DNA of 64,000 nt from Oceanospirillaceae bacterium (GTDB lineage: Bacteria > Pseudomonadota > Gammaproteobacteria > Pseudomonadales > Balneatricaceae). Under the pieces are notes generated by a model. The model did no database searches and was not told where the DNA came from. It saw only the letters and a program-made list of their open reading frames with translations. Position numbers and translations under genes: made by a program. Positions 1 to 64,000 of this stretch are shown piece after piece (position 1 is the first letter of the stretch; every line of letters begins with the position of its first letter). The stretch lies in assembly GCA_013373085.1 (NCBI GenBank), contig JABXIM010000028.1:33235-97234 (forward strand), read 5' to 3'.

Positions 1-306
1 CGAGAACCACTGGCGTTTTATCGAGTCAATCATCTGTAGTCCGTTGTCAGGTTCAGGCACCGCCAGGGTGCTATGCCGGTCAAAAGCATTGTCCGTCCGG
101 TCTGTTCAAAACGTGTGTCCGCGGCAACCCGGCCGGGTATTTTTCAGCCCGGCTCCGGGCTAAATCAGCGAAACACCATGAGCTCCAGAACGCACTCAGC
201 CCCGGCAAGCGGGGCTGAGCACAGAAAATGTACAGGGAGGGCCGCGCGCGTACCCTAACGACTCGGGACCGGAGCGTCAAGGCAGCGCCGGCCTCGAGCC
301 GGGATT
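1..306. other. Left-edge region without a recognisable gene
   Basis: No ORF here resembles a known protein; the two short ORFs of the track (61 and 66 aa) look random. The stretch holds two compact inverted repeats, AGCCCGG-CT-CCGGGCT at about 146-161 and CTCAGCCCCG-GCAAG-CGGGGCTGAG at 195-219. The second sits about 90 nt beyond the stop of uraA on the minus strand and could end that transcript or protect its 3' end, though no T-run follows it on either strand. Confidence 0.6.
195..219 (-). terminator. Strong hairpin downstream of uraA
   Basis: Perfect 10-bp stem CTCAGCCCCG/CGGGGCTGAG with a 5-nt loop, about 90 nt after the uraA stop codon. It lacks a U-tract, so intrinsic termination is doubtful; it may be a 3'-end stabilising structure for the upp-uraA mRNA. 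Confidence 0.4.
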
Positions 307-1605
307 TCAGCGGGTATGCTCGATGATATCGTCGACGACCTCCTTTTCTTCGTCGAGATCATCGCGATCCGGTGCGTCGCGCGGCAGGACGAGATTCAGG
401 ATGATCGCCGCGATGCCGCACAACGCCACGCCCTGCAGGCTCGAAGCGCCCTCCCCGATCACCATGCCGCCGATACCGAACACCAGCACCGTGGCGACGA
501 TCACCAGGTTGCGCTGCGCCGACAGGTCGACGTGGGCCTTGATCAGGGTATTCATGCCGACGGCGGCTATGGAGCCGAACAGCAGGATCAGAATCCCCCC
601 CATCACCGGCGTCGGGATGGTCTGCAGCAACACGCCGATCTTGGCGACGAACGCCAGGGCGATGGCGAAGATCGCCGCCCAGGTCATCACCGCCGGGTTA
701 AACGCCCGGGTCAGCATCACTGCGCCGGTCACTTCCGAGTAGGTGGTGTTCGGCGGACCGCCGAGCAGCGCCGCGGTCGAGGTGGCCAGACCGTCACCGA
801 GCAGGGTGCGATGCAGGCCGGGTTTGCGCAGGTAGTCGCGACCGGTAACGTTGCTGATCGCCAGTACGTCACCGACGTGCTCGATCGCCGGCGCGATAGC
901 CACCGGCAGCATGAACAGGATCGCCTGCCAGTTGAATTCCGGCGTCACAAAGGCCGGCACCGAGAACCAGGCTGCCTCGCCAACCGGTGTGAAATCAACC
1001 ATTCCCATCGCCAGCGCCGTCAGGTAACCCACCACGACGCCCGACAATATCGGCACCAGCCGGAAGATACCGTGGGCGAACACCGCGACGGCCAGAGTGG
1101 TCAGCAACGCCGCCATCGACACCAGCATCGCATCCCCGTAGGCGAACAATTCCGCAGCGCCGTCGCCGGTCTTGCCCATCGCCATGTTGACCGCCACCGG
1201 CGCGAGACCGAGACCGATCACCATGATAATGGGGCCGGTGACCACCGGCGGCATCAGATGATGAATGAACCCCACACCTCGCAACCGTACCGCCAGCGAC
1301 AGCAACAGATACAACACACCCGCCGCCATCAGGCCTCCCATCGTTGCCGGGATGCCCCACGCCTGAACGCCGTAAATGATCGGTGCGATAAAGGCGAACG
1401 ACGAGGCCAGAAACACCGGCACACTGCGACCGGTCGCGACCTGGAACACCAGCGTGCCGGCGCCGGCGGTGAACAGCGCGACGCTGGGGTCGAGGCCGGT
1501 CAGCAAGGGGACCAGCACCAGTGCACCGAAGGCGACGAACAGCATCTGGGAACCGGCCAGTACGCCGCGCCAGCCACTGACCGGGAATTCGCTTACATTT
1601 GCCAT
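307..1605 (-). CDS. uraA: Uracil permease, NCS2 family
   Basis: Inner-membrane nucleobase:proton symporter that imports uracil. The 432-aa product is almost entirely hydrophobic with the many membrane spans expected of NCS2 carriers. The family signatures are visible: AIEHVGD at about 240-246, where Glu and His contact uracil in E. coli UraA, and GGPPNTTYSE at 282-291 with the second conserved Glu. The start has a good ribosome site (AGGAG, then 6 nt to ATG). It follows upp by 9 nt on the same strand, so the two form a salvage operon in which the permease supplies the substrate of the transferase. The C-terminus is acidic and charged (DRDDLDEEKE), probably cytoplasmic. The family also has xanthine carriers; the upp linkage favours uracil. 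Confidence 0.93.
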   Translation of the reverse strand: MANVSEFPVSGWRGVLAGSQMLFVAFGALVLVPLLTGLDPSVALFTAGAGTLVFQVATGRSVPVFLASSFAFIAPIIYGVQAWGIPATMGGLMAAGVLYLLLSLAVRLRGVGFIHHLMPPVVTGPIIMVIGLGLAPVAVNMAMGKTGDGAAELFAYGDAMLVSMAALLTTLAVAVFAHGIFRLVPILSGVVVGYLTALAMGMVDFTPVGEAAWFSVPAFVTPEFNWQAILFMLPVAIAPAIEHVGDVLAISNVTGRDYLRKPGLHRTLLGDGLATSTAALLGGPPNTTYSEVTGAVMLTRAFNPAVMTWAAIFAIALAFVAKIGVLLQTIPTPVMGGILILLFGSIAAVGMNTLIKAHVDLSAQRNLVIVATVLVFGIGGMVIGEGASSLQGVALCGIAAIILNLVLPRDAPDRDDLDEEKEVVDDIIEHTR

Positions 1606-1614
1606 CGCCCGCTC

Positions 1615-2241
1615 CTACTGGGTGCCGAAGATCTTGTCACCGGCATCACCAAGGCCGGGCAATATATAGCCTTTGTCGTTAAGCCGCTCGTCGATCGAGG
1701 CGGTAAAAATATCGACGTCGGGATGGGCCGCCTCGACCTTGCGGATTCCCTCGGGTGCTGCCACCAGCACCAGCACGCGAATGCTGCTGCAGCCGGCTTT
1801 TTTCAGCATATCGATGGTCGCCACCAGGGTGCCGCCGGTCGCCAGCATTGGGTCGATAATCAGCGCCATGCGCTCGTCGATATCGTTGGCCAGCTTCTCG
1901 AAATAGGGTACCGGCTCCAGGGTTTCCTCGTTGCGGTATAGACCGACCACCGAGATCTTGGCGCTCGGCACCAACTCCAGTACGCCTTCCAGCATGCCGA
2001 GACCGGCCCGCAGTATCGGCACCACGGTGAACTTTTTGCCCTTGATGCGTTCAGCCTGGACCGGGCCGCACCAGCCCTGCACTTCGTAGGGCTCCAGCTC
2101 AAGGTCCTTGGTGCCCTCATAGGTCAGCAGGCAGGCCACCTCGGATGCCAACTGGCGGAAGCTTCGGGTACTCAGATTGACGGAACGCATCAGGCCCAGC
2201 TTGTGGCGGACCAACGGATGTCGGATTTCATGAACGCTCAT
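1615..2241 (-). CDS. upp: Uracil phosphoribosyltransferase
   Basis: Converts uracil and PRPP to UMP and pyrophosphate in pyrimidine salvage; cytoplasmic. At 208 aa it has the usual family length. The PRPP-binding loop DPMLATGG lies at 130-137, and the C-terminal uracil-binding signature [12 protein letters not shown] is present. The start is supported by the typical N-terminus [16 protein letters not shown] and a GAGAG element just upstream. It is the first gene of the upp-uraA operon and is divergent from hpt across 298 bp, so this intergenic region must hold promoters for both pyrimidine and purine salvage. Confidence 0.96.
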
Positions 2242-2539
2242 CGGTATCTCTCATTCAGGTGGCATTGGGTAGTCGCTGGGTAAGCGTGTGCCCACTCCAA
2301 GCCCGGCATGGCAAAATCGCGTGAATCCTAGTCAAAGCTGGACGGTTTGTCATCTTGCCTTTTGACCATATGGACAGTATTTTGAACGGTTTGCCGCAGT
2401 CGTTCGACGAAAGCGCAGCCGCTTGTACTTCCACAAAAACCGTCTTTATTGATATAGGGCGCAGGTGCGGGCGTTTCGACAATCACCTGCGCGCAGTTGC
2501 GCCAAGACCTCAATCTTTTGACCAATAGCCGAATCTGCG
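2242..2539. promoter_or_regulatory. Divergent upp / hpt promoter region
   Basis: 298 bp between two divergently transcribed salvage genes, with no credible ORF. The middle part (about 2340-2460) is visibly more AT-rich than its surroundings, as expected for promoters, with a TTGACC hexamer at 2362. No convincing paired -35/-10 set, riboswitch or operator palindrome could be assigned by eye. Confidence 0.45.
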
Positions 2540-3100
2540 ATGAGCGAAAACGATCTGGACCATATCCGACAGGTATACGCCGAAGCCGACCTGCTGCACA
2601 GCGCAGAGGAAGTCGAGGCGTCCATTGATACCATGGCCGAAGCCATCAGCGCCGAGCTCGGCGACCGCAACCCGGTGCTGTTCAGCATCATGAACGGTGG
2701 CCTGGTCATCGGCGGCAAGCTGTTGACCCGCCTCGAGTTTCCACTGGAATCGAGCTACCTTCACGCAACCCGTTACCGCAACAGCACCAGCGGCCACGAA
2801 CTGGAGTGGAAAGTGCCGCCGATGATCGAGTTTCGCGACCGCCCGGTACTGATCATCGACGACATCCTCGACGAAGGTCACACCCTTGCCGAGATTATCG
2901 ACTATTTCAGGCGTGAAGGCGCCGGCGAGGTTTATACCGCGGTATTGATCGACAAGGTGCACGACCGCAAGGCGCGCGCCGATCTGAAAGCCGATTTCGT
3001 CGGCTTGGAAACCGTCGACCGCTACGTCTTCGGTTACGGCATGGATTACAAGGGCTACTGGCGCAATGCGCCCGGCATATTCGCCGTCAAGGGGTTGTGA
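2540..3100 (+). CDS. hpt: Hypoxanthine-guanine phosphoribosyltransferase
   Basis: Purine salvage enzyme that makes IMP or GMP from hypoxanthine or guanine with PRPP. The 186-aa product carries the type I phosphoribosyltransferase PRPP motif VLIIDDILDEGHTL at 103-116, the LLTRLEFP segment and a C-terminal IDKVHDRK region that contacts the base. Length and motifs fit the hypoxanthine-guanine rather than the adenine enzyme. No strong Shine-Dalgarno sequence is visible, but no better start exists. Its 3' end overlaps the convergent ParA-like gene by 14 bp. Confidence 0.93.
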   Translation: MSENDLDHIRQVYAEADLLHSAEEVEASIDTMAEAISAELGDRNPVLFSIMNGGLVIGGKLLTRLEFPLESSYLHATRYRNSTSGHELEWKVPPMIEFRDRPVLIIDDILDEGHTLAEIIDYFRREGAGEVYTAVLIDKVHDRKARADLKADFVGLETVDRYVFGYGMDYKGYWRNAPGIFAVKGL

Positions 3101-3863
3101 CCGGATGCAGTTCATCGAACAGCGCGACGAATTCCTTGGTCAGCTTGTGGTTCGGCGCCAGGTGAATCAGCGGCCGAGACTCGTCGTGTGACTCACGCAT
3201 TTTCACCGATGACGAGATACGGGTATTCAGCAAGGGCAGCTGTTCTTCGGCGAGCTGCGCCACGATTTTCTGCGGCAGCGACGCCCGCGGCTGGAACTGG
3301 TTGACGACGATCCCTTCGACTTGAAGCGCCTCATTATGGTCGATCTGGGTTTCCCGCACGTTATCGAGCAGACTGTATAGCGCCTGGCGCGCGAACTCGT
3401 CGCAGTCGAACGGGATCAGGCAACGCTCTGCCGCCACCAGAGCCGAAAGCGTGAAGAAGTTGAACGCCGGCGGAGTATCGATGTAAATAGCGTCGTACTC
3501 GTCGAGCCGGTTCAGCGCATCGCGCAGCTTGTAGATCTTGTGCTTGGCTTCGAGCTTGGCATGCAGATCACCGACTTCAGGGCTGGACGGGATCAAAAAC
3601 AGGTTTTCGTACGGTGTTTCATGTACGAACTCGTCAGCGGAGGCCGGCTTGAGTTGCCGCGTCAGTATCTGTTCGAACAGGCCATGGATATCGGCCTGGG
3701 TATGGGCGGCGTTCTCGCCGAGCAGATACTGGGTCGAGTTGCACTGGGGGTCGAGATCGACAATCAGCGTCCTCAAACCTCGGGCCGCACTGATCGCAGC
3801 AAGGTTGGTCGTGATACTGGATTTGCCGACGCCGCCCTTCTGATTGAATACGACACGCTTCAT
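3087..3863 (-). CDS. Orphan ParA/MinD-family ATPase
   Basis: Deviant-Walker-A ATPase of the ParA superfamily, 258 aa from the preferred start. The P-loop KGGVGKSS begins at residue 9, followed by the switch DLDPQCNST and the Walker B-like IDTPPAF. The track ORF begins 30 nt earlier (3893), but ATG 3863 has GGAGT about 8 nt upstream and puts the P-loop at the usual place. No parB partner or parS-like site is seen beside it, so it is probably not the chromosome-partition ParA; such orphans often position protein complexes on the nucleoid or at a pole. It lies about 200 bp downstream of the DUF2333 gene on the same strand, with a terminator-like hairpin between, and is convergent with hpt. Confidence 0.85.
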   Translation of the reverse strand: MKRVVFNQKGGVGKSSITTNLAAISAARGLRTLIVDLDPQCNSTQYLLGENAAHTQADIHGLFEQILTRQLKPASADEFVHETPYENLFLIPSSPEVGDLHAKLEAKHKIYKLRDALNRLDEYDAIYIDTPPAFNFFTLSALVAAERCLIPFDCDEFARQALYSLLDNVRETQIDHNEALQVEGIVVNQFQPRASLPQKIVAQLAEEQLPLLNTRISSSVKMRESHDESRPLIHLAPNHKLTKEFVALFDELHPVTTP

Positions 3864-3938
3864 CGATGCACTCCGAACGCTTTTATTATTCACTCGGCAT
3901 TTAACCGGGCATTCCTGCCTGCTTCACTATCGTCCTTG

Positions 3939-3964
3939 AAAACCTGAGGGGTTGCCCCCCCAGG
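3939..3964 (-). terminator. Intrinsic terminator after the DUF2333 gene
   Basis: Read on the minus strand, a 9-bp GC-rich stem (CCTGGGGGG/CCCCTCAGG, one G-U pair) with a GCAA loop is followed by TTTT. It lies between the DUF2333 gene and the ParA-like gene, so the latter probably has its own promoter. Confidence 0.55.
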
Positions 3965-3999
3965 CGTTCAAGGATTCGTATCGGGGCTACGACCAGTTA

Positions 4000-4017
4000 T
4001 GATGCATCCATGCATCA
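4000..4017. promoter_or_regulatory. 18-bp palindrome, possible operator
   Basis: Perfect inverted repeat TGATGCAT-CC-ATGCATCA between the DUF2333 stop codon and the ParA-like gene, about 140 bp upstream of the latter's start. It could be a regulator site for the ParA-like gene; which protein binds is unknown. Confidence 0.35.
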
Positions 4018-4070
4018 ACTAAGGGTGAACGGTATATGCCTGCCGTTTCGCTTCCCCCGCCACCATGGGA

Positions 4071-5090
4071 TCAACCTTCCGACAGCAGATCGCGCAGGTC
4101 GATGATCCCCGCATTGGCCCGGGAAATGTAGGAAGCCATCACCAGGGAATGGTTGGCAACCAGGCCGAAGCCGGTGCCGTTGAGGATGAATGGACTCCAG
4201 ATGGTATTCTGCGTCGCCTCGAGTTCCCGGATGATCTGCTGCAAACTAACCAGCGCTTCCTTCTTCTCCAGGGTTTCGGCGAAATCCATTTCCACACCTT
4301 GCAGGAGATGGAGCAGCGCCCAGGCGGTGCCGCGGGCTTCGTAGAAAACGTTATCGATCTCCATCCAGGGCGTTTTGTAATCGACTTGATTGGCAGCCTG
4401 CGCTGACGATGACTCGACAGCGCCGAGAGCGTGCCGTCCGACGCTGGCACTGAGCCGCTGCGACAGGCTGCCGAGGCGTGTCGAGACGTCCGCCAGCCAC
4501 TCCCGCAGGTTGTCGGCACGGGCGTGAAACTCGGCCTCTCCGCCACCGGCCAACATGCGTGACTGGTAGGCGCGAAGATGCATCAGTGCCTTGCGGTATT
4601 CACGCTCGGTTGGTGGCAGCAGCCAGCTGTTGTTATTGAAGTGCAGCAGCGGCTCGGCCTCGATAAGATCCGGATCTTCGGTCGACTGCGATTGCGACCG
4701 GCTGAACGCCTTGCGCATCGCGCGGCTTGCATCGCGCGCCTGCACCAGCGCGCCATATTCCCAGCGCGGCACGTTGTCCAGCCAGACACCAGGCGGCAGG
4801 CGGTCGTTGCGGAGATAGCCGCCGGGCTTGTCGAGCAGGGTTTCGACGATATGGATCAGCGCGCCGGTGGTATGGGCTCCGACCACGACAGGCGCGCCGG
4901 CGGCCTGTTCCGACACCACTTCGCCGACTTCGAAACGGCCAGGTTCCCAGCTCCAGAACATGCCCAATATGACGCAAACAAGCAGGTACAGCCCGACCAG
5001 AGCCAGCACCCACTTGAACCAGCCACTGGAGCCGAAACGGGCACTCAGCCGGTCCCAGCGCGTGAGCCACCAACGCTGCAATTTTTCCAA
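4071..5090 (-). CDS. DUF2333 family inner-membrane protein
   Basis: Matches by its general features the DUF2333 family of uncharacterised proteobacterial membrane proteins. One clear membrane span (WVLALVGLYLLVCVILGMFW) lies near the N-terminus, followed by a large hydrophilic, probably periplasmic domain of alternating helices. The track ORF opens at ATG 5246 (391 aa), but its first 50 residues look non-coding. The TTG at 5090 has GAGGAAAAGGAA just upstream and gives a 339-aa protein starting LEKLQRWW, which is the start preferred here, with moderate confidence. No enzyme motif is visible. It is divergent from aroQ and upstream of the orphan ParA gene; function unknown. Confidence 0.75.
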   Translation of the reverse strand: MEKLQRWWLTRWDRLSARFGSSGWFKWVLALVGLYLLVCVILGMFWSWEPGRFEVGEVVSEQAAGAPVVVGAHTTGALIHIVETLLDKPGGYLRNDRLPPGVWLDNVPRWEYGALVQARDASRAMRKAFSRSQSQSTEDPDLIEAEPLLHFNNNSWLLPPTEREYRKALMHLRAYQSRMLAGGGEAEFHARADNLREWLADVSTRLGSLSQRLSASVGRHALGAVESSSAQAANQVDYKTPWMEIDNVFYEARGTAWALLHLLQGVEMDFAETLEKKEALVSLQQIIRELEATQNTIWSPFILNGTGFGLVANHSLVMASYISRANAGIIDLRDLLSEG

Positions 5091-5381
5091 GATGCTTTCC
5101 TTTTCCTCGACGGCACCGCACCGCCATCCGCTGCGGAAATATATGCTGCAACGCACTATTACCGATTTGCCGTAGAGGGTCAATGGCGCTACAGGAGGCG
5201 GGCTGGCCGTTTTCTGTTCAGAAAAAGACCTCAAGAGGCTAAACAAAGCGGGAAATCAACCGTAACTTCTTTGAAATAGCCGCTAACAGCACACTCACAG
5301 GGGTTTTAATGGACACCCTTGGCAGTTTCATGCACACTAGGCGGTCAATTCGCCCTTACAGCTGATTTTCGAGGCATCTGG

Positions 5382-5819
5382 ATGGCCAGGATCCTGGTCC
5401 TGCACGGACCCAACCTGAACCTGCTCGGTACACGTGAACCCGGCATCTACGGCGCTACCCGGCTGCAGGATATCGATGCAGCGCTGGAAAGCCAGGCCCA
5501 AGCCGCCGGACACGCCCTGAGCAGCTTCCAGAGCAATGCCGAACATCAATTGATCGACCGCATCCACGCTGCACGTGACGAGGACGTCGCCTTCATCATC
5601 ATCAACCCGGCGGCCTTCACGCACACCAGCGTGGCGCTGCGCGATGCATTGCTGGCGGTGGACATTCCGTTTTACGAGGTCCATCTGTCCAACGTGCATG
5701 CGCGCGAGGCCTTCCGCCATCATTCGTATTTCTCCGATGTGGCGAAGGGCGTAATCTGCGGTTTCGGTAGTCAGGGCTATGAATTCGCACTCAGGGCTGC
5801 AATCAACCAGCTACCCTGA
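5382..5819 (+). CDS. aroQ: 3-dehydroquinate dehydratase, type II
   Basis: Third step of the shikimate pathway, dehydrating 3-dehydroquinate to 3-dehydroshikimate; the type II enzyme forms dodecamers. The 145-aa length is typical. HGPNLNLLG is at 8-16, catalytic Tyr at 23, and [10 protein letters not shown] and EVHLSN follow. The longer ORF in the track starts 63 nt upstream, but ATG 5382 is preceded by a GAGG element and matches the usual N-terminus [11 protein letters not shown]. It leads the aroQ-accB-accC cluster, a linkage conserved in many gammaproteobacteria. Confidence 0.95.
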
Positions 5820-5868
5820 GCACTTGCCAGTAAAACCATTGTCACCACGAATTGAAGACGAGACCAGA

Positions 5869-6333
5869 ATGGATATCCGCAAAGTCAAGAAACTGATCGA
5901 GCTGCTGGAAGAATCCAACATCAACGAAATCGAGATCAAGGAGGGCGAGGAGTCCGTTCGTATCAGCCGCCTGTCCCAGAACGGCGCCACGCCGATGGTG
6001 ATGCCGCAGGCTTACGTTCAGCAGGCACCCATCGCCGCTCCGGCACCGGTGGCCGCGCCGGCTGCAGCCGCCGAACCCGCCGCAGCCGAAGAGCCGAACG
6101 GTCATGTCGTGCGCTCGCCGATGGTCGGCACTTTCTACCGCTCCCCGTCTCCGAGCTCGCCTGCATTCATTGAAGTCGGCAAGAGCGTCAAGGCTGGCGA
6201 TGTGATCTGCATCGTCGAAGCCATGAAGATGATGAACCAGATTGAAGCCGACAAGTCCGGCGTCATCGAAGCCATCCTGGTCGAAGACGGCCAGCCGGTC
6301 GAGTACGACCAGCCGCTGGTCACCATCGTCTAA
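5869..6333 (+). CDS. accB: Biotin carboxyl carrier protein of acetyl-CoA carboxylase
   Basis: Carries the biotin that AccC carboxylates and the AccAD transferase uses to make malonyl-CoA. The 154-aa product has the usual three parts: an N-terminal helical AccC-contact region ([13 protein letters not shown]), an Ala/Pro linker at about 50-75, and a biotinyl domain with the EAMKM motif at 117-121 (biotin on Lys120). The track start is 90 nt too early; ATG 5869 gives the typical N-terminus. It lies 49 nt after aroQ and 31 nt before accC, so co-transcription is likely. Confidence 0.97.
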
Positions 6334-6364
6334 GCGCCGCTGCATCAGATCAAGGAATTAACAG

Positions 6365-7705
6365 ATGCTTGAAAAAGTCGTCATAGCCAACCGGGGCGAA
6401 ATCGCGCTGCGGATACTGCGGGCCTGCAAGGAGCTGGGCATCAAAACCGTCGCGGTTCACTCCGTAGCGGACCGCGACCTGATGCACGTACGCATGGCCG
6501 ACGAGGCCGTCTGTATCGGCCCGGCACCGTCTCCGGCGAGCTACCTCAACATCCCGGCGATCATCAGCGCCGCCGAAGTGACCGATGCCAGCGGTATTCA
6601 CCCCGGCTACGGCTTCCTCGCCGAGAACGCGAACTTCGCCGAGCAGGTCGAACGTTCCGGCTTCAAGTTCATCGGCCCGACCGCCGACGTCATCCGCCTG
6701 ATGGGCGACAAGGTCTCCGCTATCGAGGCAATGAAGAAAGCCGGCGTACCCACGGTGCCGGGTTCCGACGGACCCCTGCCCGAAGATGCCGAAGAAATCC
6801 ACGCCATTGCCCAGCGCATCGGCTATCCGGTGATCATCAAGGCTGCCGCCGGCGGCGGTGGTCGCGGCATGCGCGTGGTGCACACCGAAGCGGCGCTGCT
6901 GAACTCGATCCATATCACGCGCTCCGAAGCCGCTGCGGCCTTCGGCGACGATACGGTGTACATGGAGAAGTTTCTCGAGAATCCGCGTCACGTCGAGGTA
7001 CAGGTGCTGGCCGACGGGCAGGGCAACGCCATCCATCTCTACGATCGCGACTGCTCACTGCAGCGCCGTCATCAGAAGGTGGTCGAGGAAGCGCCGGCGC
7101 CCCATATCGATCCCGATGCTCGCCGTCACGTGCTGCAGTCCTGCATCGACGCCTGCATCACCATCAACTATCGCGGAGCTGGCACCTTCGAGTTCCTCTA
7201 CGAAGACGGCCGTTTCTACTTCATCGAGATGAACACCCGCGTTCAGGTGGAGCACCCGGTCACCGAAATGGTTACCGGCGTCGATATCGTCAAGGAACAG
7301 CTGCGCATCGCGTCCGGCGAGAAACTGTCGCTGACCCAGGACGACATCGTCTGCCGGGGTCACGCCTTCGAGTGCCGCATCAACGCCGAGGACCCGAAGA
7401 CCTTCATGCCGAGCCCCGGCAACGTCAAGCACTTCCACTCACCGGGCGGTTTCGGCGTCCGCGTGGACTCGCACCTGTACAGCGGCTATACCGTGCCGCC
7501 CAACTACGACTCCCTGGTGGCCAAGCTGATCACCTATGGCGAGGACCGCGAGATCGCGCTGACGCGCATGCGCAATGCGCTGGACGAGATGCTGGTCGAG
7601 GGCATCCGCACCAATATCCCGCTGCACCAGGATATCGTGCGCGATACCAACTTCGCCAAGGGCGGCGTCAACATCCACTACCTGGAAAAGAAGCTGGGGC
7701 TGTAA
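6365..7705 (+). CDS. accC: Biotin carboxylase subunit of acetyl-CoA carboxylase
   Basis: ATP-dependent carboxylation of the biotin on AccB, the first half-reaction of fatty-acid synthesis. The 446-aa length is normal. The N-terminal pre-ATP-grasp domain begins [12 protein letters not shown], the glycine-rich ATP lid [11 protein letters not shown] lies near residue 160, and the active-site segment [17 protein letters not shown] near 285. A 10-bp inverted repeat includes its last codons and stop, and an intrinsic terminator follows 60 nt later, so the operon probably ends here. Confidence 0.97.
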
Positions 7706-7721
7706 AGGCAACCCCAGCTTC
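7690..7721 (+). terminator. Inverted repeat spanning the accC stop codon
   Basis: GAAGCTGGGG ... CCCCAGCTTC, a perfect 10-bp stem with a 12-nt loop that contains the accC stop codon. No U-run follows. It may protect the 3' end or slow transcription before the true terminator 45 nt further on. Confidence 0.4.
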
Positions 7722-7763
7722 TAGCGGCAGTCGGGCAGCAACCCGCCTGTCGCCGCCGGAACC

Positions 7764-7786
7764 AAGCCCGCATCCGCGGGCTTTTT
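7764..7786 (+). terminator. Rho-independent terminator of the aroQ-accBC operon
   Basis: Stem AAGCCCGC/GCGGGCTT with an ATCC loop and a T5 tract, 59 nt after the accC stop. It separates the operon from prmA. Confidence 0.8.
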
Positions 7787-7878
7787 CATGGCAGGCCTGC
7801 CTCGGTCACGCACCTATGCCCGGGTGGGCCTGCCTGTCCCCGCTACCGCTACCTTTCGCCTCCCCTAACCTTACGCCC

Positions 7879-7911
7879 ATGGCTCATGGCTCATGGCTCA
7901 TGGCTCATGGC
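7879..7911. repeat. Tandem heptamer array (ATGGCTC)n
   Basis: Nearly five copies of the 7-bp unit ATGGCTC in the accC-prmA intergenic region, about 80 bp before the prmA start. The repeat supplies false upstream ATG codons to gene callers, which explains the MAHGSWLMA leader of the track ORF. A 7-bp unit changes frame with each copy, so it is not a coding repeat. Copy number is likely variable. Confidence 0.85.
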
Positions 7912-7990
7912 GTCCGACAATGGTTCCCCACGGCTTCCGAATCGGCCATACTCTTCCTTATTCTATTTATGCAAGCGATACGGACTCCTT

Positions 7991-8884
7991 ATGCCCTGGC
8001 TACAAATCAAGCTCTCGATCAAACCCGATGTGGCGGAGCAGTACGAAGATATCCTGCTGGCAGCCGGCTGCGCGGCCGTCACCTACCAGGATTCGGCTGA
8101 CGAGCCAATCTTCGAACCGGACCTCGGCACCACGCCGCTCTGGTCCGACACCACCATCACCGGGTTGTTCGCCGCCGAGCATGATCTGAAGGAGACGGAA
8201 AAGATCGTGCGCGAAGCGCACGAACAGCTGTTCCCCGACCAGCCGCTGCCCGAGTTTCGGGCCGAGATCCTGGAGGACAAGGACTGGGAGCGCGAGTGGA
8301 TGAGCAACTACCACCCGATGCGCTTCGGTCAGCGGCTCTGGGTCTGCCCGAGCTGGCGAGAAGCCCCCGAGCCCGATGCCGTCAACCTGATGCTGGATCC
8401 CGGCCTGGCATTCGGCACCGGTACCCACCCGACCACCGCGCTGTGCCTGGAATGGCTCGACGCCGAGCCGCTAGCCGGCAAAGGCGTGACCGACTACGGC
8501 TGTGGCTCCGGCATTCTGGGTATCGCCGCACTGTTGCTGGGCGCCGATTCGGTTCTGGCAGTCGACATCGATCCTCAGGCGCTGCAGGCCACCCGCAGCA
8601 ATCTGGAGCGCAACAATCTGGACGTCAGTCGGCTCGAGGCCTGCCTGCCGGAACAGGCGCCGGAGAGAGAATCCGACGTCCTGGTCGCCAATATTCTCGC
8701 GGGCCCGCTGGTCGAGCTGGCGCCAACGCTGGCCAAGCGGGTGCGCAGCGGCGGGCGCATCGCGTTGTCCGGCCTGCTGGAACAGCAGGCCGAAGAGATC
8801 CAGGCCGCCTACAGCCCCTGGTTCCGCCTCGACCCGATTGCCGAGCGCGATGGCTGGATCCGGATTTCCGGCACCAGACTCTGA
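7991..8884 (+). CDS. prmA: Ribosomal protein L11 methyltransferase
   Basis: SAM-dependent enzyme that trimethylates amino groups of ribosomal protein L11. From ATG 7991 the product is 297 aa, the usual size, with an N-terminal substrate-recognition domain ([10 protein letters not shown]...), the [14 protein letters not shown] signature at 136-149 and the SAM-binding loop [10 protein letters not shown] at 168-177. The two longer starts in the track lie in the heptamer array and low-complexity leader and are rejected. It is followed closely by a DUF3426 gene and dusB, the conserved order in Pseudomonas-like genomes. Confidence 0.96.
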
Positions 8885-8912
8885 CCCAAACAGGATCTAC
8901 CCGGGTTAAGCC

Positions 8913-9890
8913 ATGCAAGACGGCCTGATCACCGAATGCCCCGAATGCCAGACCCGCTTCAACGTATCCGAAGGCCAGCTGCAGCTGGCCAACGGCAAGG
9001 TACGTTGCGGCGCCTGTCTGCGCGTGTTCGACGCCAGGGCGCAGCAAATCGGGGCGTCTGAAGCCGGCTCGCCCGAGCCGGTGCTCGATTCGCCGGTTGT
9101 AGCCAGCGGGACATCCGACGACACTTTCAGTATCGAGACCGAGACACCAGTGGGTATCGGAACTCCGCCGCCAGCTGAAACACCTTTACCCGGTCCTGAA
9201 GCCGCGCCACGGCCGGCACCGGCCGTGCAACAGTGGGCCCCACCGCCCCAACCTCATCCAGTCCCACCCGAGCCCTCGCGGCCACCGCAGGAGACAACTC
9301 CCGAACCTTCGGCGGAACCGCCTGCGCCGGTCCGACTGATGCCGAGCCTGTCGCTGAACGAACTTCATGCGGAACCGCTGCAATTGGAGCGGGAGCCGGA
9401 ACCGGCATCGCCCGCCGCCATCCTGGGCTGGGGACTGGGGTGCCTGCTGGCCCTTGTTCTGCTGGCAGCTCAGCTGAGCTGGTTCAACCGCCTCGACTGG
9501 GCGCGGCAGGATCAGCTCGCCGGTTTCTACGAGATCCTCTGCCATCAGGTCCAGTGCAACATCCCGCCGCGTCGCGATATCGCGCAGATTCACAATCTCC
9601 AGCTGGTCGTCCGTGCCCACCCCGAGTACCAGGACGCGCTCAGCGTGCACCTGCTACTGGAGAATGACGCCGGTTTCGAACAACCCTTCCCGGCTATCGA
9701 CCTGAGTTTCGCCGACATCCGCGGCCGTACCGTCGCCAGTCGGCGCCTGGAACCGGCCGACTATCTCGACCCCGACCTCAACCCGTTGCGCATGGATCGC
9801 AGCCAGCCCTACCAGGTCAACCTCGAGATCCTCGATCCCGGCCGACGGGCCGTCAGCTATGAAGTCCAGCTGGCACCCGCCCGGCTTTAG
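8913..9890 (+). CDS. Zinc-ribbon and DUF3426 membrane protein
   Basis: Uncharacterised 325-aa protein of the MJ0042-type zinc finger plus DUF3426 class. Cys9, Cys12, Cys32 and Cys35 form a CxxC...CxxC ribbon at the N-terminus. A long Pro/Glu-rich linker spans about 80-143, a single membrane span lies at about 167-190, and the C-terminal DUF3426 domain follows, probably periplasmic. The finger would then be cytoplasmic. It sits 28 nt after prmA and before dusB-fis, a conserved neighbourhood. Function unknown; a regulatory or scaffolding role has been supposed only from the architecture. Confidence 0.88.
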   Translation: MQDGLITECPECQTRFNVSEGQLQLANGKVRCGACLRVFDARAQQIGASEAGSPEPVLDSPVVASGTSDDTFSIETETPVGIGTPPPAETPLPGPEAAPRPAPAVQQWAPPPQPHPVPPEPSRPPQETTPEPSAEPPAPVRLMPSLSLNELHAEPLQLEREPEPASPAAILGWGLGCLLALVLLAAQLSWFNRLDWARQDQLAGFYEILCHQVQCNIPPRRDIAQIHNLQLVVRAHPEYQDALSVHLLLENDAGFEQPFPAIDLSFADIRGRTVASRRLEPADYLDPDLNPLRMDRSQPYQVNLEILDPGRRAVSYEVQLAPARL

Positions 9891-10069
9891 CGCCGCGGCC
9901 CGATTAGCACCAGCCCGCCAATTGCGCAAGCCTGATTTTGCTCAATTTTTCATCACTTACGGGTTGGAGCGGCTGGTACGAAGGGGTATCATTGGCCGCC
10001 TTCCTTGAGTGAACCGGTACGGAGCCCTCGCGGCTTCGCGGTGTTGTTTTCTCTGAAATAAGGTCAACC

Positions 10070-11056
10070 ATGTTCCGAATCGGACCCTACTCCATTGACA
10101 GTCAGGTGGTTCTGGCCCCGATGGCAGGCGTTACCGACCGGCCTTTTCGCCAGCTCTGCCGGCGACTGGGCGCGGGCATGGTCGTATCCGAAATGGTGAC
10201 CTCCGATACCCGGCTATGGAACAGCCGCAAATCAGCCCACCGGCTCAACCACGACGGCGAACCGGAGCCCAGATCCGTGCAGATCGCCGGCGGAGACCCC
10301 GAGATGATGGCCGAGGCCGCACGGATGAACGCGGCGCGCGGCGCCCAGATCATCGACATCAATATGGGGTGCCCGGCAAAAAAGGTCTGCAACAAGGCCG
10401 CCGGTTCCGCACTGCTGCAGGACGAGCCGCTGGTTCGCGACATCCTGCAGGCTGTGGTCGAGTCGGTCGCTGTGCCGGTGACGCTGAAAATCCGCACCGG
10501 CTGGAACCCGGACAACCGCAACGGCGTCCGCGTGGCGCGGATTGCGGAAGCCGCCGGGATCCGGGCACTGGCCGTTCACGGTCGCACCCGGGCCTGCGGT
10601 TACAAGGGCGCGGTGGAATACGACACCATCAGAGAAATCAAGCAGACAGTGGCCATCCCGGTGTTTGCCAACGGCGATATCGACTCGCCGCTAAAGGCAC
10701 GCCAGGTGCTGGACTACACCGGCGCCGATGCCGTGATGATCGGTCGAGCGGCCCAGGGGCGTCCCTGGCTGCTGCGCGAGATCGATCATTACCTGCGCCA
10801 CGGCCGTTTGCTGGCAGCACCAAACCGGCAAGAAATCACGGAAATCCTGGTCGAGCATGTGCAGGCACTGCACCAGTTCTACGGTGAGTACATGGGTGTG
10901 CGCATCGCGCGCAAACATGTGGGCTGGTACCTGCAGGCCGAACCGGGCGGCCGTCTCTTCAGACAGGCTTTCAATCAGTTGGAAACAGCAGACGATCAGT
11001 TTACCGCCATCGACGGCTTTTTTGCGCAGGACGCAAACGCCGGCGCGGCGGCCTGA
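10070..11056 (+). CDS. dusB: tRNA-dihydrouridine synthase B
   Basis: FMN enzyme that reduces specific uridines of the tRNA D-loop with NADPH. The 328-aa product begins with the FMN-barrel signature [14 protein letters not shown]. The catalytic Cys is at 107 in [19 protein letters not shown], and AVHGRTR and ANGDI motifs follow. It lies just before fis, the same two-gene arrangement as in enterobacteria and pseudomonads, where both share the promoter upstream of dusB. Confidence 0.96.
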
Positions 11057-11082
11057 TCACAGGCAATGGACAGACACCCAAA

Positions 11083-11370
11083 GTGGATATTAAAGAAATC
11101 AAGCAGCCGACTCTCGCCGCGCAACAGCCGCAGGACGCTCCGAACCAGACACTGCGTGACAACGTTCACCAGTCGCTGACGAACTACTTCAAGCAGCTGG
11201 ACGGTCAACCGGTCACCGATGTCTACCAGATGGTGCTGGCCGAAATCGAAGCGCCGTTGTTCGAAACGGTCATGGCCTATACCAAGGACAACCAGACCAA
11301 AGCCTCCCAGCTGCTCGGTCTGAACCGCGGTACGCTGCGCAAGAAGCTGAAGCAGTACGGACTGCTGTAA
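11083..11370 (+). CDS. fis: Nucleoid protein Fis
   Basis: Small DNA-bending nucleoid protein and growth-phase regulator; acts as a homodimer. The 95-aa length is right and the C-terminal helix-turn-helix ([26 protein letters not shown]) is highly typical. The start codon is GTG; the nearby ATG at 11066 is out of frame. The gene starts 26 nt after dusB and ends 37 nt before purH, so read-through from dusB-fis into purH is possible. Confidence 0.96.
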
Positions 11371-11407
11371 CCGATTTCCTTTTCGTCAACCGGAACCCCG
11401 AAATAAC

Positions 11408-12997
11408 ATGGCAGAGCAACAGATTACCCATGTCCGCCGTGCGCTCATCAGCGTCTCGGACAAGACCGGCATCGTCGAATTCGCCCGGGCGCTGGTAGCC
11501 CGTGGTGTCGAGATCCTCTCCACCGGCGGCACCTTCAAGCTGCTGCGTGAGCAGAACATCGACGCCGTCGAAGTGTCCGACCACACCGGCTTCCCGGAGA
11601 TGATGGACGGCCGCGTCAAGACCCTGCACCCGAAAATCCATGGCGGCATCCTCGGCCGTCGCGGCACCGACGATGCGGTCATGAACGAGCACGGCATCGC
11701 GCCGATCGACATGGTAGTGGTCAACCTCTACCCCTTCGCCGCCACCATTGCGCGTCCGGACTGCGACCTGCCGCTGGCGATCGAAAACATCGACATCGGT
11801 GGTCCGACCATGGTGCGCTCTGCCGCCAAGAACCACAAAGATGTCGCCATCGTCGTCAACGCCGGCGACTATGACGCCATCATTGCCGAGCTCGAAGCCA
11901 ACGACGGCCTCAGCTACAAGACCCGCTTCGACCTGGCGGTGAAGGCGTTCGAGCACACCGCCTCCTACGACGGCATGATCGCCAACTACCTCGGCGCCAT
12001 CGTCGACGGCAGCGAAGAGCAGCCGGCCGATTTCCCGCGCACCTTCAACACCCAGTTCGTCAAGGCGCAGGAGATGCGCTACGGCGAGAACCCGCATCAG
12101 AAGGCGGCTTTCTACGTCGAAGCCAACCCTGCCGAAGCCAGCATCGCCACCGCGCGCCAGCTGCAGGGCAAGGAGCTTTCGTACAACAACGTCGCCGATA
12201 CCGATGCGGCGCTGGAGTGCGTCAAGAGCTTCACCAAGCCGGCCTGTGTCATCGTCAAGCACGCCAACCCGTGCGGCGTCGGTGTCAGCCCGGAAGGCGG
12301 CATCCGTGAGGCCTACGAGCTGGCCTACGCCACCGATACCGAATCTGCCTTCGGCGGCATCATCGCTTTCAACCGTGAGCTGGACGGGGATACCGCCAAG
12401 GCCATCGTCGAGCGACAGTTCGTCGAAGTCATCATCGCTCCGCGCATCAGCGACGCCGCCCGCGAAACCGTTGCCGCCAAGGCCAACGTGCGCCTGCTCG
12501 AATGCGGCGAGTGGCCGGCCGAGCGTCACGCCGAACTCGACTACAAGCGCGTCAATGGCGGTATGCTGGTACAGAGCCGCGACATCGGCATGGTTACTGC
12601 CGACGACCTCAAGGTGGTGACCAAGCGCGCACCGACCGAGCAGGAGATCCACGACCTGATCTTCGCCTGGAAAGTGGCCAAGTTCGTCAAGTCCAATGCC
12701 ATCGTCTACGCCAAGAACCGTCAGACCATCGGTGTCGGCGCCGGCCAGATGAGCCGCGTCAACTCGGCGCGTATCGCGGCCATCAAGGCCGAGCATGCCG
12801 GTCTCGAAGTCAAGGGGGCGGTCATGGCGTCGGACGCCTTCTTCCCGTTCCGCGACGGCATCGACAACGCCGCCAAGGTCGGCATCACCGCGGTGATCCA
12901 GCCGGGTGGCTCGATGCGTGACGAAGAAGTCATCCAGGCGGCCGACGAAGCCGGCATCGCCATGGTCTTCACCGGCATGCGCCACTTCCGCCACTAA
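11408..12997 (+). CDS. purH: Bifunctional AICAR transformylase / IMP cyclohydrolase
   Basis: Last two steps of IMP synthesis. The 529-aa protein has an N-terminal MGS-like cyclohydrolase domain ([38 protein letters not shown]) and a C-terminal transformylase domain with [10 protein letters not shown] and the KHANPCGV segment that contains the catalytic Lys-His pair. It lies between fis and purD, the same order as in Pseudomonas. The very long antisense ORF across purH and purD (1063 aa) is a codon-bias shadow. Confidence 0.97.
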
Positions 12998-13022
12998 TTC
13001 CGGAAAGCTGCGAACTTGAGCG

Positions 13023-13039
13023 GCAGGCGGCAGGCGGAC
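13023..13039. repeat. Short GCGGCAG heptamer repeat
   Basis: About two and a half copies of GCGGCAG lie in the 111-bp purH-purD gap. The same gap has AAAGCTGC near its start and GCAGCTTT near its end, so the whole spacer could fold into a stem-loop between the two cistrons. Confidence 0.4.
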
Positions 13040-13108
13040 AAGGTTTCGAACCGGCCCCGCTTGCAGCCTGTCGCTTTTGTCTTGCAGCTTTCTCCGTAGG
13101 AGAAACTG

Positions 13109-14398
13109 ATGAAAGTACTGGTTATCGGCTCCGGCGGACGCGAGCACGCTCTGGCCTGGTCCGCTGCCCGAGACGCGGCGGTCGAGAAGGTGTTCGTCGC
13201 GCCCGGCAACGCCGCCACCGCCACCGAAGCCAAGCTCGAAAACGTCGCCATCGACGTGCTGGACCTGGATGCTCTGGTCGCCTTCGCCCGCGACAACGCC
13301 ATCGGCATGACCATCGTTGGTCCCGAGGCGCCGCTGGTCGCCGGCGTCGTCGACCGCTTCCGCGAAGCCGGCCTGCCGATCTTTGGCCCGACCGCCGCCG
13401 CCGCCCAACTCGAGGGTTCCAAGGCCTTCACCAAGGACTTCCTGGCCCGTCACCGGATTCCGACGGCCGAGTACCAAAACTTTACCGAAATCGATCCCGC
13501 CATCGCCTACGTACGCGAGAAAGGCGCGCCGATCGTGATCAAGGCCGACGGCCTCGCTGCCGGCAAGGGCGTTATCGTCGCCATGACGCTTGACGAAGCG
13601 GAAGCCGCGATCCGCGACATGCTGGCGGGCAATGCCTTCGGCGACGCCGGCAGCCGCGTCGTGATCGAGGAGTTCCTCGACGGCGAGGAAGCGTCCTTTA
13701 TCGTCATGGTCGACGGCAAGAATGTCCTTGCGATGGCAACCAGCCAGGACCACAAACGCGTTGGCAACGGCGATTCCGGTCCGAACACCGGCGGCATGGG
13801 GGCCTACTCCCCGGCGCCCGTGGTCACGCCCGACATCCACCAGCGCGTCATGGACGAGGTCATCATGCCGACGGTGCGCGGCATGGCGGCCGAAGGCAAC
13901 GAATACACCGGCTTCCTCTATGCCGGTCTGATGATCATGGCCGACGGTACGCCGAAGGTCATCGAGTACAACTGCCGCTTCGGCGACCCGGAAACCCAGC
14001 CGATCATGCTGCGCCTCAAGTCCAGCCTGGTCGAACTGTGCCAGGCCGCGATCGAGCGCCGTCTCGACCAGGCCAGCGCCGACTGGGATCCGCGCCCGTC
14101 CGTTGGCGTGGTGATGGCGGCCGGCGGTTACCCGGGCGACTATGCCAAGGGCGACGTCATCAGCCTGCCCGCCGAGACGCCGGCCGACACCAAGATCTTC
14201 CACGCCGGCACCAAGCTGGTCGACGGCAACGTGGTGACCGCAGGCGGCCGCGTGCTCTGCGTCACCGCGCTCGGCGACAGCGTCACCGATGCCCAGCAGC
14301 GGGCCTACAACCTGCTGCAACAGGTATCCTGGAACGATGCCTATTTCCGTACCGATATTGCCTACCGGGCCATCGCGCGGGAAAAGGCCGAAAGCTAA
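13109..14398 (+). CDS. purD: Phosphoribosylamine-glycine ligase
   Basis: Second step of purine synthesis; joins glycine to phosphoribosylamine with ATP to give GAR. The 429-aa ATP-grasp protein starts [17 protein letters not shown] and contains the GAR-synthetase signature RFGDPETQ near 290 and the ATP-grasp loop [11 protein letters not shown] near 145. A strong AGGAG lies 6 nt before the ATG. It is the last gene of the purHD pair. Confidence 0.97.
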
Positions 14399-14466
14399 GC
14401 CTTCCTCCACCCTGACAAGTTCATTTCTGAACCAGTCAAAGAAACCATACAAGCCGCGCACCCAAA

Positions 14467-14560
14467 CTTACGGGCACTTCCCCGCGGCGAACAAAATTGG
14501 CACCATGCCGAATCATTCGCGGCGGGGAAGTGCCCTGTGGGTACGCCGCTCCCACGATTG
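14467..14560. repeat. Dispersed palindromic element, copy 1
   Basis: A long imperfect hairpin: GGGCACTTCCCCGCGGCGAA pairs with TTCGCGGCGGGGAAGTGCCC about 30 nt later (one mismatch in 20). An outer CGCCGCTCCCAC segment follows. A clearly related copy in the opposite orientation lies at 38570-38715, sharing both the palindrome and the flanking GTGGGAGCGGCG tract. Located in the purD-rhtB spacer. It resembles REP/BIME-like or MITE-like intergenic repeats. Confidence 0.75.
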
Positions 14561-14589
14561 GCCTTCGGCTGATTGACAACCAGAATACC

Positions 14590-14612
14590 AACAGCCACCT
14601 TAGGGTGGCTGT
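14590..14612 (+). terminator. Rho-independent terminator of purHD
   Basis: Stem AACAGCCACC/GGTGGCTGTT with a TTAG loop, running into TTTTCGCTTT. Placed about 190 nt after purD and 50 nt before the exporter gene. Confidence 0.75.
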
Positions 14613-14662
14613 TTTCGCTTTCCCACGAGTTGCAGCTTCTTCAATGCCGAGGTAACCGAAAC

Positions 14663-15280
14663 ATGACCCTGAGTATCTGGCTGACCCTGCTGGCAGCCGC
14701 CACCCTGATCAGCCTGTCTCCCGGCGCCGGCGCAGTGACCGCGATGAGCCATGGCCTGAGCCAGGGCGTACGTGGCGCCCAACCGGCGATCCTGGGGCTT
14801 ATCAGCGGCTACGGTACCCAGATTGTCGTCGTCGGCATCGGCCTCGGCAGCCTGGTGGCCGCATCCGTCACGCTCTTCACCGTCATCAAGTGGATCGGCG
14901 TCGCCTACCTGGTCTGGCTGGGTATCCAGAAATGGCGCGAGAAAGGCGACTTCGAACTCGGCGCCGCGAAGCCGGTGCACTGGCATCGCGCCTACCTGCA
15001 AAGCCTGCTGATCAACATCACCAACCCCAAGGGTCTGGTCTTCCTGGTGGCGCTGATCCCTCAGTTTCTCGATCCGCACGCCCCTCAGGCGCAGCAATTG
15101 CTGATTATCGGCAGCACCCTGGTGGTGGTCGACTGGTGCGTGATGACCGGTTACAGCCTGCTGGCTTCTCGGCTGCGTGGCTGGATGCGCAATGCCCGCG
15201 CGCGCCGTACGCAGAACCGTGTTACCGGCAGCGCCCTGATCGGTGCCGGCCTGGTGTTGTCCGGCGCCCAGCACGCCTGA
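14663..15280 (+). CDS. rhtB: RhtB/LysE-family amino-acid exporter
   Basis: Six-span inner-membrane exporter of the LysE superfamily; 205 aa from ATG 14663. The N-terminus MTLSIWLTLL...SLSPGAGAVTAMSHGLSQG and the block VVGIGLGSL...IKWIGVAYLVWLGIQKWR are close to E. coli RhtB, which exports homoserine and homoserine lactone. The track start 90 nt upstream overlaps the purD terminator and is rejected. The substrate is inferred from resemblance only; threonine or other neutral amino acids are possible. Confidence 0.85.
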   Translation: MTLSIWLTLLAAATLISLSPGAGAVTAMSHGLSQGVRGAQPAILGLISGYGTQIVVVGIGLGSLVAASVTLFTVIKWIGVAYLVWLGIQKWREKGDFELGAAKPVHWHRAYLQSLLINITNPKGLVFLVALIPQFLDPHAPQAQQLLIIGSTLVVVDWCVMTGYSLLASRLRGWMRNARARRTQNRVTGSALIGAGLVLSGAQHA

Positions 15281-15303
15281 CTACAGGATACCCGCCGCAG
15301 CGG

Positions 15304-15334
15304 TTGCGGCGGTCTGCCGCCGACAAGGTATAAT
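15304..15334 (+). promoter_or_regulatory. Probable sigma-70 promoter of the TPR lipoprotein gene
   Basis: A perfect -10 hexamer TATAAT at 15329-15334 with a weak -35 TTGCGG at 15304-15309 (19-nt spacing), about 50 bp upstream of the lipoprotein start. Confidence 0.45.
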
Positions 15335-15384
15335 CGGCTCTGTCCGAAACCGCCGCCACCTCGCCGACAGGGATGTAAACGCCG

Positions 15385-16434
15385 ATGTTGACCGCTCCGA
15401 GATGCTCGTTTTCCGTGCTGCTGGCAATACTGCTGAGCGGCTGCGGTAGCCACTCGCCGCATGACGAAGTACCGCCGCCGGAATCGCCTTACTGCCTGCG
15501 CGGCGGCAGCGGCGACAGTTTCAGCTGCGATCCGGACAAGCAGGAGCCGATCGACACCGACGTTCGCGAAGTACGTATCGACGATGCGGACCTCCAGGCC
15601 CGCCTCGCGGACATCAAGCAATGGCTGCGCAGCGAAAAAGCCGCAATGAAGGACAACCCCGGCACCACCGACGAGTCCGACATCCGCCTGCCGCCACCCC
15701 GGCAGCAGCCGGAAACGCGCTCGGCCGAGACCCCCGCCCCGCCATTGCCCAGCCTGCTGCCGGACGCCCGCTATCGCGAATCACTGGCAGAGGCCGACCG
15801 TCTCCAGCGCCAGGGCTACCCTGAACATGCCCGGCAACTTCTGAAGCAGCTGACCCGGGAGTTCCCGCATCGCCCGGAAGCCTACAACAACCTGGGGGTG
15901 TTGCTGGCGGCAAACGGCCAGTACAGCGCCGCCGTCGAGCAGCTGCGCCAGGCGCTCGAAACGCACCCGCACTATGCCCGTATCCACGACAATCTGCGCG
16001 AGCTTTACGGCGCCATCGCCGGCAATACCTACAACGACGCACTGGGCATGCGCCGCGTGCATGTCGCGCCGAAACTGCAACCCCTGGCGGCGGCGGAGGA
16101 CGCCGATGACGACGACAGTATCGCCGCTCTCGTCGGAACCCGAATCGAACACTGGGCCGAAGCGCCCGGTTATACGCCGGAGCAGCAGGCACAACTCTAT
16201 ATCCCGGGTTATCGACCCGATGCCGATACCAACCACCGCCAGTGGCTCGAATCGCTGGCGGCCGATGACCGCGTGATGCGGTTACGGGAGTACGAACTCG
16301 CCGTTATGGGCCCGGACTGGGTCGAGGTGCTGGTGACCGCCAGCCACTCCGGCTCCGGCGATGTCGAACAGTGGGCGCTGACGCTGGTGCGTAACGGCAA
16401 CCGCTGGCTGATCAGTTCAGAGCGCCGCGTATAG
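15385..16434 (+). CDS. TPR-containing lipoprotein, function unknown
   Basis: Predicted lipoprotein of 349 aa. A signal peptide ends in the lipobox LLSGC (lipidated Cys20), with Gly-Ser after it rather than Asp, which suggests the outer membrane. A Cys/Pro-rich low-complexity stretch leads to tetratricopeptide-like helices at about 130-207 (EAYNNLGVLLAANGQYSAAVEQLRQAL is a good TPR). The final 65 residues form a separate beta-rich module ending ALTLVRNGNRWLISSERRV. No enzyme motif is present. It may act as an assembly or scaffolding factor in the envelope, which is inference from TPR proteins generally. Confidence 0.8.
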   Translation: MLTAPRCSFSVLLAILLSGCGSHSPHDEVPPPESPYCLRGGSGDSFSCDPDKQEPIDTDVREVRIDDADLQARLADIKQWLRSEKAAMKDNPGTTDESDIRLPPPRQQPETRSAETPAPPLPSLLPDARYRESLAEADRLQRQGYPEHARQLLKQLTREFPHRPEAYNNLGVLLAANGQYSAAVEQLRQALETHPHYARIHDNLRELYGAIAGNTYNDALGMRRVHVAPKLQPLAAAEDADDDDSIAALVGTRIEHWAEAPGYTPEQQAQLYIPGYRPDADTNHRQWLESLAADDRVMRLREYELAVMGPDWVEVLVTASHSGSGDVEQWALTLVRNGNRWLISSERRV

Positions 16435-16469
16435 ATTGCGGGAAGCCTCCCCGCGCCTGCCGCCTAGCT

Positions 16470-16487
16470 CCGGAGCAGCTGCTCCGG
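16470..16487. repeat. 18-bp perfect palindrome
   Basis: CCGGAGC-AGCT-GCTCCGG, 35 bp beyond the lipoprotein stop. It can form a hairpin but has no T-run; it could be a weak terminator or an operator for the downstream dehydrogenase cluster. Confidence 0.35.
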
Positions 16488-16711
16488 CCCGCCAATTCCC
16501 CGCCTCCCGGTTCATTTCGCACTCGCAAAATCAAGTACTTATTTTCATTTCAGCCCTGAACTTTGACGAAAGCTGTGCTATCCAAAAGGTAACCGAGCGC
16601 CTTCGCGACAGCTGTCACCACCACCCCGCGTGACCGACCGACGGCGCCCCGGGCCCACAAGGCCCGAGAAGCAGGTGCATACCGCGCCGCAGACATACGG
16701 AGGACCCCGTC

Positions 16712-17767
16712 ATGTTCAGACAGCTGGAAAAAGCAGGTCTGGCCGATCTTCATTTCGCAGCCGATCCCTCGACCGGCCTCAGAGCCATCATCGCCATACA
16801 TTCCACCGTGCGTGGCCCGGCCATCGGTGGCTGCCGCTTCATCGCCTACGACTCCGACGACGATGCCATCACCGACGCCATTCGGCTGGCACGGGGAATG
16901 AGCTACAAGGCAGCACTGGCGGACCTGCCCCATGGCGGCGGCAAGGCGGTGGTGCTGAAGCCGCAGGGCGATTTCGACCGCACCGCGCTGATGCAGAGCT
17001 TTGGCCGCTTCGTCGACGCACTCGGCGGCCGCTACATCACCGCGATGGACAGTGGCACCCAGGTCAGCGATATGGACGCAATCGCCACCCAGACCCAGTG
17101 GGTCAGCTGTACCAGCCAGGCAGGGGATCCTTCGCCCTACACGGCCCAGGGGGTTTTCGAAGGCATCTGCGCCGCGGTACGCCATCGCCTGGGCCGCGAC
17201 CGCCTCACCGGCGTCAGTGTGGCATTGCAGGGCCTCGGTCACGTGGGTTTCGCCCTGGCGCGGCAGCTTCATGACGCCGGCGCGCAGTTGCTGGTCTGCG
17301 ACCTGGACAAGGGACGCGTCGAGCAGGCGGTACAGGCCTTCGGCGCCCGCAGCCTGGCACCGGATGAAATCTACGCGGCACCGGCTGACGTCTTCTGCCC
17401 CTGCGGTCTTGGCGCCGTCATCAACGACGATACCCTGGCGCAACTCAACTGCTCCATCGTCGCAGGCTCTGCCAACAACCAGCTGGCCGAGGCGCGCCAT
17501 GGCGAGCTGTTGCGCGAGCGCGGCATTCTTTACGCCCCCGATTACCTGATCAACGCCGGCGGCCTGATTTTCGTCGCAATGAACCATGCCGGTTCTCCGG
17601 CACATGCCATCGCCGACAAGGTCCATGGCATCGGCACCGAGCTGCAGGCCCTGTTCCAGCAGGCCGACCGCGAGGGTCTCCCGACCAGCCTGGAGGCGGA
17701 CAAGCGGGCCGAGGCCATCATCGCCCGGGCCTCGTCCCATGCCGAGCACCAACACAGCGCCGCCTGA
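16712..17767 (+). CDS. ldh: Leucine (branched-chain amino acid) dehydrogenase
   Basis: NAD-dependent oxidative deamination of leucine, valine or isoleucine to the 2-oxoacid. The 351-aa product has the Glu/Leu/Phe/Val dehydrogenase signature GMSYKAALADLPHGGGKAVV, with substrate Lys66 and catalytic Lys78, and a Rossmann motif GLGHVG at about 175. Lengths near 350 fit leucine rather than glutamate dehydrogenase. It stands at the head of an E1alpha-E1beta-E2 cluster, so its 2-oxoacid product is the probable substrate of that complex. Confidence 0.9.
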   Translation: MFRQLEKAGLADLHFAADPSTGLRAIIAIHSTVRGPAIGGCRFIAYDSDDDAITDAIRLARGMSYKAALADLPHGGGKAVVLKPQGDFDRTALMQSFGRFVDALGGRYITAMDSGTQVSDMDAIATQTQWVSCTSQAGDPSPYTAQGVFEGICAAVRHRLGRDRLTGVSVALQGLGHVGFALARQLHDAGAQLLVCDLDKGRVEQAVQAFGARSLAPDEIYAAPADVFCPCGLGAVINDDTLAQLNCSIVAGSANNQLAEARHGELLRERGILYAPDYLINAGGLIFVAMNHAGSPAHAIADKVHGIGTELQALFQQADREGLPTSLEADKRAEAIIARASSHAEHQHSAA

Positions 17768-17785
17768 TGCCGGGAGGACTCATAG

Positions 17786-18880
17786 ATGACGAACATCGCT
17801 TACCAGGGGGAAATACGCTTCAGCCGCTACCTCGACGCCGCGGGCCAGCCTGTGACCGAGCTGCCTGGCTGGGCCGAAAGCCCGGAGATACTGGTCGAGT
17901 ACTATCGCCAGATGACGCTGGCGCGACAGTTCGATACCAAGGCGATCGCACTGCAGCGCACCGGCCAGCTGGGCACCTATCCGTCACTGCTCGGGAGCGA
18001 GGCCATAGATATCCCGACCGCCAGCCTGATGCATGGCGAGGACGTGCTGATTCCCTACTACCGAAACCACGCCATGCAGGTGATGCGCGGCAGCGACTGG
18101 CGTGACGTGCTGTTGTACTGGGGCGGAGACGAACGCGGCAGCGCCAACCCGGCACAGCGCCAGGACCTGCCCAACTGCGTGCCCATTGCGACCCAGTGCC
18201 TGCATGCCTGCGGCGTCGCCACCGCTTTCCGCATCCGTGGCGAGAAGCGCGTCGCCGTGACCCTGTGCGGCGACGGCGCCACCTCCAAGGGCGACTTTCT
18301 CGAAGCGCTCAACGTCGCCGGTACCTGGCAACTGCCGCTGGTGTTCATCGTCAACAACAACCAGTGGGCAATTTCGGTGCCGCGAGCAATGCAGTGCGGC
18401 GCACCGACACTGGCGCAAAAAGCGATCGGCGCCGGCATCCGGGGCGAACAGGTCGACGGCAACGACGTTATCGCGGTCCACGAGGCAGTGGCGCTGGCGC
18501 TGGAGCGGGCCCGCGGCGGCAAGGGACCGAGCCTGATCGAGGCGATCAGCTACCGCCTGTCGGATCACACCACCGCCGACGATGCCACCCGCTACCGCAG
18601 CGGCGACGAACTCAAGGCCGGCTGGGAACAGGAACCGGTCAAACGGCTGCGCAACTACCTGCACGGCCGCGGCTGGTGGAACGAAGATCTGGAACAGGCC
18701 TGGCAGACCGAAGTCAGTAAGCGCATACAGCAGGCGGTCGACGACTACCTCGCCACCCCGGTGGACGATCCCGGCGCAATGTTCGACCACCTTTATGCCG
18801 AGCTGCCCCCCCAGTTGGTGGCGCAGCGCGAGCGGGTATGCGCCCGGGCGGAGACCCGCCGCCAACAGCGGCAGGGCTGA
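17786..18880 (+). CDS. 2-oxoacid dehydrogenase E1 component, alpha subunit
   Basis: Thiamin-diphosphate subunit that decarboxylates a 2-oxoacid; works as an alpha2beta2 heterotetramer. The 364-aa product has the ThDP/Mg motif running from GDGATSKGDF to NNNQWAIS, and the phosphorylation-loop-like YRLSDHTTADDATRYR. Sequence alone does not separate pyruvate from branched-chain substrates with certainty; linkage to leucine dehydrogenase 18 nt upstream favours branched-chain 2-oxoacids (bkdA1/pdhA class). Confidence 0.9.
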   Translation: MTNIAYQGEIRFSRYLDAAGQPVTELPGWAESPEILVEYYRQMTLARQFDTKAIALQRTGQLGTYPSLLGSEAIDIPTASLMHGEDVLIPYYRNHAMQVMRGSDWRDVLLYWGGDERGSANPAQRQDLPNCVPIATQCLHACGVATAFRIRGEKRVAVTLCGDGATSKGDFLEALNVAGTWQLPLVFIVNNNQWAISVPRAMQCGAPTLAQKAIGAGIRGEQVDGNDVIAVHEAVALALERARGGKGPSLIEAISYRLSDHTTADDATRYRSGDELKAGWEQEPVKRLRNYLHGRGWWNEDLEQAWQTEVSKRIQQAVDDYLATPVDDPGAMFDHLYAELPPQLVAQRERVCARAETRRQQRQG

Positions 18881-18906
18881 GGCACGGCAGACAGGAGGAA
18901 CGCGGC

Positions 18907-19890
18907 ATGAATGAATCAATCACGCTGGTCGAGGCCGTCAACCTGGCGCTGGCGCATGAAATGGCTGCCGATAAAGATGTCGTTCTGCTGGGAGAGGACA
19001 TCGGTGTCAATGGCGGTGTATTCCGCGCCACCGTCGACCTGCTGGAGCGCTTCGGGCCACGCCGCGTCATGGATACCCCGCTGGCCGAAAACCTGATCGC
19101 CGGGCTCGCGGTGGGCCTGTCGACCCAGGGATTGCGGCCGGTCGCCGAAATCCAGTTCATGGGGTTCATCTTCCCGGTGATGGAGCAGATCATCAGCCAC
19201 GCCGCGCGCATGCGTAACCGCACCCGCGGCCGCCTGAGCTGCCCACTTGTCGTGCGCGCCCCCTTTGGCGGCGGCATCCATGCGCCCGAGCATCATTCCG
19301 AAAGCACCGAAGCGCTGCTGGCGCAGATTCCGGGACTGCGGGTCGTAATCCCGTCGTCACCAGCACGGGCCTACGGGCTGTTGCTGGCGGCGATCCGCTC
19401 ACCCGACCCGGTCATTTTTCTGGAACCTAAACGGATCTACAGAGCGGTCAAGCAGCCGGTCGAGGACAACGGCCAGGCGCTGCCCCTCGACACCTGCTTC
19501 ACGTTGCGCGAAGGCAGCGACATTACCCTGATCAGCTGGGGCGCCATGGTCAAGGAGACGCTCGAGGCGGCCGACGAACTGGCTCAGCAGGGCCTCAGCT
19601 GCGAGGTCATCGATGTTGCCACCCTCAACCTGATGGACCAGGACACCCTGCTGGCCTCGGTCGGCAAGACCGGCCGTGCCGTCATTGTGCACGAGGCCCC
19701 TGGGCACGGCGGCATGGGCGCCGAGATCGCCGCCACGCTGTCGGAACGCGGCCTGCTCGACCTGCAGGCGCCAATCGCCCGCGTAACCGGCTATGACACC
19801 GTCATGCCCTATTACAGGCTCGAACACCACTATCTGCCGAGGGCGGCAGACATTGTCGATGCCGCCCGACAGACCCTGGAGTTCGCATGA
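18907..19890 (+). CDS. 2-oxoacid dehydrogenase E1 component, beta subunit
   Basis: Partner of the alpha subunit in the decarboxylase heterotetramer; 327 aa from ATG 18907, preceded by AGGAGG. The typical transketolase-like opening (ITLVEAVNLALAHEMAADKDVVLLGEDIG), FGPRRVMDTPLAE and PFGGGIHAPEHHSES are present. The track start 69 nt earlier lies inside the alpha-subunit gene and is rejected. The stop codon overlaps the E2 start in an ATGA. Confidence 0.92.
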   Translation: MNESITLVEAVNLALAHEMAADKDVVLLGEDIGVNGGVFRATVDLLERFGPRRVMDTPLAENLIAGLAVGLSTQGLRPVAEIQFMGFIFPVMEQIISHAARMRNRTRGRLSCPLVVRAPFGGGIHAPEHHSESTEALLAQIPGLRVVIPSSPARAYGLLLAAIRSPDPVIFLEPKRIYRAVKQPVEDNGQALPLDTCFTLREGSDITLISWGAMVKETLEAADELAQQGLSCEVIDVATLNLMDQDTLLASVGKTGRAVIVHEAPGHGGMGAEIAATLSERGLLDLQAPIARVTGYDTVMPYYRLEHHYLPRAADIVDAARQTLEFA

Positions 19891-21005
19891 AATACTTCAA
19901 GCTGCCCGACCTCGGTGAAGGATTGCCCGAGGCAGAAATCCTCGAATGGCACGTCAAGGAAGGCGACAGCGTCAAAACCGACCAGGTCGTGGTCTCGGTC
20001 GAAACCGCCAAAGCGATTATCGAAGTCCCCTCGCCCCAAGATGGAACCATTGCGCACCTTTTTGGTGCTCCCGGCGATACCATCCACACCGGCGAACCCC
20101 TGCTCGAATTCGAGGGCGATGACGCTTCCAGCGATGCCGGCACCGTTGTCGGTGCGATTCAGCGCGCTCGCGACCAAAGCACCCGCGACGAGTTCATCAT
20201 TGGTGCATCACCCAGCACTCGCGCACACCATTCCACACGGGCGACACCGGCCGTTCGCGGCCTGGCGCAGCGCCTCGGCGTCGATATCGGCAGCGTCAGC
20301 GGCAGCGGCCGCGACGGTCTGATTACCGCCGACGATATCGAGCAGGCGGCGCAACTTAACCGAAGTCTGGGCGCGCCGGAACCCTTGCGCGGCGTACGCA
20401 AGCAGATGGCACGCAACATGGCCGAGGCCCACGCCCAGGTGGTGGCGGTGACACTGTTCGACGACGTCGATATCGACCACTGGCCAGACGGTACCGACAT
20501 CACCATGCGTCTGGTGCAGGCCATCGCAGCGGGCTGCGCCCGCGAACCCGCGCTCAACGCCTGGTTCGATGGCCGGCATCTGGTCCGACGCCTGCAGAAT
20601 ACCGTAAACCTGGGGGTAGCCGTGGATACCGAACAGGGGCTGTTCGTGCCCGTGCTGCGTGACATCGGCAGCCGTGACCGCGAGGATCTGCGCGCCGGTC
20701 TCGACCGGCTGCGTGCCGACGTACGAGCACGCACCATACCGCCATCCGAGTTGCAGGGCGCCACCGTTACGCTGAGCAACTTCGGCACCCTCTGCGGACG
20801 CTATGCCACACCGGTGGTGATGCCGCCCCAGGTGGCCATTGTCGGCGCCGGCAAAATCCGCCGTGAACCGGTGTGGTTCGGCGACCATGTCGAGGGGCAT
20901 CGGATGCTGCCGCTGTCGGTGACATTCGACCATCGCGCGGCCACCGGCGGAGAAGCGGCCCGTTTTATGCAGGGCATGATAGAAACACTGCGCGCCGATG
21001 CTTGA
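19887..21005 (+). CDS. Dihydrolipoamide acyltransferase (E2)
   Basis: Core of the 2-oxoacid dehydrogenase complex; transfers the acyl group to CoA. One lipoyl domain (ETAKA, lipoyl-Lys42), a subunit-binding domain at about 112-146, and the catalytic domain make up 372 aa, short for E2 proteins because only one lipoyl domain is present. The catalytic motif normally written DHRxxDG reads DHRAATGG here: His349 is kept but the usual Asp is Thr353. The gene overlaps E1beta by 4 nt. No E3 (lipoamide dehydrogenase) gene follows, so the complex must borrow E3 from elsewhere. Confidence 0.9.
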   Translation: MKYFKLPDLGEGLPEAEILEWHVKEGDSVKTDQVVVSVETAKAIIEVPSPQDGTIAHLFGAPGDTIHTGEPLLEFEGDDASSDAGTVVGAIQRARDQSTRDEFIIGASPSTRAHHSTRATPAVRGLAQRLGVDIGSVSGSGRDGLITADDIEQAAQLNRSLGAPEPLRGVRKQMARNMAEAHAQVVAVTLFDDVDIDHWPDGTDITMRLVQAIAAGCAREPALNAWFDGRHLVRRLQNTVNLGVAVDTEQGLFVPVLRDIGSRDREDLRAGLDRLRADVRARTIPPSELQGATVTLSNFGTLCGRYATPVVMPPQVAIVGAGKIRREPVWFGDHVEGHRMLPLSVTFDHRAATGGEAARFMQGMIETLRADA

Positions 21006-21025
21006 TCATATCCTCTGAACTTGCC

Positions 21026-21065
21026 CCGGCGTGCCGCATCAAAGCTGTGACGAGCGCCGGTTTTT
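21026..21065 (+). terminator. Terminator-like hairpin after the E2 gene
   Basis: CCGGCG pairs with CGCCGG across a 23-nt loop and is followed directly by T5. The loop is long, so efficiency is uncertain. It separates the dehydrogenase cluster from prkA. Confidence 0.5.
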
Positions 21066-21108
21066 GCTTTTATTCCAGCAACCCCCATTGGGCACACCAA
21101 AGGTGGGC

Positions 21109-21114
21109 TACACT
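21109..21114 (+). promoter_or_regulatory. Possible -10 element of the prkA promoter
   Basis: CTACACT, a hexamer TACACT preceded by C as is frequent in stationary-phase (sigma-S) promoters, about 90 bp before prkA. No good -35 is visible. The link with sigma-S is suggested by the known starvation control of prkA-yeaH in enterobacteria. Confidence 0.3.
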
Positions 21115-21199
21115 TGATTCAAAGGAGGGCATTAAGGAACGAACGGAACCGTAAAAACCTTGCCAATCAAGTGGTAATGAGACAGGAAGGTAGCCAACT

Positions 21200-23122
21200 A
21201 TGAGCATTTTTGAGCACTTCAAAGCGCGCTATTCAGCGACGCAGCAGGAAGAGATGAGCCTGCATGAGTACCTTGCGCTATGTAAATCGGATCCCCTGGC
21301 CTACGCCAACGCGGCCGAACGCATGCTCAAGGCGATTGGTGAGCCGGAGACAGTCGATACCGCCAGGGATTCGCGACTGAGCCGCATCTTTTCCAACAAA
21401 GTGATCAAACGGTATCCGGCCTTTAACGACTTCTATGGTATGGAGGAGGCGATCGAAAACATCGTTTCCTACTTCAAGCACGCCGCCCAGGGGCTCGAGG
21501 AACGCAAACAGATCCTCTATCTGTTGGGTCCGGTCGGGGGCGGTAAATCCTCGCTGGCCGAAAAGCTCAAGCACCTGATGGAACACGTGCCTTTCTACGC
21601 CATCAAGGGTTCGCCGGTATTCGAATCGCCGCTGGGGCTGTTCACCCCCGAAGAGGACGCCGACATCCTCGAGCAGGAATACGGCATCCCGCGCCGCTAT
21701 CTCAAGGGCATCATGTCGCCCTGGGCCGTCAAGCGTCTGCGCGAATACGGCGGCGATATCAGCCAGTTCAGGGTGGTCAAGCTGTATCCGTCGATACTGA
21801 ACCAGATCGCGATCGCCAAGACAGAACCCGGCGACGAGAACAACCAGGATATCTCGAGCCTGGTGGGCAAGGTCGATATCCGCAAGCTCGAGGAGTTTCC
21901 GCAGCACGACCCGGATGCCTACAGCTTCTCCGGCGCGCTGTGCCGCGCCAACCAGGGCATGATGGAATTCGTCGAGATGTTCAAGGCGCCGATCAAGGTC
22001 CTGCACCCGCTGCTCACCGCCACCCAGGAGAGCAACTACAACAGCACCGAGGGCATGGGCGCTATTCCCTACGACGGTATTGTGCTGGCGCACTCCAACG
22101 AGTCCGAGTGGCAGTCGTTCAAGAACAACAAGACCAATGAAGCCTTCATTGACCGTGTCTACATCGTCAAGGTGCCCTATTGCACCCGGGTTTCGGAAGA
22201 GGTCCGCATCTACGAGAAGCTGCTCGAGAACAGTTCACTCAACGAATCGCCCTGCGCACCCGACACCCTGAACATGCTGGCGCAATTCACCACTCTGTCG
22301 CGCATCAAGGAGCCGGAAAACTCCAGCATCTATTCGAAGATGCGTATCTACGACGGCGAAAACCTCAAGGATACCGATCCCAAGGCCAAGTCGCTGCAGG
22401 AGTATAAGGACGCTGCCGGGGTCGACGAGGGCATGAACGGCCTGTCCACCCGCTTCGCCTTCAAGATCCTGTCCAAGGTGTTCAACTTTGACCCGACCGA
22501 GGTATCGGCCAACCCGGTGCACCTGCTCTACGTGCTGGAGAAGGAGATCGAGCAGCAGCAGTTCCCGACGGAAACCCAGGATCGCTATATTGGCTTCCTC
22601 AAGGAATACATCGCGCCGAAGTACATCGATTTCCTCGGCAAGGAAATCCAGACCGCCTACCTCGAGTCCTACTCGGAGTATGGTCAGAACATCTTCGACC
22701 GCTACTGCACCTACGCCGACTTCTGGATTCAGGACCAGGAGTACCGCGACCCCGAAACCGGTGACATTCTCGACCGTCAGGCCATCAACGAGGAACTGGA
22801 GAAAATCGAAAAACCGGCCGGCATCAGCAACCCGAAGGATTTCCGCCACGAAATTGTCAACTTCGTGCTGCGCGCCCGGGCCAACAACCATGGCAAGAAT
22901 CCGACCTGGATGAGCTACGAGAAGATGCGTACGGTCATCGAGAAGAAGATGTTCTCGAATACCGAGGATCTTCTGCCGGTCATTTCCTTCAACGCCAAGG
23001 CCTCTTCGGAGGACCAGCGCAAACACGGGGAGTTCGTCAAGCGCCTGATCGACCGCGGCTACACCGAGAAGCAGGTGCGGCTGCTGTGCGAATGGTACAT
23101 CCGGGTACGTAAATCCCAGTAA
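21200..23122 (+). CDS. prkA: PrkA-family serine protein kinase (AAA+)
   Basis: Large 640-aa protein with an N-terminal AAA+ module and a C-terminal kinase-like region. Walker A is GPVGGGKS at 110-117. It matches the PrkA/YeaG family throughout, including SPWAVKRLREYGGD and the N-terminal SIFEHFKARY. In E. coli YeaG acts with YeaH in adaptation to nitrogen starvation and stationary phase. Here prkA, yeaH and spoVR lie in one direction, the conserved three-gene cluster. A large hairpin lies between prkA and yeaH. Confidence 0.95.
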   Translation: MSIFEHFKARYSATQQEEMSLHEYLALCKSDPLAYANAAERMLKAIGEPETVDTARDSRLSRIFSNKVIKRYPAFNDFYGMEEAIENIVSYFKHAAQGLEERKQILYLLGPVGGGKSSLAEKLKHLMEHVPFYAIKGSPVFESPLGLFTPEEDADILEQEYGIPRRYLKGIMSPWAVKRLREYGGDISQFRVVKLYPSILNQIAIAKTEPGDENNQDISSLVGKVDIRKLEEFPQHDPDAYSFSGALCRANQGMMEFVEMFKAPIKVLHPLLTATQESNYNSTEGMGAIPYDGIVLAHSNESEWQSFKNNKTNEAFIDRVYIVKVPYCTRVSEEVRIYEKLLENSSLNESPCAPDTLNMLAQFTTLSRIKEPENSSIYSKMRIYDGENLKDTDPKAKSLQEYKDAAGVDEGMNGLSTRFAFKILSKVFNFDPTEVSANPVHLLYVLEKEIEQQQFPTETQDRYIGFLKEYIAPKYIDFLGKEIQTAYLESYSEYGQNIFDRYCTYADFWIQDQEYRDPETGDILDRQAINEELEKIEKPAGISNPKDFRHEIVNFVLRARANNHGKNPTWMSYEKMRTVIEKKMFSNTEDLLPVISFNAKASSEDQRKHGEFVKRLIDRGYTEKQVRLLCEWYIRVRKSQ

Positions 23123-23149
23123 CAGTACCGGGCGCAGTCTGTCCGGTCA

Positions 23150-23201
23150 GGTCGAGGCCCGGTCAGCTGACGCCGGATTCTCCGGCGTCAGGGCCTCGAC
23201 C
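23150..23201 (+). other. Long intercistronic hairpin between prkA and yeaH
   Basis: GGTCGAGGCCC pairs with GGGCCTCGACC, and directly inside it TGACGCCGG pairs with CCGGCGTCA around an ATTCT loop: 20 paired bases with a single 7-nt bulge. It fills about half of the 95-nt spacer and ends 17 nt before the yeaH start. There is no U-run, so it is more likely an mRNA processing or stability element than a terminator. Confidence 0.75.
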
Positions 23202-23217
23202 GGTTAAGGAGTAGGGT

Positions 23218-24504
23218 ATGAGCTACATCATTGATCGTCGCCTGAACGCAAAGAAGAAGAGCACCGTCAATCGGCAGCGCTTCCTGCGTCGCTATCGCAA
23301 GCATATCAAGCGTGCTGTCGAAGAGGCGGTCAATCAGCGCTCAATCCGGGATATCGATCAGGGTGGACAGGTCACGATTCCGAGCCGGGACATTTCAGAA
23401 CCGGTTTTCCACCATGGCGACGGCGGCCAGCGCAAGCGCGTCTATCCCGGTAACAAGGAGTTTGTTGAAGGCGACGAATTTCGCCGTCCCCAGGGCGGTG
23501 GTGGTGGCGGTGCCGGCAAGGGCAAAGCCAGCAACCAGGGTGAAGGCATGGACGACTTCACGTTCAACATCAACCAGGACGAATTTCTCGATTTCCTGTT
23601 CGAAGGGCTGGAACTGCCCTATATGGTCAAGAAGAAGCTGCGCGACGCCACCCAGTTCGAAACCCGGCGCGCCGGTTTCACCAGCTCCGGCTCGCCGGAA
23701 AAACTGCATATCGTGCGTTCGCTCAGAGCCGCGCACGCCCGTCGCATTGCCCTGTCGGGGTCGGATCGCAAGCGCATCCGCGAGCTCAAGAAGGAGCTCT
23801 GGTCGCTCGAGGATAATATGACGGACCCCGAAACCAAGGCCCGTTGCGATGCGCTGCGCGCCGAGATCGAGGACCTCGAGAAGAAGGTGCGGCGTATGCC
23901 CTTCATCGATGACTTCGACCTCAAGTTCAACAACCTGGTGCGGATTCCGGTGCCGTCGAGCAAGGCGGTGATGTTCTGCGTCATGGACGTTTCGGGTTCA
24001 ATGACCCAGGCGATCAAGGACATGGCCAAGCGCTTCTTCCTGCTGCTCTACCTGTTCCTGACCCGGAACTACAAGCAGATCGAAGTGGTGTTTATCCGCC
24101 ACCATACCCATGCAAAAGAGGTGGACGAAGAGGAGTTTTTCTACTCCCGCGAAACCGGCGGCACCATCGTGTCCAGCGCCCTGACGCTGACCGGCGATGT
24201 CATCCGCGACCGTTATCCGGCCGGCGACTGGAACATCTATGTCGCCCAGGCGTCCGATGGCGACAACTGGGACGGCGACTCCGACTCCTGTCGCCAGATA
24301 CTGATCAATCGCGTGCTGCCACACGTGCAGTACTATGCCTACGTCGAAATCACCACCGGTCCGCATCAGAACCTGTGGCTGGAATACGAACGGGTGCGCG
24401 AAGCCTTCCCCGAGACCTTCGCGATGCACCAGATAGAGGAGGCCTCCGATATCTATCCGGTATTCCGCAAGCTCTTCGCCCGCAAGATGGAGGGTGCTGC
24501 ATGA
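23218..24504 (+). CDS. yeaH: YeaH/YhbH family (DUF444) protein
   Basis: Partner of the PrkA kinase in the stationary-phase/starvation cluster. The 428-aa product has a basic N-terminus, a Gly-rich linker at about 93-103, and a von Willebrand A-like domain with the metal-site motif DVSGS at 257-261. Its stop overlaps the spoVR start as ATGA, indicating translational coupling. Biochemical role unknown; VWA proteins paired with AAA+ ATPases often act as adaptor or metal-insertion systems, which is inference. Confidence 0.94.
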
Positions 24505-26030
24505 GCGCGACCAAGAAGAAACAAAAGCAGCCGCTCTCGACGGGATCGGAGTGGACGTTCGAACTCATCGAAGCCTACGATCGAGAAATCGGACGCCTGG
24601 CGGGTGAATTCGGCCTGGATACCTATCCCAACCAGATCGAAGTCATCACCTCCGAACAGATGATGGACGCCTACTCGTCCGTCGGCATGCCGCTCAACTA
24701 CAACCACTGGTCCTTCGGCAAGCAGTTCGTCGAGACCGAGCAGCGTTACAAGCGTGGCCAGATGGGCCTGGCTTACGAGATCGTCATCAACTCGGATCCC
24801 TGCATAGCCTACCTGATGGAGGAAAACACCATGACGATGCAGGCACTGGTCATCGCCCACGCCTGCTACGGACACAACTCCTTCTTCAAGGGCAACTACC
24901 TGTTCCAGACCTGGACAGACGCCACCGCAATCATCGATTACCTGCTGTTCGCGAAGAAATACATCACCGACTGCGAAGAGCGCTATGGGTCCGAGAATGT
25001 CGAGGAATTGCTCGACTCCTGCCACGCGCTGATGAACTACGGCGTCAATCGCTACAAGCGGCCGAAGCCGATTACCGCCGACGAAGAGCGCAAACGCCAG
25101 CAGGCACGGGAAGAGTACATCCAACGCCACCTCAACGAGCTCTGGAATACCATCCCGCACAAGGACGCACCGGAAGCCGCGCAGGAAATTCACTTCCCGA
25201 AAGAGCCGGAAGAAAACATTCTCTATTTCATCGAGAAGAATGCCCCGCTGCTGGAGCCCTGGCAGCGGGAGGTGGTGCGCATCGTGCGCAAGGTCTCGCA
25301 GTACTTCTATCCGCAGAAACAGACCCAGGTCATGAACGAAGGCTGGGCCTGCTTCTGGCACTACAACCTGTTGCATGGCCTCTACGACGAAGGGCTGGTC
25401 ACCGATGGCTTCATGATGGAGTTCCTGCACAGCCATTCCAGCGTGGTCTACCAGCCGCCGTTCGACTCGCCCTACTTCAGCGGCATCAACCCCTATACCC
25501 TGGGCTACAACATGATGCAGGACATTCGCCGCATCTGCGAACGCCCGACCGACGAAGACCGCGAGTGGTTCCCGGAGCTGGCCGGCACCCCTTGGCTGGA
25601 AGCCATGCACTACGCCATGCACAACTACAAGGACGAGAGCTTCATCCAGCAGTACCTGTCGCCGACGCTGATACGCGAGCTCAAATTGTTCACCATCATG
25701 GACGATGCCGAGAGCCCGACCCTGAAGGTCTCGGCAATCCACAACGAAACCGGATACCGGCGCATTCGCGAGGATCTCTCGGCGCAGTACAATCTCGGCA
25801 ATCGCGAACCCAACATCCAGGTCTACAACGTCAACGTACGCGGCGACCGCTCGCTGACGCTGCGCCACTACATGTACAATAACCAGCCGCTGGGCGAGAG
25901 TGCCGACGAGGTGCTCAAGCACCTGCATCGCCTCTGGGGCTTTGACGTGCACCTGGAGTCGGTCAAGCCGGACGGCACCGTCTGCGCCCAGCACCACTGC
26001 CCACCGCGCGAGGTGCTGGAAACGCTCTGA
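24501..26030 (+). CDS. spoVR: SpoVR family protein
   Basis: Third member of the prkA-yeaH-spoVR cluster, 509 aa from ATG 24501. It matches the SpoVR/YcgB family throughout ([36 protein letters not shown]). Many conserved His and Glu residues suggest a metal-binding or enzymatic fold, but no activity is established. In Bacillus the homologue affects spore cortex formation; in non-spore-formers it is linked to stress. The longer track start lies inside yeaH and is rejected on the ATGA overlap. Confidence 0.93.
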
Positions 26031-26038
26031 ACCGAGGG

Positions 26039-26066
26039 CGCCCCGGTATCGTTCGATGCCGGGGCG
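26039..26066 (+). terminator. Stem-loop between spoVR and the HIT gene
   Basis: CGCCCCGGTAT pairs with ATGCCGGGGCG (one G-U pair) around CGTTCG, starting 9 nt after the spoVR stop. No T-run follows, so it may be a partial or Rho-assisted terminator or a processing signal. Confidence 0.45.
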
Positions 26067-26097
26067 ACAGCACATTGCACCCATTCAGAGGACTACC

Positions 26098-26463
26098 ATG
26101 GATTGTCTGTTCTGCAAGATACTGGAAAAGCAAATACCCGCCGATGTGATCTACGAGGATGATGAGGCTATCGCCTTTCGCGATATCAATCCGCAGGCGC
26201 CGTTCCACGCGCTGGTGATTCCGCGCCGCCATATCCACAGCCTGAACGACATGGCGCCGGAGGATCGCGAGACCGTCGGGCACCTGGTGATGGTGGCGTC
26301 GAAGCTGGCCGAAGAGCACGGTTTCGCGGATGACGGCTACCGCACGCTGTTCAACTGCAACAGCCACGGCGGCCAGACGGTGTTCCATATCCATCTGCAC
26401 GTCCTCGGCGGTAAGCCGATGGGCTGGCCTCCCTATACCGAGACCCTCAAAACCCCGGTTTAG
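26098..26463 (+). CDS. hinT: HIT-family nucleotide hydrolase (HinT-like)
   Basis: Small 121-aa histidine-triad protein. The HxHxH active site is HIHLH at 97-101 in TVFHIHLHVLGGKPMGW, typical of HinT, which hydrolyses purine nucleoside phosphoramidates and acyl-adenylates. Cys3 and Cys6 at the N-terminus (DCLFCKIL) are also typical. The start at 26098 is supported by its neat N-terminus; the longer track ORF reads out of spoVR in another frame. Confidence 0.94.
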   Translation: MDCLFCKILEKQIPADVIYEDDEAIAFRDINPQAPFHALVIPRRHIHSLNDMAPEDRETVGHLVMVASKLAEEHGFADDGYRTLFNCNSHGGQTVFHIHLHVLGGKPMGWPPYTETLKTPV

Positions 26464-26475
26464 CGACCACCCGCA

Positions 26476-26514
26476 GGTTGGGTGGAGTGGCGCGTAGCCA
26501 CGAAACCCAACATT
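26476..26514. repeat. Dispersed TTGGGT...ACCCAA hairpin repeat, copy 1
   Basis: GGTTGGGT and ACCCAAC flank an inner GTGGC/GCCAC stem. This intergenic repeat type (GTAGGTTGGGT...AACCCAAC) is widespread in gammaproteobacterial genomes. A second copy lies at 46425-46463. It fills the convergent hinT-GDPD spacer, where it may act as a two-way terminator. Confidence 0.65.
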
Positions 26515-26561
26515 TAACATCCCGGACAATAGTCGCCGCTGACGCCTCCCCTTTGCTGCCA

Positions 26562-27311
26562 CTAGCTGGATTGCAATGCCCTGCGCATCTCGTCGATCTC
26601 GAAGGTTTCGATCAACGCTGCGCCTCTTGCGAACAACGCTTTCGCCAGCCCCGGCTCTGCAACCTCGAACAGCGCCAGCCGGGTATGCTTGCCGAGCTGC
26701 AACGTCCCGTCCGGCAGATCGCGATAGTCCAGGAACAGATAGTCAGGGGCCAGCCTTTGCCAGTCCAGATCGCTTGGTTCCGGCCAGCGGTGTTCGACCG
26801 CCCCGACACACCAGCCGGCCGCCTTGGCCAGATGCAGGACTGCACGCTCGTAACTGATCAGCACGACGCTATCGCGACAGCCGTCGAGTTCAGCCGCGAC
26901 CGCCCGGAGCACGACCTCGTTGCCGAACTGGCCGATCGCTTCGGGCTTGAGTTCGATGAAGAAGCGAACCTCCGGCCATGCGTCGATCAGCACAGCCAGT
27001 TGCGCCAGCGTCGCCAGCGGCTCCTGTACGAAACGCGAGCCGAAACGGGCGGGATAAGGGCAACGCAACGCCGGCAGCGCGCTGCTGTGCAGCTGATGGA
27101 TATCACCCGGACATCCACACATACGTTCTAGGCCGGGATCGTGAAAGACGACCGGCACCCTGTCCGCAGTCAGCTGTATATCGACTTCGACGTAACGGGC
27201 GCCGGCCTCAAGTGCCTTACGCACAGCCAGCAGCGTGTTCTCCGGATAACGCGCCGCATACCCCCGGTGCGCCACCAGGCGGTCGGCCGCCCCCCAATCA
27301 GTTGTTGCCAC
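26562..27311 (-). CDS. Glycerophosphodiester phosphodiesterase
   Basis: Cleaves glycerophosphodiesters to glycerol-3-phosphate and an alcohol. The GDPD signatures are clear: VAHRGYAARYPENTL, EVDIQLTADRVPVVFHDPGLER, and FIELKPE. The track start is a TTG at 27329; GTG 27311 has GGGAG 8 nt upstream and is preferred, giving 249 aa. No signal peptide is seen, so it is the cytoplasmic (UgpQ-like) type. It is convergent with hinT and divergent from the Bcr/CflA exporter. Confidence 0.9.
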   Translation of the reverse strand: MATTDWGAADRLVAHRGYAARYPENTLLAVRKALEAGARYVEVDIQLTADRVPVVFHDPGLERMCGCPGDIHQLHSSALPALRCPYPARFGSRFVQEPLATLAQLAVLIDAWPEVRFFIELKPEAIGQFGNEVVLRAVAAELDGCRDSVVLISYERAVLHLAKAAGWCVGAVEHRWPEPSDLDWQRLAPDYLFLDYRDLPDGTLQLGKHTRLALFEVAEPGLAKALFARGAALIETFEIDEMRRALQSS

Positions 27312-27401
27312 ATCGAGACTCCCGAGCAACGGAAATACAAATTAGGACCATTTCTGCAACAGTAAATTGCTCTAACGTATCCGCCAAACCGCTGGCCACA
27401 G

Positions 27402-27504
27402 TGCTAGACTGTTCCTCACTTATCTGGAACGTCTTCCAGCATAGTTCTCTTTTTACGTGCAGTGCTTATTCATCACTCCGGTGCCGCAAGGCCCGGAGTT
27501 TTTT
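27402..27504 (+). ncRNA. Candidate small RNA or attenuated leader upstream of the Bcr/CflA gene
   Basis: An extended -10 element (TGCTAGACT, 27402-27410) could start a transcript near 27417. It would contain a perfect small hairpin CTGGAA-CGTC-TTCCAG (27424-27439), a U-rich single-stranded stretch, and end in a strong terminator at 27476-27504: about 88 nt. This is the shape of an Hfq-type sRNA. It could also be an attenuator in the leader of the exporter gene, whose ATG is 76 nt beyond the terminator. No -35 element of good quality is seen, and no Rfam family was recognised. Confidence 0.4.
27476..27504 (+). terminator. Strong intrinsic terminator in front of the exporter gene
   Basis: CTCCGG(T)GCC-GCAA-GGCCCGGAG: a 9-bp stem with one bulged base and a GNRA tetraloop, followed by TTTTTT. 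It reads on the plus strand, upstream of a plus-strand gene, so it must end a short upstream transcript rather than a known gene. Confidence 0.8.
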
Positions 27505-27579
27505 ATCGCAAGCCGCTGCCGTATACCGACTCTACTGGCACCCCTATTCGCCCCGGTGTCGAACAACCCAAAGGTCCCG

Positions 27580-28797
27580 ATGCGAACGGAAAAAGCCTTT
27601 ATCGCCATGCTCGGCCTGCTGATAGGCCTGACGCCGCTATCTATCGACATGTATCTGCCGGGCATGCCGGCCATTGCCGGCAGCCTTGAGGCCTCCACCG
27701 GAGCCGTGCAGCAGACACTGACGGTCTTCCTGATCGCCTTTTCGCTGCCGCAACTGGTGTTCGGGCCGCTATCCGATGCGCTCGGCCGACGGGTCATCAT
27801 CATCGTCGGACTCGCGCTCTTCATCGGCGGCAGCGTGCTCTGCTCGATGGCCCCCAGCATCGGCTGGCTCCTGGTGGCTCGCGCGCTTCAGGCGGCAGGC
27901 GCCTCGGCAGTCGCGGTCACGGTACCGGCACTGGTCAAGGACCGCTACAGCCACGAAGCCTTTGCGCGGACCATGAGTTTCATCATGATGGTGATGGCGG
28001 TAGCGCCGCTGCTGGCACCACTGCTCGGCAGCCTGGTACTGAATTTCGGCGGCTGGCGCCTGATCTTTGGGGTGTTGACGCTGATCGCCGTAATCGGACT
28101 GCTGTTGTTCTGGCGCTACATCCCGGAGACGCTGTCGTCGGAGCGCCGCAACCCGCTTAGGGTTGGCCATCAGTTGCGCAACTACCGCCGGCTGCTGCTG
28201 GACCGCCACGCGCTTTGCTTTATGCTCAGTGCGGGCTTCCTGTTCGCCGGTATGATGGCATTTGTGGCGGCCTCCCCCTTCGTTTACATCGAACTCTACG
28301 GCATTCCCGAGCGCTTCTACGGCATCCTGTTCGGCCTCAATGTGCTGACTCTGATGGCGCTGACAATGCTCGCGAACCGCTTCATCCACCTGGGTTCCGG
28401 GCGCATTCTGCAGATCGCGTTCGGACTGGTCGGCCTGGTGGTATTGCTGTTGCTCTGGCTGAGCGCCCAGGAACGGCCGCCACTGGCATTGATCGTCATT
28501 AGCGCCATGCTGTTCGTCGGCAGCTATGGCGCCATCAGCGCCCATACCATGTCGATGGTCATGAACCGGTTCGCCGCCATTTCCGGCAGCACTTCTGCGC
28601 TGAGCGGTACGCTGCGCTTCGGCACCGGGTCGCTGGGCGGTGCTGCCGTCGGTCTGCTGCACGATGGCAGCGCTGCATCCATGACATGGGTCATGGCGGG
28701 AACCGGCGTGCTGGCGATCCTGTCATTTGTTCTTGCCGGTCGTCCACCCGCTACGACCGCCCAATCGGCGCATCGAAACGAAACAAAGGCTGCCTGA
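27580..28797 (+). CDS. Bcr/CflA-family multidrug efflux MFS transporter
   Basis: Inner-membrane drug:proton antiporter of the major facilitator superfamily, 405 aa from ATG 27580, with about twelve hydrophobic spans. The Bcr/CflA pattern is seen in LSIDMYLPGMPAI, the loop LVFGPLSDALGRR, and VARALQAAGAS. The 41 extra residues of the track ORF span a terminator hairpin and are rejected. Substrate unknown (bicyclomycin, chloramphenicol or sulfonamides in relatives). Its stop is only 6 bp from the stop of the convergent lysozyme-like gene. Confidence 0.9.
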   Translation: MRTEKAFIAMLGLLIGLTPLSIDMYLPGMPAIAGSLEASTGAVQQTLTVFLIAFSLPQLVFGPLSDALGRRVIIIVGLALFIGGSVLCSMAPSIGWLLVARALQAAGASAVAVTVPALVKDRYSHEAFARTMSFIMMVMAVAPLLAPLLGSLVLNFGGWRLIFGVLTLIAVIGLLLFWRYIPETLSSERRNPLRVGHQLRNYRRLLLDRHALCFMLSAGFLFAGMMAFVAASPFVYIELYGIPERFYGILFGLNVLTLMALTMLANRFIHLGSGRILQIAFGLVGLVVLLLLWLSAQERPPLALIVISAMLFVGSYGAISAHTMSMVMNRFAAISGSTSALSGTLRFGTGSLGGAAVGLLHDGSAASMTWVMAGTGVLAILSFVLAGRPPATTAQSAHRNETKAA

Positions 28798-28803
28798 GGT
28801 CTG

Positions 28804-29616
28804 TCAGACCGAATGGTCCGGATCGCCCGAAAGATAGCCCCCCAGCACACGGAAAACAGCGTCGGAGGTATTGCGCCCGGCAAGTCCGTCTTCGCGCAAA
28901 AAAACGTCGGGAAAGCGATTCAGCCCCTGCTGTAACAACAGCGCGTTGGCGTCGTAGCGATCCGGCCCCCAGACCACCAGCGGTCCCTTTGACGCAGCAG
29001 CATCGGTCGACGCCGCAGTTGTCGGGGCGGCGGCGACCGCCAGCCCGGACTCGCGTTCTTCGAGGCGGCGCAGCAGCACGGCAGCACCCAGCTGCTGGGA
29101 GACCGCGCTGTCGGACCAACGCCCATCGGCCACGTACTTGCCTGCGCTGTAAAGCTGTGAACCGCTCCAGAGATACGGACTCAGCACCTCCGGATGGTAC
29201 TTGCGGTAACCCCAGCCGTTGTAACGCTCGAGCTGGTATAGGGTGCCCGCGAGGCTCCAGTCGTGCCAGTCGTCCAGCCCCTTGAAGGTCAGGGCGTCGC
29301 GGGCGCTCTCCTCCCAGGTGAACGGCGGACTGCCTTCCGACGGCCGCCCCTTGGGTACCCGGACCGTCCGCCGACTGAGGCTGTCGCCATTGTGCAGATG
29401 GCGACTGAAATTGAGCGAAGCCTCCATGTTGTGGATAACCGCCACGAAGCTCCAGGGAATGCCCAGCCCTTCGGTCGCCACCTCGTAACGGGCGCGGTTG
29501 GCGATCAGCTTGTCGACGATATCGTCCACCGTCGCCTGCCGCTCCGGCCTTATCCGGCATGCATCGAACAGGCGCCGATACTCGGCCGCCAGCGCTTCGG
29601 TCAGTTTGACACTCAT
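28804..29616 (-). CDS. Lysozyme-like protein with C-terminal peptidoglycan-binding-like domain
   Basis: 270 aa, strong ribosome site (GGGAGG). The N-terminal part, about residues 30-190, resembles a lysozyme-fold family; the segment AVIHNMEASLNF offers Glu65 as the likely catalytic acid, followed by FTWEESARDAL and YNGWGYRKYHPEVLSPYLW. An Ala/Thr linker (about 190-212) leads to a C-terminal segment (LLLQQGLNRFPD...DGLAGRNTSDAV) with the spacing of a PG_binding_1-type domain. No signal peptide is visible. It lies 51 nt downstream of the split lipase on the same strand. The family is not firmly recognised and the function is inferred. Confidence 0.6.
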   Translation of the reverse strand: MSVKLTEALAAEYRRLFDACRIRPERQATVDDIVDKLIANRARYEVATEGLGIPWSFVAVIHNMEASLNFSRHLHNGDSLSRRTVRVPKGRPSEGSPPFTWEESARDALTFKGLDDWHDWSLAGTLYQLERYNGWGYRKYHPEVLSPYLWSGSQLYSAGKYVADGRWSDSAVSQQLGAAVLLRRLEERESGLAVAAAPTTAASTDAAASKGPLVVWGPDRYDANALLLQQGLNRFPDVFLREDGLAGRNTSDAVFRVLGGYLSGDPDHSV

Positions 29617-29667
29617 TTCGTTTCCTCCCGGGAGACAGGGGCCCGAACAGCTGGCCCTTGTTGTGTT

Positions 29668-30324
29668 CTAACGCCAGGGATCAACCCGCAGAACCAGCTC
29701 GGCACTAAGACCGGGCCGTACCCGGGCACCGGTTCCAATCGGTACCCTGACCTCACGTCGGCCATGGCCAAGATCCTTGATTGGCAGGGACCGCGTCGCG
29801 ACGCCATGTCCGTTTTCCCGGGCACTGCCGTACCGTACCGTGCCGTCCCGTACCGCAAAGGTATAGCTTTCGCTGAACAGGAACCCTTCGACGTAATCAT
29901 CGAACCAGAAGCGGTTATCGATCTCGAACTGGGGCACCCGCACCGCCAGATCCAGCCCAAACGTCAGGGCAGTACCACGGGTGATGGCCGCACGGGAGAG
30001 ATAGCCGCTGAACAGGTATACCGCCTTGCCCGCACCGATCAGCTCGTCATAGGTCTTGAGTATCGCGGACTCCTGATCGAAGCGACGCTCGTTCAGGGTA
30101 TAGGTCGCGGCTCCCCGGACACGGGCGGTGGCATCGATGTAATAGGAGCCCCGCACCTTGTGGCCACGATCCTTCTGCTCCTGAACCGCCTTTGGCAGCA
30201 GCAGTTCCCGGAACTCCAACGTTGCGCTCACCCGCAGGTCCCCGAACAGGAAACGCTGCAGGTTCTGATAGCCGGACTCCGAGTTGACGATGCCGTAATG
30301 GCCGGAATGACTGCGATGGGTCAC
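29668..30324 (-). pseudogene. C-terminal part of a frameshifted lipase/esterase
   Basis: 218 aa, opening at a GTG that overlaps the stop of the upstream lipase ORF (GTGA) and has no ribosome site. The first residues, THRSHSGHYGIVNSESGYQNL, look like the stretch that follows the SDGLV segment in alpha/beta-hydrolase lipases and would supply the catalytic His. The rest (Ig-like or beta-rich, ending VELVLRVDPWR-type) is typical of the C-terminal extension of such proteins. Adding one base to the CCCCC run near 30330 joins the two ORFs into one reading frame. It is either a broken gene, a sequencing error in a homopolymer, or a translationally coupled second subunit. Confidence 0.6.
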
Positions 30325-31199
30325 GGCACGGGGGCCCCGCGGACCCAGGCGTTTTCCATCAGCACCAGGCCGTCGCTCAGGGGGCCTGTGGTTTGCCGGG
30401 CGAGGCCGAAGAACGCCTTGTAGTCGCGATAGTTCGAGCCGATAAAGCAGAAAAAACGCTCCGGCGGGAAGGCGTCACCAAGTTCGTTGGCTCCCTGCCG
30501 ATCGGACAGGCCGAGATAGTCGCGAATTCTATCCCGGTCGAAATTGCCGAGCTGCAGCCGGTCGAACGCGCCGATATCCGGTACGTTGATACCGAGGATA
30601 TCGATGCCGTTATGCGGCGTGCCGTAGGTAAAGACCTTTTCCACCAGACTGTCGTTCGGCTTTCCCGGCACCAGTTCCAGCCCGGGGTTATCCGTGGGGT
30701 CCGGTGCGCCGGCACGACAGATTTGCTGCAGGTAACAGCGGCACACCAGCCCTCCCATCGAGTGCGCCACCAGGTGAACTCGGAACGCCTTGCGCGCCTG
30801 GTCCGTCGCGCAGACCGCATCCCGTACCCGCAGGATGAAGGCGCGCAGGTCGGCACCGAACTGCTCCATGCTGCGACGCTGGCCGCTGCCGAGCGAGCTG
30901 GAGACCTTTTCGTAGTAGCGGAAAACCCAGATCGAGCGTGCTGCCGCCTCGCCCGGCCTGTACTCGTCGTTTCCATGACGATAGGCGTCCTCGTAGTGAT
31001 GATCCTTGATCAGTCGCAGCAGCGGCGACTCGAAGATGAACTTGCGCGGACGCTTGGTGTAGTCCTGCCGCAGCAACGTGGAACCGCGGTTGAAGCCCAT
31101 GTAGGGATCGGCGGTGGTGTCTTCCACTTCCTGCATGGTGGCGGCGTAACCGCGGACATAGATGATGGGATAATAGGGTGCTTCGATGCGTTCGGCCAT
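30321..31199 (-). pseudogene. N-terminal catalytic part of a frameshifted lipase/esterase
   Basis: 292 aa, strong ribosome site (GGGAGG). Alpha/beta-hydrolase with oxyanion region IIYVRGY near 12-18, nucleophile elbow AHSMGG (Ser147), and FTYGTPHNG. The ORF ends shortly after SDGLVLMENAWVRGAP, where relatives continue into the His-bearing segment that here lies in the next frame. Alone the product would lack its catalytic His. No signal peptide. It heads a minus-strand group with the next ORF and the lysozyme-like gene. Confidence 0.65.
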
Positions 31200-31272
31200 G
31201 AACGAGCCTCCCTGCCGATGGAGGTCTTCGTCAGACTGATGGGCGCCTGGACGACTTCAAGACCGGACCAGC

Positions 31273-31295
31273 GCCGGTCGCGACGCGCGACCGGC
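31273..31295. terminator. Hairpin between acnA and the lipase gene
   Basis: Perfect 10-bp stem GCCGGTCGCG/CGCGACCGGC around ACG, about 50 nt beyond the acnA stop on the minus strand. No U-run. It probably ends or protects the acnA transcript before the lipase group. Confidence 0.4.
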
Positions 31296-31343
31296 ACCTA
31301 CTGGCCCTAAGTGTAGTCCCAGCTACAAACAGCTGTTTGAATT

Positions 31344-34052
31344 TTACTCATCCTGGGCGTCGGGTTCCTGTCGTGCCGATGCCAACTGGCGCAGCACGTA
31401 ATGCAGGATGCCGCCGTGTCGGTAATAGTCCCACTCGACCGGCGTGTCGACCCGCACCCGGACGCGGAACGCGGTCCTGGTGCCGTCGGGCGCCGTCGCG
31501 GTGACGGTCAGCTCGGCGGGCTCACCATCGAGCGCTTCGAGATCGAAAACCTCCTCTCCGCTCAGGCCCAGTCGCTGCGCCGACTCACCCTCGAGGAACT
31601 GCAGCGGCAGTACGCCGAAGCCGACCAGGTTGGAACGATGGATGCGCTCGAAACTGCAGGCGATGACCGCACCGATACCAAGCAGGCGGGTCCCCTTGGC
31701 AGCCCAGTCCCGGCTCGAACCGGTACCGTATTCGGCGCCCGCCAGCACCACCAGAGGAACGCCCTCATCGCGATAACGCATTGCCGCATCGTAAATGCTC
31801 AGGCGCTCACCGGATGGATAGTGGGTGGTCCAGCTGCCTTCGGTTCCCGGTGCCAGCTCGTTGCGCAGGCGCACGTTGGCGAAAGTACCGCGCATCATCA
31901 CCTCATGGTTGCCACGCCGCGAGCCGTAGCTGTTGAAATCGGCGGGCTGCACGCCCTGATCCTGCAGGTACAGCCCCGCCGGACTGTCGGGCTTGATGCT
32001 GCCGGCCGGCGAAATATGGTCGGTGGTGATGGAGTCCCCCACCTTGACCAGGCAACGCGCCCCGGTGACAGGACGCAGCGCGTCCGGCGTCGCCCCCATA
32101 CCCTCGAAATAGGGTGGGTGCCGGATATAGCTCGACGCCGGCCATTGGTAGGTTTTGCCTTCAGGCACCGGCAGCTGGCGCCAGGCCTCAGGGCCCTTGA
32201 ATACATCGGCGTAGCGACTGCGGTACATCTCGGAGTTGATGCAGCACGCCATCAGCGACTGCACCTCCTGCTGGCTGGGCCAGAGGTCTTTCAGGTATAC
32301 GTCCCGCCCCTTGCTGTCGCGGCCAAGCGGTTCGTCGTAGGGGTCGAACGCCAGGGTTCCCGCCAGGGCAAAGGCCACCACCAGCGGCGGCGACGCCAGG
32401 TAATTGAGCCGCACGTCGGGATGGATCCGCCCCTCGAAGTTGCGGTTGCCGGACAGCACCGAACCGACGACCAGCTTGCCATTGCGAATCGCCTCGCTGA
32501 TCGGCGCTTTCAGCGGCCCGGAGTTGCCGATACAGGTCGTGCAGCCGTACCCCACCAGGTTGAACCCCAGGGCGTCCAGCGCGTCCATCAACCCCGACTC
32601 CTCGAGGTAGGCGGTGACCACCTGGGAGCCCGGTGCGAGCGATGTCTTGACCCAGGGCCGCGTTTTAAGCCCCAGCGACACCGCCTTCTGCGCCACCAGC
32701 CCCGCGGCCAGCATCACCGCCGGGTTGGAGGTATTGGTACAGGAGGTGATGGCGGCAATCACTACATCGCCATCCCTCAGCATGTGCTGCTCGCCGTCGA
32801 GCTCGAAGGCCTCGCCGCCATTCTGCAGTACGACACCGGCATCCCCGTGCCCCCGTTCTTCGCGCAGCGCAGCGAGCAGGGAGCGTTTCGAGTCGGTCAG
32901 CGCGATACGGTCCTGGGGCCGCTTGGGTCCTGCGAGGCTCGGCACGACCTGGCTCAGGTCGAGTTCGAGAATTTCGGTGTACTCGGCCACCGGGCTGTTT
33001 TCGTCGCGCCATAGCCCCTGCAGCCTGGCGTAGGCCTCCACCAGCGCACACTGCTCCTCGCTGCGACCGGTTTGCCGGAGGTAGCGCAGAGTTTCGTCGT
33101 CGAGCGGGAAAATCCCACAGGTGGCGCCATACTCGGGCGCCATGTTGGCGATGGTCGCCCGATCCGCCAGCGGCAGGTCGTCGAGCCCTTCGCCGAAGAA
33201 CTCGACGAATTTGCCGACCACGCCCTGTCGTCGCAGCATCTGGGTAACGGTCAGAACCAGATCGGTGGCGGTGGCGCCTTCAGACAGGCGGCCGCTGAGG
33301 CGAAAGCCCACCACCTGCGGTAACAGCATCGTGACCGGCTGGCCGAGCATCGCCGCTTCCGCCTCGATACCGCCGACGCCCCAGCCGAGCACCCCGAGGC
33401 CGTTGATCATGGTGGTGTGTGAATCGGTGCCGACGAGGGTATCGGGATAGGCCAGCGGCGGTTTCCCCTCCTCTTCACGGGTCATCACCACCGACGCCAG
33501 GTATTCGAGGTTGACCTGGTGCACGATGCCGGTACCCGGCGGTACCACCCGGAAGTTGGCGAACGCCTTTTGTCCCCAGCGCAGGAACTTGTAGCGCTCC
33601 TCGTTGCGCTCGAACTCGATGCGTGTGTTGAGATCCAGCGCACTGGCGCTGGCATAGTGGTCCACCATCACCGAGTGGTCGATAACCAGATCCACCGGTT
33701 CCTGCGGATTGATCAGTTCGGGATCACCACCGAGATCGCGCATGGCGTCGCGCATCGCCGCCAGATCCACCACCGCCGGCACGCCGGTAAAGTCCTGCAA
33801 CACCACCCGGGCGGGCGTGAAGGCGATCTGTACCGAGGGTTCGAAATCCGGGTCCCAGCGGCACAGGGCATCGATGTCGTCACGCAGCACGGTACGACCA
33901 TCCTCCCGGCGCAGCAGGTTTTCCAGCAGGATCTTCAGTGCATAGGGAAGTCGGGCGATATCGTACAGATGATCCAGCGCATCGAGCCGATAGTAGCGGT
34001 ACTCGCGCTCACCGACCTCGAACGTATCCAGGGCATCGAAACTGTCGTGCAT
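31344..34052 (-). CDS. acnA: Aconitate hydratase A
   Basis: TCA-cycle isomerisation of citrate and isocitrate with a [4Fe-4S] cluster. The product is 902 aa from ATG 34052, which has AAGGGAGG upstream; the track start 48 nt earlier lacks one. Cluster ligands are seen in [10 protein letters not shown] and [14 protein letters not shown], and the C-terminal swivel domain carries [10 protein letters not shown]. The length and sequence are of the IRP1-like AcnA type rather than AcnB. It lies 74 nt downstream of a VOC-family gene on the same strand. Confidence 0.96.
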
Positions 34053-34126
34053 GTTTGCCTCCCTTGCAGCATTTCGTCGAGTCTCGAAAAGAGTGACCAC
34101 GGACGCGGGCGCCCGTTCAGTTTCAC

Positions 34127-34537
34127 TCAGGCATCGTCGGGCGGTCCCTTGAGCTCCACGGTATTGCCTTCCGGGTCGAGGACATAAATCGATGGCCCGG
34201 TGCCTTCGGCGCCGTAACGCCGTTCCACCGGACCGGCTTCAAGGCCCTTTGACGACAGGTATTGGCGAATGGCTTCGCCATCAAAGGGGTCGAGACGCAG
34301 GCAGAGATGGTCGAGGTTGCGCCCTTCCCGGCCGGGCGCGGCGCCGCCGGCCTTGCCGATCTTGCCGTCGACCGTCACCAGGTCGATCAGGCTGTTCCCG
34401 GCACGCAGCTGGTACAACCCCAGATCCTCCTTCGCCCGCTCCAGCGGACAACCGAGGATATCGCGATAGAAATTCAGCATCGTTTCGAGGTCCTGGACAC
34501 GCAGGACCAGGTGATCGAGAGCGGTAATATGGATCAT
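34127..34537 (-). CDS. VOC-family (glyoxalase/dioxygenase-like) protein
   Basis: Single-domain vicinal-oxygen-chelate protein of 136 aa from ATG 34537, preceded by GGAGG. Motifs are [31 protein letters not shown] and the closing [15 protein letters not shown] with its Glu metal ligand. Such proteins include glyoxalases, fosfomycin-resistance enzymes and small virulence-type proteins; the substrate cannot be told. It may be co-transcribed with acnA. Confidence 0.85.
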
Positions 34538-34594
34538 GGAGCCTCCGCTGTCCAAATCTATATAGGATAGCAGCCGGCGCGCCTGCTGAAGCTG

Positions 34595-35209
34595 TCAGGC
34601 CAGCAGGCGTAGCGCGATGCCCCACATCACCAGGCAAATGATGGCGTCCAAAAGGCGCCAGGCGCGCGGATTGCGAAACAGCGGCGCCAGGCGCGGCGCC
34701 CCCAGCCCCAACAGCATGAACCAGGTGAACGACGCCAGCACGGCTCCGGCGCCAAACCAGTAGCGCAACTGCTCGCCATGCTGGGTGGCGATACCGCCCA
34801 CCAAAACCACGGTATCGAGGTAGGCATGGGGATTCAGCAGACTGACCGCCAGCGTGGTCAGCAACACCGACTTCAGCGACCGGCCCGCGTCCCCGCTCGT
34901 TTCGAGACCGGCGGGTTTCAGCGCCGACCGCAAGGCGCGCAATCCATAGTAGAAAAGGAATAGCGCGCCGCCGATACGGGCAACCTGCAACAGTAGCGGC
35001 GAATCGCTTATCAGGGCCCCCATACCGATGACGCCGAGGCAGATCAGCAGCGCATCGCTAAGGCTACACAGCAAGGCCACGGGCCAGTGATACTGGCGCC
35101 GCACGCCCTGAGCCAGCAGAAAGGCGTTCTGTGCACCTATGGCCACGATCAGGCCGCCCCCGGTGAGGAAACCTTGCAACATGACGGTCGATTGCAGTGC
35201 GCTGATCAT
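34595..35209 (-). CDS. argO: Arginine/lysine exporter ArgO (LysE family)
   Basis: Basic amino-acid exporter of the LysE/ArgO branch, 204 aa from ATG 35209, with about six membrane spans. The N-terminus GFLTGGGLIVAIGAQNAFLLAQGVRR is highly characteristic, as is LLNPHAYLDTVVLVGG. It is divergent from an ArgP-like regulator, the classic control pair in which the LysR protein activates the exporter when arginine or lysine is in excess. Confidence 0.92.
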   Translation of the reverse strand: MISALQSTVMLQGFLTGGGLIVAIGAQNAFLLAQGVRRQYHWPVALLCSLSDALLICLGVIGMGALISDSPLLLQVARIGGALFLFYYGLRALRSALKPAGLETSGDAGRSLKSVLLTTLAVSLLNPHAYLDTVVLVGGIATQHGEQLRYWFGAGAVLASFTWFMLLGLGAPRLAPLFRNPRAWRLLDAIICLVMWGIALRLLA

Positions 35210-35285
35210 GTCAGGCGGGCCTCCTGGTCGGTCAGGCAGTGGATTCAACGGGGGCCATCTTGACCGGGACAACGACTAAAGTGAA

Positions 35286-35311
35286 ACTAATGTTTTTTAT
35301 AAAACATTAGT
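35286..35311. promoter_or_regulatory. Perfect 26-bp palindrome in the argO-argP intergenic region
   Basis: ACTAATGTTTT-TTAT-AAAACATTAGT, perfect 11-bp arms around a 4-bp spacer, also flanked by a direct repeat GTGAAACT (35281 and 35310). It lies 11 bp before the argP start and about 75 bp before argO. LysR-type regulators bind such dyads, so it is the likely ArgP site. It also overlaps the GTG start offered in the ORF track, which argues for the ATG at 35322. Confidence 0.7.
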
Positions 35312-35321
35312 GAAACTGATT

Positions 35322-36242
35322 ATGCTGGATTATCGTCAGATTCAGGCGCTGGCCGCCGTGATCGAGGAACAAAGCTTCGAGCGGGCAGCCGTCAAACTGC
35401 ATATCACCCAGTCCGCGGTTTCGCAGCGCCTCAAGCAACTGGAGGAACGCCTGGGTCAAGCACTGGTCATCCGTTCCAGTCCGGTACGGGCAACGTCTGC
35501 CGGGCAGCAGGTACTGAAGCACTACCGCCAGGTCAGTCTGTTGCAGAAGGAGCTGCTGCAGGAGATTTACGATAGCGACGACGCCAGCTTCACGCGCCTG
35601 GCCATTGGTCTCAACGCAGACAGCCTGAGCACCTGGTTTCTGCCGGCATTGCAGCGCCTGCTGGAACAGGAGAAGCTGCTGCTGGAGCTCAAGGTGGACG
35701 ATCAGGACCAGACCCATCACCTGCTGCGCACCGGCGAGGTGATTGGTTGTATCACCGCCAGTCCCGAGGCGATGCAGGGCTGCAACTGCATCCCGCTGGG
35801 CGTGATGCCCTACCGTTGCCTCGTCTCGACGCAGTACCTCCGCACCTACCTCGCGGACGGCGTCACGGCCGATGCCCTCCGGCGCGCGCCTGCCGTGGAG
35901 TACAACCACAAGGACGCGCTGCACTGCCGTTACCTCGAACGCTTCTATGGCCTGGCGCCGGGCGACTTTCCGCGCCACCGCGTGCCCTCGCCGGAAGCCT
36001 TCCTCGACCTGATCGTGCGCGGATTCGGGGGCGGCATGGTCCCGGACCAGCAGAGCAAGCCGTTCCTCGAGCGGGGACTGGTCGTCGACATGGCCCCCGG
36101 AAATTATCTGGCGGTGCCGCTGTACTGGCATGTCTGGAACCTGAAGACGCCGCTGGCCCGCCGCCTCACCGACACCTTGCTACGCGGAGCCGAACAGCAC
36201 CTGGAGCCCTTTTCGGCGCATCCGGTGCTGACGCATCCGTGA
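35322..36242 (+). CDS. argP: LysR-family regulator ArgP
   Basis: 306-aa LysR-type transcription factor. The N-terminal helix-turn-helix reads LDYRQIQALAAVIEEQSFERAAVKLHITQSAVSQRLKQLEERLG, close to ArgP/IciA of E. coli; the C-terminal part is a periplasmic-binding-protein-like effector domain. It is divergent from argO, its expected target, over a perfect palindrome. ATG 35322 is preferred to GTG 35310. Probably binds arginine or lysine as co-effector, by analogy. Confidence 0.92.
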   Translation: MLDYRQIQALAAVIEEQSFERAAVKLHITQSAVSQRLKQLEERLGQALVIRSSPVRATSAGQQVLKHYRQVSLLQKELLQEIYDSDDASFTRLAIGLNADSLSTWFLPALQRLLEQEKLLLELKVDDQDQTHHLLRTGEVIGCITASPEAMQGCNCIPLGVMPYRCLVSTQYLRTYLADGVTADALRRAPAVEYNHKDALHCRYLERFYGLAPGDFPRHRVPSPEAFLDLIVRGFGGGMVPDQQSKPFLERGLVVDMAPGNYLAVPLYWHVWNLKTPLARRLTDTLLRGAEQHLEPFSAHPVLTHP

Positions 36243-36294
36243 ATTCTGCCAGGTGGTAACTGACGAGCGGTGAGCAGCGAGGTTGATGGGCACA

Positions 36295-36345
36295 GAATGC
36301 GGTTTGCCGTGGCAACGCTCAAGTCCGCCTTGCAAAACCGCATTC
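36295..36345. terminator. Inverted repeat after argP
   Basis: GAATGCGGTTT ... AAACCGCATTC, perfect 11-bp arms about 29 nt apart, with an inner GCC/GGC stem. It starts about 50 nt after the argP stop and could end that transcript; there is no T-run. Confidence 0.4.
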
Positions 36346-36374
36346 GGGATTGATGGCGGTCATAGCCACCGCTG

Positions 36375-36402
36375 TTGCGCTGCAACATAATGATGCTATA
36401 CC
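36375..36402 (+). promoter_or_regulatory. Probable promoter of the phosphotransacetylase-acetate kinase operon
   Basis: An extended -10 (TGCTATACC) and a weak -35 TTGCGC 16 nt upstream, about 30 bp before the gene. The -35 lies inside a small palindrome GTTGC-GCT-GCAAC that could be an operator. Confidence 0.45.
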
Positions 36403-36433
36403 GCTTTAGACGGCTATCAAATGGAGAGGCCCT

Positions 36434-37387
36434 ATGCTCGTGACCGAAACGCCACCGGCGCACAACCAACTCGAGTTCTTTATCGAGCAGGCGCGCAAGG
36501 CGCGCCCGATTCGCACGCTGGTGGTCCATCCCGTGGATGCCAACAGTCTCGGCGGCGCACTGGAAGCCGCCGCCCAGGACCTGATCGAACCTGTCCTGGT
36601 CGGCCCGGAATCCCGAATCCGGTCAACCGCAGATGAACTAGAGCTGGATCTGGACGGGATCGAGATCGTCGACTGCGCCCACAGCCATGCTGCCGCAGAA
36701 ACCGGCTGCGAGCTGGTCCGGAGCGGCCACGGCGAGGCGCTGATGAAAGGCGGTCTGGGCACCTCGGAGTTGCTGGGCGCCGTGCTCCACAAGACGCGGG
36801 GAATCCGCACCGAGCGCCGTCTGAGCCATGTCTTCGTGTTCGATATCCCCAGCTACCCGAAACCCCTGGTGATCACCGACGCCGCAATCAATGTGACGCC
36901 GGACCTGGACGTCAAGCAGCATATCGTCCAGAACGCCATCGACTTCTGCCGCGGGCTGGGCGTCGCGACACCGAAGGTGGCCATTCTGGCGGCGGTGGAG
37001 AAGGTCAAATCGAGCATGCAAAGCACCATCGACGCCGCGGCACTGTGCAAGATGGCGGACCGGGGCCAGATCGTCGACGGCATCCTCGACGGGCCGCTGG
37101 CGTTCGATAATGCCATCTCGCGCGAGGCCGCGCGCGACAAGCATATCAACTCACCGGTTTCCGGCGACGCCGATATCCTGCTGGCGCCCGATCTGGAGGC
37201 GGCCAACATGATCGCCAAACAGCTGGTCTACCTCGCCAATGCCAAGTCGGCTGGCCTTGCCCTTGGCGCACGGGTCCCGATTATCCTCACCAGCCGTTCC
37301 GACAAGCTGCTGGCCCGGCTCGCCTCCTGCGCGCTGGCGTCGCATATGGTCCATGACGGCAGTTCGATGACGCGGGGGGATACATGA
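36434..37387 (+). CDS. pta: Phosphate acetyl/butyryltransferase (short form)
   Basis: Interconverts acyl-CoA and acyl phosphate. The 317-aa product is the catalytic PTA_PTB domain only, without the long N-terminal part of enterobacterial Pta; VIRTLVVHPVD-type opening, LMKGGLGTSELLGAVL, VFDIPSYPKPLVITDAAINVTP and ISREAARDKHINSPVSGDADILLAPDLEAANM are characteristic. The stop overlaps the ackA start (ATGA), so the pair is translationally coupled and gives acetate (or short-chain acyl) activation or overflow. Acetyl rather than butyryl specificity is inferred from the partner. Confidence 0.9.
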   Translation: MLVTETPPAHNQLEFFIEQARKARPIRTLVVHPVDANSLGGALEAAAQDLIEPVLVGPESRIRSTADELELDLDGIEIVDCAHSHAAAETGCELVRSGHGEALMKGGLGTSELLGAVLHKTRGIRTERRLSHVFVFDIPSYPKPLVITDAAINVTPDLDVKQHIVQNAIDFCRGLGVATPKVAILAAVEKVKSSMQSTIDAAALCKMADRGQIVDGILDGPLAFDNAISREAARDKHINSPVSGDADILLAPDLEAANMIAKQLVYLANAKSAGLALGARVPIILTSRSDKLLARLASCALASHMVHDGSSMTRGDT

Positions 37388-38562
37388 GACTGATTCTGGC
37401 CGTCAACGGCGGCTCCTCCAGCCTAAAATGCGGTCTATACGAGCCGTCAGGCAACACGCCCCAGCTGCGCTATCGCCTGCAGCTCAAGGATGCACTGGGT
37501 AAGCCAAAACTGGAAATACGCCACGGCGACGGCAAGGCGCTGGAACAGCGGGCACCGGATTTCAGCCGTATCGCCGCCGACCACCGGCACGTGGCAGCGC
37601 TCAACCTGGTACTGGACTGGATCGAAACCGAACTGTCCCACTGCGAGCTGCTCGCGGTTGGCCACCGTGTCGTGCACGGCGGTGCCGAGCTGGCGGCACC
37701 GATGCCGGTGGACGATGCCCTGATCGAGACGCTGCGGGGATTCAATCCGCTGGCGCCGCTGCACCAGCCGTTCAATATCGAACTGATCGAAGCCTGCCGG
37801 CGACGATTGCCGTCTGTGCCGCAGACCGCCTGCTTCGACACCATGTTCCACGTCGGCCAGAGTCCGCTGGAGCGCCGCTATGCCCTGCCCCGGCGTTTCG
37901 CCGAAGAGGGCGTGCAGCGCTATGGCTTTCACGGCTTGTCCTACGCCTACATTCAGCGCCAGCTGGACGCCCTTGGCGAAGGACAGGGGCGTTCACTGCT
38001 GTGCCATTTTGGCGCCGGTGCCAGTATGTGTGCGGTGCGGGACGGCCACTCGGTCGCCTCCAGCATGGGCTTCACCGCGGTCGACGGACTGCCGATGGGC
38101 AGCCGTTGCGGCAACCTGGATCCTGGCGTGCTGATCTACCTGATGCGCCGCCACGGCCTGGACGCCGATGCACTGGAAAAGCTGCTGTACAAGGAAAGTG
38201 GCTGGCTCGGCGTTTCCGGCGTCAGCGCCGAGATGCTCGATCTGCACGCCAGCAGCGACCCCCATGCCGACGAGGCAATCGAGATGTTCGCCTACCGCGC
38301 CGCGCTTGAGGCGGGACGACTGAGCGCCGCGCTGCAGGGGTGTGACCGGATCGTTTTCACCGGCGGCGTCGGCGAAAACGACGCCAATGTTCGCACCCGG
38401 ATGCTGTCACGACTGGGCTGGCTCGGCATCCGGCTGGACCCGGCGGCCAACAGCCGGGGCGACGCCGTCATCAGTACCACGGACAGTGCCATCGAGGTGC
38501 GCGTGATCCCGACCCATGAGGGCACGATGATCGCGCAGCACGTGCTTGAGAAACTGTCGTAA
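37384..38562 (+). CDS. ackA: Acetate kinase
   Basis: Transfers phosphate between acetyl phosphate and ADP. The 392-aa ASKHA-fold product has LAVNGGSSSLKCGLY (where many relatives have NAGSSS), GHRVVHGG, YGFHGLSYAY and the adenosine-site VFTGGVGEN. Coupled to the phosphotransacetylase by a 4-nt overlap. Its 3' side faces the convergent rlmB gene over a 155-bp spacer filled with a palindromic repeat. Confidence 0.94.
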   Translation: MRLILAVNGGSSSLKCGLYEPSGNTPQLRYRLQLKDALGKPKLEIRHGDGKALEQRAPDFSRIAADHRHVAALNLVLDWIETELSHCELLAVGHRVVHGGAELAAPMPVDDALIETLRGFNPLAPLHQPFNIELIEACRRRLPSVPQTACFDTMFHVGQSPLERRYALPRRFAEEGVQRYGFHGLSYAYIQRQLDALGEGQGRSLLCHFGAGASMCAVRDGHSVASSMGFTAVDGLPMGSRCGNLDPGVLIYLMRRHGLDADALEKLLYKESGWLGVSGVSAEMLDLHASSDPHADEAIEMFAYRAALEAGRLSAALQGCDRIVFTGGVGENDANVRTRMLSRLGWLGIRLDPAANSRGDAVISTTDSAIEVRVIPTHEGTMIAQHVLEKLS

Positions 38563-38569
38563 ACGGCGC

Positions 38570-38715
38570 TTCGCCGTGGGGCGCGGCTCCCACAAATACC
38601 CCTATATGACGACACACCCGTGGGAGCGGCGCACCCGAAGGGCACTTCCCCGCCGCGAATGCTGTAGCCCGGTGCAGGATTTATTTGCCACGGGGAAGTG
38701 CCCTTGGGGTAAAGC
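38570..38715. repeat. Dispersed palindromic element, copy 2
   Basis: Two nested inverted repeats fill the ackA-rlmB convergent spacer: CGCGGCTCCCAC ... GTGGGAGCGGCG, then GGGCACTTCCCCGCCGCGAA ... TTTGCCACGGGGAAGTGCCC. The second, with its flanking GTGGGAGCGGCG, is clearly related to the reverse complement of the element at 14467-14560, including similar loop sequence (GGTGC and ATTT tracts). It probably serves as a two-way transcription stop here. Confidence 0.75.
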
Positions 38716-38717
38716 GC

Positions 38718-39464
38718 CTAGGCGCCATTCCCGCGCTGGCGCACCGCTTCGAACAGACACACGCCGGTGGCAACGGAGACGTTGAGGCTGCTGACCTCTC
38801 CGGCCATCGGGATTTTCACCAACTGGTCGCAGTGCTCACGCGTAAGCCGGCGCATACCCTTGCCCTCGGCCCCCATCACCAGAGCCATCGGGCCCTGCAG
38901 GTTGGCGTCATAAACCAGCTGATCGGCTTCGCCGGCGGTGCCGGTGATCCAGATACCGCGCTGCTGCAACGACTGTAGCGTGCGCGACAGGTTGGTGACC
39001 TGGACATAGGGCACGGCCTCCGCCGCACCGCAGGCGACCTTGGACACCGTGGCATTGAGCGGCGCCGACTTGTCCTTGGGTGCGATGACCGCCTGCACGC
39101 CGGCCGCATCGGCGGTACGCAGGCAGGCACCGAGGTTGTGCGGATCCGTAACGCCGTCGAGCACCAGCAGGAACGGCTGCGTCTCGAGCCCATCGAGCAG
39201 TTGCTCGAGATAATTCTCATCGTGCGAACGCATCGGTTCGCAAACCACCAGCACGCCCTGGTGCACACCGCCGTCGGCCAGTTGCTCGAGCTCCTGCCGG
39301 GTCACGACCTGCGGCCGTATGTGAGCTCCCGCCGCCAGCTCAAGCACCTGCTGCATGCGCTCGTCACGGCGGCCTTTCTGAACCAGCAGTCGCTTGATGC
39401 GCTTGGCATCCTTTTTCAGCGCGGTACGCACCGCATGCTGACCGAATAAAATCTCATCCTGCAT
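38718..39464 (-). CDS. rlmB: 23S rRNA (guanosine-2'-O-)-methyltransferase RlmB
   Basis: SPOUT-class methyltransferase that modifies G2251 (E. coli numbering) of 23S rRNA. The product is 248 aa from ATG 39464. An N-terminal L30e-like substrate domain begins ILFGQHAVRTALKKDAKRIKRLLV; the SPOUT motifs are LDGVTDPHNLGACLRTADAAG, LVMGAEGKGMRRL and IPMAGEVSSLNVSVATGVCLFEA. The track start 84 nt upstream lies inside hemH. It overlaps hemH by 11 bp, so the two are probably co-transcribed. Confidence 0.95.
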   Translation of the reverse strand: MQDEILFGQHAVRTALKKDAKRIKRLLVQKGRRDERMQQVLELAAGAHIRPQVVTRQELEQLADGGVHQGVLVVCEPMRSHDENYLEQLLDGLETQPFLLVLDGVTDPHNLGACLRTADAAGVQAVIAPKDKSAPLNATVSKVACGAAEAVPYVQVTNLSRTLQSLQQRGIWITGTAGEADQLVYDANLQGPMALVMGAEGKGMRRLTREHCDQLVKIPMAGEVSSLNVSVATGVCLFEAVRQRGNGA

Positions 39465-40479
39465 TGCGCATTTCCTCTTTCGCACCGACCCAGTCCCCGG
39501 CCTGCTCGGCGACCAGTTTTGCCAGCAGCTCGATAAAGGCCGGGGCATCGTTCAGCGCCGCGATATAGCGGTATTCCTCTCCTCCTGCCTTGAGGAAGGC
39601 ATCCCGGTTCTCGACCGCGATCTCTTCCAGCGTCTCCAGGCAATCCGCAGTGAAGGCCGGCGAAATGATATCGACCCGTTTGATACCCTGTCCCGGCAGC
39701 GACTCGAGGGTCTTGTCCGTGTAGGGTTGCAACCAGGCCTTGGGGCCGAAACGCGACTGAAAGGTCGTCAGACACTGCTGGGCATTCAGCCCCAACGCCT
39801 CGCGCAGTCGCTCGCTGGTGTCGAGGCACTGGGCACCGTAGGGATCGCCGCGATCGACGTATTCCTGGGGAATACCGTGATAGGACAGGATCAAACGTTC
39901 GGCGTCGCCCTGAGCCTTGCGGTGCTCGCGCACACTCTGCGCCAGCGCTTCGATATAGGCGGGGTGGTCGTAAAACTGCTTGACGACGCGGATGTCCAGC
40001 ACCTCGCGCCTGCCCTGCTGAAAGCGCGCGATCTGATCGTAGATCGGCGCGGTGGTGGTGGCCGAGTACTGAGGATACAGCGGTATTACCAGAATCCGGC
40101 CATAGCCGGTGTCCGCCAACGCCTGTAGCCTGGCCTCCAGCGCCGGGGAGCCATAGGTCATGGCGGCGAAAACGTCCGGGCTATGTCCCGGAAAACGCTG
40201 CTGCAGCCTCAGCTGCAATGCCGTTACCTGACTGTTGAGGATACGCCGCATCGGCGAGTCATCCTCCCAGATCGACGCATACAAACGGGCCACGCGGCGC
40301 GGGCGCAGGTTGAGGATGATCAGGTTGAGTACCGCCAGCCACAGCCAGCGACGCGGGCCTTTACCCTCCACCACGCGCGGATCGGAGAGAAACTGCTTCA
40401 GGTAGCGGCGGACCGCGCCCGCTTCCGGCGCGTCCGGCGTGCCGAGGTTGGCCAGGATAATGGCTGTCTTTTGCTGCAT
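39454..40479 (-). CDS. hemH: Ferrochelatase
   Basis: Inserts Fe(II) into protoporphyrin IX, the last step of heme synthesis. The 341-aa product begins MQQKTAIILANLGTPDAPEAGAVRRYLKQFLSDPRVVE, typical of the family, and has the active-site His in LSYHGIPQEYVDRGDPY and the conserved Glu in PAFTADCLETLEEI. Two consecutive ATGs exist (40482, 40479); the second has the better spacing to AGGA. The track start at 40554 is unsupported. Placed after soxZ and before rlmB on the minus strand. Confidence 0.95.
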   Translation of the reverse strand: MQQKTAIILANLGTPDAPEAGAVRRYLKQFLSDPRVVEGKGPRRWLWLAVLNLIILNLRPRRVARLYASIWEDDSPMRRILNSQVTALQLRLQQRFPGHSPDVFAAMTYGSPALEARLQALADTGYGRILVIPLYPQYSATTTAPIYDQIARFQQGRREVLDIRVVKQFYDHPAYIEALAQSVREHRKAQGDAERLILSYHGIPQEYVDRGDPYGAQCLDTSERLREALGLNAQQCLTTFQSRFGPKAWLQPYTDKTLESLPGQGIKRVDIISPAFTADCLETLEEIAVENRDAFLKAGGEEYRYIAALNDAPAFIELLAKLVAEQAGDWVGAKEEMRNAG

Positions 40480-40574
40480 CATGTCCTGTCGTGACTGGTT
40501 AGGAGACCCGCAGGGTCCCGGTTCGAAAATCGCGTGCGCCCTGGCGCCCGCCAAGACCTGCTGTCGAGGCCCTG

Positions 40575-40862
40575 TCAGAGGGTGTGAACCTCGTGCCGGT
40601 CCTGTCCCTGGTTATCGCGCCAGAGCACTTCCAGGCGTCCGCCCCGGGCTCCCTGGAAGCGAAACCGTACGAAGGGATCCCGGGCCAGCGCATCCGACAG
40701 GTCCGCGCTGAAAATCCGCTCGCCGTCGTAACGCACTTCCAGCTCCTGGATGAAGTCGGCCGCGCCCACGTCCGCACCGCAGAGCCGGCCGGGTGTCATC
40801 GGATGACTCAGGAACAGCTGCACCGTGACGATATCGCCCTGTACCCTGGCCTTGACCCTCAC
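40575..40862 (-). CDS. soxZ: Thiosulfate-oxidation carrier subunit SoxZ
   Basis: Beta-sandwich partner of SoxY in the periplasmic carrier that holds sulfur intermediates. From GTG 40862 it is 95 aa; GGAGG lies 7 nt before, and the GTG overlaps the soxY stop as GTGA. RVKARVQGDIVTVQLFLSHPM and FIQELEVRYDGERIFSADLSDALARDPFVRFRF are typical SoxZ segments. The track start 33 nt earlier lies within soxY. No signal peptide, as usual: SoxZ is exported bound to SoxY. Confidence 0.9.
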   Translation of the reverse strand: MRVKARVQGDIVTVQLFLSHPMTPGRLCGADVGAADFIQELEVRYDGERIFSADLSDALARDPFVRFRFQGARGGRLEVLWRDNQGQDRHEVHTL

Positions 40863-41326
40863 GCTCCCGCCTCCTCGAATGGCTTGCCGCGACAACCATC
40901 GAGGATGATGCGCACCGGTTGGCTGTTGCGATACAGATTGCCATTGGACTCGACCACCACCGAGACCTCGCTGGAGCGTACCAGCCGCAGCCGGGTCGCC
41001 AGTTCGGGCAGCGCGCGCGGGCCAAACACCACCAGCGCGGCCAGCGGCTTGGGATTCTCATGCACCAGCAGCGCCATGCGCGTCACCCTGGGCAGGCGCG
41101 TCGAGACCATCACCGGTACCAAGTCGCCGTGGTAGGCGTTGGTGGGAATTTTCAATTCGATTTCCACGGCTGCCAACACATCGCTGCGGCCGAACGCCGC
41201 GCGCAGGGCGTCATCGGGCAAGGCGCTGTCGAAGGCGCCCCTGTTCCAGGTCGCCAGCGCACGCAACGGTGCCAGCGCGAGCATGCCTGCGGTTACCAGT
41301 CGCCTGATCAGCATTCGACGATGCAT
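40859..41326 (-). CDS. soxY: Sulfur carrier SoxY, variant C-terminus
   Basis: 155 aa from ATG 41326, which has AGGAG 7 nt upstream. A twin-arginine-like signal (RRMLIRRLVTAG) precedes the SoxY domain (FGRSDVLAAVEIELKIPTNAYHGDLVPVMV...). In canonical SoxY the sulfur-binding Cys lies in a terminal GGCGG arm. Here the Cys (145) is in DGCRG and ten more residues follow (RGKPFEEAGA), so the swinging arm is altered. No other sox genes are in the window. The pair lies downstream of adk and its terminator. Confidence 0.85.
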   Translation of the reverse strand: MHRRMLIRRLVTAGMLALAPLRALATWNRGAFDSALPDDALRAAFGRSDVLAAVEIELKIPTNAYHGDLVPVMVSTRLPRVTRMALLVHENPKPLAALVVFGPRALPELATRLRLVRSSEVSVVVESNGNLYRNSQPVRIILDGCRGKPFEEAGA

Positions 41327-41459
41327 TATCTGCTCCTGTGCTTCCAACCTGCGAGCAGACCGCCGCCTGTCTCTGCATAAGCGACCGCAGCTGCGTCTGT
41401 ACGTCAGGAACTCGCCGGGGCCGCAGGCAATGGTAATGCATCCTGGCGTGCAGGTGGGA

Positions 41460-41482
41460 TAGCGAAAGGCTATTTTTCGCTA
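41460..41482. other. Hairpin upstream of soxY
   Basis: TAGCGAAA-GGCTATT-TTTCGCTA, perfect 8-bp stem, just downstream of the adk terminator and about 130 bp before soxY. It may be an operator or part of the soxYZ leader. Confidence 0.4.
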
Positions 41483-41493
41483 TTCGCGGGCCC

Positions 41494-41525
41494 AAAAAAG
41501 AAGGGCCGCTGATCAACAGCGGCCC
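41494..41525 (-). terminator. Rho-independent terminator of adk
   Basis: On the minus strand, GGGCCGCTG-TTGAT-CAGCGGCCC is followed by TTCTTTTTT, 21 nt after the adk stop. Confidence 0.9.
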
Positions 41526-41546
41526 TGGAACGGATCCTTGCCAGCG

Positions 41547-42230
<684 letters not shown>

Positions 42231-42610
42231 TTATCCGTTCGCGTGCCTGGCGCTGCCATCTGCGACAAAAAAACTCATTGCTCCGCACGGTAACCAGCCG
42301 GAGACAGGGTCACAATTCGACATTAGCACTAACGCACTGAGGAAAAAGGCAGCAAGGCGGGTGTCGTCCACAGGCCGGACACGCGATTTTTCGTCAGCAC
42401 GCTATGAAACCGTCCCGGCTCGAAAAGGGACGATGTACAAAAAAGGGTATTGAGAGTACGCCAAAAGCAGGGGGAGCATCAAGTCCGGGGGCGACAGAGC
42501 CCAATCCACGAGCGTCAATATAACCGCCAACGTCCCACTGTCGCCAGTTTTTGGGCACCAGCGGCTCCAACCGGATTGATGAAAAGTCACCTGCCCGCTG
42601 TAACAGCATG

Positions 42611-42669
42611 AAAGATCGGCTCAAATCACCCGTCTTTTAACCATAAACGCACTCATTTCGCCGATCTTT
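42611..42669. repeat. Perfect 10-bp inverted repeat flanking 39 nt
   Basis: AAAGATCGGC at 42611-42620 and GCCGATCTTT at 42660-42669. It may be a ppc 3'-UTR stem-loop or the remains of a small mobile element; no second copy was noticed in the window. Confidence 0.4.
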
Positions 42670-42711
42670 GTTGTACAGCTGCAGTACCACCGATGCTTTT
42701 CAATCACCTGC

Positions 42712-42733
42712 GCGGGGCCCTTTCAAGCCCCGC
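42712..42733 (-). terminator. Hairpin after ppc
   Basis: GCGGGGC/GCCCCGC, 7-bp stem with an 8-nt loop, about 50 nt beyond the ppc stop. No U-run, so only a possible terminator. Confidence 0.4.
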
Positions 42734-42784
42734 TCAGGCAGTTTGATGACCAACATCATCGCCGCACAGCTGTCCGCACGCGCG

Positions 42785-45391
42785 TCAACCGGTGTTGCGC
42801 ATACCTGCCGAGATGCCCGACATCGTCACCATCAGCGCCCGCTCCAGACGGCTGTCGGGCTGGGTCCGGTCACGCAGCAGCAGCTCCGCCTGAAGGAAGT
42901 GCAGCGGGTCGATATAGGGATTGCGCACTTCGATCGACTGGCGGATCACCGGTTTGTCCGTCAGCAGGCAGTCCTGCTGCTTGATTTCGTTGACCAGTTC
43001 GATGGCACGCATCAGGCGGCCGCGCAGACTCGACCCGAGCACCCGCAGCTCCTCCGAAACCAGTCGCGTATCGTAGTAGGCGGCGATATCGGGGTCGCCC
43101 TTGGCCAGTACCATCTCCAGCATGTCGATGTTGGCATGAAAAAACGGCCAGTCGCGATACATGCGATGCAGCAACGGCAGCTGCCCTCCGCCAACGGCGG
43201 TATTCAGCGCATTGTCGGATCCGAGCCAGGCCGGCAGCATCAGCCGGATCTGGGTCCAGGCAAAGATCCAGGGAATCGCCCTGAGGCTCTCGATACCGCC
43301 TTCGGCCCGGCGCTTCGCGGGACGGGACCCCAACGGCAGCTTCGCCAGTTCCAGCTCCGGCGTGGCGGCGCGGAAATAGGGCACGAAATGTTCGTCTTCC
43401 CGGACCACGGCGCGGTATTCGCGCATCCCTTCGGCCGCCATCCGCTCCATCTGTTCACGCCATTCCGGCTGCGGGCCCGGTGCCGGGTCCAGCGTCGCCT
43501 GCAGCACCGCGCCGGCATACAGCTCCAGGTTGCGCGTCGCGATCTCCGGGATGCCGAACTTGAAGCGGATCATCTCGCCCTGCTCGGTCACGCGCAAACT
43601 GCGGTCCACCGATCCCGGGGGCTGCGCCAGAATGGCGGTATGACTCGGACCGCCGCCGCGGGCAACGGTACCGCCGCGGCCGTGAAACAGCGTCAGGCGC
43701 ACATCGTGCTGCTGACAGAGTGCCGTCAGCGACTCCTGGGCCTTGAACTGGCCCCAGGCCGCGGCCAGCTGGCCTGCGTCCTTGGCAGAGTCCGAGTACC
43801 CGATCATCACCTCCTGGTGACCGGCGATATACTCCCGGTACCAGTCGATCGACAGCAAGGCATCGATGCAGTCGCGGGCGCCGTCGAGATCATCGAGTGT
43901 CTCGAACAGCGGCACCACTCGCATGTTGTGACGGATGCCCATTTCCTGCAGCAACAGCACCACCGCCAGCACGTCCGACGGGTTACTCGCCATCGAGATC
44001 ACGTAACTGCCGAGGGACCGGGCCTCGGTTTCGGCCGTCACCCGGCAGGTATCCAGAACCTCCTGCACCGACTCCGATGGTTGCCACTGGCGCGGCAGCA
44101 ACGGACGCCGGCTGCGCAGTTCGCCGAGGAGATAGTCGCAGCGGCGCTGCTCGTCCCACTCGCTGAAGCGGCCAAGGCCGTAGAAAGCCGTCAATTCGTC
44201 AAACACCTCGGCGTGGCGGTCGGCATTCTGGCGGATATCGAGGCGCACCAGGGTCATGCCGAAACAGGCGACGCGCCGGATCAGGTCCTGCAACATGCCT
44301 TCGGCAATGATCTGCATGCCGCACTCGCTGAGCGAGCGATAGCACAGCAGTAGCGGTTCGAGCAGCTCTTCCTCGCGCAGCAGGACCGCCTTAGGCGGCG
44401 CCGTCTCGCCGCGCAGACGCGCCTTGAGCCAGCTCTTGGTGCGGCCGAGGGCATCGCGCACTTCCGCCAGCAGCTCGCGATAGGGTTCTGCGGCCCCGCT
44501 GACCCGGTTGCGCAGCTCGCTGTTGCAGTGGCTCATCGAAAGCTCGGCCCGCAGCAGGTCGACATCGCGGTAATAGAGATCGGCCGCCTGCCAGCGGGCC
44601 AGCAGCAGCACTTCTTCGGTCACCGCTGCCGTGACGTTGGGGTTGCCGTCCCGGTCTCCCCCCATCCAGGAAGCGAACCGCACCGGACAGCAGTCCAGCG
44701 GCAGACAGACACCCAGGACCTCGTGCAACTGCTCGTCGAGGTGACGCAGAAACTTCGGCACCGCCTGCCACAGGGAATTCTCGATCACCGCGAAACCCCA
44801 CTTGGCCTCCTCCACCGGCGTCGGCCGCTGCTTGCGGATCTCATCGGTGTGCCAGATCTGGCTGATCAGCTCGCGCAGTCTGTGCTCGACCTTCTCGCCG
44901 CGGTCGAGCCGTTTCAGGCAGTCGGCGATGGCATCGAATTTCTGTATCAGGGTACGGCGATTGACCTCCGTCGGATGTGCCGTAAGCACCAGGTCGACAG
45001 CCATGTCGCCGAGCCCATCGGCGATCTGCTGCACGCTGACACCGCGCTCGAGCAGCCGCCTAAACAGCTGGCCGATCGATTCCGGCGTATCCTGGCCCAG
45101 GTCTTCCAGATGACGGCGGACCCGGTGATGCTCTTCGGCAATATTGGCCAGGTTGAGGAACTGGGTGAAGGCACGCGCGACCGGCAGTACCTCGTCTTCG
45201 CTCAGGGTTTCCAGAACGCTGAGCAACTCATCGTGTTCGCTGTCCTGCTCAACCCGGCCGGCCTTGGCGAGCTTGCGGATATGTTCCACCTTGTCGAGAA
45301 AAGCCTCGCCGAGCTGATTCTCGATCGTCTGTCCCAGGCAGTCGCCCAGCATCCGGACGTCGTCCCGTAAGGCTTCGTGCAAATCGGTCAT
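42785..45391 (-). CDS. ppc: Phosphoenolpyruvate carboxylase
   Basis: Anaplerotic carboxylation of PEP to oxaloacetate. The 868-aa product has the catalytic-His motif LTAHPTEVNRRT, the glycine-rich FHGRGGTVARGGGPSHTAILAQPPGS, and the invariant C-terminus GMRNTG. ATG 45391 is preceded by a purine-rich site (GGGGGAGACAGG); the track start 54 nt earlier is less typical. Placed downstream of mazG on the same strand, with a 158-bp spacer that contains the palindrome CCACGGGCCCGTGG (45519-45532). Confidence 0.96.
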   Translation of the reverse strand: MTDLHEALRDDVRMLGDCLGQTIENQLGEAFLDKVEHIRKLAKAGRVEQDSEHDELLSVLETLSEDEVLPVARAFTQFLNLANIAEEHHRVRRHLEDLGQDTPESIGQLFRRLLERGVSVQQIADGLGDMAVDLVLTAHPTEVNRRTLIQKFDAIADCLKRLDRGEKVEHRLRELISQIWHTDEIRKQRPTPVEEAKWGFAVIENSLWQAVPKFLRHLDEQLHEVLGVCLPLDCCPVRFASWMGGDRDGNPNVTAAVTEEVLLLARWQAADLYYRDVDLLRAELSMSHCNSELRNRVSGAAEPYRELLAEVRDALGRTKSWLKARLRGETAPPKAVLLREEELLEPLLLCYRSLSECGMQIIAEGMLQDLIRRVACFGMTLVRLDIRQNADRHAEVFDELTAFYGLGRFSEWDEQRRCDYLLGELRSRRPLLPRQWQPSESVQEVLDTCRVTAETEARSLGSYVISMASNPSDVLAVVLLLQEMGIRHNMRVVPLFETLDDLDGARDCIDALLSIDWYREYIAGHQEVMIGYSDSAKDAGQLAAAWGQFKAQESLTALCQQHDVRLTLFHGRGGTVARGGGPSHTAILAQPPGSVDRSLRVTEQGEMIRFKFGIPEIATRNLELYAGAVLQATLDPAPGPQPEWREQMERMAAEGMREYRAVVREDEHFVPYFRAATPELELAKLPLGSRPAKRRAEGGIESLRAIPWIFAWTQIRLMLPAWLGSDNALNTAVGGGQLPLLHRMYRDWPFFHANIDMLEMVLAKGDPDIAAYYDTRLVSEELRVLGSSLRGRLMRAIELVNEIKQQDCLLTDKPVIRQSIEVRNPYIDPLHFLQAELLLRDRTQPDSRLERALMVTMSGISAGMRNTG

Positions 45392-45549
45392 CCTGTCTCC
45401 CCCATTGCGGACCGGAAACGCCGGCCCTTCCCGTACTTCGACCATAATAGATTTGCCGGCATGATGGGAAGATGGCGCTTTGTAGGGGGAACCGATGGCG
45501 GTGCGGATGATGGTGCCACCACGGGCCCGTGGCGGCCGAGGAAGTGCCG

Positions 45550-46356
45550 TCAGAGACCTTTGGCTTTGGCCTCGTCCCAGAGGGCATCGAGTTCGTCGAG
45601 GCTGAAGTCATGCCAGTCGCGATCCGACGCCGCCATGGCATCCTCGATATGGGAAAAGCGCCTCGTGAACTTGGCGTTGGTGCCGCGTAGCGCCGCTTCC
45701 GGGTCAACGCCAAGGTGACGGGCCAGATTGACCTGGGCGAACATCAGATCCCCGAGCTCGTCGGTGATCTCGTCCTGAGCGCCCCGGGCGATGGCTTCGC
45801 GCAGTTCCGCGATTTCCTCTTCGATCTTGTCGAGCACCTGCAATGTCTGCGGCCAGTCGAAGCCGACGCGGGCGGCACGCTTCTGCAGCTTGGCCGCACG
45901 GCTCAGCGCCGGCAGCGCCAGCGGCACGTCGTCGAGCACGCCGGTCTTGGCCTTGTCGTCACGTTCCTGCTGCTTGATCGCCTCCCAGGTCTCCCGGATC
46001 TCGGTGTCGCTGCGGGTCTGATCCCCGGCGCGCGATTCCAGGGTGCCGGCAGGAAACACGTGCGGGTGCCGGCGAATCAGCTTGCCTACCAGGTTGTCGA
46101 CGATCGCGTCGAAATCGAACCGACCCTGCTCCTCGCCGAGCCGGGCATAGAAGATCACCTGGAACAGCAGGTCACCGAGTTCGTCCCTGAGGTGCGCCCA
46201 GTCCTGACGCTCGATGGTATCGGCCACCTCGTAAGCTTCTTCCAGGGTGTGGGGCACGATGCTGGCGAAATCCTGTTTCAGGTCCCAGGGGCAGCCATCG
46301 GCGGGATCGCGCAGGCGCGCCATCAGGGTCACGAGGTCGTCGATTCGGTATTGCAT
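45550..46356 (-). CDS. mazG: Nucleoside triphosphate pyrophosphohydrolase
   Basis: House-cleaning NTP pyrophosphatase with two tandem MazG domains (268 aa). The first has GCPWDLKQDFASIVPHTLEEAYEVADTIE with the metal-binding acidic residues and LRDELGDLLFQVIFYA; the second repeats this as EEIAELREAIA and ITDELGDLMFAQVNLARHLGVDPE. Located after relA as in E. coli and Pseudomonas, where MazG can lower cellular ppGpp; a link to the stringent response is known for E. coli. Confidence 0.95.
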   Translation of the reverse strand: MQYRIDDLVTLMARLRDPADGCPWDLKQDFASIVPHTLEEAYEVADTIERQDWAHLRDELGDLLFQVIFYARLGEEQGRFDFDAIVDNLVGKLIRRHPHVFPAGTLESRAGDQTRSDTEIRETWEAIKQQERDDKAKTGVLDDVPLALPALSRAAKLQKRAARVGFDWPQTLQVLDKIEEEIAELREAIARGAQDEITDELGDLMFAQVNLARHLGVDPEAALRGTNAKFTRRFSHIEDAMAASDRDWHDFSLDELDALWDEAKAKGL

Positions 46357-46424
46357 CTTGATTCCTCTATGGGCTTTATCCGCGGATTAGGGGTTACGCG
46401 ATGCTCGCAAAGCGGCCAGACCCC

Positions 46425-46463
46425 GTAGGTTGGGTCTAGGTCCGAAGGACCGTAACCCAACAC
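46425..46463. repeat. Dispersed TTGGGT...ACCCAA hairpin repeat, copy 2
   Basis: GTAGGTTGGGT and TAACCCAAC flank an inner GGTCC-GAA-GGACC stem, in the relA-mazG spacer. It has the same outer arms as the element at 26476. A third, degenerate copy (GGCGGGTTACGG ... TTAACCCACC) seems to lie at about 46523-46596. Confidence 0.7.
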
Positions 46464-46612
46464 CGAGGTTTCGGGCATGTAAGGTGCCAACCGATACCAA
46501 TCGATCTGCACTGCGATCGATATGGCGGGTTACGGCGCAGTGGACATCAGCACGAACCGGAAATACCGGCGGGATTCGCACCTTAACCCACCCTCCGGTT
46601 CGTGCCACTCGC

Positions 46613-46636
46613 ATACCACTTACCACTCACCACTAG
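46613..46636. repeat. Degenerate heptamer repeat at the relA stop codon
   Basis: Three imperfect 7-bp units (ATACCAC, TTACCAC, TCACCAC on the plus strand; consensus TGGTNAG on the relA strand) begin in the relA stop codon itself. The unit is the same as the long exact array after nadC (TGGTTAG). Confidence 0.6.
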
Positions 46637-48921
46637 GTCGTGAACCCGCTGCGCTGGCGGTGCACGTCGATCACATTGGGAATCTGGTTGATCTTGTCCA
46701 TGATGCGGCCAAGCAGTTCCAGGCGGGATATCTCGATGGTGATCGACAGCCGGGCGATATTGCTCTTGCGATCGGTCAGGGTGTTGGCCGCCAGAACGTT
46801 GAGGTTGCTGCTGGCCAGCTCCATCATGATATCGCGCAACAGGCCCGAACGGTCGAATGCCTCGATCATGATATCGACCGGATAGGTGGCTTCGCTCTTC
46901 TCGCCCCAGTCTACCTCGATCATCCGCTCCGGCTCCTGCTCGCGCAGCCCCAGCGCATTGCTGCAATCCTCGCGATGAATCGATACCCCGCGTCCCTGGG
47001 TGATATAGCCGACGATGGGATCGCCCGGCACCGGCTTGCAGCAGCTGGCCATGACGGTCAGCAGGTTGCCGACACCGCGGATGCGTATCCCTTCGTCTGC
47101 GCTCCCCGTATCCCGGGGTGCCGATGCCGGCAGTTCGAGGTCGAGCTGTTCGTCGTGCTGATCGACCTCGACCTGCCGCTGGGCGGCATTGATGATCTGC
47201 GACAGACGCAGGTCGCCGGCGCCAAGCCCGGCGTACATGTCTTCGATGGCGCGATAATGCAGGTCGTGCGCGATCCGGCCCAGGTTGATCTCACGGATAT
47301 CCAGCGCCAGACGCTTGAACTCCCGCTCGACGATATGGCGTCCGGCATCGGCATTCTGCTCCCGCGCCTGGGTCTTGAACCAGTGCGAGATCTTGGCCCG
47401 CGCCCGCGATGTGGTGACGTAGCCGAGGTTGGCGTTGAGCCAGTCTCGGCGTGGCTGCGCTTCCTTCGCGGTCATGATCTCGACCTGATCGCCGGTCTGC
47501 AGTGCACGGGTCAGCGGGATGATGCGTCCGTTGACCTTGGCGCCGCGGCAACGATGGCCGATTTCGGTATGCACACGATAGGCGAAATCCAGTGCCGTGG
47601 CGCCATTGGGCAGGTCCAGCACATGGCCGTCCGGCGTGAAGACGTATACCCGGTCCTGGGCGACGTCGCCACGCAGCATCTCGCCGAAGGCTTCGCTCTG
47701 TCCAAGGTCGTCGTGCCACTCGAGCACCTGGCGCAGCCAGGCGATCTTGTCTTCGTAGGAGGTGCTGCGACTGTTGGTGTCGGTCCCCTTGTAAAGGTGG
47801 TGGGCACAGACGCCCAGCTCCGCTTCCTCGTGCATGTCGTGGGTGCGGATCTGAATTTCCAGCACCTTGCCCTCGGGCCCGATCACGGCGGTGTGCAGCG
47901 AGCGGTAGCCGTTGGGTTTGGGCGACGCGATGTAGTCGTCGAATTCGTGGGGAATATTGCGCCAGAGACCGTGGACAATGCCCAGCGCGGTATAGCAGTC
48001 GCGGGTTTCAGGCACCAGAATCCGCACCGCGCGCACATCGTAGACCTGACTGAACTCGATATTCTTGCGCTGCATCTTTCGCCAGATGCTGTAGATATGC
48101 TTGGCACGCCCCATCACGTCGCCATCGATATGGACGGCCTGGAGCTCGCCCTTGAGGAGCTCGACCACCTTGTCGATGTATTCCTGGCGGTCGAGGCGTT
48201 TCTCGTCCAGCAGCTTGGCGATTTCCTTGTAATCGTTCGGCTTGAGGTAACGGAACGACAGGTCCTCCAGTTCCCACTTGATATGACCGATGCCAAGCCG
48301 GTGTGCCAGCGGCGCGTAGATGTCGAAGACTTCCCGGGCCACCAGGTAACGCTTGCGCCTGGACCCGGTCTTGACGCCACGAATGGCGCAGGTGCGCTCG
48401 GCGATCTTGATCAGGGCGACGCGAACGTCGTCGATCATCGCCACCAGCATCTTGCGTACGTTGTCGACCTGGTTGACGCCGGTACCGAGGACCGTTTCCT
48501 CGAAGCGGGGATTCTTGCGCGTGCCGATGGCTGCCATCTGCAGCACCCCGTCGATCAGCTGCGCCGCTTCGCCACCGAAGAGCTCCGAGACCCGCGCCAG
48601 GCTCAGCTTGCCTTCGCGGACCGAGCGGTAGAGGATCGCCGCGACCAGGGTGACCTGATCCTGCTGCAGTTCGGCCAGTATGCTGGCCATGTCGAGGCCG
48701 GTGCGATAGCTGCCCGTGGCCTCGTTGGTCCTGGCGGACCAGAGATCGTCATCGTTACCCCTGACCGCCGCCTGCTCCTGGGCGTTATGGACCAGTTCAC
48801 AAGCCCGGCGAATTTCATCGATATCGGCGATCTGGGCCTGCTGCTGCAGCTTCTCGAGCCACAACTCCAGATCCACACTGCCATCCTCGCGGACGGGATG
48901 GTCTTCTCTTACTTTTACCAT
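46633..48921 (-). CDS. relA: GTP pyrophosphokinase RelA
   Basis: Ribosome-associated (p)ppGpp synthetase of the stringent response; 762 aa from ATG 48921. Domains in order: an inactive-type HD region, the synthetase domain (GRAKHIYSIWRKM, DVRAVRILV) with the acidic EFDD motif that marks monofunctional RelA rather than SpoT, a TGS domain (VYVFTPDGHVLDLPNGATALDFAY), a zinc/ACT region with MASCCKPVPGD, and a C-terminal ACT domain (AFDRSGLLRDIMMELASS). The longer track start lacks a ribosome site. It lies 289 bp downstream of cysM, with a terminator between. Confidence 0.96.
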   Translation of the reverse strand: MVKVREDHPVREDGSVDLELWLEKLQQQAQIADIDEIRRACELVHNAQEQAAVRGNDDDLWSARTNEATGSYRTGLDMASILAELQQDQVTLVAAILYRSVREGKLSLARVSELFGGEAAQLIDGVLQMAAIGTRKNPRFEETVLGTGVNQVDNVRKMLVAMIDDVRVALIKIAERTCAIRGVKTGSRRKRYLVAREVFDIYAPLAHRLGIGHIKWELEDLSFRYLKPNDYKEIAKLLDEKRLDRQEYIDKVVELLKGELQAVHIDGDVMGRAKHIYSIWRKMQRKNIEFSQVYDVRAVRILVPETRDCYTALGIVHGLWRNIPHEFDDYIASPKPNGYRSLHTAVIGPEGKVLEIQIRTHDMHEEAELGVCAHHLYKGTDTNSRSTSYEDKIAWLRQVLEWHDDLGQSEAFGEMLRGDVAQDRVYVFTPDGHVLDLPNGATALDFAYRVHTEIGHRCRGAKVNGRIIPLTRALQTGDQVEIMTAKEAQPRRDWLNANLGYVTTSRARAKISHWFKTQAREQNADAGRHIVEREFKRLALDIREINLGRIAHDLHYRAIEDMYAGLGAGDLRLSQIINAAQRQVEVDQHDEQLDLELPASAPRDTGSADEGIRIRGVGNLLTVMASCCKPVPGDPIVGYITQGRGVSIHREDCSNALGLREQEPERMIEVDWGEKSEATYPVDIMIEAFDRSGLLRDIMMELASSNLNVLAANTLTDRKSNIARLSITIEISRLELLGRIMDKINQIPNVIDVHRQRSGFTT

Positions 48922-49148
48922 GGCACTAAGCCACTCCTGTATTCGCGGAAACTCTGTCGCTGTTTCCGGATGGCTCGTCCATCTTGCTTCCCTTCGAAAC
49001 CCGACGGCGACCACCTGACTTGCCTATTATTCTTGTATAAAAAACGCCGACAAGTGGCCTGTCAGGGGCCGGCGGCGGACAAGCGGCACATTCTAGACGT
49101 TTCGACATGCAAGCGCGAGCAAGTTCCATGCGCGACGAAACAGTCCGC

Positions 49149-49178
49149 AAAAACGGCAAAAGGCCCCGCAGGGCCTTT
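49149..49178 (-). terminator. Rho-independent terminator of cysM
   Basis: On the minus strand AAAGGCCC-TGCG-GGGCCTTT runs into TTGCCGTTTTTG, 33 nt after the cysM stop. Confidence 0.8.
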
Positions 49179-49210
49179 CCACTAATTCCGAAAATTCGTA
49201 TCCGGATGCC

Positions 49211-50110
49211 TCAGGGCTGGCTGTAAACGCCGGTGGACAGGTAACGGTCGCCACGGTCGCAGATAATGCATACGATGACGGCATTCTCGACCTGCTGCGA
49301 CAGACGCAGCGCGCCGGCCACCGCGCCTCCCGAGGAGACACCGCAGAAAATACCTTCCTGCCGCGCCAGTGCGCGCATGGTGTCTTCAGCTTCACGCTGG
49401 CCGATATCGATAATCTGGTCGACGCGCGCCGGGTCGAATATTTTCGGCAGGTATGCCTGGGGCCAGCGACGGATGCCCGGAATGTGGGCACCATCGCCAG
49501 GCTGCAGGCCAATGACCTGAATTTCGGGATTCTGCTCCTTGAGGTAGCGCGAGGTCCCCATGATGGTGCCGGTGGTGCCCATCGATGAAACGAAGTGGGT
49601 CACGCGGCCATGGGTCTGCTGCCAGATTTCAGGACCGGTCCCCAGGTAGTGCGCCTCAGGGTTGTCGAGGTTGGCGAACTGGTCCAGCACCCGGCCGCGG
49701 CCTTCCGCCTCGAGCTGGTCGGCAAGATCACGGGCGCCTTCCATGCCCTCTTCCGCGGTGACGGTGATCAGCTCGGCTCCGTAGGCGGTCATCGAGGCCT
49801 TGCGCTCCTCGCTGGCGTTGTCCGGCATGATCAGAATCAGCTTGTAGCCCTTGATCGCCGCCGCCATCGCCAGCGCGATACCGGTATTGCCGGACGTGGC
49901 TTCGATCAGCGTATCGCCCGGTTTGATATCGCCGCGGGATTCCGCCTGCTGAATCATGCTCATCGCCGGCCGGTCCTTGACCGAACCCGCGGGATTGTTG
50001 CCCTCGAGCTTGCACAGGATGATATTGGAGGTGTCTCCGGGCAGACGCTGCAGCCGGACAAGGGGCGTCTTGCCGACGAACTCTTCGATGGTGGGAAACT
50101 CGATACTCAT
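49211..50110 (-). CDS. cysM: Cysteine synthase B
   Basis: PLP enzyme that makes cysteine from O-acetylserine and sulfide or thiosulfate. The 299-aa length and the PLP-lysine segment EGNNPAGSVKDRPA fit CysM (CysK is longer). Further motifs are EATSGNTGIALAMAA, VSSMGTTGTIMG and GVSSGGAVAGAL. Its own promoter probably lies in the AT-rich spacer upstream. The cysM-relA-mazG order is that of Pseudomonas, but the rRNA methyltransferase gene usually between cysM and relA is missing here. Confidence 0.95.
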   Translation of the reverse strand: MSIEFPTIEEFVGKTPLVRLQRLPGDTSNIILCKLEGNNPAGSVKDRPAMSMIQQAESRGDIKPGDTLIEATSGNTGIALAMAAAIKGYKLILIMPDNASEERKASMTAYGAELITVTAEEGMEGARDLADQLEAEGRGRVLDQFANLDNPEAHYLGTGPEIWQQTHGRVTHFVSSMGTTGTIMGTSRYLKEQNPEIQVIGLQPGDGAHIPGIRRWPQAYLPKIFDPARVDQIIDIGQREAEDTMRALARQEGIFCGVSSGGAVAGALRLSQQVENAVIVCIICDRGDRYLSTGVYSQP

Positions 50111-50276
50111 GGCATGTTACCGGAGACGGTTAGAAGCTTATAACGAAACGGCATATAAAATGTATATATTATGCCAGTTTTAGATCCGGGCATCATAGGG
50201 GAAAGCGCCCCGCCACGTCAATGACGCTCGCCGGCCACGCGGTCGACGCCGGGATCAGGCGCGGGACACCCGCACC
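50111..50276 (-). promoter_or_regulatory. AT-rich cysM promoter region
   Basis: A short, unusually AT-rich island (about 50135-50180) with an inverted repeat GGCATA ... TATGCC (50150-50175) lies 40-65 bp upstream of cysM. CysB-type activators bind AT-rich sites in such positions; the assignment is inference. No clear -35/-10 pair. Confidence 0.4.
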
Positions 50277-50660
50277 TCAGCCGGCGCTGCTTTCGGCCAC
50301 CACGAACGCCACAACCAGTTTCTGCTCGTCGCTGTAGGACAGATGCAAACGCCTGACCCCAAGTTCCCGGGCCCGGGTCTCGGCACCGCCGTTGAGGCGG
50401 ATTTCCGGCTTGCCCAGGCTATCGTGACACACCTCCAGGTGATGCCAGCTGACGCCCCGGCCGATACCGGTCCCCAGCGCCTTGACCGCGGCTTCCTTGG
50501 CGGCGAAGCGCTTGGCCAGGTAGCGCGACTGATCCCGGCTGGCCTCGAATCCCGACAGCTCGAACGGCGTCAGGACCCTCGATGCCAGCCCGGGGGTGCG
50601 CGCCAGCGCCGCCTCAATACGGGCGATCTCGAGGATGTCGGTGCCGATTCCGGCGATCAT
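50277..50660 (-). CDS. acpS: Holo-[acyl-carrier-protein] synthase
   Basis: Attaches 4'-phosphopantetheine from CoA to acyl carrier protein. The 127-aa product has the family motifs [13 protein letters not shown] at the start and [19 protein letters not shown]. Its start overlaps the pdxJ stop by 4 nt, and it ends the lepA...acpS operon. Confidence 0.96.
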
Positions 50661-51430
50661 CGGCTCAGGGCGTCCCGCTGCGGCTGGACCCGGGCCTGCG
50701 TCTCGAGCATCAGCCGGCGCATTTCGCTGACCGCTTCCTTGAGCCCGACGAACAGGGCCCGCGCAATCAGGCCGTGGCCAATATTGAGCTCATTGAGGTG
50801 AGGGATTTCGGCGATCTGCTCGACGTTGTGGTAGTGCAGTCCGTGTCCGGCATTCACCACCAGACCCCGCTCCCAGGCATACCGGGCCGCCTCGCGGATA
50901 CGGGCCAGTTCCGCCTTCTGCCCGGCCGCTGTCGTGGCATCCGCGTAGGCGCCGGTGTGCAGTTCGATGACCGGTGCGCCGCAGCGCAGCGTGGCATCGA
51001 TCTGGGCGGGCTCGGGATCGATGAACAGCGAGACTTCGATCCCGTCCGCCGCCAGACGGTCGCAGGCCGCCTTGATCTTGGCCTCCTGGCCGACGATATC
51101 GAGACCGCCTTCCGTGGTGAGTTCTTCACGCTTTTCCGGTACCAGGCAACTGTGGGCCGGACGGATCTCGGCGGCGAAGGCGAGCATCTCTTCGGTGACG
51201 GCCATTTCGAGGTTCATGCGGGTCTGCAGCACGTCGTTGAGCAGGCGGATATCCCGTTCCTGGATATGACGCCGGTCTTCCCGCAGATGCACGGTAATGC
51301 CGTCGGCACCGGCCTCTTCCGCGAGGATGGCGGCCTGGACCGGGTCGGGGTACCGGGTTCCGCGGGCCTGGCGCAGGGTGGCGATATGATCGATATTGAC
51401 CCCCAGCAGCAATCGACTCGGTTCAATCAT
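50657..51430 (-). CDS. pdxJ: Pyridoxine 5'-phosphate synthase
   Basis: Condenses 1-deoxyxylulose 5-phosphate with 3-amino-2-oxopropyl phosphate to pyridoxine phosphate. The 257-aa TIM barrel begins [24 protein letters not shown], with [13 protein letters not shown] and [11 protein letters not shown]. It follows recO by 13 nt and overlaps acpS by 4 nt, the classic recO-pdxJ-acpS order. Confidence 0.97.
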
Positions 51431-51443
51431 CTATGGCTCCTTA

Positions 51444-52169
51444 TTATGAAACATCGGGCGCGGGGCTCTTCGATGGACGCGTCCGCTGGAAAAGATCCCG
51501 GCTGCGCAGCGCCCTGTCGCCGAGCAAGCGGTCGATCAGCAGGCGCATCAAACGCTTGGCAGCGCGGCGCACCTGCGGATCACGATAATCGTCCTGGGCC
51601 ACGGCCTGCAGCTGCCAGCCATGGAAGCAACGCGGTGCTGCGCCCTCGGGCACCCGGGAAACCGGACTGAGTCCACCTTCCTGATCCAGCAGATAGAGGG
51701 CCGATGCATTGAGCCCCTGCAGGTCCGGCGCATAACCGGTTTCGCTGAGCAGTTGCCGCTCGAAAGTGCGCAGCGCACCTTCTATATCGTCACCGCCGAC
51801 CAGTTCGTTGAGCACGTACTGATAATAGACATAGAGCCGCGGGTGGGGATCGAGGGGCTGCAGCAGACGCTGCAGTAATTCGTTGACATAAAGACCGCAG
51901 AGCAGTGCCCGCCCCTGCAGGAACAGCGGCGGCGCAACCGGTTCGGCCAGACACAGGGTCTTGAGTTCCTGCCGCCCCTGCCAGCTCAGCTGCAGCGGTA
52001 CGAACGGCTGAATGGAGGCGCGCAGTTTGGAACCCGGCCGGCGCGCACCGCGCACCACCAGGCTGATCTTGCCGTGCTCGAGGCTGAAGCAATCGGTCAG
52101 CAGACTGGTATCACGATAGGGGCGCGCATGCAGAACGTATGCGGCCTGGCCGTCCAGGCGGTACTCCAT
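51444..52169 (-). CDS. recO: DNA repair protein RecO
   Basis: Helps RecR load RecA on SSB-coated DNA. The 241-aa product starts with the OB-fold segment DGQAAYVLHARPYRDTSLLTDCFSLEHGKISLVVRGARRPGS, typical of gammaproteobacterial RecO, followed by a helical domain. Located 69 nt after era in the same direction. Confidence 0.93.
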   Translation of the reverse strand: MEYRLDGQAAYVLHARPYRDTSLLTDCFSLEHGKISLVVRGARRPGSKLRASIQPFVPLQLSWQGRQELKTLCLAEPVAPPLFLQGRALLCGLYVNELLQRLLQPLDPHPRLYVYYQYVLNELVGGDDIEGALRTFERQLLSETGYAPDLQGLNASALYLLDQEGGLSPVSRVPEGAAPRCFHGWQLQAVAQDDYRDPQVRRAAKRLMRLLIDRLLGDRALRSRDLFQRTRPSKSPAPDVS

Positions 52170-52238
52170 GCCGGTACCCGCGTCAGATATGCCGTAACCG
52201 GCGGCGCCCGGCGGCGTGCCGGCCCGACGTTACGGTTT

Positions 52239-53177
52239 TCACAACGGGTCATCGTAGCCGAGACTGCGCAACGCGCGATCGTCGTCGGCCCAGCCTTTGC
52301 GGACCTTTACCCAGAGATTGAGCATGACCTTGCTGTCGAACATGCGCTCCATTTCGAGCCGGGCATCGCGACCGATGGTCTTGAGGCGGGCCCCTTTGTC
52401 GCCAATCACGATACGCTTCTGACCTTCCCGCTCCACCAGGATCAGCGCGCTGATCGTCAGCAAACCATCTTCGTGCTGCACGAATTCCTCGATCTCCACG
52501 GTGGTACCGTAGGGAATCTCGTCGCCGAGGTTGCGCATCAGCTTTTCGCGCACCAGTTCCGCCGCGACGAAGCGGGAACTGCGATCGGTGATCTGGTCTT
52601 CCGGATAGAAATGCATGCCGGCCGGCATATGCTCGGCGACGATTTCCTCGAGACGGTCGACGTTGTGTCCGCTCTTGGCCGACAGCGGAACGATTTCGGC
52701 CACCTCGAGCTTGGCGGTGAGCGCTTCCAGGTGCGGCAGCAGCTCGGTCTTGTCCTTGAGCTGGTCGACCTTGTTGACGGCCAGTACCACCGGGCATCGC
52801 ACCCGGGCCACTTTGGTCAGCACCAGCTCGTCTTCATCGGTCCAGGCGGTACGATCGACCAGGAATACCACCAGATCGACATCGCGCAGCGCGTCCGAAG
52901 CCGCCTTGTTCATGTAGCGGTTGAGCGCCTTGCCCTGCTCCTTGTGCAGGCCCGGGGTATCGACGTACACCACCTGCAGGTCTCCCTCGGTCTTGATGCC
53001 GAGGATCTGGTGACGCGTGGTCTGCGGCTTGCGTGAGGTGATGCTGAGCTTCTGCCCCAGAATGCGGTTCAGCAGCGTCGACTTGCCCACGTTCGGACGA
53101 CCGACGATCGCCACGTAACCGCAGCGCTGGTCACCTTCGTATTGGGGTATTTCCGGCAACTCGAATTCGTCGCTCAT
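52239..53177 (-). CDS. era: GTPase Era
   Basis: Essential GTPase for 30S ribosome maturation, binding the 3' end of 16S rRNA. The 312-aa product has G1 [10 protein letters not shown]3 DTPGLH, G4 NKVDQL, and a C-terminal KH domain ([18 protein letters not shown]). Its start overlaps the rnc stop by 4 nt, so the two are translationally coupled as in E. coli. Confidence 0.97.
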
Positions 53178-53860
53178 CCGCGGGGCTCCTGCTGCAATTC
53201 AACCAGCGCAAGCCGCGCCGCTTCCTGTTCCGCCTGGCGCCGACTGCTGCCAACACCCTCGGTTGCCTGGCTCAGCCCCGCCACGTGACAGCGGATATGA
53301 AACGTCTGGGAGTGCGCTTCGCCCTCGACACCGACCAGCTCATACTCCGGCAGCGCCAGACGGTGTCCCTGCAGGTGCTCCTGCAGACGGGTCTTGGCGT
53401 CCTTGAGCGACTCGTTGAGATCGAGTTCGTCGAGTCTCTCGTCGAACCAGCGCAGAATAAAGCTCCGGCAGCACTCGAGATCGCTGTCGAGATAAATCGC
53501 ACCCATCACCGCTTCGGTGGCATCGGCAAGGATGGAGTCACGCCGATAGCCGCCGCTTTTCAGCTCGCCGGAGCCCAGGCGCAGATAGTCGCCGAGCTTG
53601 AGTTCGCGCGCGATCTCGGCCAGGGTTTCGCCCTTTACCAACCGCGCCCGCAGTCGACTCAGCTGACCTTCGCGGGCCTGGGGAAAACGCGCGTAGAGCG
53701 CATCGGCTATGACGAAATTGACGATGGAATCGCCGAGAAACTCCAGGCGTTCGTTGTTGCGCTTGCCGCAGCTGCGGTGCGTCAGCGCCAGCTCCAGCAA
53801 TGCAGGGTCTTTGAACTCATAGCCGATACGCCGGCTCAGTTCAGCGGTGGGTTTGATCAA
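53174..53860 (-). CDS. rnc: Ribonuclease III
   Basis: Double-strand-specific endonuclease that processes rRNA and many mRNAs. The 228-aa product has the catalytic signature [18 protein letters not shown], the second acidic site [15 protein letters not shown], and a C-terminal dsRNA-binding domain. It overlaps its neighbours on both sides by 4 nt. Confidence 0.97.
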
Positions 53861-54246
53861 GGCTTGGTAACTTCGTAATGCTCTTGGAATTTAACCACGG
53901 CGTCGACGTTGTAGAACATCGGCACGCGCTCTTCGTAGGCCAGATCGAAATGGATGACACCGTCGATATTCTCGATCTTGAGGAAATCCTCGCGGGACAG
54001 CTCCGCACGGACCTGGTTGATAATGGCGCGATCATAAATCGTGCGGCGGATCTGGCGGAATTCCTTGCTTACCTGGTCTCGATCATGCACGACGTTTTCC
54101 AGAATCGACTTGAAGGTCGCATGATCCTTGTAAGGCGTAAACAACTTGAAAGCGACGGCAAAAAAGATACCCGCTACGATCAATCCAACCATGATTGAGA
54201 AGAACGACGCGCCTTTTTCCCTTTTGAACACTGCCATTTTGTCCAT
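53857..54246 (-). CDS. DUF4845 membrane protein between lepB and rnc
   Basis: Small 129-aa protein with one N-terminal membrane span ([22 protein letters not shown]) and a charged periplasmic part. It belongs to the DUF4845 family found at this position in many gamma- and betaproteobacteria. Two starts are possible: ATG 54246 and ATG 54237, the latter with the better distance to AGAGG. It overlaps rnc by 4 nt. Function unknown; the site suggests a link with secretion or envelope biogenesis. Confidence 0.88.
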
Positions 54247-54252
54247 CCTCTA

Positions 54253-55065
54253 TTAATCAATCAGGCGCACGTCACCGAAGCTCGGCAGGCTGAAGAAGGT
54301 TTCCCAGTGCATCCAGACCGCAAATGCCTTGCCCACCAACAGCTCATCCGGCACGAATCCCCAGTAACGGCTGTCATTGCTGTTATCGCGATTGTCACCC
54401 ATCACGAAGTACTGGCCTTCGGGCACCACCCACTCGCCGACAAGGCCGGGGCTGGCTACATCATGGTAGACCTGGTGCTGTACCCCGTCCAGATTCTCCA
54501 CCAGCAACAACTGCTTGGGATTGATCGGCGGCAGTTGCGCCAGCAGCTGCTGCGGTTGAGGCTGGCCGTTCACGAACAGCATCTTGTTCTGGTAGCGGAT
54601 ATGATCGCCCGGTACGCCGACCACCCGCTTGATGTAGTTGACGGACGGATCCTTGGGATATTTGAACACCACCACGTCACCGGCCTCGGGATCGTTGATG
54701 CCGACCACCTTCGAATTCAGCACCGGCAACCGCAGTCCGTAGTGAAACTTGTTCACCAGGATGAAGTCTCCGACCTTCAGTGTCGGCAGCATAGAACCGG
54801 ACGGGATCTGGAAGGGCTCAACCAGGAAGGAGCGCAGCAACAGCACCAGCAGCAGAACCGGGAACAGTGAACGGGACAGATCCACCCAACCGGGCACCCG
54901 GTTCAGCTGCGCCAGCGCGTCTTCCGGAATACCGCCGGCGAACTGGGCGCCGGCCTGCCGGATCCGCTCCTGTCGCGCCGGCGCCAGCCAGAAACGATCG
55001 ACAATCCAGCCGACCGCCGTCAACAGCGTTGCGACCACCAGCACCAGTGCGAAATCGAAGTTCAT
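54253..55065 (-). CDS. lepB: Signal peptidase I
   Basis: Inner-membrane Ser/Lys peptidase that removes signal peptides from secreted proteins. The 270-aa product has two N-terminal membrane spans, catalytic Ser in QIPSGSMLPTLKVGDFILVNK, catalytic Lys in VVVFKYPKDPSVNYIKRVVGVPGD, and the box GDNRDNSNDSRYWGFV. It follows lepA by 9 nt. Confidence 0.97.
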   Translation of the reverse strand: MNFDFALVLVVATLLTAVGWIVDRFWLAPARQERIRQAGAQFAGGIPEDALAQLNRVPGWVDLSRSLFPVLLLVLLLRSFLVEPFQIPSGSMLPTLKVGDFILVNKFHYGLRLPVLNSKVVGINDPEAGDVVVFKYPKDPSVNYIKRVVGVPGDHIRYQNKMLFVNGQPQPQQLLAQLPPINPKQLLLVENLDGVQHQVYHDVASPGLVGEWVVPEGQYFVMGDNRDNSNDSRYWGFVPDELLVGKAFAVWMHWETFFSLPSFGDVRLID

Positions 55066-55074
55066 CGTCAGTCC

Positions 55075-56874
55075 TTAACTGTCCACCTTGAGCACGGCGA
55101 GGAAGGCGTCCTGCGGGATCTCGACCCGGCCAACCTGCTTCATCCGCTTCTTACCTTCTTTCTGCTTGGCCAGCAGTTTCTTCTTGCGGCTCACGTCACC
55201 GCCATAGCACTTGGCGAGGACATTCTTGCGCAGCGCCTTGACCGTGGTCCGGGCGATCACCTTGCCCCCCAGTGCCGCCTGGATCGCCACATCGAACATC
55301 TGGCGGGGAATCAGCTCCTTCATCTTTTCGCACAATTGGCGCCCCCGATACTGGGCGTTGTCCTTGTGCAGAATCACCGCCAGAGCGTCGACTTTCTCAC
55401 CATTGATAAGGATGTCCATGCGCACCAGCCTGGCCGCTTCGAAGCGCACAAAGTTGTACTCGAGCGATGCGTAGCCGCGGCTGACCGACTTGAGACGATC
55501 GAAGAAGTCCAGCACCACCTCGGCCATCGGCAGTTCGTACTTGAGCTGCACCTGGCGTCCGACGTAATGCATGCCGAGCTGGTTGCCACGTTTTTCGACA
55601 CAGAGACCGATCACCTGACCGACGAACTCCTGTGGCACCAGGATGTTGGCCTCGACGATCGGTTCGCGCATTTCGCGAATTGCCCCGGGGTCCGGCAGCT
55701 TGGACGGGCTGTCGATGTGAATGACCTCGCCGCTGTTGAGCTCCAGCTCGTAGACCACCGTCGGCGCGGTCGTCACCAGGTCGAGGTCATATTCCCGCTC
55801 CAGGCGCTCCTGGATGATTTCCATGTGCAGCATGCCGAGAAAGCCGCAGCGGAAACCGAAGCCCAGAGCGTCCGAGGTTTCGGGCTCGAAAAACAGCGAG
55901 GCGTCGTTCAGTGTCAGCTTGTCCAGCGCCTCGCGGAAATCCTCGTAGTCATCGGCATCGGTCGGGAACAGGCCGGCGTATACCTGCGGCTGAACCTTCT
56001 GGAACCCCGGCAGACTGGGCACGTCCGGGGTTTTCGCCAGCGTCAGGGTATCACCGACGGGCGCGCCATGGATGTCCTTGATACCGGCAATGACGTACCC
56101 CACTTCGCCGGCCCTGAGTTCGCCGGTGGCGGTCTGCTTCGGCGTGAAAATGCCGACCTGGTCGACGGGATAGGACAAGCCGGTCGACTTCACCAGGACC
56201 TTGTCCTTCTTGCGCAACACCCCGTGCTTGACCCTGACCAGGGAGACGACGCCCTGATACTTGTCGAACCAGGAATCGATGATCAGCGCCTGCAACGGGG
56301 CTTCGAGATCGCCCTCCGGCGCGGGGATCTTTTCGATCAGGGCTTCGAGCACATCCTCGACGCCCAGTCCGCTTTTCGCGGAACAGGGGACGGCGCCGTC
56401 CGCGTCGATACCGATCACCTCCTCGATCTCCTGCCGGACGCGCTCGGGCTCGGCCTGCGGCAGATCCATCTTGTTCAGGATCGGCAGCACCTCCAGGCCC
56501 TGGTCGAGAGCGGTGTAGCAGTTGGCAACCGACTGGGCTTCGACGCCCTGTGCCGCGTCGACGACCAGCAACGCGCCCTCGCAGGCGGCCAGCGAACGCG
56601 ATACCTCGTACGAGAAGTCCACGTGTCCCGGCGTATCGATAAAATTCAGCTGGTAGGTTTTGCCATCACGCGCCTCATAGTTCAGCGTGACGCTCTGGGC
56701 CTTGATGGTGATACCCCGTTCGCGTTCCAGCTCCATGGAATCGAGAACCTGCGCCGCCATTTCCCGTTCCGTCAGACCGCCGCAGGTCTGGATAAAACGG
56801 TCGGCAAGGGTCGACTTGCCATGGTCAATGTGGGCAATGATGGAAAAGTTGCGAATATGTTGGAGGTTACTCAC
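55075..56874 (-). CDS. lepA: Elongation factor 4 (LepA)
   Basis: Ribosome-associated translational GTPase that can back-translocate stalled ribosomes. The 599-aa length is exact for the family. G1 is [10 protein letters not shown]3 DTPGHVDF, G4 NKMDLP; the LepA-specific C-terminus ends [33 protein letters not shown]. It heads the lepA-lepB-DUF4845-rnc-era-recO-pdxJ-acpS series, downstream of the sigma-E gene group. Confidence 0.97.
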
Positions 56875-57045
56875 GTTCGATATTCTCGGGATCGCAGGAT
56901 CCTGGACTGAGGGTGGCCGTTCAAAGCGACGCAGTGTACCGCATTTACCGGGACACGGCTATCTGGGCACGGAGGGCGCTCGGGCTGACCCGCAGCCCAT
57001 CGCGCCATCGGCGGACGGGGCTGCAGACTGCCCCGACTGTGGATA

Positions 57046-58443
57046 TCACTCGAGTTTGAGGGGAATGAACATCGGGCTGCCGCGTCGAACGATGCGCAGC
57101 GGAACCGGACGATCGGACGGAAGCGCTTCAACACTCTGCTCGAACTGCTCGACGTTTTCGACCACCTGGCCGTTGACCATGGTAATGACGTCACCCACCA
57201 CAAGCCCGGCATCGGCACCGGCGCCAGGTTCGATACGCTCGACCACGACACCCGAGCGCAGGTTCCACTTCGCCTTGCGCTCCTCGTCGAGCGGACCCAC
57301 CTGAAGGTTGAGACGGTTGGATTTCGGCACCACCTGCCTGGACGTTCCGGCGAGCAGATCCTGATCTTCGGGCAAGATCCCGATTTCAACCTTGACCCGT
57401 TCGCGTTCTCCGGCCCGAACGATATCCACCATCACTTCGTCACCGGGCTTGATACGGCCGACTTGCGGCGGCAGGTCGGACGAGAGGTCGATTGGCTTGC
57501 CGTCGAAGCGATAGATGACATCACCTTCTTTGAACCCGGCGGCTTCCGCCGGGCTTCCCGGCAGCACTTTCGCAATCAGCGCTCCGGCGGGCTTGTCGAG
57601 ACCGAAGGATTCCGCCAGTTCGCGGCTGACTTCCTGGATGATCACACCGAGCCAGCCCCGCGTCACATGCCCCTGCGTACGCAGTTGGTCGGCCACATCG
57701 ATGGCGACGTCGATCGGGATGGCAAACGACAGCCCCATGAAACCGCCAGAGCGGGTGTAGATCTGCGAATTGACGCCGACCACTTCGCCATCGAGATTGA
57801 ACAGGGGACCACCGGAATTGCCGGGATTGATCGCCACGTCGGTCTGAATGAACGGCACATAGGTCTCGTTTGCCAGCGCCCGCTCAGTGGCGCTGACGAT
57901 ACCGGCGGTGACGCTGTGATCGAAGCCAAACGGCGAACCGATCGCCAGCACCCATTCGCCGACCTCAAGCTTTTCGGACGATCCCAACCGAACGACAGGC
58001 AGGCCGCTGGCATCGATCTTGAGCACCGCGACATCCGAACGCTCGTCGGAGCCGACCAGCTCTGCCTCGAGCTCACGTCGGTCATTCAGCCGCACCAGGA
58101 CCTTGCTGGCACCACTGATGACGTGATGATTGGTCAGGATGTAGCCATCCTGGCTGATGATGAATCCGGATCCGAGAGACCGTGGTGCGGGGCGGGCGCG
58201 TTCCTCGAGCTCCGGCAACTGGCGGAAAAAGTGCTTGAACATTTCCGGCAGCTGGTCAGCTCCCGGTCCTTCGAACGGATCGAAGGAATGGACATCGCCG
58301 CCCCGCTCTTTCGGTACCGTGCTGATATTGACGACAGCGGGCGCCGTTTCCTTGACCAGCGATTTGAAGTCGGGGAGCTGAGCCTGAACCGGCATCCAGG
58401 CCAGGCACAGCAGCAAACCAAGCACCATTCTGACAGACTGCAT
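57046..58443 (-). CDS. degP: Periplasmic serine protease DegP/MucD
   Basis: Envelope-stress protease of the HtrA family. The 465-aa product has a signal peptide (VLGLLLCLAWMPVQA), the catalytic triad in LTNHHVISG (His), DVAVLKI (Asp) and NPGNSGGPL (Ser), and two PDZ domains. It follows rseC by 11 nt, as mucD does in Pseudomonas, where MucD degrades the signals that trigger sigma-E release and so dampens the response. Confidence 0.95.
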   Translation of the reverse strand: MQSVRMVLGLLLCLAWMPVQAQLPDFKSLVKETAPAVVNISTVPKERGGDVHSFDPFEGPGADQLPEMFKHFFRQLPELEERARPAPRSLGSGFIISQDGYILTNHHVISGASKVLVRLNDRRELEAELVGSDERSDVAVLKIDASGLPVVRLGSSEKLEVGEWVLAIGSPFGFDHSVTAGIVSATERALANETYVPFIQTDVAINPGNSGGPLFNLDGEVVGVNSQIYTRSGGFMGLSFAIPIDVAIDVADQLRTQGHVTRGWLGVIIQEVSRELAESFGLDKPAGALIAKVLPGSPAEAAGFKEGDVIYRFDGKPIDLSSDLPPQVGRIKPGDEVMVDIVRAGERERVKVEIGILPEDQDLLAGTSRQVVPKSNRLNLQVGPLDEERKAKWNLRSGVVVERIEPGAGADAGLVVGDVITMVNGQVVENVEQFEQSVEALPSDRPVPLRIVRRGSPMFIPLKLE

Positions 58444-58454
58444 GAATTCCTACC

Positions 58455-58901
58455 TTATGATGATTGGGGTATCACTTTTAACAGAATCGGCTGATACTGG
58501 CAGTCGCGCCCCAGGCGCTGACCCAGAATACGGGCAACCAACAACCCCACTGCCAGTCCCACAGCACTCCCCAGGATCGCAGGAAGCTCAGAATCGCCTT
58601 GCAGCGTCCCAAGATAACCGCCGACAAAAAGCAGCAGCAATGGAAGCGTATACAGCAACAGTGAGGCCTTGAGGAAAGAACCTTCGCGGATACCGATGAT
58701 CACCTGGTCGCCGACACGCACGTCGACACCGGCAAGGTTTTCCACACGGAGATCTTCACTTTTGCGGCTGGCGTACTCCGCCAGGGCTTTCTGCCCGCAC
58801 CCCTTGCTGGCGCTGCACGACATGCAGCTACTGGTGCGGCTGGACGAGATCCATACAACCTGGTCGTCGACGGCCACGACGCGGCCGGTTTCTTCGAGCA
58901 T
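58455..58901 (-). CDS. rseC: RseC/MucC family regulator
   Basis: 148-aa inner-membrane protein with the Cys cluster SSCMSCSASKGCGQKAL near the N-terminus and two membrane spans (LLLYTLPLLLLFVGGYLG and ILGSAVGLAVGLLVARIL). RseC modulates sigma-E activity and in some bacteria takes part in SoxR reduction. It starts 2 nt after the rseA-like gene and precedes degP. Confidence 0.92.
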   Translation of the reverse strand: MLEETGRVVAVDDQVVWISSSRTSSCMSCSASKGCGQKALAEYASRKSEDLRVENLAGVDVRVGDQVIIGIREGSFLKASLLLYTLPLLLLFVGGYLGTLQGDSELPAILGSAVGLAVGLLVARILGQRLGRDCQYQPILLKVIPQSS

Positions 58902-58903
58902 AC

Positions 58904-59755
58904 TCAGTCGCGCACCTGAACCGAGGAGGCAATCCGGTCGGCAATCATCAATGGCACGTCACCGACCACGGTGACGAAATAGTCCCCCTGCCGGCGACCC
59001 ACTGCCACCATATCGGCCGACTGCGCCACACCCTCGGCAACGGACTGCCGACCGAACGGCTCGACCGAGACCGACACCGAATGGCGTCCATCCGAATACA
59101 GCATCACTTCGGATTCCGGCAGCACTTCGTGGCGCACGTTACGAAAGCCGTCGGGCAGCCAGTTGGTGCGACATACCGGCTTCTTGGCACTCATCATATG
59201 CTGATGCTGGTCGATATACCTTTCCAACCCGCGAGACAGCCGGATCACGTCACCCTGTGGCTCGAGTCCGGCAAGGGAGCGCTGCTGCCCGAAGTGAGCC
59301 CTGACAAAGTCATCCGAGGCCGACACGCCCGGCAAACTGATTTGCGGCCGCGAGTCGGCGACATCGGTGACCGTCTCACGATTGAATCCCTGAACGCCGA
59401 GTATCACGGCAGCCGTGACCGATGCCGCTGTCGCCATGCTTACCAGCGGCTTCCAAAAGCCACCGGGCCGCGGCGACGTATCTCCGTTGGCAACCGCCGC
59501 GGTGACTTCAGTGGTAATATCCGGCTCATACTCGTCCGACGGCAGACCGCTTACCCGCGCCATGACGGCTGCACTGATGTCAGTGTTAACGGTATCGCGC
59601 TCACCTCGAATCGCCGAACGAATCAGGTGGTAACGCTGCCATTTCTGCCCCAGCTCCGACTGCTGCTCCATCCGGTCGAGCAGCCTGCGTACTTCAAACT
59701 CGCTGGCTTCGCCATCCACAAGCGCAGATAAAGAGTCGTTGAACTGTTCACCCAT
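58904..59755 (-). CDS. rseA: Fusion-type anti-sigma-E factor: RseA with an RseB/MucB C-terminal domain
   Basis: 283 aa, larger than usual RseA/MucA. Residues 1-90 match the cytoplasmic anti-sigma domain (LSALVDGEASEFEVRRLLDRM...WQRYHLIRSAIRGE). A membrane span lies at about 101-123, and residues 150-190 (LSRGLERYIDQHQHMM) recall the periplasmic end of RseA. Residues 198-283 match the C-terminal domain of RseB/MucB: NWLPDGF, VMLYSDGRHSVSVSVE, and VVGDVPLMIADRIASSV. The N-terminal LolA-like domain of RseB is absent, and no rseB gene lies between this gene and rseC (2-nt gap). The protein would thus carry its own RseB-type module in cis. Confidence 0.88.
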   Translation of the reverse strand: MGEQFNDSLSALVDGEASEFEVRRLLDRMEQQSELGQKWQRYHLIRSAIRGERDTVNTDISAAVMARVSGLPSDEYEPDITTEVTAAVANGDTSPRPGGFWKPLVSMATAASVTAAVILGVQGFNRETVTDVADSRPQISLPGVSASDDFVRAHFGQQRSLAGLEPQGDVIRLSRGLERYIDQHQHMMSAKKPVCRTNWLPDGFRNVRHEVLPESEVMLYSDGRHSVSVSVEPFGRQSVAEGVAQSADMVAVGRRQGDYFVTVVGDVPLMIADRIASSVQVRD

Positions 59756-59801
59756 GGTTGTTCCTCAAACACATTTCCAACACGTCTCCCACGGCTATCC
59801 G

Positions 59802-60389
59802 TCACTCCGCGAGGAAAGGTTCAATCTCTTTGTCGATCGCTTCCCGCGCCCTGAATATACGGGAGCGTACCGTCCCGACCGGGCAGTCCATGACATTGGC
59901 GATATCTTCATAGCTCAATCCCTCGAACTCCCGCAGCGTCAGAGCAACGCGCAGATCTTCAGGCAGACGATCCAGCACTCGTTTGACCATCGCCTCGAGC
60001 TCATCCCGGTACAGGTTGTTCTCCGGCGACTCGATATCCTTGAGATCACTGTCACCGCCGATGTAATGCGCGTCTTCGACTGTCACATCCACATCCGGCG
60101 GGCGCCGCCCCTTGGCCACCAGATGATTCTTCGCGGTGTTGATCGCAATCCGGTACAACCACGTATAGAAAGCACTATCTCCGCGGAATTTGGGCAAGGC
60201 CCGGTAAGCCTTGATAAACGCTTCCTGCGCCACATCAAGCGCCTCGTGATGGTCGTAGACATATCGGCCGATCAAACCGACAATCTTGTGCTGATACTTC
60301 TTTACCAGCAGATCGAACGCTCGACTGTCACCAGCCTGCACGCGCTTAACCAATTGTTCGTCAATCGCGCTCTGACTCTCGTTTGACAC
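59802..60389 (-). CDS. rpoE: RNA polymerase sigma-E factor (RpoE/AlgU)
   Basis: ECF sigma factor for envelope stress; 195 aa. Region 2 includes DLLVKKYQHKIVGLIGRYVYDHHEALDVAQEAFIKAYRAL and region 4 VALTLREFEGLSYEDIANVMDCPVGTVRSRIFRAREAIDKEI. It is followed by the rseA-type anti-sigma gene after 46 nt and is divergent from nadB, exactly as algU in Pseudomonas. A sigma-E-type promoter lies about 120 bp upstream, so it is probably self-activated. Confidence 0.97.
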   Translation of the reverse strand: MSNESQSAIDEQLVKRVQAGDSRAFDLLVKKYQHKIVGLIGRYVYDHHEALDVAQEAFIKAYRALPKFRGDSAFYTWLYRIAINTAKNHLVAKGRRPPDVDVTVEDAHYIGGDSDLKDIESPENNLYRDELEAMVKRVLDRLPEDLRVALTLREFEGLSYEDIANVMDCPVGTVRSRIFRAREAIDKEIEPFLAE

Positions 60390-60511
60390 TCCGGATCCTT
60401 AATGTCCACGCTAAGTTGCCGCCCCGGCTCGGGGAATAATGACGTGAAGTATGGCGGCGGCCACTACATCATTGCAACCTCTTCAGAATCCGACCTGCGC
60501 GAGCTAACAGG

Positions 60512-60539
60512 TATGAACCTGAGGTGAATTTTAAGTTCC
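60512..60539 (-). promoter_or_regulatory. Sigma-E-dependent autoregulatory promoter of rpoE
   Basis: On the minus strand, -35 GGAACTT, 16 nt, then -10 TCATA. GGAACTT is the consensus -35 of RpoE/AlgU promoters, and the -10 fits the loose TCnnA form. It starts about 120 bp before rpoE, in the position of the autoregulated promoter of known rpoE/algU genes. Confidence 0.75.
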
Positions 60540-60578
60540 GGTCTCGGGACAAAAAATTCGTGCCAGAACCACCAGATA

Positions 60579-60608
60579 TTCACGAACAGGCCCTACAGGG
60601 GGCATAAT
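60579..60608 (+). promoter_or_regulatory. Possible nadB promoter
   Basis: TTCACG, 18 nt, CATAAT, about 45 bp before nadB. Moderate match to sigma-70. Confidence 0.35.
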
Positions 60609-60650
60609 TGTGTCCCTTCCCTACACATCCAGGGGTATTCAGGGCTCAAT

Positions 60651-62261
60651 ATGACCACTGAACACATCTATGACGTTTTGATCATTGGCAGCGGGGCGGC
60701 CGGCCTCAGCCTGGCGCTGAAGCTGCCGGGCCATTTGCGCGCCGCCGTGCTGAGCAAGGGCGACCTGACCAGTGGTTCCACCTGGCTGGCACAGGGCGGG
60801 ATTGCCGCCGTGCTGGACGAGACCGATACCGCCAGGGATCATTTCGCCGACACCATGATTGCCGGCGGCAACCTCAGTCGCCAGGCAGCTGTCGAATACA
60901 CCGTCACGCACGGCCCGGAGTGCATCGAGTGGCTGATCGACCAGGGGGTTCCCTTCACACGCGACGAGAGTCAGTTTCACCTGACCAAGGAGGGCGGCCA
61001 CTCACATCGCCGCATTATCCATGCGGCCGATGCCACCGGCCAGGCAGTGCAGCAAACCCTGATCGACAAGGCCAGGGCCGCCGGCAATATCGACCTGTTC
61101 GAGTCGTGCATCGCGGTCGATCTGATTACCCGCCGCAAACTGCGCCTGCCGGAGAACCGCTGCGTCGGCGCCTATGTGCTCGACAACAAGAGCGGCGAGG
61201 TCAAGCTGTTCCGCGCCAGCCACGTCGTGCTGGCAACGGGCGGCGCCTCCAAGGCCTATCTGTATTCGAGCAATTCGGACGGCGCCTCCGGCGATGGTAT
61301 CGCCATGGCATGGCGCGCGGGCTGCCGCGTGGCGAATCTGGAGTTCAACCAGTTCCACCCGACCTGCCTGTACCATCCTCAGGCGAAGTCGTTTCTGATC
61401 ACCGAAGCCGTGCGCGGTGAAGGCGGCCACCTGCTGCTGCCCGACGGCACCCGCTTCATGTCGCAGTTCGATCCTCGCCAGGAACTCGCCCCGCGCGACA
61501 TCGTGGCCAGGGCCATTGACCACGAGATGAAACGTCTGGGCTGCGACTGCCTCTACCTGGACATTTCCCACAAAAGCCCGGAATTTATCCAGTCCCACTT
61601 TCCGACCATCCGTCAGAAATGCCTAGAGTACGGCATCGACATCACCCGCGACCCCATACCCATCGTACCGGCCGCCCACTACACCTGCGGCGGCGTCATC
61701 ACCGACATTCGCGGGCGCACCGACATCCCGGGGCTCTACGCCATTGGCGAAACGGCCTTTACCGGCCTCCACGGCGCCAACCGCCTGGCCTCGAACTCCT
61801 TGCTGGAGTGCCTGGTATTCGCATCGGCCGCCGCCGAGGATATCGCGGCACAGGAAGGGATCGCACCGGAGCCGGACCTGGCCGTACCGGCCTGGGATGC
61901 CTCCCAGGTCACCGACTCGGACGAAGACGTCATCATATCGCACAACTGGGATGAGCTGCGCCGGTTCATGTGGGACTACGTCGGCATCGTCCGCACGACC
62001 AAGCGCCTGCAGCGCGCGAAACACCGCGTGGACCTGTTGCATCAGGAGATTGCAGAATACTACAGCAACTATCGCGTCACCCGGGACCTGCTGGAACTGC
62101 GCAACCTCGCCCTGGTGTCCGACCTGATCATTCAATCGGCCATGCAGCGCCGCGAAAGCCGCGGCCTGCACTACACGCTGGACTACCCGGAGCTGGCGCC
62201 CGAAGCGCGGGACACCATCCTGACACCGGTCAATTACCAGTGGCCCGACCAGGTTCACTAA
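60651..62261 (+). CDS. nadB: L-aspartate oxidase
   Basis: FAD enzyme that oxidises aspartate to iminoaspartate, first step of NAD synthesis. The 536-aa product has the dinucleotide motif [14 protein letters not shown], the [13 protein letters not shown] segment, [17 protein letters not shown] and the closing [27 protein letters not shown]. Divergent from rpoE as in Pseudomonas. Its 3' end overlaps the convergent ygfX gene by 32 bp. nadC lies nearby, after ygfX-sdhE. Confidence 0.96.
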
Positions 62262-62673
62262 GCTCGACCGGCGCCAGCCGAGCCAGCACGGCCAGGCGCC
62301 TGAAAGCTTCCGGACTCACGCTATCGGAGGCGATCAGCAGGCGCCTGCGCCCCCGGGCGTAACGCAGCCGAACAACCAGCAGCCAGGGGAGCAGCGTTAT
62401 CGACTCGATCCTCGTTGCCGGTTGCCAGCCGAGGCCGGGCACACGGAACGACAGCTCCCGCCGATCGGCATCCCAGCGCAATCCCGTCACCGCGCTTGCT
62501 CTGCCGCGCCGAAACCATAACCAGGAGGCGGCAATCAGCAGCGGCGCAAGCAGCTTGCAGTAGAGCGGCAGCGCCGACAGACCTATCAACAACATCAGGC
62601 CCAGGTGCGCCACGACGTTAAATCGCAGCAACCATCGCGACGGCCCGATGGAGATTTCAGCCGGGCTGAACAC
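62230..62673 (-). CDS. ygfX: YgfX-like membrane protein (sdhE partner)
   Basis: 147 aa from GTG 62673. Two adjacent hydrophobic segments ([37 protein letters not shown]) and a basic C-terminal part match the YgfX/CptA family encoded after sdhE. The long track ORF reads out of sdhE in another frame and its first 58 residues are spurious. The GTG lies inside the end of sdhE (17-bp overlap), which suggests coupling. Whether it acts as a toxin is disputed for the family. Confidence 0.72.
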
Positions 62674-62911
62674 GGTCCAGTATGATCCTGACGATCCGGG
62701 CCAGATCCGGATCTTCAGGCTCCGCACGCTGCATGAACCAGACGAAGAGATCCTGATCCTCGCAGGCCAGCAGCTTGACGAACCGATCCTGGTCCTCGGA
62801 CGGCAACTGACGGAACGCTTCGTCGACGAACGGCACGAACAGCACATCGAGTTCCAGCATGCCGCGACGACTCTGCCACCTCAGTCGCCGAATATCTTCA
62901 TCGCTATACAT
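62657..62911 (-). CDS. sdhE: FAD assembly factor SdhE
   Basis: Small 84-aa protein that promotes covalent flavinylation of succinate dehydrogenase. The family motif RGMLELD (RGxxE) is at residues 16-22, with the typical [22 protein letters not shown] and [14 protein letters not shown]. The former name is antitoxin CptB. It is followed by an overlapping ygfX, and is divergent from nadC. Its nearness to the flavoenzyme gene nadB is a conserved arrangement in some gammaproteobacteria. Confidence 0.94.
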
Positions 62912-63096
62912 AGGCTTACTCTTCCAAGACCAGACAAAGCTGGCGGTTGTACCATTTTCTCGCAGCGTAGCCCAGCACCGGGTACAGCAAAAGGGGCTTC
63001 ACACTCCGCCGACCTCCGAGCGGATGTGCTCGCCGGGTGGATGCTTTACTAGTATTATTACGCAGCTATCCACCCAGCCGTAACAGACCGAAGACC

Positions 63097-63936
63097 ATGC
63101 TGACTGATCAGGATCTGAAAGACACCATCACCCAGAGCGTTGCCATTGCCCTGTCCGAAGATATCGGCGACGGCGACATTACCGCCCGCCTGATCCCGGC
63201 CGAACAGCCCGGCCATGCACGGGTGATCTCGCGGGAGCGGGCCGTCATCTGCGGACAGGACTGGGTCAACGAGGTGTTCCGGCAGGTAGATCCGAACGTA
63301 GAAATCATCTGGCACGTCAGCGACGAAACCCTCGTCAAGTCCGACCAGCTGCTGTTCGAAGCCAGGGGTTCGGCACGCTCGCTGCTGACCGCCGAGCGCG
63401 CCGCGCTGAACTTCCTGCAGACGCTCTCCGGCACCGCCACCGTCAGCCGCCACTACGCTGACCTCGTCAAGGACACCGGCGTACGGCTGCTCGATACCCG
63501 CAAGACCCTGCCCGGCCTGCGCAAGGCGCAAAAATATGCCGTCACCTGCGGCGGCTGCTTCAACCACCGCATCGGCCTCTTCGACGCCTTCCTGATCAAG
63601 GAAAACCATATCCTCGCCTGCGGCGGCATCGCCGCGGCCATCGAAACCGCGCGCGCAAACGAGCCCGGCAAGCCGGTCGAGATCGAAGTCGAAAACCTGG
63701 CCCAGCTCGACGAAGCCCTCGCCGCCGGCGCCGACATCGTCATGCTCGACAATTTCAGCCTCGAGGATATGCGCACCGCGGTCAAAACCACCGCGGGTCG
63801 CGCCAAGCTGGAAGCATCCGGCGGTGTGAACGAAGAAACCCTTAAAGGAATTGCCGAAACCGGCGTGGATTATATTTCCATCGGCGCGCTGACCAAGCAT
63901 TGCCAGGCTGTCGATCTGTCGATGAGGCTGGTTTAA
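63097..63936 (+). CDS. nadC: Nicotinate-nucleotide pyrophosphorylase
   Basis: Converts quinolinate and PRPP to nicotinate mononucleotide, third step of NAD synthesis. The product is 279 aa from ATG 63097. Motifs include [75 protein letters not shown], and [12 protein letters not shown]. The track start 60 nt earlier is unsupported. An exact heptamer array begins 1 nt after its stop. Confidence 0.96.
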
Positions 63937-63937
63937 G

Positions 63938-64000
63938 TTAGTGGTTAGTGGTTAGTGGTTAGTGGTTAGTGGTTAGTGGTTAGTGGTTAGTGGTTAGTGG
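63938..64000. repeat. Exact tandem heptamer array (TTAGTGG)n after nadC
   Basis: Nine perfect copies of the 7-bp unit TTAGTGG fill the window from 1 nt after the nadC stop to the edge, so the true length is unknown. The G-pairs every 7 nt could form a two-layer G-quadruplex. The unit is the same as the degenerate repeat at the relA stop codon. Confidence 0.95.

Follow-up and report, generated by a model that had tools for sequence, protein, structure and literature searches.

The 64,000-nucleotide stretch analysed here (the window) ends in a perfect tandem array of the heptamer TTAGTGG, which begins one nucleotide behind the stop codon of nadC and is absent from the same site in congeners. 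The array is one of a class of heptanucleotide repeats known from Xanthomonas, Nostoc and Beggiatoaceae that has received little study. Arrays of its family, with the general unit TNAGTGG, are found in many phyla, show a strand-specific bias towards the region behind stop codons that is shared by a second unit, are homogeneous within each locus, and turn over fast between species. The account that we consider probable is that TNAGTGG arrays are born by slippage, and that they arise or survive preferentially in the untranslated mRNA behind stop codons.

The gene nadC (63097–63936, + strand, 279 aa, stop codon TAA at 63934–63936) encodes a carboxylating nicotinate-nucleotide diphosphorylase, as identified by NCBIfam model TIGR00078 (310 bits, with a cut-off of 198). 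A lone G at 63937 (+ strand) separates the stop codon from the first full unit, and positions 63938–64000 (+ strand) are (TTAGTGG)9, with period 7 and 100% exact copies. Runs of this kind are expected from base composition about 1e-26 times in 5.8 Mb. The original prediction of at least nine exact copies, starting 1 nt past nadC and leaving the window, was therefore accurate. The window stops at position 97,234 of contig C156, whose length is 97,234 bp; hence, the array leaves the contig and not just the window. Reading beyond that point leads to contig C29, which carries 11 TTAGTGG copies at its end (L019:6331–6408, reverse strand). The C29 gene located just past these copies encodes a 113-aa protein; in six of six congeners, this gene lies next to nadC and converges on it. 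Because both contig ends bear TTAGTGG and are neighbours by congener gene order, they are the two sides of one array inside a convergent gene pair, with doubt limited to how many copies it truly contains. In the 113-aa gene, the stop codon TGA doubles as the start of a TGAGTGG unit and is followed by degenerate copies, so that sense-strand copies are found behind both convergent genes.

A degenerate form of the unit had also been proposed to abut the relA stop codon, and this was confirmed. The relA gene (46633–49014, − strand, identified with NCBIfam) ends in a TAG (46633–46635) that is the first codon of a TAGTGG repeat, and a short array, TGG-TGAGTGG-TAAGTGG (46616–46632, − strand), lies directly 3′ of it. 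The run that starts in the relA stop codon thus reads TAGTGG-TGAGTGG-TAAGTGG. Elsewhere in the genome, TAAGTGG and TGAGTGG arrays are present, but exact (TTAGTGG)3 or longer was found at no genome site besides the nadC array (C156 and C29 ends). The TNAGTGG family occupies about 16 places in the genome, nearly all intergenic, in the form of TAAGTGG, TGAGTGG and shorter mixtures. Seven arrays, all in sense, start no more than 25 bp past a stop codon: those of relA (whose array includes the stop codon), nadC (1 nt), C82 (4), pilB (5), C238 (5), C59 (15) and C242 (23). Head-to-tail 7-nt copies, intergenic and present at several loci, are the features of heptanucleotide simple sequence repeats or STRRs.

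Comparison with other species indicates that the nadC array is young and that arrays turn over fast. The nadC intergenic region lacks a TTAGTGG array in six of six congeners. Inspected by eye, these gaps contain instead a REP-like palindrome (G001, G003 and G005), an intrinsic-type terminator (G002, G003, G004 and G006) and, in G002, another heptamer, AATCACA. When nine arrays of the genome were searched for in the orthologous gaps of G005, the closest relative, a single one was conserved, the array split between contigs C185 and C197; the arrays of nadC, relA, pilB-pilC, C59, C82, C84, C153 and C238 were missing. Contigs C185 and C197 are both broken within a TAAGTGG array, and G005 has both flanks adjoining around an intact array. 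In the opposite direction, G005 arrays were considered if the window's genome had a clear orthologous gap: one was common (C185), four were absent and one was replaced by (CACGCCC)8. One array locus is common to G001 and G002, with differences in copies and purity. In Xanthomonas, 83% of the repeats have the same gene context in both of two species (PMC4692102), so turnover differs by lineage.

The composition of the arrays is also informative. Among the 54 arrays that reach five copies or more, 41 are made of one unit variant throughout, while random dealing of variants gives 0.25. Arrays are thus uniform within and different between loci, so each must have grown from its own seed; together with fast turnover, this points to slippage. 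The recent, local expansion that had been suggested for the nadC array agrees with its perfection, its absence from all six congeners and the predominance of single-variant arrays elsewhere.

The position of arrays with respect to genes was analysed in a set of 84 TNAGTGG arrays from 80 loci. As a null, the same arrays were re-inserted at random non-coding positions and genes were called again, a procedure that removes the artefact of stops made by the array itself. Long open frames were used as genes, a crude definition that is identical in data and null. When the G-rich strand is the coding strand (sense), 10 of the 84 arrays overlap a stop codon (null, 0.5) and 19 start 1–15 bp behind one (null, 3.0); taken together, the figure is 29 against 3.5. 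The antisense orientation yielded 6 against 3.3, near chance. Sense to antisense numbers per unit were 9:0 for TGAGTGG, 16:2 for TTAGTGG, 2:1 for TAAGTGG and 7:3 for TCAGTGG, the last of these being biased even if it contains no sense stop codon. Within 50 bp upstream of start codons, sense arrays are fewer than expected (5 observed, 10 expected). A second unit of the same genus, TGANTGG, was examined in G001 and G002, both single-contig genomes. Of its 31 arrays, nine lie in sense and start at most 20 bp past a stop codon (null, 0.7), and seven more lie in sense and start at most 60 bp past one (null, 1.5), which makes 16 of 31 against 2.2; antisense counts were 0 within 20 bp and 1 in total. 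The sets are partly non-independent, as some arrays are shared or paralogous. Hence, the preference for gene ends postulated in the original prediction exceeds random insertion and is repeated with a second unit. GGGNATC-type repeats are likewise placed on the sense strand, no more than 50 bp past a stop codon.

Heptanucleotide repeats are common in some bacteria (PMC4692102, PMC4679880), and have been known since the discovery of cyanobacterial STRRs with no accepted cause. The GGGAATC repeats of Xanthomonas and the GGGGA(C/T)T repeats of Nostoc lie on the sense strand at most 50 bp from stop codons, with stop overlaps and convergent pairs, and no function was found for them (Rehm et al. 2015, PMC4692102). 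Preference for stop codons has thus been published already for GGGAATC, a unit without a sense stop codon (PMC4692102). The TNAGTGG family differs in having two-G runs rather than runs of three or more, with no convincing quadruplex, in that the unit usually has stop codons, in its much faster turnover between sister species and in its presence in many phyla. A G-quadruplex had been envisaged from the GG found every 7 nt and was discarded: TTAGTGG offers two-G runs only, with 5-nt loops, whereas GGGNATC-type repeats have at least four runs, each of three G or more; its G4Hunter score is 0.71, compared with 1.14 for GGGAATC and 2.29 for GGGGATT; and RNAfold with quadruplexes allowed chose none for the TTAGTGG array.

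Other known systems show partial resemblance. The TAACTGA direct repeats of marine Beggiatoaceae, cyanobacteria and Bacteroidetes lie near start codons, sometimes over stop codons (MacGregor 2015, PMC4679880). Like TNAGTGG, they have a 7-nt unit with stops in all frames, a patchy distribution over distant phyla and frequent overlap with the stop of the gene before them. Unlike TNAGTGG arrays, which are longer and lie behind stops, they have 2–6 copies and are mostly found just upstream of starts, a location where sense TNAGTGG arrays are fewer than expected. Cyanobacterial STRR sequences and long SSRs of 5–11 nt are likewise tandem and intergenic, with heptamers as the commonest size in rich genomes according to the portions of PMC4692102 and PMC4679880 that cite them; their units are different, and those portions describe no positional rule for STRRs. 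REP and BIME elements with their Y1 transposases are also dispersed intergenic repeats, and occupy the same gaps behind genes of sister species; they are, however, single palindromes that a transposase moves, rather than tandem heptamers. Novelty lies in the TNAGTGG family itself, its spread over phyla, the use of a second unit in the random-insertion test, and the speed of turnover inside one genus.

On these grounds, the untranslated DNA behind nadC would have contained a short seed, from which the TTAGTGG array grew recently and locally, presumably by strand slippage; this account requires no particular function with respect to nadC. Arrays are born and lost quickly, and build up behind stops in the orientation that makes the G-rich strand the coding one. 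The site behind a stop codon is transcribed but untranslated, so that an array growing there would break no gene. Tolerance is nonetheless insufficient to explain the strand bias because tolerance alone picks no strand, and stop codons in the unit are not a full explanation because TCAGTGG and GGGAATC have none in sense. A G-rich non-template strand, in DNA that is transcribed but no longer followed by ribosomes, is the classical setting for R-loops. Behind the last ribosome, naked G-rich RNA might form R-loops and leave single-stranded DNA prone to slippage, in this orientation only; alternatively, a milder survival effect might cause the bias. Some facts sit badly with this account: the unit length of 7 nt, rather than 5, 6 or 8, is unaccounted for; the presence of one family in so many loci and phyla exceeds simple local slippage unless the unit is especially prone to expansion; and most Xanthomonas repeats, as mentioned above, keep their context.

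We also considered that the arrays might be functional 3′ end elements, in which a G-rich array and a downstream C-rich partner make a long RNA hairpin that stabilises mRNA or ends transcription on both sides of a convergent pair. The complementary unit (CCACT) is indeed found in non-coding DNA downstream of 16 G-rich TNAGTGG arrays and upstream of none (6 and 0 if both flanks have at least 50 bp of non-coding DNA), with figures of 8 and 0 for TGANTGG, and the nadC array can fold with its degenerate partner into a long hairpin (−43.3 kcal/mol, z −2.6 compared with shuffles). Convergent array pairs match those of Xanthomonas, where 70 and 75 cases are known and where transcripts start or end in repeats more than in controls (PMC4692102). 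Partners located exclusively downstream are what the sense rule predicts when both convergent genes carry an array. The majority of arrays, however, lack an inverted partner. The U-tract terminators found behind nadC in congeners prompted the idea that arrays replace terminators, which was abandoned: intrinsic terminators (a G+C-rich hairpin with a U-run) follow 2 of 32 arrays and 18 of 468 other stops, a frequency equal to background without enrichment or depletion. One G005 array even lies between the stop codon and a conserved terminator, that is, upstream of a terminator that has been retained. Most arrays have gone from a sister species, and no regulatory role was found in Xanthomonas (PMC4692102). 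Altogether, a functional role of this kind seems unlikely. No Rfam family matched above the gathering score in L018, L019 and L158–L160.

A different type of selection is conceivable if arrays are kept as tandem back-up stops, as the unit contains TAA, TAG or TGA and its length is not a multiple of 3, thus closing all three frames. The stop codon of the gene lies inside the array at relA, at the convergent 113-aa gene, at G005 L207 and at G001 L275 together with G002 L283, and the bias is stronger in units with a sense stop (27:3) than in TCAGTGG (7:3), a difference that is small in numbers. The tendency shown by TCAGTGG and by Xanthomonas GGGAATC without any sense stop weakens this view, and 9 to 20 copies are far above need; we regard it as improbable. 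Chances are poorer for active dispersal by a dedicated enzyme, telomerase-like or a transposase, with stop codons as landing sites. One unit family does occur at unrelated loci of one genome and in many phyla, REP-like elements and Y1 transposases exist in these genomes, sometimes in the same gaps, and some TGATTGG arrays of G001 and G002 lie within larger repeated stretches. Neither constant flanks nor target duplications were seen, unit and length vary among arrays, and Y1 transposases (PF01797) are found in all seven congeners, array-free ones included, an observation that led us to reject them as the agents of dispersal. Finally, artificial lengthening of the array at a contig end during assembly is hardly credible. 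The array closes a contig in a 249-contig draft, and five known contig ends (C156, C29, C185, C197 and C214) fall within heptamer arrays. The two ends considered here are, however, independent, carry an identical unit and are joined by gene order, and similar arrays are found inside contigs in this genome and in the single-contig genomes G001 and G002.

Beyond the genus, TNAGTGG in four copies was detected in more than 120 genome-contig stretches, among the matches listed, and these matches include Planctomycetes, Bacteroidota, Chloroflexi, Cyanobacteria, Acidobacteria, Verrucomicrobia-like bacteria, Firmicutes and Proteobacteria. The distribution is patchy, as among 194 other genomes that belong to the order of the window organism just 4 have it; in 721 kb of randomly sampled contigs, few arrays were found. 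A tentative speculation is that one process, mutational or selective, follows the direction of transcription in many phyla and, irrespective of the exact unit, makes 7-nt G-rich repeats grow in untranslated DNA just behind stops (for instance, R-loop slippage where polymerase outruns the last ribosome). The strand rule, observed for two units in one genus, in many phyla and in the published Xanthomonas and Nostoc data, makes the question testable: either untranslated transcription behind the stop drives repeat growth or arrays merely survive best there. On the practical side, arrays would serve as sensitive markers for strain typing; they also break draft assemblies, as the five contig ends located in heptamer arrays indicate.

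Additional observations concern neighbouring repeats. In G005, REP-like palindromes (TAGGAGCGGCGCC... and TAGGAGCCCG...) start at stops or directly behind them at some loci (L229, L233 and L158). These palindromes fill gaps where G000 has heptamer arrays, and all congeners encode Y1 transposases (PF01797). The possibility that REP elements lend their own TAG to the host gene as a stop was dismissed, as it concerns single loci (2 of 32 and 1 of 27 TAGGAGC motifs). The TGATTGG arrays L267, L268, L273 and L279 of G001 and G002 sit in a repeated stretch of about 600 bp, with several copies that are 73–90% alike; this stretch might be a mobile or cassette element not yet recognised as such. Exchange of the unit at one site is illustrated by L253 (G000 C106), with (CACGCCC)8, and its sister L209 (G005 C2), with TGAGTGG/TTAGTGG. 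Different heptamers may also lie side by side: at G000 C214:19565–19630 (L031:6064–6131), (TGAGTGG)3 is followed at once by about nine GTAAGCC copies that close the contig, and G002 L280 has TGATTGG and then GTAAGCC. The window itself harbours another heptamer array, (CATGGCT)4.9 at 7875–7911, with an unrelated unit that contains ATG and lies seemingly upstream of the following gene.
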